A stretch of DNA of 32,420 bases, taken from assembly GCA_013152385.1 (NCBI GenBank), contig JAADGL010000062.1, positions 1 through 32,420 on the forward strand, read 5' to 3'. How positions within the stretch are numbered: position 1 is the first letter of the stretch; each line of letters opens with the position of its first letter. The notes beneath the pieces are model-generated. The model had not been told where the DNA came from and did no database searches. It saw nothing but the letters and a program-made list of their open reading frames with translations. Of this stretch, positions 1-32,420 are shown piece after piece. This stretch comes from Acidobacteriota bacterium. Lineage in GTDB: Bacteria > Acidobacteriota > Holophagae > Thermotomaculales > Thermotomaculaceae. The position numbers and the translations under genes were made by a program.

Positions 1-1
1 C

Positions 2-595
2 ATTGAAATCATTGATTTGTATCAGCTGCACTGGGATGACGGCCGGACGCCCCTTGAAGATGCCGCAGGGGCACTGGAACAGCTGAAAGAAGCCGGAAAA
101 ATCCGGGAATGGGGGGTGTGCAACCTCAATACCGGGGCACTTCACCGCCTGGTCACCGCGGGGTTGAAACCGGCTTCTCTTCAATTTTCTTACAGCCTTT
201 TAAGCCGGAAACCTGAAAAAAGCCTGATCCCCTACTGCGAAAAGCATAAAATTCGTTTTCTCGCGTATTCTCCCCTGGGCAGGGGGCTGCTCACCGGAAA
301 AGCTTCAACAGCCCGGGAATTTGATTGGGAGGACGACAGGCGTTACTGGAAGCCGGAACGGGTATCGGACATAAACCGGAAATTGGCAAAATTGGAGAAA
401 ATGGCTTCGGACCGTGGTGTTACGGTTCCGGCGTTGATATTGGCATGGACGCTGAACCGGCCCGGTATTTCCGGCGTTATTTCCGGTGCCAGAACCCCTG
501 AACAGGCAAAAGAAAATGCCAAAGCGGCGTCCATTCGGCTGTTACCGGAAGAAATGATTCAAATTTCCGGGATTTTTGATTCCCGAAAGTTATAG
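2..595 (+). CDS. Aldo/keto reductase, C-terminal part (5' end outside window)
   Basis: NAD(P)H-dependent oxidoreductase of the aldo/keto reductase superfamily, presumably cytosolic; substrate unknown. The frame is open from base 2, reading IEIIDLYQLHW, the conserved strand that carries the catalytic His of the AKR Asp-Tyr-Lys-His tetrad. The other three catalytic residues lie upstream of the window. Further AKR landmarks are KIREWGVCN, YSPLGRGLLTGK and the cofactor-phosphate loop VISGARTPEQAKEN near the C-terminus. About 197 residues are visible of the usual 310-330. An in-frame TTG at 17 is internal to the conserved strand and is not a start. It ends 11 bp before the end of the convergent cyclase gene. 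Confidence 0.93.
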   Translation: MEIIDLYQLHWDDGRTPLEDAAGALEQLKEAGKIREWGVCNLNTGALHRLVTAGLKPASLQFSYSLLSRKPEKSLIPYCEKHKIRFLAYSPLGRGLLTGKASTAREFDWEDDRRYWKPERVSDINRKLAKLEKMASDRGVTVPALILAWTLNRPGISGVISGARTPEQAKENAKAASIRLLPEEMIQISGIFDSRKL

Positions 596-605
596 TTCTC
601 TTTTT

Positions 606-3599
606 TCAACAATCTGGTGTTTCGGGTGTTGTTTCCGAGAGGCTTGGCCCGATGACGGTGTTCCGGGTCTTTTTGGCTTCGTACAGGCGTTTGTCTGCTG
701 CGAGGACAACTGATTCCGGGGCGGTATCCTCTTTCGGAATAAGACAGGCCCAGCCGATACTGACCGTAACCACCGGCGCAGTGGGAGAATCTTCGTGTGG
801 AATTTTCAGGCCGCTTACCCCGGCACGGACAGATTCCGCGATTCCGGCGGCGGAGGAATGGTCTGTTTCAGGGAGAAGGAGGACGAATTCTTCCCCGCCG
901 TACCGTGCCGCAAGATCGGCGGGCCGCCGGGCATGGAGGGCCAGAACCTGTGCCACTTTTTCCAGGCACCGGTCCCCGGCGGGATGGCCGTAGCGGTCAT
1001 TGAATTTCTTAAAGTGGTCAATGTCAATAAATAAAAGTGCCAGCATTCTCTGTCCCCGGAAACAGCGGCGGCATTCGCTTGCCAGCATTTCATTGAACTT
1101 TCTCCGGTTGGCAAGGCCGGTGAGGGCATCGTGAATCGCGAGTTCTTCCAGCAGTGCGTTTGCGGAAGCGAGTTCGGCATTTGTTGTGTGGAGCTCTTCC
1201 GTCCGCCGGGCGACAATCTTCCGCAGTTCGCGTTCCCGTGACCGGAGGCGGGCGGTTCGGATTCTGAAAATTCCCCATCCCAGAAAGCCGGTGCCGGTCA
1301 AGAGCAGAAAATAAAAAAAAGCTGTCTGATGAAAGGCGGGCAGTACTTTCAGTTCAACTTCTGCAGCAGGTATACTCCATGCGCCGGTACCGTGCCGGGC
1401 TGTTACGGTGAAGCGGAGGCGACCGGGGGGGAGCGTGGTGAAAAATGCTTCCCGTGCTTTGCCGGCATTCACCCAGGCCGGATCGAATCCCTGTAAGCGG
1501 TAGCGGAAGGATAGCTTTTCCGCACCCACCAGCGATACCGCGCCGTACCGGATTTCAATCCGGCGGGTTTTGCTCGGCACGATGAATGTGGGAATGTCAG
1601 TGCCCTGTTCCGGTAGTGCGGTTTTGCCGTCAATGAGAATTTCGTCAATGGCAACCGGGGGCGGCTGTTCAATTGCCTGTACCCGGACAGGGTCTACCAC
1701 GGCAACGCCATTTGTGGTGGGAAAACAGAAAGTGCCGTCGTTTAACCTTGTTCCGGCAGGGTGGCCGCTGTTGCATTCGGTGGAAGGCATACCGTCAATG
1801 CGGCCGATAACCAGCACTTTAATTCCGGGAATTTCTCCACGGTGCAGCCTGGCCAGTTCTTTCCGGCTGATCCTCAGAATACCGAGGTCACAACTCACCC
1901 AGAAATGATTTTTTTCATCAGGCAGAATCCAGTAGAGCATCTCGTTGGGCAGTCCCTGTTCGCTGTTGATGATGTTGAGTTTTCCCTTTTCATAACGGCC
2001 CAGCCCGGCATCGGTGGCGAGCCAGAAGACATGATTTTTCCCCTGAAAAATGCAGTGGACACGGGATTTTGCCAGTCTTTCGGTTCCCGGTACCGGGAAC
2101 AATTCTTTTTCATTGATCCAGTACAGGCCGGTTGTGGTTCCTACCCATATTCTGCCGTTTGAATCTTCGGTCAGGCTTCGGATCACAACAGGCTGGGTGT
2201 CTCTATGACGTTTGTACCACCGGACAGTTTCCCCGTTGTTTGAGCATCCCAGCCCGTTTCCGGTGCCGATCCATAACCTGCCCCGGCGATCCTGCATGAG
2301 ACAGTACACAACATTTCGTCCTGTGGGTTCTTTCCAGCAAAACCAGCTTACCTTCCTGTTTTGAATTCGTGCCAGTCCGTTTCCACTGGTGCCGATCCAC
2401 AAAATCCCGCCCCGGCCAGTCAGGAAAGATCGAATTTCAACACCCATCAGTCCGGGGTCGCTGAAGGAGGGACGCAGGGGGGTACCGCTGTCCAGTGTTA
2501 CGACTCCACCGCCGCTGGTTCCTACCCACAGATGCCCTTCTGGGCCCTGGTACACGGACCAGACGAAAGGAACCGGAAGGCCTTCCCGTACAGTCCATGA
2601 AGTAACTGCACCATCCCGGAGCCGGGCCAGTCCGCCGGCTGTTGCAAACCAAAGCGAACCATTTTGGTCTTCAAAAATCTGACGGACCAGATCGTCGGGC
2701 AGTCCTTCTTCGGTGGAAAAGCGGTTTAGAATACCATTGTGAAAGCGAAATGCACCATTCCCTCTCGTGCCAATCCAGATATTGCGGTCTCTGTCTTCAA
2801 TCATACAGCGGATCCAGAATCCCTTTAATTGATTCAAAACAGGCAGTACCTCTTTCCGGCCGTTACGAACGACACGAAGGCCCAGGGAGGTGCCGATCCA
2901 GAGCCGGTTTTCGGAATCTTCTAAAATGGCATTAACAATTTCACCCCGGCGGGAATTATTGATTGCAGGGTATTTGGTTCCGGTAACTTTGAGCTGTAAC
3001 AGCCCCCGCATTGTACCGGCCCAGACCCGGGCACCCCGGCCTTTTGCAACGGTAAGTGCGGAGGATGTATTTGTTCCCGGGACATTCAAAAACTCTATTT
3101 GCTCCGTGGCGGGGTCAAAACGGATAACGCCCCGGCCTGTTGCCAGCGCAAGGGAGTTGTCATTCAGCCGTGCCAGCCCCAGAGCCCCTCCGGCCGGAAG
3201 CCCGATTTCCGTTCCCCAGCGTTGAAAGCTGCCGTTACGGATGTGAAACAGGGCATTCCGTGTGGTTGCCCACAGGCCGTTTTCACTGTCTGCAAGTAAG
3301 CCGGTAACGTAATGATCCCCCGGCGTGGTATCGTCCGGAAAAGAAAGTTTTCGGAAACGTGTTCCGTCAAACCGGATTAACCCGGAAGGCGCTCCGATCC
3401 AGATTGCTCCGTCATTTGTCTGTGTAATTGCCGTGATGGTTTCCTGTGGAAGGCCGTTTTTTGCCTGCCAGGTGGTCAGGGTGTACTGTGTGACCTGTTT
3501 TTTGGGATTTAAGCCCAAAACCGGGGGCAGTGAAGCAGCTGCAAAAAGGAAGATGCTGGCTGTAACCCCGGCGATTTTTTTGAAACAGGCTGAATTCAT
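606..3599 (-). CDS. Periplasmic propeller-sensor diguanylate cyclase (reg_prop, Y_Y_Y, GGDEF)
   Basis: Membrane-bound enzyme expected to make c-di-GMP from two GTP in response to a periplasmic signal. The 997 residues read in order: a signal peptide (about 1-30); about a dozen propeller repeats of the form (L/I)W(I/V)GT..GL.R, as in hybrid two-component sensors; a Y_Y_Y domain (about 665-745, FRYRLQGFDPAW); a membrane helix (about 759-779); a short coiled coil; and a GGDEF domain (about 820-985). The active site is GGEEF at 901-905, a functional variant. An RxxD inhibitory site (RPAD, 892-895) lies the canonical five residues upstream, so product inhibition is likely. There is no histidine kinase: the cyclase replaces the usual output domain. 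The start ATG follows an AGGAAGGAAGG ribosome site. Ligand unknown. Confidence 0.93.
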   Translation of the reverse strand: MNSACFKKIAGVTASIFLFAAASLPPVLGLNPKKQVTQYTLTTWQAKNGLPQETITAITQTNDGAIWIGAPSGLIRFDGTRFRKLSFPDDTTPGDHYVTGLLADSENGLWATTRNALFHIRNGSFQRWGTEIGLPAGGALGLARLNDNSLALATGRGVIRFDPATEQIEFLNVPGTNTSSALTVAKGRGARVWAGTMRGLLQLKVTGTKYPAINNSRRGEIVNAILEDSENRLWIGTSLGLRVVRNGRKEVLPVLNQLKGFWIRCMIEDRDRNIWIGTRGNGAFRFHNGILNRFSTEEGLPDDLVRQIFEDQNGSLWFATAGGLARLRDGAVTSWTVREGLPVPFVWSVYQGPEGHLWVGTSGGGVVTLDSGTPLRPSFSDPGLMGVEIRSFLTGRGGILWIGTSGNGLARIQNRKVSWFCWKEPTGRNVVYCLMQDRRGRLWIGTGNGLGCSNNGETVRWYKRHRDTQPVVIRSLTEDSNGRIWVGTTTGLYWINEKELFPVPGTERLAKSRVHCIFQGKNHVFWLATDAGLGRYEKGKLNIINSEQGLPNEMLYWILPDEKNHFWVSCDLGILRISRKELARLHRGEIPGIKVLVIGRIDGMPSTECNSGHPAGTRLNDGTFCFPTTNGVAVVDPVRVQAIEQPPPVAIDEILIDGKTALPEQGTDIPTFIVPSKTRRIEIRYGAVSLVGAEKLSFRYRLQGFDPAWVNAGKAREAFFTTLPPGRLRFTVTARHGTGAWSIPAAEVELKVLPAFHQTAFFYFLLLTGTGFLGWGIFRIRTARLRSRERELRKIVARRTEELHTTNAELASANALLEELAIHDALTGLANRRKFNEMLASECRRCFRGQRMLALLFIDIDHFKKFNDRYGHPAGDRCLEKVAQVLALHARRPADLAARYGGEEFVLLLPETDHSSAAGIAESVRAGVSGLKIPHEDSPTAPVVTVSIGWACLIPKEDTAPESVVLAADKRLYEAKKTRNTVIGPSLSETTPETPDC

Positions 3600-3810
3600 T
3601 TGGATTTGACCTTCCTTCCTCGTTCTGTACCGGCTGGCTTACAGTGTTCCGGAACAATTTCTTTTGAAACAAATTACATCTTGAACAGTTCCGGTATTGT
3701 ACCATATTTTATCCACTTATTCTGTTCGGATCTTTCGTTTGAGAGGTGGTTTCTGTCTTAAACATCCGAAAGCGGCAATATTGCCGGGAACACCGGATAC
3801 CGAAGGTAAT

Positions 3811-3839
3811 TTGACGGAAGGGGTTTATTTCGGTATAAT
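3811..3839 (+). promoter_or_regulatory. Sigma70 promoter of the GNAT gene
   Basis: TTGACG (3811-3816) and TATAAT (3834-3839) are separated by exactly 17 bp, a near-perfect housekeeping promoter. The predicted transcript starts near 3846, giving a leader of about 43 nt before the ATG at 3889. Confidence 0.8.
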
Positions 3840-3888
3840 CAACACAATATAGAATTTGTATGAATCCAACAAACAAGGGAGGCAACAG

Positions 3889-4485
3889 ATGATGTTCAAA
3901 TTTCCGCACAAGTACCCCCTCAAAAACGGGGAAAGCGTTACGGTGGACTTATTGAAGAGTTCGGATTACAGGGATGTCCATAATTTTCTCGGACGCTTGG
4001 CGGATGAGGATAAAGACTATCTGAAATATGATGTCAGGAATCTTGAGTATGTGAAACAGCGGATGGCGGCCATTGACCAGGGAACCCGCATTTCAATCGG
4101 TGCCCGGAACAAAGATGGCCTTCTTGTGGGGGAATCCACGGTGTACTGGACCCGGTTCGGCTGGAAGTCCCATATCGGTAAGTTGAGAATCGTAGTGGAC
4201 AAGAATTATCGGAATCTCGGCCTGTCACGCTATCTGTCTCAATTGATATTTTTCCGGGCGCAGGAGTTGGGGCTTTCCAAAATTATGGCAGAGTTTGTTC
4301 GGCCGCAGGAAGCGGCACGTCATATTCTCAGCGCGCTGGGATTTAAAGAAGTGGCGGTTTTGCCGGGATTTGCGATGGATAACAAGCTGAATCGCCATGA
4401 TATTATCGTAATGGCGGCGGATTTGGAAAACCTGCTGGACAAATATGAAAATATGGTCTGGGACGATGAGCATAAAGGCGGTTGA
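3889..4485 (+). CDS. GNAT-family N-acetyltransferase
   Basis: Predicted cytosolic acetyl-CoA-dependent acyltransferase of 198 residues; substrate unknown. The GNAT core is visible as a motif-A strand and helix (LRIVVDKNYRNLGLSRYL), where RNLGLS matches the pyrophosphate-binding Q/RxxGxG/A loop. The motif-B-like region follows (HILSALGFKEVAVLPGF). The start is set at 3889 because AAGGGAGGC lies 7-8 nt upstream; an in-frame TTG at 3856 has no ribosome site. Single-gene transcription unit: a consensus sigma70 promoter precedes it and an intrinsic terminator follows. The 289 bp between it and the divergent cyclase gene hold this promoter and no other coding signal. Confidence 0.88.
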   Translation: MMFKFPHKYPLKNGESVTVDLLKSSDYRDVHNFLGRLADEDKDYLKYDVRNLEYVKQRMAAIDQGTRISIGARNKDGLLVGESTVYWTRFGWKSHIGKLRIVVDKNYRNLGLSRYLSQLIFFRAQELGLSKIMAEFVRPQEAARHILSALGFKEVAVLPGFAMDNKLNRHDIIVMAADLENLLDKYENMVWDDEHKGG

Positions 4486-4515
4486 TTCTTTGTTTCCGGA
4501 ATGAAAACATGAGGA

Positions 4516-4541
4516 AGGCCCTGAAACGGGTCTTTTTTTTT
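4516..4541 (+). terminator. Intrinsic terminator of the GNAT gene
   Basis: Six-base-pair stem AGGCCC (4516-4521) with GGGTCT (4528-4533), loop TGAAAC, followed directly by a run of nine T (4533-4541). It stands 30 bp after the stop codon and just before the end of the convergent HD-GYP gene. Confidence 0.8.
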
Positions 4542-4558
4542 ATCCGGAATTCAGGAGG

Positions 4559-6151
4559 TCAGGCGTCAGGACTTGTATCCATTTTTTTCAGATCAATCAT
4601 TCGAAATGCTTTAATAACTTCCGGCAGATAGAATCGTCCTTCCATTGCCGACAGTTCATCTCTGGTTTCTATTAATGTTTTTCGTTCTTTGTATTTTCTG
4701 AATGGGCTGGTCATCGCTTCGAAAGAGTCGGCCAGTGAGATGATGTTGGCGGCAATGGAGATATCCCGGGTTCCTTCCGGGTAACCGCTTCCGTCCATAT
4801 TTTCATGGTGCTGGTAGACGATTCTGGCGATGTCCTTGAAGTTCAGCTTTTCCAGAATATCCCGGCTGAAAGTGACATGGCGGAAAACATAGCGCATTTC
4901 ATAGTCTGTTAATTTTCCGATTTTGTTAATCAGCATCCAGGGAAGTTTCAATTTTCCCACGTCATGGACGTAAGCGGCAAGGTACAGGGTTTGCAGATCC
5001 AGCTGGTTCTGGGCATAGGGAAAGAGGGTCAGCAATTTTTTGCCCACCATGTATGAAAGGGCGGCCACCCGGCTGGAATGTTCTTTGCCGGTGTACCAGT
5101 CCTTTTCTTCGAGAAATTCCACAAACTGTTTCAGGAGTGAGTTGCCTTCCATGTAAAATTCGCTGACATTTTTTCGGTTTTCAGGAAAAGACAGAGAGAA
5201 TTTCTGGGCAATTTCCAGGAATACATCCATTACAAACAGTTCCATAAATACATCCGGAGTGTTAAATGAACCGCGGAATGCCAGTTTTGCATCTGCATAG
5301 GCACGGGAAAAATCGGCACGGAAGGAGTGGTGGAATGCCCGTGCGGCATAGTAATAATACCCGTGGGCGGTTAAAAAGTCTTTGTTGATGTTCAGGACCC
5401 GGTATGCTTTTTCCAGCGCGGCTTCCGATTTTCCCGGATACCCCATACTGGCGTAAATCAGTGCCTGCTGGCAGAGGTAGAAGAAACGATATCGTTTTTT
5501 CCCGGCCGTGTTGAGGTTGCGGGAGTGAAGAAGTGCATTTTCGAAAAGAGTTTTCTTTTTTGCCGATCCGGCTTTAAGGGTGACGGCCAGTCCAAGGGAG
5601 GCGGTGGTATGAATGTGGGTCAGACGCTGTTGAAGTTCGGCACCGGAAAGCGGAAGCATGGATGCAAAGGGGCTTCCTTTTCGGCTTTTCTCCATGTATT
5701 CCAGTGCCCGTTTGCTGGTGGAGACTGCGATGTCAAATTCTCCGCGGTTCAGCGCGATAATGGATTGTGTGGACATATTAAATATATAGCACGGTGTGAC
5801 TTTGGCACCGGATGATTTTAGGGAGTCGGCAAGGAAGTTTTCCGCTTCGTCATTCATTCCGATGATTGAGAACAGGTATGCAATAGCTGCAGTAAGCAGA
5901 AGCCGGGTTCTGTTGTCCAGTTTTTGTTGAAAAGTATCATGGACATGTGTCAGGAGTTTCAAGGCCGCAAGGACATCCCCGGTTTCAATAAAATTTTTTG
6001 TGTACTGAAACAGCTGTTTCCGGTAACTTTCAAATTCTTCTTTTTCAGCCATGGATTGTTCGAAGTGATTCATTATGGAGTTTAAGATTACCGGTACCCG
6101 TTCCGAATACAGCTCGAAGTCTTTTTTGGACAGGGTTTTGATATTACGCAT
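4559..6151 (-). CDS. HD-GYP domain phosphodiesterase with helical-repeat N-terminus
   Basis: Predicted cytosolic enzyme hydrolysing c-di-GMP. With the ATG at 6151 it has 530 residues. The first roughly 330 are alpha-helical and TPR-like. The C-terminal third is a canonical HD-GYP domain: first His in GKEHSSR, HDVGKLKLPW at 396, HVTFSRDIL at about 425, HHENMDGSGYP at 448-458 and LADSFEAM at about 474, so metal ligands and the GYP loop are intact. No receiver domain is present; the repeats probably sense a partner. The open frame extends to a TTG at 6232, but a sigma70-like promoter (6182-6210) falls inside that extension and would start RNA near 6175. The start is therefore 6151, or a leaderless GTG at 6175. 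The ribosome site is weak. Confidence 0.88.
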   Translation of the reverse strand: MRNIKTLSKKDFELYSERVPVILNSIMNHFEQSMAEKEEFESYRKQLFQYTKNFIETGDVLAALKLLTHVHDTFQQKLDNRTRLLLTAAIAYLFSIIGMNDEAENFLADSLKSSGAKVTPCYIFNMSTQSIIALNRGEFDIAVSTSKRALEYMEKSRKGSPFASMLPLSGAELQQRLTHIHTTASLGLAVTLKAGSAKKKTLFENALLHSRNLNTAGKKRYRFFYLCQQALIYASMGYPGKSEAALEKAYRVLNINKDFLTAHGYYYYAARAFHHSFRADFSRAYADAKLAFRGSFNTPDVFMELFVMDVFLEIAQKFSLSFPENRKNVSEFYMEGNSLLKQFVEFLEEKDWYTGKEHSSRVAALSYMVGKKLLTLFPYAQNQLDLQTLYLAAYVHDVGKLKLPWMLINKIGKLTDYEMRYVFRHVTFSRDILEKLNFKDIARIVYQHHENMDGSGYPEGTRDISIAANIISLADSFEAMTSPFRKYKERKTLIETRDELSAMEGRFYLPEVIKAFRMIDLKKMDTSPDA

Positions 6152-6181
6152 GCGGCTTAATACAATTTTCTTCACATTTCC

Positions 6182-6210
6182 ATTGTAAAAAATGTAAACG
6201 GAATAATCAA
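6182..6210 (-). promoter_or_regulatory. Sigma70-like promoter of the HD-GYP gene
   Basis: On the minus strand TTGATT (6205-6210) and TACAAT (6182-6187) are spaced by 17 bp. RNA would begin near 6175, which decides against the upstream TTG start at 6232. Confidence 0.55.
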
Positions 6211-6406
6211 GTACGATTCTTAAAAAAAGCAATAAGCTCTGTGTTTTCTGTTCGGTCCGTTAGCTGCGGCGCGGCGGTACCCGTTTTGTCCGGCCATCCC
6301 CGTTATTGTCGCCGCTTTGTCAAATCAATTTTGAAGAGAAGCGGGGGAACAGGAAGTTGAAACGTACTGAAACGGCCCGTTTTTTACCTGAGTTTCTGTT
6401 TTCTCC
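6211..6406. other. Intergenic stretch between divergent genes, no gene seen
   Basis: The 319 bp between the HD-GYP start and the peroxiredoxin start hold the two divergent promoters listed separately. The middle part shows no credible ORF, RNA gene or strong hairpin; AAACGGCCCGTTT near 6370 is a palindrome with too tight a loop to be a convincing terminator. Confidence 0.5.
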
Positions 6407-6434
6407 TTGCATGGGCGGGCAGAACCCTTAAAAT
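6407..6434 (+). promoter_or_regulatory. Candidate promoter of peroxiredoxin-dodecin
   Basis: TTGCAT (6407-6412) and TAAAAT (6429-6434) with a 16-bp spacer, 36 bp before the peroxiredoxin ATG. Moderate match to the sigma70 consensus. Confidence 0.45.
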
Positions 6435-6470
6435 TACACTGTATGGATGATTTTTTTTGGAGGAAAGAGG

Positions 6471-6950
6471 ATGGCTGTTGAACAATTGAAAGCCGGGAGT
6501 CAGGCCCCGGAGTTTGTGTTAATGAATTCGGAAGAAAAACCGGTCTCTTTGTCTGATTTCAGAGGCAAGTGGCTGGTTCTGTATTTTTATCCCAGGGATA
6601 ACACACCGGGATGTACAATGGAAGCATTGGATTTCACCGCATTGAAAGACCGGTTCGATAGTGCCGGTGCGGTTATTGTGGGCGTGAGTCCGGACAGCTG
6701 TAAACGACATCGGAATTTTATTGAGAAAAAAGGACTGACTGTTGAATTGCTCTGTGATACGGAGCATCGGGTGCTGGAATCATATGGGGTATGGCAGCTG
6801 AAGAAAAATTACGGCCGGGAATATTTCGGTGTTGTCCGGACTACTTTCCTGATTGATCCGGAGGGGATAGTGAAGGAAATATGGCCGAAAGTCCGGGTCA
6901 AAGGGCACGTGGAAACGGTGCTGAATATGCTTCTCAACATGCAGAAATAA
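6471..6950 (+). CDS. bcp: Thiol peroxidase, Bcp/PrxQ-type peroxiredoxin
   Basis: Cytosolic peroxidase reducing H2O2 and organic hydroperoxides, normally recycled by thioredoxin. It has 159 residues, typical of the family. Peroxidatic Cys48 sits in FYPRDNTPGCTMEA, with the conserved Arg in VVRTTFLIDP (Arg123). The resolving Cys normally five residues later is absent (Leu53). Cys77 (SPDSCKRH, start of the next helix) or Cys95 (LLCDTEH) could substitute, as in PrxQ members whose resolving Cys lies on helix alpha3. The start is ATG 6471, with GGAGG 7 nt upstream; an ATG at 6447 has no ribosome site. Dodecin follows 16 bp downstream, probably co-transcribed. Confidence 0.92.
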   Translation: MAVEQLKAGSQAPEFVLMNSEEKPVSLSDFRGKWLVLYFYPRDNTPGCTMEALDFTALKDRFDSAGAVIVGVSPDSCKRHRNFIEKKGLTVELLCDTEHRVLESYGVWQLKKNYGREYFGVVRTTFLIDPEGIVKEIWPKVRVKGHVETVLNMLLNMQK

Positions 6951-6966
6951 AGTATTGGAGGGGGAA

Positions 6967-7167
6967 ATGGCTCAAAGTTTTGAGATTGTGGAACGGGTTG
7001 GTGTTTCATCCGTCAGTATCAGCGATGCTGTTAAACTGGCTGTGTTTGGTGCGGGAAGAGAGCGTCCGGTGGCCTGGTTTGAAGTGATCCGGCAGCAGGG
7101 CAGGGTAACGGAAAACGGGGAGCTGGAATATCAGGTGACAGTTAAAATGGGCCGCAAGTTAAGTTAA
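6967..7167 (+). CDS. Dodecin, flavin-binding/storage protein
   Basis: Small protein of 66 residues matching dodecin along its whole length. Dodecins form hollow 12-mers that bind and quench FMN, riboflavin or related flavins in the cytosol. Landmarks are EIVERVG...S..DAV at the N-terminus, WFEV with the flavin-stacking Trp37, and EYQVTVKMG with Gln56, which contacts the isoalloxazine ring in studied dodecins. The ribosome site GGAGGGGG lies immediately upstream of the ATG. It follows the peroxiredoxin by 16 bp and precedes the flavin- and ferredoxin-independent oxidoreductase promoter by about 45 bp, so it probably belongs with the oxidative-stress gene. Confidence 0.9.
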   Translation: MAQSFEIVERVGVSSVSISDAVKLAVFGAGRERPVAWFEVIRQQGRVTENGELEYQVTVKMGRKLS

Positions 7168-7188
7168 CGGGTTTGAGGCTCATTTGGC

Positions 7189-7216
7189 TGTTGAAAATGT
7201 TTTTTAATGTTATAAT
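7189..7216 (+). promoter_or_regulatory. Candidate promoter of the 2-oxoacid oxidoreductase operon
   Basis: A perfect TATAAT (7211-7216) lies 30 bp before the first gene. The -35 is poor: TGTTGA at 7189 gives 16 bp spacing, and a better hexamer TTGAAA at 7191 gives only 14 bp. Confidence 0.4.
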
Positions 7217-7246
7217 CCACCTGTCACTGCTGATTGAGGAGGACAT

Positions 7247-7480
7247 ATGGCAAAAGTAAAAGGTGCAGTTATCATCAATACGGAGAACTGCAAAGGGTGC
7301 GGTTTGTGTATTCATGCCTGCCCGACAGATACGTTGGGTTTTTCTAAAGAGATTAACTCCAAAGGCTTTAACTTTTCCGAAATGATAAAGGATGAGTGTA
7401 TTGCCTGTATGAGTTGTGCATTGGTATGTCCGGATGCCGTAATTACGGTTTACCGGATGAAAAAGGACAAAGCGGTTTAG
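7247..7480 (+). CDS. 2-oxoacid:ferredoxin oxidoreductase, delta (ferredoxin-like) subunit
   Basis: Small 2x[4Fe-4S] electron-transfer subunit of 77 residues that passes electrons from the TPP centre to ferredoxin. Two CxxCxxCxxxCP clusters are complete: Cys15, 18, 21, 25 and Cys51, 54, 57, 61. GAGGAGGAC lies just upstream of the ATG. It heads a tight operon (delta, alpha, beta, gamma) with gaps of 12, 10 and 3 bp. The operon structure matches KorDABC/VorDABC-type enzymes; which 2-oxoacid is used (2-oxoglutarate, 2-oxoisovalerate or other) cannot be decided from sequence reading. Confidence 0.93.
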   Translation: MAKVKGAVIINTENCKGCGLCIHACPTDTLGFSKEINSKGFNFSEMIKDECIACMSCALVCPDAVITVYRMKKDKAV

Positions 7481-7492
7481 GAGGATGGTGAA

Positions 7493-8557
7493 GTGAGTGA
7501 AATGCTGTTGATGAAAGGAAATGAAGCGATGGCAGAAGCCGCAATCCGTGCCGGTTGTGAGGGTTATTTTGCATATCCCATTACGCCGCAGTCCGAGGTG
7601 GCGGAATATATGGCGCGGGAAGCACCGAAACACGGCGTGGTTTTTTTGCAGGCGGAATCGGAACTGGCTGCTATCAATATGCTCTACGGTGCTGCAGGTG
7701 CGGGATTCAAGGTATGGACATCCTCATCTTCTCCCGGTATCTCTCTGATGCAGGAGGGGATTTCATATATCGCGGGAGCAATGCTACCCTGCGTGATTGT
7801 CAATGTTAACCGCGGCGGCCCGGGTCTTGGAACCATCCAGCCGTCTCAGAGTGATTATTTTCAGACGGTAAAGGGCGGTGGACATGGCGACTACCGGTTG
7901 ATTACCCTTGCTCCTTCTACAGTGCAGGAGATTGCAGATTATATGGGGCTGGCATTTGACCTGGCGTGGAAATACCGGAATCCGGCCATGATTCTCATGG
8001 ACGGCGCCCTGGGTCAGATGATGGAAAAAGTTCAGTTCAAGCCCTACACGGACCCCGGCAGAGACTTGTCATGGTCCACCCGCGGGAAGCCGGAAGAAAG
8101 GGAAAGTAATTTTATTACTTCTCTGTTTATTAAGCCTGAAGAGATGGAGCAGGTTAATTTGCAGCTCCAGAAAACCTATCGGGAAATTGAACAAAATGAA
8201 GTCCGTTATGATAGTTATGAAGTTGACGATGCCGAAATGGTGCTTGTTGCTTATGGCCTGTCTGCTCGGATTGCCAGCAAGGTGATGCACATCCTTCGGG
8301 ACAAGGGCTTGAAAGTGGGGCTGGTGAAGCCGATTACACTTTGGCCGTATCCGTACAAAATCCTGAGCGATTTGGCTGATCGGGTGAAAGGGTTTTTTGT
8401 CATGGAATTGAACGCCGGCCAGATGGTGGAAGACGTTCGTCTCGGCGTCAACGGCAAAAAAGAAGTCGGCTTTTACGGCCGGATGGGCGGCATGATCTAC
8501 TCACCGGAAGAAGTTGCGGAGAAGGCCGAAGCCTTTGCCCGTAAAATCGGGATGTAA
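7493..8557 (+). CDS. 2-oxoacid:ferredoxin oxidoreductase, alpha subunit (KorA/VorB-like)
   Basis: The alpha subunit contributes the pyrimidine-binding domain I and domain II of the TPP-dependent, oxygen-sensitive 2-oxoacid oxidoreductase: 2-oxoacid + CoA + oxidised ferredoxin gives acyl-CoA + CO2 + reduced ferredoxin. The 354 residues begin with the family hallmark GNEAMAEAAIRAGCEGYFAYPITPQSE, which holds the conserved YPITP. The substrate-loop region TSSSSPGISLMQEGISY, the NVNRGGPGLGT motif and the C-terminal transketolase-C-like domain follow. The start is GTG 7493, 6-7 nt after AGGAGG; an ATG three codons later is less well spaced. The gamma domain is a separate gene here. Confidence 0.92.
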   Translation: MSEMLLMKGNEAMAEAAIRAGCEGYFAYPITPQSEVAEYMAREAPKHGVVFLQAESELAAINMLYGAAGAGFKVWTSSSSPGISLMQEGISYIAGAMLPCVIVNVNRGGPGLGTIQPSQSDYFQTVKGGGHGDYRLITLAPSTVQEIADYMGLAFDLAWKYRNPAMILMDGALGQMMEKVQFKPYTDPGRDLSWSTRGKPEERESNFITSLFIKPEEMEQVNLQLQKTYREIEQNEVRYDSYEVDDAEMVLVAYGLSARIASKVMHILRDKGLKVGLVKPITLWPYPYKILSDLADRVKGFFVMELNAGQMVEDVRLGVNGKKEVGFYGRMGGMIYSPEEVAEKAEAFARKIGM

Positions 8558-8567
8558 GGAGAGAGAA

Positions 8568-9341
8568 ATGGGTATTACAGTTTCCCTTGAAAATATGGAA
8601 AAAATCTACGAAAGGCCGAAAACGCTGAAAGACAAAGTGATGCACTATTGCCCGGGATGCGGCCACGGCGTAACGCACCGTCTTGTGATGGAGCTTGTGG
8701 AAGAACTGGGCATTCAGCACAATACCGTCGGCGTCGCACCGGTGGGATGTTCGGTTTTTGCTTACTATTACATGGATATTGACATGCAGGAAGCGGCCCA
8801 CGGCCGGGCATGTGCGGTGGCTACCGGAATCAAACGGATGATGCCGGATCACTACGTATTTACTTACCAGGGTGACGGAGACCTTGCCGCCATCGGTACA
8901 AACGAAACCATTCACGCCTGCAACCGTGGTGAAAATATCACAATCGTATTTGTCAACAATGCGATTTACGGAATGACCGGCGGCCAGATGGCACCGACAA
9001 CCCTGTTGGGCCAGCCTGCCACAACCTGCCCGCTGGGCAGAGAACAGGCGGCAAACGGGTATCCCATCCGTATGTCTGAGCTGGTGGCGCAGTTGCCGGG
9101 AACCATCTATGTGGAACGGGTTGCGGTAAATACTCCGGCCAGGGTTCGGAAAGCAAAAAAGGCATTGATAAAAGCGTTTAAAAGCCAGGAACTTAAAAAA
9201 GGCACATCATTTGTTGAGATTGTATCCAACTGCCCGTCCAACTGGAAGATGACACCGGTGGAATCCAACAAGTGGCTGGATGAAAACATGCTGCCGTATT
9301 ATCCCCTCGGCTTGTATAAAGATGAAATCAGTGGAGAGTGA
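8568..9341 (+). CDS. 2-oxoacid:ferredoxin oxidoreductase, beta (TPP-binding) subunit
   Basis: The beta subunit binds thiamine diphosphate and Mg2+. It has 257 residues. HYCPGCGHG at 27-34 carries the family's conserved CxxC near the active site. The TPP/Mg motif is GDGD (102-105) followed by VNNAIYGMTGGQMAPTT (129-145). The start is ATG 8568 with AAGGAGAGAG upstream, 10 bp after the alpha stop; an earlier in-frame ATG at 8514 lies inside the alpha gene and lacks a ribosome site. Cofactor-binding residues all look intact. Confidence 0.93.
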   Translation: MGITVSLENMEKIYERPKTLKDKVMHYCPGCGHGVTHRLVMELVEELGIQHNTVGVAPVGCSVFAYYYMDIDMQEAAHGRACAVATGIKRMMPDHYVFTYQGDGDLAAIGTNETIHACNRGENITIVFVNNAIYGMTGGQMAPTTLLGQPATTCPLGREQAANGYPIRMSELVAQLPGTIYVERVAVNTPARVRKAKKALIKAFKSQELKKGTSFVEIVSNCPSNWKMTPVESNKWLDENMLPYYPLGLYKDEISGE

Positions 9342-9344
9342 GAT

Positions 9345-9881
9345 ATGTTAGAAGAAATTGTATTTGCGGGATTCGGCGGCCAGGGTGTATTGTCCCTGGG
9401 GCAGATTATTGCGTATTCCGGTATGATTGAGAACCGGGAAGTCTGCTGGATGCCGTCCTACGGGCCGGAAATGCGGGGCGGAACCGCCAACTGTATTGTG
9501 TCCTTGTCCGATGAGCCGATTTCATCTCCGATTCTGTCTTTGTTTGATACTGCCGTGGTGTTGAACCAGCCTTCTTTTGAGAAATTTGAACCGGAAGTGA
9601 AACCCGGTGGTGTACTGGTTTATGATGCCACCAACATCAAAATCAAATCCGATAGAACCGATATTGATGTACTGGAGATTCCCGGAAGTGAAAAAGCAAA
9701 TGAGCTGGGAAACCCCCGGATGATGGGGATGATTCTGCTGGGTGCTTACCTGGCGAAAAAGCCGGTTTTAAAAACCGAAACCATTTTGAAAGCATTGAAA
9801 AAAGTGTTGCCGGAACGCTATCATCACATGATTCCGTTGAACCAGAAAGCTCTGGAGACCGGTGCGTCTTTTGTAAGTTAA
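9345..9881 (+). CDS. 2-oxoacid:ferredoxin oxidoreductase, gamma subunit
   Basis: The gamma subunit (178 residues) supplies the CoA-side domain of the complex. It starts with the diagnostic EIVFAGFGGQGVLSLGQIIA and continues with SYGPEMRGGTANCIVSLSD, both conserved in KorC/PorG-type proteins. It begins 3 bp after the beta stop and completes the four-subunit operon. A strong UUCG hairpin lies 12 bp beyond its stop codon. Confidence 0.93.
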   Translation: MLEEIVFAGFGGQGVLSLGQIIAYSGMIENREVCWMPSYGPEMRGGTANCIVSLSDEPISSPILSLFDTAVVLNQPSFEKFEPEVKPGGVLVYDATNIKIKSDRTDIDVLEIPGSEKANELGNPRMMGMILLGAYLAKKPVLKTETILKALKKVLPERYHHMIPLNQKALETGASFVS

Positions 9882-9892
9882 ACCAAAACTCC

Positions 9893-9914
9893 GCCCCCTC
9901 CTTCGGGAGGGGGC
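9893..9914 (+). terminator. UUCG-capped 9-bp hairpin after the oxidoreductase operon
   Basis: Perfect stem GCCCCCTCC/GGAGGGGGC closed by a TTCG tetraloop. The sequence after it (ATATCTTT) is only weakly U-rich, so it is a poor classical terminator. The 3' arm contains the only GGAGG near the next gene (TTG 9921 / ATG 9930). It may therefore terminate or process the upstream mRNA, or hide the next gene's ribosome site. Confidence 0.6.
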
Positions 9915-9929
9915 ATATCTTTGGATGCC

Positions 9930-10979
9930 ATGAAAAAAACAGTATTTTTTCTCATTTTCCTGTTGACAGTTTCCGGCGGTGCAACGGCGGGGGACCGGCC
10001 GCAGATTCTGCTGAACAAAATGTTCCATGCGCTGGAACAAAACATCTTTGCTGTCGGTTACCGGAATAAAAAACAAATGGCGGTTTCCGGAAATATTTCC
10101 ATGACGACGCCGCCTTCCACTGTTTCCCGGAAACTGCAAATGATCAATACCAACCTGAGCTTCTCATTTGCGATGGACGGGATTATCCTTCCGGACGGCC
10201 GCTGCAAACTGGACTTTTCCGGAGATATGGGCGATGCCACACTGGCTAAGACAGCACGCAGGGAAATTCTCTATTCAACTGATTTTAATGCCTATTCCGT
10301 CACAAATGCCATCGGAATATCCCACGCGACTAATTTTTATACCTATTTTATCCGGAAACTGAACAGCATCCGGTCGGATTTTCTGAATTCCGGCCGCTGG
10401 AGTTTTCAACTTGGCAATGAAGTGGTCTACGGGGCGGATAAATGCTATACCGTAACGGTTGCAACTCCTTTCAAAAAAGGTGCCAGACGGAAAGCCCGGG
10501 CCCGGGTACAGAAACTGGACGAACTCATCACTTTTTGGAAGCGGGGGAAAATCACCTTTACCATCCGCAAAAAAGACTTTATGCCGGTACGAATTATTTA
10601 TGAGAATCCGGAGGAAAACATTCAATCCGAAATTACATTTACCTACGACAACAACAATCACCGGCCGATCCGCCTTGATGTCAGCGGAACTGCGGCGAAT
10701 GTGGCCGGCAGCGGACAGGCCTCTGTTTCCTATTCTCCCACCGGTGAGTTCAGTTCCGTTGCACTGCAGTTTGACAATGCTCTGGGCCAGTCTCTTTCCC
10801 TTAATCTGAGCCTGAACTTTTCAAAATCCGCGGATATGTCAGCCTTGAGCTTTCTTCCCCCCATGGATGCACAGCGTATGGCAAAGCAGAACCTCAAGCT
10901 CCTCATGCTTACCAATATTGCCGGTTCCCTGCTTCGGATGCAACAGGCCGGTATCAATATTAAGACCATTAAATTCTGA
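9930..10979 (+). CDS. Exported protein of unknown function, possibly LolA-like fold
   Basis: Not recognised. The 349 residues start with a clear signal peptide (MKKTVFFLIFLLTVSGGATAG), so it is periplasmic or outer-membrane associated. The mature part is rich in alternating beta-strand patterns (FTIRKKDFMPVRIIYENPEENIQSEITF, then NHRPIRLDVSG). These resemble the incomplete barrel of LolA/LolB/RseB-type lipid-binding proteins, but no motif proves it. No lipobox, membrane helix or metal motif is seen. The start is ambiguous: ATG 9930 gives a normal signal peptide, while TTG 9921 is better spaced from GGAGG, which lies in the hairpin arm at 9906-9910. About 300 bp without a gene follow. Confidence 0.75.
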   Translation: MKKTVFFLIFLLTVSGGATAGDRPQILLNKMFHALEQNIFAVGYRNKKQMAVSGNISMTTPPSTVSRKLQMINTNLSFSFAMDGIILPDGRCKLDFSGDMGDATLAKTARREILYSTDFNAYSVTNAIGISHATNFYTYFIRKLNSIRSDFLNSGRWSFQLGNEVVYGADKCYTVTVATPFKKGARRKARARVQKLDELITFWKRGKITFTIRKKDFMPVRIIYENPEENIQSEITFTYDNNNHRPIRLDVSGTAANVAGSGQASVSYSPTGEFSSVALQFDNALGQSLSLNLSLNFSKSADMSALSFLPPMDAQRMAKQNLKLLMLTNIAGSLLRMQQAGINIKTIKF

Positions 10980-11090
10980 GTCCCTGCACCTGCGCGGGAA
11001 CAGTGCGAGTGAATGTGCGTGCAGGCGGGGGGGAAAGAAGCAGACCAGCCAATTCCCTGATTCTTCTTTCGCACACTTACACTGCCACTC

Positions 11091-11126
11091 CCAGTCTCCC
11101 GTTCGCTGAAGCGAACAGGAGACTGG
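11091..11126. repeat. Long hairpin in the intergenic region before the cus operon
   Basis: CCAGTCTCC (11091-11099) pairs with GGAGACTGG (11118-11126), then a single C.A mismatch, then GTTCGC/GCGAAC around a TGAA tetraloop: 15 paired positions of 16. No T-run follows on either strand. It abuts the activator-site palindromes directly. It could be a factor-dependent or processing hairpin for the upstream gene, or a DNA site; its outer arm resembles the neighbouring CCAGAAACTGG. Confidence 0.65.
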
Positions 11127-11162
11127 CCAGAAACTGGTGACCTGAAGTAAGAAACTGGTCAC
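11127..11162 (+). promoter_or_regulatory. Putative enhancer (UAS) pair for the cus sigma54 promoter
   Basis: CCAGAAACTGG (11127-11137, centre 11132) and AGAAACTGG within 11149-11162 (centre 11153) are 21 bp apart, two helical turns. They lie 98 and 77 bp upstream of the GG of the sigma54 promoter, the usual range for enhancer-binding activators. The 16-mer at 11124-11139 recurs exactly at 22013-22028 before the second sigma54 promoter. Confidence 0.6.
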
Positions 11163-11228
11163 TGTTTGATTTTTGTAGCAGTTCATAACTATAATAAAAA
11201 AAATAAGATAACCTCTGTTTTGGTGCAT

Positions 11229-11243
11229 TGGCACAACTCTTGC
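11229..11243 (+). promoter_or_regulatory. Sigma54 (RpoN) promoter of the cusCBA operon
   Basis: TGGCAC (11229-11234), five bases, then TTGC (11240-11243): the exact -24/-12 consensus with GG-N10-GC spacing. RNA should begin near 11255, leaving about 29 nt before ATG 11284. The remaining bases of the 304-bp gap hold the hairpin and UAS sites listed here and no credible gene. Confidence 0.85.
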
Positions 11244-11283
11244 CATTCATATACCTGAAAATACTGAACGGGGGGTGCGCAGG

Positions 11284-12702
11284 ATGCGAACCAGAGGTTT
11301 TATGACAATTATTATTGTTTGCTGGATTGGCTTGGCGGCTTTGAACACAACGGCACAGGAGGTTCTGCCGGGAAATTCGATTTCCGGGACGGATAATGAA
11401 TCAGCGACGGTGACGGATGCGCCGGGTGAAGACGCTCTCTCAATTCTGGTTGAGGATGCAATTAGAAACAATCCGGGGTTAAAGGCCCAACGGGCCCGGG
11501 TTATGGCGGCGGCCGAGGGGCCTTCGCAGGCAGGGGCATTGCCGGATCCAACCGCCGATGTGCAACTTATGATGCTCCCAGTCAATGGTGGTTTGAATGC
11601 CAGTGACGCGCTGACGAAGGGGGTGTCAATCGGGCTTACACAACATTTGCCGTTTCCCGGAAAATTGAAGCTGAAAAAGGAACGGGCGTTGCGTCAGGTT
11701 AATGTGGCCAGAATCCAATTGGCGGCGATGGAGAGTAAGCTGAGGGGGGAGGTCAAGTCTGCATCTTTCCGCTATGTTTTGTATAAGCGCCTTTTAGATA
11801 TCAATTATAAGGTTCAGGAAGCGCTGAAGGCCGCCATTGAGGGCTCAACAGCTGTTTACGCCTCCGGGAAGGGCAGCCAGACGGATGTGCTTCTGGCCCA
11901 GACCGCGTTGACCCGGGCCAGGGCCGACAGGGTGACTTTGACTAAACAATTGGAAATAGCCCTGGCGCGAATGGATGACCTTATTGGAATGCCGGTGGAT
12001 GGGGCGTTGGTTGACGGGGTTGAGATTTCGGAACCTGTCCCTTTGCCGAATCTGGATAAGCTGATTCAGGGTCTTCAGGATACCGCGCCAACGGTGCTGA
12101 GTGCCCGGGCTGAGGTTGATGTCCGGTCAGAAGAAGTTGCTATCGCTAAAAAGAATTTTGAACCGGACTTTTTTGTGAGAGGCCGCTTCCGGCACAATGA
12201 TGTGACCATGGGTGGCCATGATTATTTTACGGTGGGGGTGGGGATGACCCTTCCTTTCTTTCACCGGAAGAATCGCTACCGGCCCGCGTTGCTCCAGGCC
12301 AGAAAAACAATGGAGAGTGCCGGTGAGCAGGCCCTGAACGCGCTCAATGAGGCAAAATTCAGGGTAACGGAGGCTTATCAGACAGGAGTCCAGGACTTGA
12401 ATGTTTATACCCTTTACAAAAGCGGGCTGCTGATCCAGGCTGAGAAAGCATATCAGTCCGCGCTGGCCTCATACGCAGTCGGTGACAGCGATTTTATGAC
12501 GCTGCTGAGAGCCCTGACCAACTACTACAATTATCAATCTCAAGCATTGATGTCCAAGGTCGATTTCCATGTTTCTCTGGCCCGGATGGAGGCCGTACTT
12601 GGCTTTTCTCTCCAAAAAACAATTGAAAAGGAAATGGACAATTTACGTAACAATAAGAAAGGTAATGATGATCCGGCTGTTGAAACAAATCAACGCCCTT
12701 GA
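11284..12702 (+). CDS. TolC/CusC-family outer-membrane efflux channel
   Basis: Outer-membrane and periplasmic tunnel of a tripartite heavy-metal RND pump, expected to dock with the adaptor and inner-membrane pump encoded next. The 472 residues begin with a signal peptide (about 1-25, ending NTTAQ). Two OEP repeats follow, dominated by long amphipathic helices; helix-turn landmarks are EDAIRNNPGLKAQRARVMAAAEG and ALYQTG-like segments near the end of each half. No lipobox Cys is present, unlike E. coli CusC. The start is ATG 11284 after a G-rich ribosome site; GTG 11275 leaves no room for one. First gene downstream of a sigma54 promoter; a 31-codon ORF and the adaptor follow. Confidence 0.88.
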   Translation: MRTRGFMTIIIVCWIGLAALNTTAQEVLPGNSISGTDNESATVTDAPGEDALSILVEDAIRNNPGLKAQRARVMAAAEGPSQAGALPDPTADVQLMMLPVNGGLNASDALTKGVSIGLTQHLPFPGKLKLKKERALRQVNVARIQLAAMESKLRGEVKSASFRYVLYKRLLDINYKVQEALKAAIEGSTAVYASGKGSQTDVLLAQTALTRARADRVTLTKQLEIALARMDDLIGMPVDGALVDGVEISEPVPLPNLDKLIQGLQDTAPTVLSARAEVDVRSEEVAIAKKNFEPDFFVRGRFRHNDVTMGGHDYFTVGVGMTLPFFHRKNRYRPALLQARKTMESAGEQALNALNEAKFRVTEAYQTGVQDLNVYTLYKSGLLIQAEKAYQSALASYAVGDSDFMTLLRALTNYYNYQSQALMSKVDFHVSLARMEAVLGFSLQKTIEKEMDNLRNNKKGNDDPAVETNQRP

Positions 12703-12723
12703 GTGGCAGGAGGATAACGCAAC

Positions 12724-12819
12724 ATGTACGCGATAAATGTTTTATTTTTGGATTATTCGAATTTTAGGTTTTTATCCCCTGTGGGGTACCGGAATTTTGA
12801 AGAGGAGGCACAACTGTGA
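12724..12819 (+). CDS. Possible 31-aa peptide between tolC and cusB
   Basis: A short open frame, ATG 12724 to TGA 12817, has AGGAGG 10 nt upstream, and its last codon and stop (CTGTGA) overlap the GTG start of the adaptor. This arrangement would couple its translation to the adaptor. The predicted peptide begins MYAINVLFLDYSNF and ends NFEEEAQL, with no Cys or His cluster and no recognised family. It may be a genuine small protein, a leader ORF keeping ribosomes near the adaptor start, or chance. Evidence is limited to the ribosome site and the overlap. Confidence 0.4.
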   Translation: MYAINVLFLDYSNFRFLSPVGYRNFEEEAQL

Positions 12820-14231
12820 ATAAAAAGGTTTTTATTCTGATTCTTATTGTCCTGTCGGCATTCCTGTTTGGCCATTATACTGTAAATAAACCCGGCCAGG
12901 AAAAGGTGAATGCTTCACAGGGAAATCCTGCCGCCCATGTGAAAAAGCAGCTTTATACCTGTGGAATGCACCCTCAGGTTATCCAGGATCATCCCGGGGA
13001 TTGTCCGATTTGTGGTATGACACTGACGCCGGTAAAAAATACCGATTCGAAGCTGCCACAAAAGGCCGGGAAAGGTGAACACAAAATCCTATACTGGCGT
13101 GCGCCGATGGACCCGACTTTTATTTCTCAAAAGCCCGGCAAATCACCTATGGGAATGGATCTTGTCCCGGTTTATGATGATGAAGTTTCTTCAGGAGATA
13201 TTACAATCAGTTCCGCTGTAGAGCAGAACATCGGTATCACAACAGCCGACGTTCAGTCCGGCCCACTCTTTCGGGCGATTAAAACCTACGGAACATCCAC
13301 ATGGAATGAGACAACCCTCTCGGCGATCAATACAAAAATCGACGGCTGGATTGAGAAACTCTATGTGAACGAGACTGGTCAGCGGGTACGCAAAGGGCAG
13401 CGGCTCCTCTCCATCTACTCACCCAAACTTGTGGCCACACAGCGGGAATATCTTGTGGCCCTGGATACGGCCCGCGCACTCCGGAAAAGTTCCGATAAAA
13501 CGGTGGCTCAAGGTGGCAAAGAGTTACTTGAGTCCGCGAGGAGACGGCTCAATCTGTGGGATATTTCTGCCAGACAGATTGAGAATCTTGAGAAAACACG
13601 AAAGGTTCAGAAAGAGTTGATTCTCTACGCCCCGAGCGGTGGAATTGTCATACACCGGGCCGTTGTTGCGGGAGATTATGTGAAGGCGGGGATGAACCTT
13701 ATAAAAATAGCTTCCCTGGATCCAATATGGGTAATCGGTTCCATCTATGAGTCCGATATTCCGGTGGTAAAAAAGGGAATGAAGGCGAAAATTACCTTTG
13801 ACAATCTTCCGGGGGAATCTTTCGATGGCCGGGTTGATTACGTCTATCCCTATGTCGAAGGGGCTTCCCGTACCGGTAAGGTTCGGATTGTAATTCCCAA
13901 TAAAGACGGGAAAATTCTACCTGAAATGTATGCTTCTGTGAGCTTCTTTGTTCAGCTTTCTCCGGACACACTCCAGATTCCATCCAATGCGGTTATCAGA
14001 GCCTCAACGGATGATACGCTGGTTTTTATCGCAAAAGGGGGTGGCAAATTTGAAGGCAGAAAGGTAATTCTCGGGCCGGAAGGGGATGGGCACCGGGTAA
14101 TGGTGAAGGCCGGTCTGGCTGCCGGTGAAAAGGTGGTGACTTCGGCACAGTTTCTCCTTGATTCCGAGAGTAACCTGAAGGCCGCCATCCAGAGCATGCT
14201 GGATTCCCAGGGCCGGGGGGGCTCAAAATGA
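12816..14231 (+). CDS. cusB: CusB-family RND periplasmic adaptor with N-terminal metal-binding domains
   Basis: Periplasmic adaptor (471 residues) linking the RND pump to the TolC channel and handing over Cu+/Ag+. It is anchored by an N-terminal hydrophobic helix (about 4-19). Next comes a heavy-metal-binding domain, YTCGMHP...CPICGMTLTPV (47-73). The CusB-type Met segment YWRAPMDP...PGKSPMGMDLVPVY (93-120) follows; it includes the Met residues that bind Cu+ in E. coli CusB. Then come barrel-sandwich and helical hairpin domains, with LYVNETGQRVRKGQRLLSIYSPKLV on the lipoyl-like part. The start is GTG 12816, 7 nt after AGGAGG. Its stop overlaps the pump start (ATGA), so the two are translationally coupled. 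Confidence 0.93.
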   Translation: MNKKVFILILIVLSAFLFGHYTVNKPGQEKVNASQGNPAAHVKKQLYTCGMHPQVIQDHPGDCPICGMTLTPVKNTDSKLPQKAGKGEHKILYWRAPMDPTFISQKPGKSPMGMDLVPVYDDEVSSGDITISSAVEQNIGITTADVQSGPLFRAIKTYGTSTWNETTLSAINTKIDGWIEKLYVNETGQRVRKGQRLLSIYSPKLVATQREYLVALDTARALRKSSDKTVAQGGKELLESARRRLNLWDISARQIENLEKTRKVQKELILYAPSGGIVIHRAVVAGDYVKAGMNLIKIASLDPIWVIGSIYESDIPVVKKGMKAKITFDNLPGESFDGRVDYVYPYVEGASRTGKVRIVIPNKDGKILPEMYASVSFFVQLSPDTLQIPSNAVIRASTDDTLVFIAKGGGKFEGRKVILGPEGDGHRVMVKAGLAAGEKVVTSAQFLLDSESNLKAAIQSMLDSQGRGGSK

Positions 14232-17200
14232 TTGGGCGCGTTATTGACTGGTCGATCAAGAACCGTTTTCTGGTTCTTATTTTTACAGCTCTTTTTATCG
14301 CGGCGGGGATTATGGTCATGCTGAATACGCCGGTTGACGCCATTCCGGACCTGTCGGATACTCAGGTGATTGTTTTTACAAAGTACCAGGGGCAAAGCCC
14401 TCAGGTTGTGGAAGACCAGGTGACATATCCCCTCACCACCGCGATGCTGGCAGTTCCCAAAGCCACTGTGGTCAGGGGCTACTCTTTCTTCAACTTTTCC
14501 CTGGTCTATATTATTTTCAAAGACGGAACCGATATTTACTGGGCGAGGAGCCGGGTTCTTGAATATCTGAACTATGTGACACCGAGATTACCCGCCGGAG
14601 TTGCTCCCCAGCTTGGCCCCGACGCAACAGGTGTCGGCTGGGTTTATGAATACGCCCTTGTGGACCGGAGCGGGAAGCATCGACTGGATGAATTGCGTTC
14701 TCTCCAGGACTGGTACCTGCGTTACCAGCTTCAAACTGTTCCGGGAGTGGCTGAAGTGGCCAGTATCGGTGGTTTCGTCAAGCAGTATCAGATTGAGATT
14801 GACCCTAATAAGCTGGCGGCTTATCACGTTTCCATGAGCCAGGTTAAACGTGCCATCCGCCGCTCCAACAGCGATGTCGGGGGCAGAATCGTGGAACGGG
14901 CGGAGACCGAATACATGGTGCGCGGTCTGGGCTATATCAAGAGTCTTGATGACCTGCGGAAAATCCCGGTTGGCCTTGACCCTGGCGGTGTGCCGGTTCT
15001 CCTGGGGCAGCTTGCTCAGGTTCACCTTGGCCCTGAACTGCGCAGGGGACTGGCTGACCTCAACGGCGAGGGCGACGTGGCAGGGGGCGTTGTCGTCATG
15101 CGTTTCGGTGAAAACGCGCTGAAAACCATTGAGGCGGTCAAAACAAAGTTGAATGAATTGAAAAAAGGTTTACCCGCCGGTGTTGAGATTGTGGAAGTGT
15201 ACGACCGGTCCGGTCTGATAGACAGAAGCATCAAATTTCTTAAAGATAAACTTATTGAAGAACTGCTCATTGTTTCACTGGTGTGCATTCTGTTTCTCTT
15301 CCATTTCAGAAGTGCCCTGGTTGCTATCTTTATGCTGCCACTGGGGGTCATGGCGGCACTCATTATCATGTATTTTCAAGGGCTTAACAGCAATATTATG
15401 AGCCTCGGAGGGATTGCCATCGCCATGGGCGCTATGGTGGATTCCGCGATTATCATGATTGAGAATGCGCACAAGAAAATGGAACACGGATACGATCCGA
15501 AGAATCACTGGACCATCATCGCGGAGGCTTCCAAGGAAGTGGGCCCAACCCTATTCTGGTCGCTCCTTGTGATTACCGTTTCTTTTCTGCCGATTTTTGC
15601 TTTGAACCAGCAGTCGGGACGTCTCTTCAAACCCCTCGCATTTACAAAAACGTATGCCATGGGTGCTTCCGCTTTTCTGGCGGTTTTCCTGGCGCCGGTG
15701 CTGATGGGATGGTTTATCAGAGGTAGAATTCGCACCGACGAAGAAAACCCGATCAATCGATTTCTTATCTGGATTTACCATCCCGTAGTGGATTGGGTTT
15801 TGAAACACAGACGTCTGGTATTGGTTCTCGCGTTTCTGGCAGTTGGCAGTACCATCTATCCGTTACGACATCTCGGCTCGGAATTTATGCCGCCGATCAA
15901 CGAAGGTGACCTGCTCTATATGCCCACGACCTTGCCGGGTATTTCCATCGGTAAGGCAAAGGAACTGCTGGAGCAGACCGACCGTATTATCAAGAAATTC
16001 CCGGAAGTAAAGTCTGTTTTCGGGAAAGTGGGCCGGGCGGAAACCGCAACGGATCCGGCACCGCTGACCATGATCGAAACGACGATTCAACTCTGGCAGG
16101 ATAAATCTCACTGGCGTGAAGTGACGGAAGAGCGGTGGTATTCCGGCTGGGCCCCCGGCTGGGCCAAAAAAGGTCTTCGTCTGATCTGGCCGGAAAAGAG
16201 GAAAATTACTCAGAAAGAGCTCATTGACAAGCTTAATAACGCTATCCAGTTCCCGGGGCTTGTCAATGCGTGGACGATGCCTATTAAGACCCGGATAGAT
16301 ATGCTCAGTACGGGAATCAAAACCCCGGTCGGTATTAAAATTATGGGTCCTGACCTTGATGTCCTTTCAAAATTGGCTAAACAGGTGGAAGCTGTTGTAA
16401 GGAAAGTGCCGGGAACCCGCTCTGTCATTGCTGAGCGCGTGACAGGGGGATATTACATGGACTACACAATTAACCGGGACGCGGCGGCGCGTTACGGGGT
16501 GACAGTGGGGGACATTCAGGACGTAATCCAGTCGGCACTGGGTGGAATGAACGTGACCCAGACGGTGGAGGGCCTTGAGCGCTATCCTGTGAACCTCAGA
16601 TACATGCGGAACTATCGGGATAATATGGATGCTTTGAAACGGGTTCTGATACCAACTCCCACCGGTGCCAGGATTCCGATTTCAGAGCTCTCATCATTTT
16701 CCCTCCACCAGGGCCCACCGGCAATTAAAACAGAAAACTCCAGGAAAACCGCCTGGCTCTATGTGGATCTGGAAAGCTCGGACATTGGTGGTTACGTTGA
16801 GCGCGCCAAAAAAACAGTTGACAGGGAAATTAAATTACCTGCCAAATACAACATTGTCTGGAGTGGGCAATATGAATACATGCAGCAGGCGAGAAAGCGT
16901 CTGATGGTGGCGGTACCGGTGACCTTTATCCTCATCCTGCTGCTTCTCTACTTCAATACCCACTCATTCAGCAAAGTCGGTATTGTGGTTCTCGCGGTTC
17001 CCTTTTCGCTGGTGGGTTCCTTCTGGCTTCTCTATATACTGGGATACCACCTTTCCGTGGCAGTATGGGTCGGGATTATTGCCCTGGCAGGGCTTGATGC
17101 CGAAACCGGAGTGGTAATGCTTCTTTATCTGGATCTGGCCCACGATCTCTGGGCAAGATTGGGGCGGATGAAAACGGTTGGAGATTTGAAGCAAGCCATT

Positions 17201-17461
17201 TTTCACGGGGCGGTTAAACGGATTCGGCCAAAAATGATGACAGTGGGTGCTATTGTTGCAGGATTAATTCCTATTATGCACGGCACCGGCACCGGCTCTT
17301 CCGTTATGAAGCGTATCGCGGCACCCATGGTGGGTGGCGTTGTTACATCCCTGTTGTTGGAGCTGGCAATCTATCCCGTGTTGTATTACTACCTGAAACG
17401 CCCGCACCTGGACCCATCACCGGAGCCGACTTCGGAAGAAATGGTACATGAATCTCACTGA
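14228..17461 (+). CDS. cusA: CusA-family heavy-metal RND efflux pump (Cu+/Ag+ type)
   Basis: Inner-membrane proton-driven pump of 1077 residues with 12 predicted membrane helices and two large periplasmic domains. The three Met that relay Cu+/Ag+ in E. coli CusA are all present in homologous contexts: Met565 (LLYMPTTLPG), Met615 (PLTMIETT) and Met692 (RIDMLSTG). An extra Met684 is also present. Proton-relay acids are Asp405 (GAMVDSAIIMIENAHK) and Glu959 (GLDAETGVVM). The motif lacks the DFG..D signature of zinc/cobalt pumps, which supports monovalent-metal specificity. ATG overlaps the cusB stop. A PII-like gene follows 36 bp downstream. Confidence 0.95.
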   Translation: MIGRVIDWSIKNRFLVLIFTALFIAAGIMVMLNTPVDAIPDLSDTQVIVFTKYQGQSPQVVEDQVTYPLTTAMLAVPKATVVRGYSFFNFSLVYIIFKDGTDIYWARSRVLEYLNYVTPRLPAGVAPQLGPDATGVGWVYEYALVDRSGKHRLDELRSLQDWYLRYQLQTVPGVAEVASIGGFVKQYQIEIDPNKLAAYHVSMSQVKRAIRRSNSDVGGRIVERAETEYMVRGLGYIKSLDDLRKIPVGLDPGGVPVLLGQLAQVHLGPELRRGLADLNGEGDVAGGVVVMRFGENALKTIEAVKTKLNELKKGLPAGVEIVEVYDRSGLIDRSIKFLKDKLIEELLIVSLVCILFLFHFRSALVAIFMLPLGVMAALIIMYFQGLNSNIMSLGGIAIAMGAMVDSAIIMIENAHKKMEHGYDPKNHWTIIAEASKEVGPTLFWSLLVITVSFLPIFALNQQSGRLFKPLAFTKTYAMGASAFLAVFLAPVLMGWFIRGRIRTDEENPINRFLIWIYHPVVDWVLKHRRLVLVLAFLAVGSTIYPLRHLGSEFMPPINEGDLLYMPTTLPGISIGKAKELLEQTDRIIKKFPEVKSVFGKVGRAETATDPAPLTMIETTIQLWQDKSHWREVTEERWYSGWAPGWAKKGLRLIWPEKRKITQKELIDKLNNAIQFPGLVNAWTMPIKTRIDMLSTGIKTPVGIKIMGPDLDVLSKLAKQVEAVVRKVPGTRSVIAERVTGGYYMDYTINRDAAARYGVTVGDIQDVIQSALGGMNVTQTVEGLERYPVNLRYMRNYRDNMDALKRVLIPTPTGARIPISELSSFSLHQGPPAIKTENSRKTAWLYVDLESSDIGGYVERAKKTVDREIKLPAKYNIVWSGQYEYMQQARKRLMVAVPVTFILILLLLYFNTHSFSKVGIVVLAVPFSLVGSFWLLYILGYHLSVAVWVGIIALAGLDAETGVVMLLYLDLAHDLWARLGRMKTVGDLKQAIFHGAVKRIRPKMMTVGAIVAGLIPIMHGTGTGSSVMKRIAAPMVGGVVTSLLLELAIYPVLYYYLKRPHLDPSPEPTSEEMVHESH

Positions 17462-17497
17462 ATGTTCAGGTAAGAAAAAGATGAAAGGAGAGAGAAA

Positions 17498-17800
17498 ATG
17501 GAACAGAAGAAAATCACCGCGATTGTCCGCACCGGTCGTCTGGAAGCGGTGGAACAGGCATTACAGGCTGTCGGAGTGAAGGGCATTACCGTGACACGGG
17601 TTAAGGGCTACGGTGAACACACAAACTTTTTCAGCAGCGGCTGGTATTGCACACATGCCCGAATTGAGATTTACACGGAAAAGTCCCGGGTTCAGGAAAT
17701 TGCGAACACCATCATTGCTGCCGCGCAGACAGGAAGGGCTGGTGACGGTATCATCGCGATTCTACCTGTAGATCGCTTATACAGAATCCGGGAAGGCTGA
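17498..17800 (+). CDS. PII-like signalling protein associated with metal efflux (PII-NG type)
   Basis: Small cytosolic trimeric-type signal protein of 100 residues resembling GlnB/GlnK. PII landmarks are KITAIVRTGRLEAVEQAL at the N-terminus, VTRVKGYGEH before the T-loop, and AAQTGRAGDGIIAILPV...YRIREG at the C-terminus. It departs from nitrogen-sensing PII in three ways. The T-loop is about eight residues shorter. It lacks the uridylylated Tyr and instead reads FFSSGWYCTHARI with Cys51 and His53. The basic residue of GDGK(R) is Ile. A PII subgroup (PII-NG) is known to co-occur with heavy-metal RND operons, and this fits it. Likely role: regulatory partner of CusA, inferred from adjacency. Confidence 0.85.
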   Translation: MEQKKITAIVRTGRLEAVEQALQAVGVKGITVTRVKGYGEHTNFFSSGWYCTHARIEIYTEKSRVQEIANTIIAAAQTGRAGDGIIAILPVDRLYRIREG

Positions 17801-17841
17801 TGCGCCTTAAAAACGTATTATTCCGGGTCAGGGTTCAGGGT

Positions 17842-17870
17842 TTGACATCAGGAGTGGCACACGCTACCGT
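17842..17870 (+). promoter_or_regulatory. Weak candidate promoter after the PII-like gene
   Basis: A perfect TTGACA (17842-17847) is followed after 17 bp by TACCGT (17865-17870), a poor -10 with the key TA...T positions. It could serve the SHOCT-methyltransferase genes. Confidence 0.3.
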
Positions 17871-17946
17871 TAAAAAAAGCATTGGACAAGGCTTTATTCA
17901 ATAAATAGCCGGTAATTTTTTGAAACCCGAGAGGAATCGGATTCAT

Positions 17947-18132
17947 ATGACAGGGGATGAGCCTTTTTTCTGGACATTGCTGTTGATGATTATACTTGGA
18001 GGTTATGGCTTGGCGATTTTACAGATTTTTGTAGTGGTGGCGGTTGAACCGGAGCAGATTTTAACACACCATCGGGGGAATAGGGATGAACGGCAGATTT
18101 ATTTGAGGGAGCAGTTTGGTATTAATATTTGA
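17947..18132 (+). pseudogene. 3'-truncated copy of the 4-TM membrane protein gene at 19238
   Basis: The first 45 codons align without gaps to the start of the 4-TM protein at 19238. By my count 30 of 45 residues are identical, and the upstream TTCATATGAC is shared. Identity then stops abruptly after RGN, and a different 16-residue tail ends at 18132. Only the first membrane helix and the THxRGN loop remain; the HIH motif and helices 2-4 are missing. No frameshift explains this, since the downstream DNA is unrelated, so a deletion or partial duplication is likely. Its ribosome site (GAGAGGAA) is degenerate. It may still be translated as a 61-residue single-helix protein. Confidence 0.65.
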
Positions 18133-18157
18133 TTGTTTTCAGAGAAAGGAGATTGAA

Positions 18158-18403
18158 ATGGGACCCGGGTATTTTTGGATGGGCGGGATGTGGATTTTTC
18201 CGGTGATTATGATTGTTGTGATGCTGGTCGTTGTATATTTAATTTTCGGGCGGGGGAATTTCAGATCGCCATGCTGTGGACATGAGCACTATTATGGCGG
18301 CGTAAAAGATTCGTTATCTGCCCGGGATATACTGAAAAAGCGCTATGCGGCAGGTGAGATTACGAAAGAAGAGTTCGAACAGATGAAACGGGATATCGAC
18401 TGA
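18158..18403 (+). CDS. Small membrane protein with C-terminal SHOCT domain
   Basis: The 81-residue protein has one membrane helix (about 11-30), a short CCGHEHYYGG segment with possible metal ligands (Cys38, Cys39, His41, His43), and a SHOCT domain at 54-80 (ARDILKKRYAAGEITKEEFEQM). SHOCT is a short C-terminal oligomerisation-type module of unknown detailed function. The start is ATG 18158 with AAAGGAG 7-8 nt upstream. A second SHOCT protein occurs at 25370 after the copper ATPase; the two share the helix-plus-SHOCT layout but differ in the linker. The stop nearly touches the methyltransferase start. Confidence 0.85.
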   Translation: MGPGYFWMGGMWIFPVIMIVVMLVVVYLIFGRGNFRSPCCGHEHYYGGVKDSLSARDILKKRYAAGEITKEEFEQMKRDID

Positions 18404-18408
18404 GGGCT

Positions 18409-19086
18409 ATGAAGATGGCAGGCAAGGATTCGGACAGGGAATTGTTGTTCAGGCAGAAACAGCACTGGGAAAACACCTTTTTAAGGAAAACGGATATGTT
18501 TGGCAGAGCGCCAAGTGATGCGGCGGTCAAAGCCGCTGAGATATTTAAGAAAGAAAATAAGGTAAACATACTTGAACTCGGCGGTGGCCAGGGACGGGAT
18601 ACGATGTACTTTGGCCGAAATGGGTTTCATATGAAAGTATTGGATTATTGCCGTTCCGGAGTTGAGGTGATCGCGCAGAAAGTGGACGGAATAGGTCTGT
18701 CTGACTTTATTTCTGCTGAATGCCACGATATCAGAAATCCCTTGCCTTTTAATGATGAAACTTTCGATGGTTGTTATTCTCATATGTTGTACTGCATGGC
18801 GCTAACCACTGATGAACTTGAGTTTCTGACCGGCGAAATCATGCGGGTACTGAAACCCGGTGGCCTCAATATCTACACGGTGAGACATACCGGCGATGCC
18901 CATTACGGCACAGGCGTCCACCGGGGGGAGAATATGTATGAGGTTGGTGGTTTTATCGTGCATTTTTTCTCGGAGGAGAAGGTAAGGCAATTGGCCGGCG
19001 GGTTTAAGATTGTCAGCATCAATGAATTTGAAGAAGGCGGGCTTCCGAGAAAGCTGTTCAGAGTTACCCTTAAAAAGAATGGATAA
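18409..19086 (+). CDS. Class I SAM-dependent methyltransferase (TehB-like)
   Basis: Predicted cytosolic methyltransferase of 225 residues. The SAM-binding glycine loop is NILELGGGQGRDTMYF (about 53-68). The acidic end of strand 2 is KVLDYCRSG, motif II-like ECHDIRNPLPFNDETFDG follows, and VLKPGGLNIYTVRHT is the classic post-motif. The closest recognisable pattern is the TehB/thiopurine-type small-molecule methyltransferase, some of which detoxify tellurite, selenite or thiols; substrate here unknown. It starts 6 bp after the SHOCT gene with GAGGG upstream, so it is co-transcribed within the metal island. A second possible start is ATG 18415. Confidence 0.85.
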   Translation: MKMAGKDSDRELLFRQKQHWENTFLRKTDMFGRAPSDAAVKAAEIFKKENKVNILELGGGQGRDTMYFGRNGFHMKVLDYCRSGVEVIAQKVDGIGLSDFISAECHDIRNPLPFNDETFDGCYSHMLYCMALTTDELEFLTGEIMRVLKPGGLNIYTVRHTGDAHYGTGVHRGENMYEVGGFIVHFFSEEKVRQLAGGFKIVSINEFEEGGLPRKLFRVTLKKNG

Positions 19087-19237
19087 TGAACAGGAAGGGG
19101 AAGCGGGCACCGACGTGTGCTACAATAAATTCATTATAAAGCTGTATTGAAGTGGGTAAATTCCGGGATATTTCAGACTGGTTTATTTATACGGATTTCA
19201 AAAACCGGTTTTCTATGCCGGGGGGGAGTGGATTCAT

Positions 19238-19696
19238 ATGACAAGAGAAGAGCGTTTTTTCTGGACATTGTTGCTGATAATTATGCTGGTGGGCTATGGC
19301 TTCGCGATTTTACAGATTTTCGCGGCGGTGGGGTTCAGCCCCGGGCAGATTATGACCCATTACCGGGGCAATGAGGCGGAGATGCTTTCCGGCATGGCAT
19401 TCAAGGACCTTGCCCGTCTTTCCCATATTCATGCTTCGGGGATGAGCCTGCTGTTTATTCCCGCAGCCTTTATCCTGGCCCGCTATACGGGGCTCAAGCC
19501 CCGGTGGAAGCGGATGTTGCTCCTTGCGGGTTTCGGCGGAATTTTGCTGGACATTGCTTCCTGGTGGGGCCTTGTGTATCTCGGTGCCGCGGCACTTCCG
19601 CTGCTCTTTGCCGCCGGTGCCCTGTTCGGCATTGGAATGGCAGGTGCCTCTCTGCTCAGTCTGAAATGGATGTGGACAGCCGGGGGTGTGAAATGA
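19238..19696 (+). CDS. Four-helix membrane protein with HIH motif, unknown function
   Basis: The 152 residues form four predicted membrane helices (about 8-30, 65-83, 92-116, 118-144) and no signal peptide. Conserved-looking His residues are His41 in THYRGN and His63/His65 in LSHIHASG, at the periplasmic or cytoplasmic edge of helix 2. Such paired His could bind haem or copper. The layout resembles small multi-helix proteins found beside multicopper oxidases in delta-proteobacteria, but I cannot name a family. The ribosome site GGGGAG is about 10 nt upstream. Its stop overlaps the multicopper oxidase start (ATGA), implying coupled translation and a shared job. A truncated copy lies at 17947. 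Confidence 0.8.
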   Translation: MTREERFFWTLLLIIMLVGYGFAILQIFAAVGFSPGQIMTHYRGNEAEMLSGMAFKDLARLSHIHASGMSLLFIPAAFILARYTGLKPRWKRMLLLAGFGGILLDIASWWGLVYLGAAALPLLFAAGALFGIGMAGASLLSLKWMWTAGGVK

Positions 19697-21990
19697 TGTC
19701 TGTTCTGCGAAATGCCCGTTTTTCCCTTTTGTTTCTGTTGGCTCTGTTCCCTCTGGCGCTTCAATCCAAAACAGTGGAATATAAACTGACCATTGCAAAG
19801 GAGGAAGTGAACATTACCGGGAAGCCGGTGATGGGGATGACGGTAAACGGCAGTATTCCGGGGCCGACCCTACGGTTTACCGAGGGGGATACGGCGGTGA
19901 TTCACGTTTACAACCGGATGAATGTGGAGACATCTATTCACTGGCACGGCCTGTTGGTTCCACCGGGAATGGACGGTGTGCCGAATGTGAGTTTTCCGCC
20001 GATTCGCCCCGGATCCACGTTTACCTATACCTTTCCCATTCGTCAAAGCGGCACGTACTGGTACCATTCCCATACCAGCCTGCAGGAACAAAGCGGTGTG
20101 TACGGTTCCATTGTGATTGAGCCGAAGGAACCGGTGCATCTTGCAGACCGTGATTATGTAATTCTTCTGTCAGACTGGACAAACGAAGACCCCCATGCGG
20201 TGAACCGGACGCTGAAACGGGGCAGTGAATGGTATGCCATTGAAAAGGGCAGTGCCCAGAGTATTTTCGGGGCGATAAAACTGGGGATGCTCGGTGCCTA
20301 TCTCAAACGGGAGCTTCAGAGAATGCCTCCCATGGATATCGCAGATGTGGCGTATGACCGGTTTCTCGCAAACGGAAAGCCGGAATCCGTACTTCGAGCC
20401 GATCCCGGTGAAACAATCCGGCTGCGGCTGATTGACGGTTCTTCCACTACATATTTTCTTCTGGATTTTGCAGGGGGCCCGATGACCATTATTTCGGCCG
20501 ACGGCCTTGCGGTGAAACCGGTGGAGGAAAATCGTTTTCTGATCGCAGTGGCGGAAACATATGATGTGATTATCAAGGTACCGAAGGGCGGTTCGTATGA
20601 GTTCCGGGCTACGGCTCAGGACGGTTCCGGTTTTGCTTCGGTATGGATCGGTTCCGGCCCGCCTCATCCGGCACCGGAGATTCCAAAGCCTAATCTTTAC
20701 GCCAATCCGGGGAAGCTGAGCATGAAACGCGTGTTTGCATTGACGCCTGCGGGGTCTATGGGAATGACGGACGCCATGGTGAAAGCCGGGAAGTTTGATA
20801 AACCGGGGATGGCGGGGATGAATGGAATGGGCAAAATGGCCGGGATGAAAAAGATGCCTGCCGGAAAGATGCAGCCGGGGACAACAATGGCCGGTGAAAT
20901 GGCAATGGAAAAGCCTCTTTCTGTGAAACGCCCGGCAACAGGAAAGAAATACGGGCGAAATTATCACCTTCTTGCTTCCGATGTGTCGTCATCCGGCAAA
21001 CTCGCACTGGACGGGAAGGACCCGGCACGGCCGTGGGTACCGTACAAAGATTTGCAGTCTGTTATACCGACAGCTTTTTCCGGGGACAAACCGTTGCGGG
21101 TGATCCGGCTGACACTGGACGGAGATATGGAGCGTTATGTCTGGTTTCTCAACAACAAACCCTTGTCCGAGAGCGATTCTATCCGAATCAAAAAAGGGGA
21201 GATTGTCCGGTTTATCATGGTTAACCGAACCATGATGCACCACCCCATGCACCTCCACGGCCATTTTTTCCGTGTGTTGAACGGGAAGGGGGAATTTTCT
21301 CCGCTGAAGCATACGGTGGATGTGGCACCGATGTCCACCACTGTCATTGAATTTAATGCCAATGAATTCGGGGACTGGTTCTTTCACTGCCATTTGCTTT
21401 ATCACATGAAAAGCGGTATGGCGAGGCTTGTTCATTACGAGGGGTTTACTCTGAATCCCCAGCTTTCCGCTGTCAGGCCGAATCTGTATAAGGACAGCTG
21501 GTATGCCTGGGGCCGGGCCGATTTAGAGAGCAATATGGCGGAAGGCCTGTTTATTTTGTCCAATACGCGGAATATTGTCAGTCTGGAGTGGGAAACAGGG
21601 TGGCACAACGTGAAAGGAACGGAGTGGGAAGGGGTTCTTGCCTGGGACCGCTATGTGAACCGGTTTTTTTCTGTGTTTGCCGGGCTGGATGAATTCGGCG
21701 GCAACAGGGTTCGGGAAAAAACCCGGGGAGTGCTGGGATTCCGCTATCTTCTGCCCCTTAACCTTGAATCCCGGACCTGGTTGGATTCGGAAGGGGGTGC
21801 GCGGTTCAATTTGGGGAAAACTTTTCAGCTGACGCCACGGTTTCTCCTGTTTTATGAAGCACAATATGACAGTCATGACAAATGGGAGGGGCGGTGCCGC
21901 ATTTCCTATATCGTTCGGAAAAACCTTTCCCTCGTTGTTCAATGGCATTCCGATTACGGGGTTGGCGGCGGTGTCCGTTTCCGGTTCTGA
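19693..21990 (+). CDS. CopA-type multicopper oxidase fused to a C-terminal outer-membrane barrel
   Basis: Exported 765-residue protein. Signal peptide about 1-25. Cupredoxin domain 1 carries HWH (83-85) and YWYHSH (122-127). A Met-rich segment of about 50 residues (354-405, with repeated GM and KM) sits where periplasmic Cu+ oxidases carry Met-rich inserts. Cupredoxin domain 3 has HPMHLHGH (517-524) and HCHLLYHMKSGM (565-576), so all type 1, 2 and 3 copper ligands are present, with axial Met576. Residues about 596-765 are beta-rich with alternating aromatic strands and end in VRFRF. They resemble CopB-type outer-membrane copper proteins. Likely role: Cu+ oxidation at the outer membrane. An earlier in-frame ATG at 19504 lies within the preceding gene and destroys the signal peptide. 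Confidence 0.9.
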   Translation: MMSVLRNARFSLLFLLALFPLALQSKTVEYKLTIAKEEVNITGKPVMGMTVNGSIPGPTLRFTEGDTAVIHVYNRMNVETSIHWHGLLVPPGMDGVPNVSFPPIRPGSTFTYTFPIRQSGTYWYHSHTSLQEQSGVYGSIVIEPKEPVHLADRDYVILLSDWTNEDPHAVNRTLKRGSEWYAIEKGSAQSIFGAIKLGMLGAYLKRELQRMPPMDIADVAYDRFLANGKPESVLRADPGETIRLRLIDGSSTTYFLLDFAGGPMTIISADGLAVKPVEENRFLIAVAETYDVIIKVPKGGSYEFRATAQDGSGFASVWIGSGPPHPAPEIPKPNLYANPGKLSMKRVFALTPAGSMGMTDAMVKAGKFDKPGMAGMNGMGKMAGMKKMPAGKMQPGTTMAGEMAMEKPLSVKRPATGKKYGRNYHLLASDVSSSGKLALDGKDPARPWVPYKDLQSVIPTAFSGDKPLRVIRLTLDGDMERYVWFLNNKPLSESDSIRIKKGEIVRFIMVNRTMMHHPMHLHGHFFRVLNGKGEFSPLKHTVDVAPMSTTVIEFNANEFGDWFFHCHLLYHMKSGMARLVHYEGFTLNPQLSAVRPNLYKDSWYAWGRADLESNMAEGLFILSNTRNIVSLEWETGWHNVKGTEWEGVLAWDRYVNRFFSVFAGLDEFGGNRVREKTRGVLGFRYLLPLNLESRTWLDSEGGARFNLGKTFQLTPRFLLFYEAQYDSHDKWEGRCRISYIVRKNLSLVVQWHSDYGVGGGVRFRF

Positions 21991-22013
21991 TGATGAAAAG
22001 CAATTTGGCGGGT

Positions 22014-22049
22014 GGCCAGAAACTGGTGGGTGCGGCCTCAGTTTCTGGC
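22014..22049 (+). promoter_or_regulatory. Putative enhancer (UAS) pair for the second sigma54 promoter
   Basis: CCAGAAACTGG (22016-22026) and CAGTTTCTGG (22039-22048) have centres 22 bp apart and lie about 107 and 85 bp before the GG of the sigma54 promoter. Together GCCAGAAACTG...CAGTTTCTGGC also forms an 11-bp inverted repeat with a 13-nt loop, and TTTCTTTTT follows some bases later. A terminator role for the oxidase gene is the main alternative. The exact 16-mer shared with 11124-11139 favours a protein-binding site. Confidence 0.55.
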
Positions 22050-22126
22050 TGGTATTTCTTTTTCAATAAAGCGGTAATCTTCTGCATCACTAAGAAAATA
22101 AATGAGAAGTAAGCTTTTTTCTTCGT

Positions 22127-22141
22127 TGGCACAGTTCTTGC
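22127..22141 (+). promoter_or_regulatory. Sigma54 (RpoN) promoter of the FMN_bind-like/copper ATPase genes
   Basis: TGGCAC (22127-22132), five bases, TTGC (22138-22141): exact GG-N10-GC spacing. RNA is predicted to start near 22153, 35 nt before ATG 22188. Confidence 0.85.
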
Positions 22142-22187
22142 TCTATTTAAGTGTGTCTGAAATTTAGTGATCCGGGAGGATAAAAAA

Positions 22188-22730
22188 ATGAAAAGAATGG
22201 CAATGGTTTTTACGGTAATTTTAATGTTGACGCCTTTAATGGCCCATAACGGTACACAGATAAAAAAAATGAATGAAGTGCTGAAACTTCGCAATGCTGA
22301 AAATGTGCAGTTTAATGAAGTTAAATTACCGATGATGGTGAAATATGTTCAAAAGTTGAAAAAGGCAAAAAGCGGAGACTTGTCTTTTTTCCTGTTTTCG
22401 GCAAAAGGAGATTGGGGCCCGTTCAGTGGCTTGATTACATTGAAGGCCGGCACCATCGTGGCGGTGGATATTCTGTCTTTCACACGCCATGACTCGGATG
22501 CGTTTACAAAACCGGCTTTTCTTGGCCAGTTTACAGGTTTGAAAATGATGGCATTCCACAACAAAGAATTCAAGGCGGTTCCCGGAGAACCGGTGAATTT
22601 GAAAGCTCTCAAAGAAGCTGTGATGCTGGCGTTCCATAATGGAATGGGAATGATGATGAATCGGAAGGATCATTCCGGCGGCGGCATGAAGGGAATGATG
22701 GGCCACGGGATGATGCAGAATAATCAGTAA
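22188..22730 (+). CDS. Exported FMN_bind-like protein with Met/His-rich tail
   Basis: The 180-residue protein has a signal peptide (MKRMAMVFTVILMLTPLMA, about 1-19). The central region GPFSGLITLKAGTIVAVDI...KPAFLGQFTGLK matches the strand-loop pattern of FMN_bind (RnfG/NqrC-type) domains. Where those proteins carry the SGAT(S/T) motif with the flavinylated Thr, this one reads PGEPVNLKALKEAV, so covalent FMN is not expected. The last 28 residues are Met, His and Gly rich (HNGMGMMM, then HSGGGMKGMMGHGMM), a likely Cu+ ligand set. The start is ATG 22188 with GGGAGGA upstream; the GTG at 22167 has no ribosome site. First gene of the second sigma54 unit, before the copper ATPase. Confidence 0.75.
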   Translation: MKRMAMVFTVILMLTPLMAHNGTQIKKMNEVLKLRNAENVQFNEVKLPMMVKYVQKLKKAKSGDLSFFLFSAKGDWGPFSGLITLKAGTIVAVDILSFTRHDSDAFTKPAFLGQFTGLKMMAFHNKEFKAVPGEPVNLKALKEAVMLAFHNGMGMMMNRKDHSGGGMKGMMGHGMMQNNQ

Positions 22731-22739
22731 GATGTGCAC

Positions 22740-22768
22740 GGGAGATGGGTGTGTCTCATCCCTCTCCC
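22740..22768 (+). repeat. Hairpin between the FMN_bind-like gene and the ATPase gene
   Basis: GGGAGA-T-GGG pairs with CCC-TCTCCC (nine pairs, one bulged T, loop of about 10 nt). No T-run follows. It could modulate expression between the two genes or stabilise mRNA ends. Confidence 0.4.
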
Positions 22769-22853
22769 TTCAGCGGAGAATGGACGAGAACCAAATGAAT
22801 TGTGAGGTCCGGGCCGACACAGGCAATAAACGGACTTTGGAAGGGAGGAAGCA

Positions 22854-25328
22854 ATGAATCAACATTCAACCTGCAATAGCTGCAATGACCATGTTCACGG
22901 TAAATCGAAACCGGCTGTGATTAAAGACCCGGTCTGCAAGATGACGGTGGACCCGAAAAAGGCGGTACACCAGCGGTCCTATAACGGACAGGATTATTTC
23001 TTTTGCAGTGCTTCCTGCCTGGAAAAGTTCCGGGATAATCCGGCGAAATATGAAGCAGAAAGCGAAACAGCAAAGACTGAAACACCTGCAGGCGCAAAAT
23101 GGACCTGTCCCATGCACCCGGATATCCGCATGGATGGCCCGGGGAGCTGCCCCACTTGCGGGATGGCGCTGGAGCCTGTTATCCCGTCTGTTACGGCGAT
23201 ACCTGCAGGTACACAATGGACTTGCCCCATGCATCCGGAGATTCTGAAAGATGAACCGGGGAGTTGCCCCATCTGCGGCATGGCTCTGGAAGCCGTTACG
23301 CCTTCCGCAGAGGCGCCGGAGAGTGAAGAGCTGGCAATGATGACCCGGCGCTTCTGGTTTTCCGTTGTATTGACGATACCACTGGTATTGATTGCAATGG
23401 GGGATCTGCTTCCCGGCCAACCGATGTCAAAACTCTTTTCACCGGTTGTCCGGACCTGGATCGAACTGATTCTTGCCACTCCGGTGGCGATCTGGGCGGC
23501 ATGGCCTTTTTATCAGCGGGCAATCGCCTCTTTGAAAGGGTTTAATCTGAATATGTTCACCCTCATCGGGTTGGGTGTATCGGTGGCGTATGGATACAGC
23601 CTGATTGCCGCTCTGTTTCCCGAACTGTTTCCGGCCGCGTTTCGCGGTGAAGGCGGGCAGGTGTCTGTTTATTTTGAAGCTGCCGCTGTGATTGTGACGT
23701 TGATTCTGCTGGGGCAGGTGCTGGAAATCAGGGCTCGGACCCGGACAGGAGAAGCGATCCGTGCACTGCTGGGCCTTGCTCCGAAAACAGCCCGGATTAT
23801 CCGTGAGGATGGGACTGAAGAAGATATCCTTTTGGAAGAAGTGCAGACAGGAGATCGCCTTCGGGTGCGTCCCGGTGAGAAAGTGCCGGTGGACGGAGTT
23901 GTTGTGGATGGCGAGAGTTCGGTGGATGAGGCCATGATTACCGGTGAACCGCTTCCGGTATTAAAAAAAGCGGGTGATGAAATTGTCGGCGGAACCGTAA
24001 ATGGGAACGGCTCTTTGATCATGGTGGCAAAGAAGGTGGGGGCGGATACACTGCTTTCCCGGATTGTTGCCATGGTGGCGGAAGCTCAGCGAAGCCGGGC
24101 TCCGATTCAGAAACTTGCGGATACGGTTGCCGGATGGTTTGTTCCTGCGGTGGTATTGATTTCGATTATAACTTTTGCAGTGTGGGCACTATACGGGCCG
24201 GATCCGAAAATGGCCCATGCACTGGTCAATGCAGTCGCAGTTCTCATTATTGCCTGTCCCTGTGCGCTGGGCCTTGCAACGCCAATGTCCATCATGGTTG
24301 CCACCGGACGGGGTGCGACAATGGGGGTTTTGTTTAAAAATGCGGAAGCGATTGAACTGATGTATAAAGTAGATACTGTTGTGGTGGACAAGACCGGCAC
24401 TCTGACGGAAGGGAAGCCGGTGGTGACTGAGATTGTCCCTGCCGATGGACAAAAAGAAAATGGGATACTGGCTATCGCAGCCGCTTTAGAAGCCGGAAGC
24501 GAACATCCCCTCGCGGATGCAATTGTTAAAAAAGCCGGGGAAGCCGGAGTGGACAGCCTGTCTGTAACGGGTTTTGAAGCCGTACCGGGACACGGTGTAC
24601 TGGGCCGGATCAGGGGCGAAACCGTGGCATTGGGAAATGAGCGCATGATGGAACGGCAGGGTGTGGAGTTGTCCGCTTATCTCAAAAAAGCGGGGATCAT
24701 GCGGAAAAACGGCTGGACAGTTGTTTTTGTCTCTATAGGAGGCAAGTTTGCGGGGCTGATCGGTGTCGGAGACCCCATCAAGGAAACCTCGCAGGAAGCC
24801 ATCCGTCTGCTGCACAGGGAAGGTGTTCGGATTGTTATGCTGACCGGTGACAATGAACAGACAGCGAAAGCAGTGGGTGACAAACTCGGATTGGACGACA
24901 TTGTGGCGGGTGTACTGCCGGATCAGAAGGCGGATGTGGTGAAGAAACTGAAGGCTGAAGGCCATATCGTAGCCATGGCCGGTGACGGCATTAATGATGC
25001 CCCGGCACTGGCATTGGCTGATGTAGGAATTGCCATGGGAACCGGTACGGATGTAGCTATGGAAAGTGCCCATGTGACACTGGTGAAAGGTGATTTGAAC
25101 GGTATTGTCCGGGCACGGAAACTGAGTCGTGCAACGATGCGGAACATTAAACAGAATCTGCTTTTTGCATTCGGGTATAACTCTCTTGGTGTACCGGTAG
25201 CGGCGGGGATACTTTATCCCTTTTTCGGAATTTTACTCAGTCCGATTATTGCTGCCGCAGCCATGAGCTTTTCTTCTGTCTCTGTTGTGGCCAATGCACT
25301 GCGTTTGAGAAGAGCCCGTTTGAACTGA
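22854..25328 (+). CDS. copA: Cu+-exporting P1B-type ATPase with YHS and two heavy-metal-binding domains
   Basis: Inner-membrane ATPase (824 residues) that expels cytosolic Cu+. The N-terminus holds a His/Cys-rich leader, a YHS domain (24-66, KDPVCKMTV...[12 protein letters not shown]), and two near-duplicate heavy-metal-binding domains (83-109 and 122-148, each WTCPMHP...PGSCP.CGMALE). The classical MxCxxC domain is absent. The core has TGEP (actuator), the metal site CPC (Cys468, Cys470), the phosphorylated Asp512 in [22 protein letters not shown], and late-helix AFGYN and MSFSSVSV. This full set fits P1B-1, Cu+/Ag+. GGGAGGAAG precedes the ATG. The gene lies between the exported Met/His protein and a SHOCT protein. 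Confidence 0.95.
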
Positions 25329-25369
25329 CACGGCTATCGCGTCGAAATGCATCGAAAAGGAGTGATAAA

Positions 25370-25588
25370 ATGATGGGACATGGATTTTTGGGATGGATGT
25401 GGCTCTGGCCGCTGTTGATTATCGGGGCGATTTTCGGATGCTTTGCCGTTATGGGCGGCTGGGGCCGCTGGAACAGGCCAATGCGGCACAGTGCTTCCGC
25501 TGATGCTTCAGAGATTCTCCGGCTGCGCTATGCACAGGGTGAAATTACCCGGGAACAATTCGAACAGATGAAAAAAGACCTTCTGTAA
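25370..25588 (+). CDS. Second small membrane SHOCT-domain protein
   Basis: The 72-residue protein has one membrane helix (about 8-28, rich in Trp and Gly), a short basic linker, and a C-terminal SHOCT domain (ASEILRLRYAQGEITREQFEQM). It starts at ATG 25370, 7 nt after AAGGAG; an adjacent ATG at 25373 is possible. It begins 41 bp after the copper ATPase and is probably the last gene of that transcript. It is a paralogue in layout of the protein at 18158 but lacks that protein's Cys-Cys-Gly-His-Glu-His segment. Function unknown. Confidence 0.85.
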   Translation: MMGHGFLGWMWLWPLLIIGAIFGCFAVMGGWGRWNRPMRHSASADASEILRLRYAQGEITREQFEQMKKDLL

Positions 25589-25870
25589 GAAACAGTTCAG
25601 GAGCTTTCCTGGCGTGGTGTCTCCCTTGCCGGGCAGAACAGGATCAGGTTCGAAAAGAATTATTATGAATCTATGGTTTAAAGGAAGAATGCGCATGTCA
25701 GGCAAAAAAGGGATCCTGAAAGGCAGAATGACTTTGCTGATCTGAATTCTCTGTCTGCACAATCTTAGTCTGTTTCGGATTGGCGGAAACAATTTTTTTC
25801 CGAATTTCAATCAAGATGTTAATTACAATTCCCCTTTGGGAAGAACGGCACACTTATATGGAGGTGCACA
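25589..25870. other. Intergenic stretch with no clear gene
   Basis: It holds no convincing promoter pair. Two items were seen: a minus-strand match to the 3' half of a TPP aptamer at 25622-25651 (see findings), and a 26-codon ORF at 25665-25745 without a ribosome site, which I do not accept as a gene. Confidence 0.5.
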
Positions 25871-26755
25871 ATGAAACGAATGACAATAATGTTGACAACG
25901 CTGATAATGGTACTGACTGTAACGGTGGGAACATTTGCAAACGGCAATGGAACCGGCATACATATGAATCAGGATGGCATGGAAATGGAACACAATATGG
26001 TGCTGCCGCATATTGTGCTGGGTGGCGGCTATGAAACCGAGCTGGTGTTCATGAACCCCGGCAGCGGACAGGAAGTCAGCGGAACCATTTATTTTTATGC
26101 CCAGAACGGTTCTGAACTTAGTGTAATGTACAACGGGGTTTCCCGGTCTTCCATTGAATTTACCGTGCCCCAGTCAGGTTATTTTTCTCTGAAACTTGGA
26201 ACTCCGGGGGATGAACAGCAAATTGCGTGGGCGGTGTTTATCAATTCCGGTGATCAGCCGGATGCGGAGGATCAGGATATGTATATGGGGGATCACCTGT
26301 TTACAAGTATTTTTTATAAACGTTTTGATACAAATTCCGACAGATTGGCTACACAGGTGGGCGTAATGGGAATGCGGTTTATGTCCGGCATGGGTATGGG
26401 CTATGGCATGATGGTGAGAAATGACGCGCACAACATCACGGGTTTTGCCATTGTTAATACGTCGGATGCGGAATTGACCGCTGCCCTGACGCTGAAAAAC
26501 CCGGATGGCACCACTTTTGCCGAGCGGAACCTTACCCTTCCGGCCGGGAACCAGATGGTGGATGTCCTTTCTGATTTCTTCAGCGGAACAGCTGACATTT
26601 CTACCTTTGAAGGGACTATGGAAATTCGCAGTGATGTGGAGGGATTGGTGCCCCTGGGTCTGATCAACACCGATGGCATTCAAACCGCTATTCCCATGAT
26701 TATGATTCCGGATTCCTATGACCACAGCGGGAACATGGGCGGCGGAATGATGTAA
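25871..26755 (+). CDS. Exported Met-rich two-domain beta protein, unknown function
   Basis: The 294 residues have a signal peptide (about 1-23, ending GTFAN). A Met/His segment, HMNQDGMEMEHNMVLPH, follows. Two similar beta-sandwich-like domains come next, each with the pattern F(A/V)xxN(P/T)(G/S)...T.xLxNxxG...L..xG. Domain 1 covers about 50-125 and domain 2 about 185-275. The linker MGMRFMSGMGMGYGMMV is a second Met cluster, and the protein ends GNMGGGMM. Three Met clusters suggest Cu+/Ag+ binding or buffering in the periplasm or at the surface. The paired domains resemble repeat proteins seen in Acidobacteriota, but I cannot assign a named family. GGAGG precedes the ATG by 6 nt. Confidence 0.8.
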   Translation: MKRMTIMLTTLIMVLTVTVGTFANGNGTGIHMNQDGMEMEHNMVLPHIVLGGGYETELVFMNPGSGQEVSGTIYFYAQNGSELSVMYNGVSRSSIEFTVPQSGYFSLKLGTPGDEQQIAWAVFINSGDQPDAEDQDMYMGDHLFTSIFYKRFDTNSDRLATQVGVMGMRFMSGMGMGYGMMVRNDAHNITGFAIVNTSDAELTAALTLKNPDGTTFAERNLTLPAGNQMVDVLSDFFSGTADISTFEGTMEIRSDVEGLVPLGLINTDGIQTAIPMIMIPDSYDHSGNMGGGMM

Positions 26756-26852
26756 ATATTGTCCGGTAACGACCGGATTGCAGCACGGATGCGGGGCCGG
26801 GGTGGCGACCACTCCGGCTCTGTTTGTCCGTAAGCCGGAAAAGGAGGCATCA

Positions 26853-27239
26853 ATGAAATATTTGAAGAAAAGCGGAAAATCTGTAGAAAGTGTTGTGTCC
26901 CAGCTGGAGACACGTGTCCGTGAAAGTGGTTTCGGCGTGCTCCATATTCACAACCTGAAAACCACTCTGAATGAAAAAGGATTTCCCCTTGACAGAGAAT
27001 GCCGGATACTGGAAATCTGTAACCCCGCGTACGCGAATCGGGTACTGGGCTTGGAGATGAGCATGAATATGGCACTTCCCTGCCGTATTTCTGTTTACGA
27101 AGACGAAGGTAAAACAATAATTGGCATGGTTCGTCCCACTGCTCTTCTTGCGGCATTGTCCACAGACCCCGAAATGGCCCGGATTGCGGAGGAGGTGGAA
27201 CAGCAGATGATCCGCATGATTGATGAGGCCGGTGAATGA
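26853..27239 (+). CDS. DUF302 family protein
   Basis: The 128-residue protein matches DUF302 along its length: SVESVVSQLETRVRESGFGVLHIHNLKTTL, then LEICNPAYANRVL (the characteristic CNP), LPCRISVYEDEGKTIIGMV (LPC) and a C-terminal helix ARIAEEVEQQM. Function is unproven. DUF302 genes are often near metal, sulfur or redox stress genes, and Cys73 and the LPC Cys could bind metal or haem; that is inference. The start is ATG 26853 with AAAGGAGG 7 nt upstream; the longer frame from 26778 has none. No signal peptide, so cytosolic. Confidence 0.85.
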   Translation: MKYLKKSGKSVESVVSQLETRVRESGFGVLHIHNLKTTLNEKGFPLDRECRILEICNPAYANRVLGLEMSMNMALPCRISVYEDEGKTIIGMVRPTALLAALSTDPEMARIAEEVEQQMIRMIDEAGE

Positions 27240-27282
27240 TTTCGGGCCACAATGCGGAAAAAATCCTGTATGATGTTTCGTG

Positions 27283-27729
27283 ATGAAGAAAAAAATTAAA
27301 CATTCAGGTCAAAAAGCCATTGCCCGTCTTGTAATGCTGAATTTGTTGTTTACCCTCCTAATGCCCGGTGCTGTCATCGGAGGAGGGTTCGACGATGCTG
27401 TTTTGTGTGTTGCACCGGGGAAGCACATTTCGGTGGAATTTAAAGGCCACTTTGGCCCGGATAAGTCAGATCCGGACAGATGTACTTTTTTCTGCCAGCC
27501 TCATCCGTCCGGGCCCTGCACCGATATCCCTCTCCCGAAAACAGCGCTTTTTATTCACAGTCAGGTGCTTCATGGTGTTTTTTCTCTGCGTGTGAGTGCG
27601 GCGGCTCCGCTGTTTCCGACAGAGCTGTCGCCTGACGCCGGTTTTTTTTCCCTTCATTCCCGGCAGTTGAAATTTGTTTCACCCCCTTATTCCCTCGCCG
27701 TTCTTCGAACGATTATTCTTCGTATCTGA
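27283..27729 (+). CDS. Exported Cys/His-containing small protein preceding the second RND system
   Basis: Not assigned to a named family. The 148 residues have a basic start and a hydrophobic signal segment (about 13-33). A Cys/His stretch follows: LCVAPGKHISVEFKGHF, then CTFFCQPHPSGPCTDIP, four Cys and three His within about 45 residues. The second half is hydrophobic and featureless. Similar short exported proteins with a C..C..CxDIP pattern often precede CzcCBA/CusCBA genes in delta-proteobacteria, which supports a metal-related periplasmic role by context only. No ribosome site is evident; GTG 27280 is an alternative start. It ends 111 bp before the TolC gene. Confidence 0.65.
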   Translation: MKKKIKHSGQKAIARLVMLNLLFTLLMPGAVIGGGFDDAVLCVAPGKHISVEFKGHFGPDKSDPDRCTFFCQPHPSGPCTDIPLPKTALFIHSQVLHGVFSLRVSAAAPLFPTELSPDAGFFSLHSRQLKFVSPPYSLAVLRTIILRI

Positions 27730-27840
27730 TACTCTTTCGTCCCTAAATTGAAGCTGAATTGTTTGTTCGGGGCCGTGGTTTGTGTTGCGGTTCCAATGAA
27801 TTCTGATTTTGACCGGAAGCGGATTTTAAGGAGTAACTGT

Positions 27841-29226
27841 ATGAAAATTATATTAATTATTATGATGATGGCCGGGCTGGCGATTCTTCCCGCCCGCACA
27901 AAATCACAGGAAAGGGTGTCGGTTCCTGCCGTTCCTTTGCCCGTTACAACGGAAATCAGTACGGGAATCGGCGGTGTTGAGTCCAAACTTGAAAAATGGC
28001 CGGTTTTGACGCTTACGCAGGCACTGCAAATTGTACTGTCGAAAAATCGGGAGCTTGCTGCCGCACGTAACGATATTCAGGCCCTGAAAGGTGCCCGGCT
28101 GCAGGCGGGCTTACTGCCGGATCCGGAACTTTCCGTGGAAATGGAGAATGTCGGCGGTACCGGTCCCTACACCGGTACCGCCCTGGCGGAAACAACGATA
28201 GCATTTGAACAATTGATTGAATTGGGCGGAAAGCGGAAAAAACGCTTCCGGATTGCGGATGCGGAACTGAAACTGGCCCGATACAGGTATCAGTCGGTGG
28301 AACGGAAAGTTATTGCGGATGCCACTGCCGGCTTTTTTGATGTTCTTGCAGCCCAGAAACGCTTTGCCATTGCAGAAGAGCTTTTTCGCATTTCCACTTC
28401 TTTTCACAACACGGTAAAAGAGCGGGTCAATGCCGGAAAGGTGTCTCCGGTGGAAGAAACCCGGGCATCAGTGGTGCTGTCCACGGCACAGATCCGGCTG
28501 GAGAAAGCAAGGCGCAAGCTGTCGGTTTCCAGGAACAGGCTGGCAGCAATAATGGGCGGAAACCGCCTGCAGTTTGGCAGTGTTGCCGGGGAACTGGGCA
28601 GAACGCTTTCGGTCCCCGACAGGAATTGGCTTTTGCAGGGGCTGAATGGGAGTCCCGGGATGGTGAAATGGGAAACTTTGCTGGAACAGAGCCGAAGTAA
28701 ATTTTTGTTGGCAAAAGCCGGGCAGGTTCCGGATTTGGCACTTTCGGCAGGTTTTCGGAAATTCAGGGAAACAGATGACACCGCTTATGTGGTGGGGGTG
28801 ACACTGCGGCTGCCGGTATGGAACCGGAATCGGGGGCGCATCATGGAAGCTCGTTCCCGGGTGGTGCAGGCTGAAGACAGGATGGTTTTTTCCACCGTCA
28901 ATCTAAGATTCAAATTTCAGTTGTTGTATGAACAACTCCTTACTGCGGTGAAAGAAGTTACAGCTGTTCAAACGAGTATGCTCCCTGCTGCCAGGTCGGC
29001 ATTTGAGGCGGTTCGGATGGGATACCGGGAGGGGAAATTCAGTTTTATCGAAGTGCTGGATGCCCAGCGGACCTATTTTAATGTGGAAATGGAGTATGTT
29101 GATGCCCTTGCCCGGTACCACAGGCTGAAAGCCGGAGTGGAGGCGATGACAGGTAGAAAACTGGGGGAGTGGGGCAGCCATAACACGAAAAATGCCGGCA
29201 GTGGTGAAACAGGAGGCGGGAAATGA
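27841..29226 (+). CDS. TolC/CzcC-family outer-membrane efflux channel (second system)
   Basis: Outer-membrane channel of the second tripartite metal pump, 461 residues. Signal peptide about 1-22 (ending RTKSQ). Two OEP repeats follow, starting LTLTQALQIVLSKNRELAAARNDIQALKGARLQAGLLPDPEL, typical of CzcC/CusC. Repeat 2 includes AFEAVRMGYREGKFSFIEVLDAQRTYF. No lipobox. The start is ATG 27841, 7 nt after AAGGAG; an in-frame TTG at 27748 lacks a site. Its stop overlaps the adaptor start (ATGA). Clearly a paralogue of the channel at 11284 but divergent in sequence. Confidence 0.9.
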   Translation: MKIILIIMMMAGLAILPARTKSQERVSVPAVPLPVTTEISTGIGGVESKLEKWPVLTLTQALQIVLSKNRELAAARNDIQALKGARLQAGLLPDPELSVEMENVGGTGPYTGTALAETTIAFEQLIELGGKRKKRFRIADAELKLARYRYQSVERKVIADATAGFFDVLAAQKRFAIAEELFRISTSFHNTVKERVNAGKVSPVEETRASVVLSTAQIRLEKARRKLSVSRNRLAAIMGGNRLQFGSVAGELGRTLSVPDRNWLLQGLNGSPGMVKWETLLEQSRSKFLLAKAGQVPDLALSAGFRKFRETDDTAYVVGVTLRLPVWNRNRGRIMEARSRVVQAEDRMVFSTVNLRFKFQLLYEQLLTAVKEVTAVQTSMLPAARSAFEAVRMGYREGKFSFIEVLDAQRTYFNVEMEYVDALARYHRLKAGVEAMTGRKLGEWGSHNTKNAGSGETGGGK

Positions 29227-30431
29227 TCAGAGGAAAGGCGGAGATTTTTTGGAGACAGGACTGGAAAAGCATTCCCATGGCGGTGACAGCGGTATTTCTA
29301 TTGATGACAGCTGCATGTGGTGGGAACCGGGCCGGAAAAGGAAAAAGCGAGGTACATCACGAAGAAGCAGAACAGGCTGTTCACTTGTCAGAAAAAGAGT
29401 TGGAGGAATTCGGAATTACTGTGGCTGCGGCAGGGCCGGCGTCATTGGATGTGATGGCAAAACTTCCCGGTGAAATTACCCTGAACCGGGACCGGGTCGC
29501 CCATGTGGTGCCCCGGGTATCTGGTATTGTCCGGGAAGTGCGGAAGCGTCTCGGAGATCGGGTTCGAAAGGGTGAGATTATGGCGATCATTGAAAGCCGG
29601 GATCTCGCGGATGCCAAAAGTTCTTTTCTCGCTGCCCGGGAGCGCCTGACACTGGCGGAAGCTGCCTTTGAGCGGGAATCCCGCCTGTATAAAAAACGAA
29701 TCACATCGGAGCAGGAATTTTTGAATGCGCGTCGGGACCTTGCCGAAGGCCGAATTGCGGTTCGGGCGGCCGAACAGAAACTTCACACCCTGGGATTTTC
29801 AGAAACAGAATTGAACAAACTCTCCACCGAGGCTGATGTGGATTATACTCTGTATGAGATCCGGGCCCCGTTCAAAGGTACGGTGATTCAAAAACATGTT
29901 GCCCTCGGGGAGGCTATGGACGCCCACGCGGAGCTGTTCGTGGTGGCAGACCTCAGTACCGTCTGGGTGGATCTGACCGTGTATCCGAAAGATCTGCCCC
30001 TGATTCGTGTCGGGCAGGAGGTGACGATTCATGACGGCCCGGGGTTTTCACCGGTGGCAGGCAGAATCTCCTACATCGGCTCACTGGTGGGAGAATCAAC
30101 TCGCACCGCCCTGGCCCGTGTGGTTCTTGCCAACCCGAAGGGGGTTTTTCGACCCGGTATGTTTGTTTCCGCCTCCGTAAAAATGAGCCGTCGGCAGGTG
30201 AGTGTGACGGTTCCGCTGACAGCTGTGCAGAACATTGACGGAGAGAACTGTGTCTTTGTCCGGAAGGGAAGTGAGCTGGTGAAGACGCCGGTGAAACTCG
30301 GAGAGCGAGGCAGTGGCTTCGTGGAAATCATTTCCGGTTTAACTGCCGGAACCCTGTGCGCGGTTTCCGGCACCTTTACATTGAAAGCTCAATTAGCCAA
30401 AGATTCCTTCGGTGAAGGCCACGGCCATTGA
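29223..30431 (+). CDS. CzcB-family RND periplasmic adaptor (second system)
   Basis: Periplasmic adaptor of 402 residues. A hydrophobic N-terminus ends in MTAACGG, which resembles a lipobox but has Thr at -3, so lipoprotein status is uncertain. The adaptor core includes VPRVSGIVREVRKRLGDRVRKGEIMAIIES, a long helical hairpin (about 120-190), and the barrel segment IRAPFKGTVIQKHVALGEAM. It ends in His-rich FGEGHGH. It has no heavy-metal-binding or CusB-type Met domain, unlike the adaptor at 12816, but has an acidic/His stretch (SEVHHEEAEQAVH) after the anchor. AGGAGG lies 6 nt before ATG 29223. Confidence 0.9.
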   Translation: MIRGKAEIFWRQDWKSIPMAVTAVFLLMTAACGGNRAGKGKSEVHHEEAEQAVHLSEKELEEFGITVAAAGPASLDVMAKLPGEITLNRDRVAHVVPRVSGIVREVRKRLGDRVRKGEIMAIIESRDLADAKSSFLAARERLTLAEAAFERESRLYKKRITSEQEFLNARRDLAEGRIAVRAAEQKLHTLGFSETELNKLSTEADVDYTLYEIRAPFKGTVIQKHVALGEAMDAHAELFVVADLSTVWVDLTVYPKDLPLIRVGQEVTIHDGPGFSPVAGRISYIGSLVGESTRTALARVVLANPKGVFRPGMFVSASVKMSRRQVSVTVPLTAVQNIDGENCVFVRKGSELVKTPVKLGERGSGFVEIISGLTAGTLCAVSGTFTLKAQLAKDSFGEGHGH

Positions 30432-30443
30432 TGGGGACAGGAA

Positions 30444-32420
30444 ATGAAAAAACTATTAAATCTGCTCCTGAAAAACCGGCTTCTCGTGGTGGTGCTGGCG
30501 GTTCTGGTAATGTCTGCCGGTTATTACTCCTATCGGCAATTACCGGTAGATGCTTTTCCGGATGTGTCCCCGAATCTGGTCCAGGTTTTTACGCTGACCG
30601 AGGGACTTGCACCGGAAGAGGTTGAAAAATATGTAACCTACCCGATTGAAGCCGCCATGACCGGTTTGCCCGGTGTAAAAAATGTACGGTCTGTTTCTAA
30701 TTTCGGCTTGTCGGTGGTCAATGTTTACTTTGAAGACGGCATGGACATCTATTTTTGCAGGCAGGTGGTAAACGAACGACTTCAGGAAGCCAGGGAAAAG
30801 ATTCCGGCTGGATTCGGGAATCCCCGGATGGGGCCGATCTCCACAGGCATGGGACTGGTGTTGTTTTATTATCTGCAGGATGACACCGGGAAACACACGC
30901 TGGAAGAGCTGCGGACTATCCAGGACTGGATTGTCAAGTTTCATCTGCAGACTGTACCGGGGGTGACAGAAGTATTGGGAATCGGCGGCTTTGAAAAGCA
31001 ATTTCACGTGGTTGTGGAACCTGAAGCCTTGTTGAAATACAATATCTCCATTCAGGATGTTATTGAACGGATCAAAGCCAACAATCTGAATGTCGGGGCC
31101 CAGTATATTGAGAAAAACAGCGAACAACTTGTGGTGCGGTCCGTAGGCCTTGCGTCAGGCATTAATGACCTTAAAGATATGGTAATGAAATCCGTAGATG
31201 GCAGGCCGGTATACCTGCGGGACATTGCCGATGTGCGGGTCGGTGGGGGTATCCGAATGGGGCTTCAGACCCGGAACGGGCAGGGGGAAGTTGTTGCCGG
31301 GATGGTGATTAAGCTATACGGAACCAATGCCTCATCGGTAATCGGAGCTGTGGAAAAAAAGATTGTCGAAATTAACCGGATTTTGCCGGAAGGAGTTCGG
31401 ATTATTCCATACTATCAACAGAAGGATATTGTGGAATCTTCGGTTCGGACAGTTGCCGCTGCACTGATTCAGGGCATCATTCTTGTTGTACTGGTGTTAT
31501 TGGTCTTCATGGGCGGGTTTCGGCCCAGCCTTGTGGTGGCACTGGCTATCCCGTTTTCGGTACTGTTTGCCATGATTGCCATGCGTTATTTCGGAATCTC
31601 CGCCAATCTTATGTCCCTCGGAGGGCTGGCCATTGCCATCGGGATGTTGGTGGACGGCACCATCGTTATGGTAGAGAATATGGATCGTTTCCTGAAAAAT
31701 GCCGATCCGGAGGAACCCATGCTCCACGTAATCGGCCGGGCCTGCGTGGAAGTGGCGCGGCCGATTCTTTTTGCTATTCTGATTATTATCATCGTGTTCC
31801 TGCCGCTCTTTACGCTCCAGGGGGTTGAAGGAAAGACTTTCCGGCCCCTGGCCCACACTGTGGCACTTGCCATGCTGGGCTCCCTGCTCTTTGCGGTTTT
31901 CGGTGCCCCGGTATTCGGAAGTCTGCTGATGAAGCGCAAAAAAAAGACGGAAGGCAACGAGAAGAAAGGTGGTGACTCCTGGCTGGTGGAGAAATTGCTG
32001 GTGATTTACCGGCCGCTGCTTCGTTTTTTTGTGGAGCAGCGGAAAATGGCTGTGGTACTTGGAATCATTTTCCTTCTCATCGGTGCGCTGATTTTTCCCT
32101 TCCTCGGTTCTGAATTTACACCGAAACTGCGGGAAGGTACCGTCATTGTCCGGTTGACCATGGCACCGTCCATCTCTCTGAAAGAGAGTAAGAAAACCGC
32201 ATTGATTGTGGAGCGCCGTCTCATGGCGATACCCGAAGTGCGGGAAACTGTTACCCGGATCGGCCGGGGTGAGGTGGGGGCGCACTCAGATCCGATCAAC
32301 TCGGCGGAAATCTATGTCCTGTTAAAACCAAAATCGAAATGGCGGGTGAAAGGCGGTCAGGACGCAATTGAAGCCGTCATCCGGGAATCCCTTGGCGATG
32401 TCCCCGGCGTTCTGGTCAAC
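30444..32420 (+). CDS. Heavy-metal RND efflux pump CzcA/CusA-like (3' end outside window)
   Basis: Inner-membrane RND pump; 659 codons are visible of about 1040, open to the window edge. It begins KKLLNLLLKNRLLVVVLAVL and continues with LPVDAFPDVSPNLVQV and VTYPIEAAMTGLPGV, diagnostic of the HME-RND family. Helix 4 reads AIGMLVDGTIVMVEN, with Asp404 and Glu411 at the spacing of CzcA Asp408/Glu415. The first Asp of the zinc-type DFG..D motif is Ala398. The substrate is therefore probably not a standard Zn/Co/Cd set; monovalent or other metal is possible. It starts 12 bp after the adaptor with GGGGACAGGA upstream. The lateral Met sites can only partly be judged. Confidence 0.92.
   Translation, partial: MKKLLNLLLKNRLLVVVLAVLVMSAGYYSYRQLPVDAFPDVSPNLVQVFTLTEGLAPEEVEKYVTYPIEAAMTGLPGVKNVRSVSNFGLSVVNVYFEDGMDIYFCRQVVNERLQEAREKIPAGFGNPRMGPISTGMGLVLFYYLQDDTGKHTLEELRTIQDWIVKFHLQTVPGVTEVLGIGGFEKQFHVVVEPEALLKYNISIQDVIERIKANNLNVGAQYIEKNSEQLVVRSVGLASGINDLKDMVMKSVDGRPVYLRDIADVRVGGGIRMGLQTRNGQGEVVAGMVIKLYGTNASSVIGAVEKKIVEINRILPEGVRIIPYYQQKDIVESSVRTVAAALIQGIILVVLVLLVFMGGFRPSLVVALAIPFSVLFAMIAMRYFGISANLMSLGGLAIAIGMLVDGTIVMVENMDRFLKNADPEEPMLHVIGRACVEVARPILFAILIIIIVFLPLFTLQGVEGKTFRPLAHTVALAMLGSLLFAVFGAPVFGSLLMKRKKKTEGNEKKGGDSWLVEKLLVIYRPLLRFFVEQRKMAVVLGIIFLLIGALIFPFLGSEFTPKLREGTVIVRLTMAPSISLKESKKTALIVERRLMAIPEVRETVTRIGRGEVGAHSDPINSAEIYVLLKPKSKWRVKGGQDAIEAVIRESLGDVPGVLVN

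Follow-up and report, generated by a model that had tools for sequence, protein, structure and literature searches.

In E. coli and Salmonella, the ZraSR-ZraP system (HydHG) combines a metal-linked kinase with an activator of the NtrC family, which serves sigma54 promoters provided with upstream sites (PMC7657598, PMC3844500). The enhancer (upstream activator) sites of sigma54 promoters usually lie approximately 70-150 bp upstream (PMC3844500). Efflux of the cusCBA type is placed under an extracytoplasmic sensor kinase in the CusRS, CopRS, and PcoRS systems (PMC10100754, PMC10141476), with copA of E. coli being under CueR, separate from the Cus regulator (PMC10100754). In Myxococcus xanthus, CorE, an ECF sigma factor responsive to copper, has among its targets a multicopper oxidase and a copper ATPase (PMC10141476). 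The regulators named by a review on copper signalling are those of the CusR/CopR type, the one-component regulators CueR, CsoR, and CopY, and CorE; the text of this review does not contain the term "NtrC" (PMC10141476). No direct precedent for a sigma54-controlled cus or cop operon was found in the open-access literature.

The stretch of DNA analysed here (the window, 32,420 nucleotides) belongs to the 2.57-Mb draft genome of a deep-sea-type acidobacterium, and the relatives with which it was compared are mostly draft metagenome genomes. Two copper-export units are present in the window (Table 1), which the earlier note on this DNA had proposed to form one regulon joining periplasmic and cytosolic export. 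We hold it probable, at roughly 0.83, that both are indeed governed by a single sigma54/two-component copper regulon, in which a kinase-activator pair encoded on contig C20 would command export by CusCBA from the periplasm and by CopA from the cytosol. This reading is drawn from sequence, namely from the promoter elements, the paired sites, their conservation and rarity, the single RpoN, the orthology of the kinase and the activator, and their linkage to the same site and to cusCBA-copA in the relative G085.

Table 1. Features of the two copper-export units and of the candidate regulatory pair
Feature	Location	Strand	Remark
Unit 1 site A, predicted activator site (CCAGAAACTGG)	11127..11137	+	from sequence and alignment
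Unit 1 site B, predicted activator site (TAAGAAACTGG)	11148..11158	+	21 bp from A
Unit 1 sigma54 -24/-12 element, TGGCAC-N5-TTGC (TGGCACAACTCTTGC)	11229..11243	+	
CusC-type outer-membrane efflux protein	11284..12702	+	ATG start inferred from G090 orthologue
CusB-type adaptor with HMBD	12816..14231	+	family/domain match
CusA/CzcA family RND pump	14228..17461	+	family match
PII-like protein, downstream of cusA	17498..17800	+	same place in G090
Unit 2 site A, predicted activator site (CCAGAAACTGG)	22016..22026	+	kept in G091, G092
Unit 2 site B, predicted activator site (CCAGAAACTGA on - strand)	22038..22048	-	22 bp from A
Inverted repeat from unit 2 sites A and B	22015..22049	.	T-rich tract after it here and in G091, absent in G092
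Unit 2 sigma54 -24/-12 element, TGGCAC-N5-TTGC (TGGCACAGTTCTTGC)	22127..22141	+	
Exported Met/His-rich protein, 180 aa, first gene of unit 2	22188..22730	+	no family above threshold
CopA-type copper P1B ATPase, YHS and HMBD domains	22854..25328	+	family/domain match
C20 histidine kinase, window genome	L083:2837-4600, contig C20		orthologue of G085 kinase
C20 NtrC-family activator, window genome	L083:4558-5937, contig C20		orthologue of G085 activator

For the CusC-type gene, the GTG at 11275 is an alternative possible start. One distant homologue of the 180-aa exported protein matches FMN_bind at E=0.18, which is below threshold, and the predicted structure of the protein (mean pLDDT 47) has a low-confidence strand order compatible with that fold. 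The gene at 19238 has a decayed copy of its 5' end, 143 bp long, between the PII-like gene and a SHOCT gene (17939-18081 versus 19230-19372, 79% identical), a trace left by duplication or rearrangement in the island. An Rfam search of the window gave no match.

Both units carry, at gene-proximal distance, the GG-N10-GC of a sigma54 promoter inside YTGGCAC-N5-TTGC, with transcription starts predicted at approximately 11255 for unit 1 and 22153 for unit 2. The unit 2 element, which the earlier note had placed ahead of the genes for the exported Met/His protein and the copper ATPase, was found there together with both genes. The exact TGGCAC-N5-TTGC occurs three times in the window (11229, 22127, and 26506) against 0.09 expected, and none of 100 shuffled windows reached that number. 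The third occurrence, 26506-26520, lies within the ORF 25871-26755 and is not accompanied by a motif pair; a near copy of it in the G091 orthologue (L116:5561) suggests that it is explained by protein coding. RpoN is present as a single copy in each of nine family genomes, that of the window included.

Upstream of each sigma54 element stand two CAGAAACTG palindromes with centres 77-107 bp away, that is, 98 and 77 bp before the -24 GG in unit 1 and 107 and 85 bp before it in unit 2, which in both units falls inside the usual range given above. The 16-mer TGGCCAGAAACTGGTG, which had been noted as common to the two promoters, is exact at 22013-22028 and 11124-11139 and is the sole repeated 16-mer in the window apart from those of the decayed gene copy. 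Its description as a 16-bp enhancer core is borne out as far as the repeat is concerned, but the unit conserved across species comes only to about G-Y-CAGAAACTG-R (ten sites, in five of these promoters), leaving a number of the 16 letters incidental. Similarly, the architecture attributed to both promoters is shared in that the palindromes are paired, 21-22 bp apart and at similar distance, but not in their orientation, which is head-to-tail in unit 1 (pitch 21 bp) and head-to-head in unit 2 (pitch 22 bp).

It has to be noted that the motif pairs alone are not enriched, since AGWWWCT-N13..16-AGWWWCT occurs 5 times in the 2.57-Mb genome versus 6 times for a backward control. The significant point is not the pair count but the coincidence of pairs with exact sigma54 sites: two of the five pairs sit approximately 100 bp 5' of two of the 12 exact sigma54 sites found genome-wide, both at copper operons. 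The other three pairs comprise two inside ORFs and one (C12:34218) outside any long ORF found. The exact 11-mer CCAGAAACTGG has 12 copies in the genome and is near a sigma54 element only at the two places in the window. Among the sites tested, no further genome place had both a motif pair and a sigma54 element, and in the scanned regions the two were joined only at copper loci.

The comparison of orthologous loci, which the earlier note had put forward as a check, found the palindromes and GG-N10-GC kept for unit 1 in four congeners (the window genome, G090, G091, and G092) and for unit 2 in three (the window genome, G091, and G092, with the sigma54 element kept in L116 and L117). In the alignments of both units, the spacers have diverged, whereas next to no change is seen in the sites and the -24/-12 boxes, which constitute the most conserved upstream blocks. 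This conservation persists where, in unit 1, the pump genes or, in unit 2, the oxidase gene upstream have been replaced or lost. In G091 and G092, the unit 1 promoter (L276 and L277; G091:C79 and G092:C109) occupies the same chromosomal place, after 2-oxoacid oxidoreductase genes and a 349-aa gene, and precedes a different, distantly related cusCBA set (462/633/1295 aa in G091 versus 475/471/1077 in the window genome). In these two genomes the pump has been exchanged under a fixed control region, and that the promoter was kept before a different cusCBA is what selection on the promoter itself would predict. The replacement cusCBA is of the type that adjoins the kinase-activator pair in G085.

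In G090, a single locus unites cusCBA, a PII-like gene, and copA and lacks the genes for the exported protein and the oxidase; it is split in the assembly, the contig with the unit 1 promoter ending inside cusC and that of the remaining genes beginning inside cusC. This arrangement behind a unit 1 promoter supports the proposal that a single regulon covers export from periplasm and cytosol alike, and so does G085 with its single divergent site region in front of cusCBA-copA.

There is no activator gene within the window, and its genome encodes 12 sigma54 activators. In G085, a family member assembled as a single contig, a kinase and an NtrC-type activator are encoded divergently from cusC-cusB-cusA-copA, and the 266-bp gap between them holds TTCAGAAACTGAA, a weaker CAGTTTTTG 34 bp away, and sigma54-like elements facing both ways. 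An exact CAGAAACTG appeared in 8 of 5000 shuffles of this gap (0.16%); the best motif-model score was matched in 7 of 600, which is less striking than the exact 9-mer. The C20 pair of the window genome and the G085 pair are reciprocal best hits, in the activator tree, the four congeners' C20 activators and that of G085 form a clade (support 100/100), and there is hardly any difference between the recognition helices (SPTTLRKKIADY and APNTLRKKIADY). The C20 activator has the composition of the NtrC family, with a receiver, a sigma54-interacting AAA+ domain carrying GAFTGA and Walker A, and a Fis-type HTH.

Among 396 Acidobacteriota genomes, the kinase sensor was found convincingly only in G000, G091, G092, and G085, with a kinase fragment at a contig edge in G090, and the genomes with the kinase, this fragment included, coincide exactly with those family members that were found to have the sites. 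Distant matches in G117 and G325 were rejected, their loci being without cus or activator genes and the proteins resembling chemoreceptors or unrelated sensors. The extracytoplasmic part of the kinase carries HC...C-x4-C-x-C (H33, C34, C88, C93, and C95), which is invariant where sequence exists and is a plausible copper site. A C20-type sensor-activator pair thus probably controls both promoters. Counted against this assignment are that the C20 genes are unlinked to the window, that no site pair stands at the pair's own locus in the window genus, and that relatives of OmpR-type metal regulators, below the family cut-off, occur elsewhere in the genome. To these are added the weak points of G085, i.e. 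the weaker second site, the 34-bp spacing, the weaker sigma54 matches (15.6 and 12.9 on our own rough matrix), and GSYTGA instead of GAFTGA in the activator.

The proposed model follows known NtrC-type activators as regards activator binding, phosphorylation, copper as the signal, the transcription starts, and the mechanics. Under copper stress, the extracytoplasmic kinase would most likely phosphorylate its NtrC-family partner, dimers of which would bind the two CAGAAACTG palindromes approximately 100-130 bp 5' of the transcription start. At a spacing of two helical turns, the two neighbouring dimers would assemble the AAA+ hexamer, which by looping of the DNA would meet the sigma54-RNA polymerase poised at GG-N10-GC; opening of the promoter would then be driven by ATP hydrolysis. 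The output of unit 1 would be CusCBA, exporting copper from the periplasm, and that of unit 2 the exported Met/His protein and CopA, exporting it from the cytosol. It is rather likely that this amounts to a previously undescribed copper-sensing system, in which a kinase with the HC...C-x4-C-x-C motif, an NtrC-type activator, and sigma54 run both export routes and the sites outlast the pumps exchanged behind them.

The inverted repeat of unit 2 could instead be an intrinsic terminator of the oxidase gene that resembles unit 1 by coincidence, and both in the window and in G091 TTTCTTTTT comes after its hairpin (-24.5 kcal/mol, z -2.9). We consider this very unlikely, as G092 keeps both sites without the T-run, G091 keeps both without the upstream oxidase gene, and the head-to-tail sites of unit 1 are unable to form the same hairpin; the sites are therefore the constant, with the hairpin having at most a side role. 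The repeat also went unlisted in a terminator scan and lacks the combination of a GC-rich hairpin with a conserved T-run. The earlier note had allowed for the repeat being only a terminator and unconserved, which is the opposite of what the congeners G091 and G092 show: since sites and boxes are kept despite gene replacement or loss, the repeat is not merely a terminator, and it may double as one in the window. A separate strong hairpin just 5' of the unit 1 sites (11091-11126), kept in G090 and G091 with a different stem sequence and largely lost in G092, probably terminates the gene before it. Still more improbable is a recent duplication of the promoter region that would have left the common 16-mer behind without selection for it. 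The 16 identical bases would suit such an origin, but beyond the sites themselves the likeness of the two promoters is no greater than by chance, and the orientation and spacing of the sites differ between the units yet are constant within each unit across species.

More weight, though still a small share of the probability, is given to the alternative that the sigma54 promoters and shared sites are real but answer to a different one of the roughly 12 activators, or to a signal other than copper, such as general envelope stress. Besides the C20 activator, seven more are conserved across the four congeners, and ZraR is itself held by some to answer envelope stress and not zinc only (PMC7657598). 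Against this, the C20 type alone adjoins, in the relative G085, a cus-cop operon that has the same site, and alone matches the genome distribution of the sites. The activator on contig C32 was rejected as a candidate, its own promoter having a different palindrome (CGTCA...TGACG) and its gene being missing from G091. The regulon under the C20 pair remains our preferred reading.

The C32 locus (L076:5896-10090, divergent L076:10308) is another sigma54 circuit, with TGGCACTGTTCTTGC after paired CGTCA-N4-TGACG-like palindromes; its genes encode a membrane protein, a kinase, and an activator, run divergently from those for small exported Gly/His-rich proteins, and adjoin apparent arsenic-resistance genes. 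On contig C19, a sensor kinase (L082:4879-6465) has haem-c-like CXXCH motifs in its extracytoplasmic part; the adjoining genes are Fe-S and membrane oxidoreductase-like, together with that of a highly conserved activator.

Compared with the described systems, the proposed regulon resembles ZraSR in its kinase and NtrC-family activator, its sigma54 promoters with upstream sites, and an exported protein among the targets. It differs from ZraSR in that the targets are copper pumps instead of zraP and zraSR (plus mgtA) and in that the activator is unlinked to them, and the C20 pair falls below the curated cut-offs (ZraR 351/760 bits, ZraS 146.5/479 bits). With AtoSC and NtrBC it shares the REC, AAA+, HTH_8 order, and the best NCBIfam score of the C20 activator is to AtoC (401 bits), below the AtoC and NtrC cut-offs; the binding palindromes of the AtoSC/NtrBC type differ from the one here. 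The likeness to CusRS, CopRS, and PcoRS lies in the extracytoplasmic sensor kinase over cusCBA-type efflux, whereas in place of a CopR/CusR-type regulator there is an AAA+ NtrC-type activator with a Fis-type DNA-binding domain and a sigma54 promoter. No CusR/CopR regulator exceeded the TIGR01387 cut-off in the family genomes, none was listed in contig C40, and ORF inspection found none of this type in the window. CorE likewise is a route to copper resistance through an alternative sigma factor, but there the ECF sigma factor itself senses copper, without an enhancer-binding protein. If the proposed model is true, one tight sigma54 circuit that can be fully switched off would serve both compartments, as opposed to the separate regulators of E. 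coli, and with the activator, the kinase, and the site named it is directly testable. Standing outside the curated ZraSR and CusR/CopR families, the system is like ZraSR and NtrBC in its mechanism and like CusRS in its purpose.
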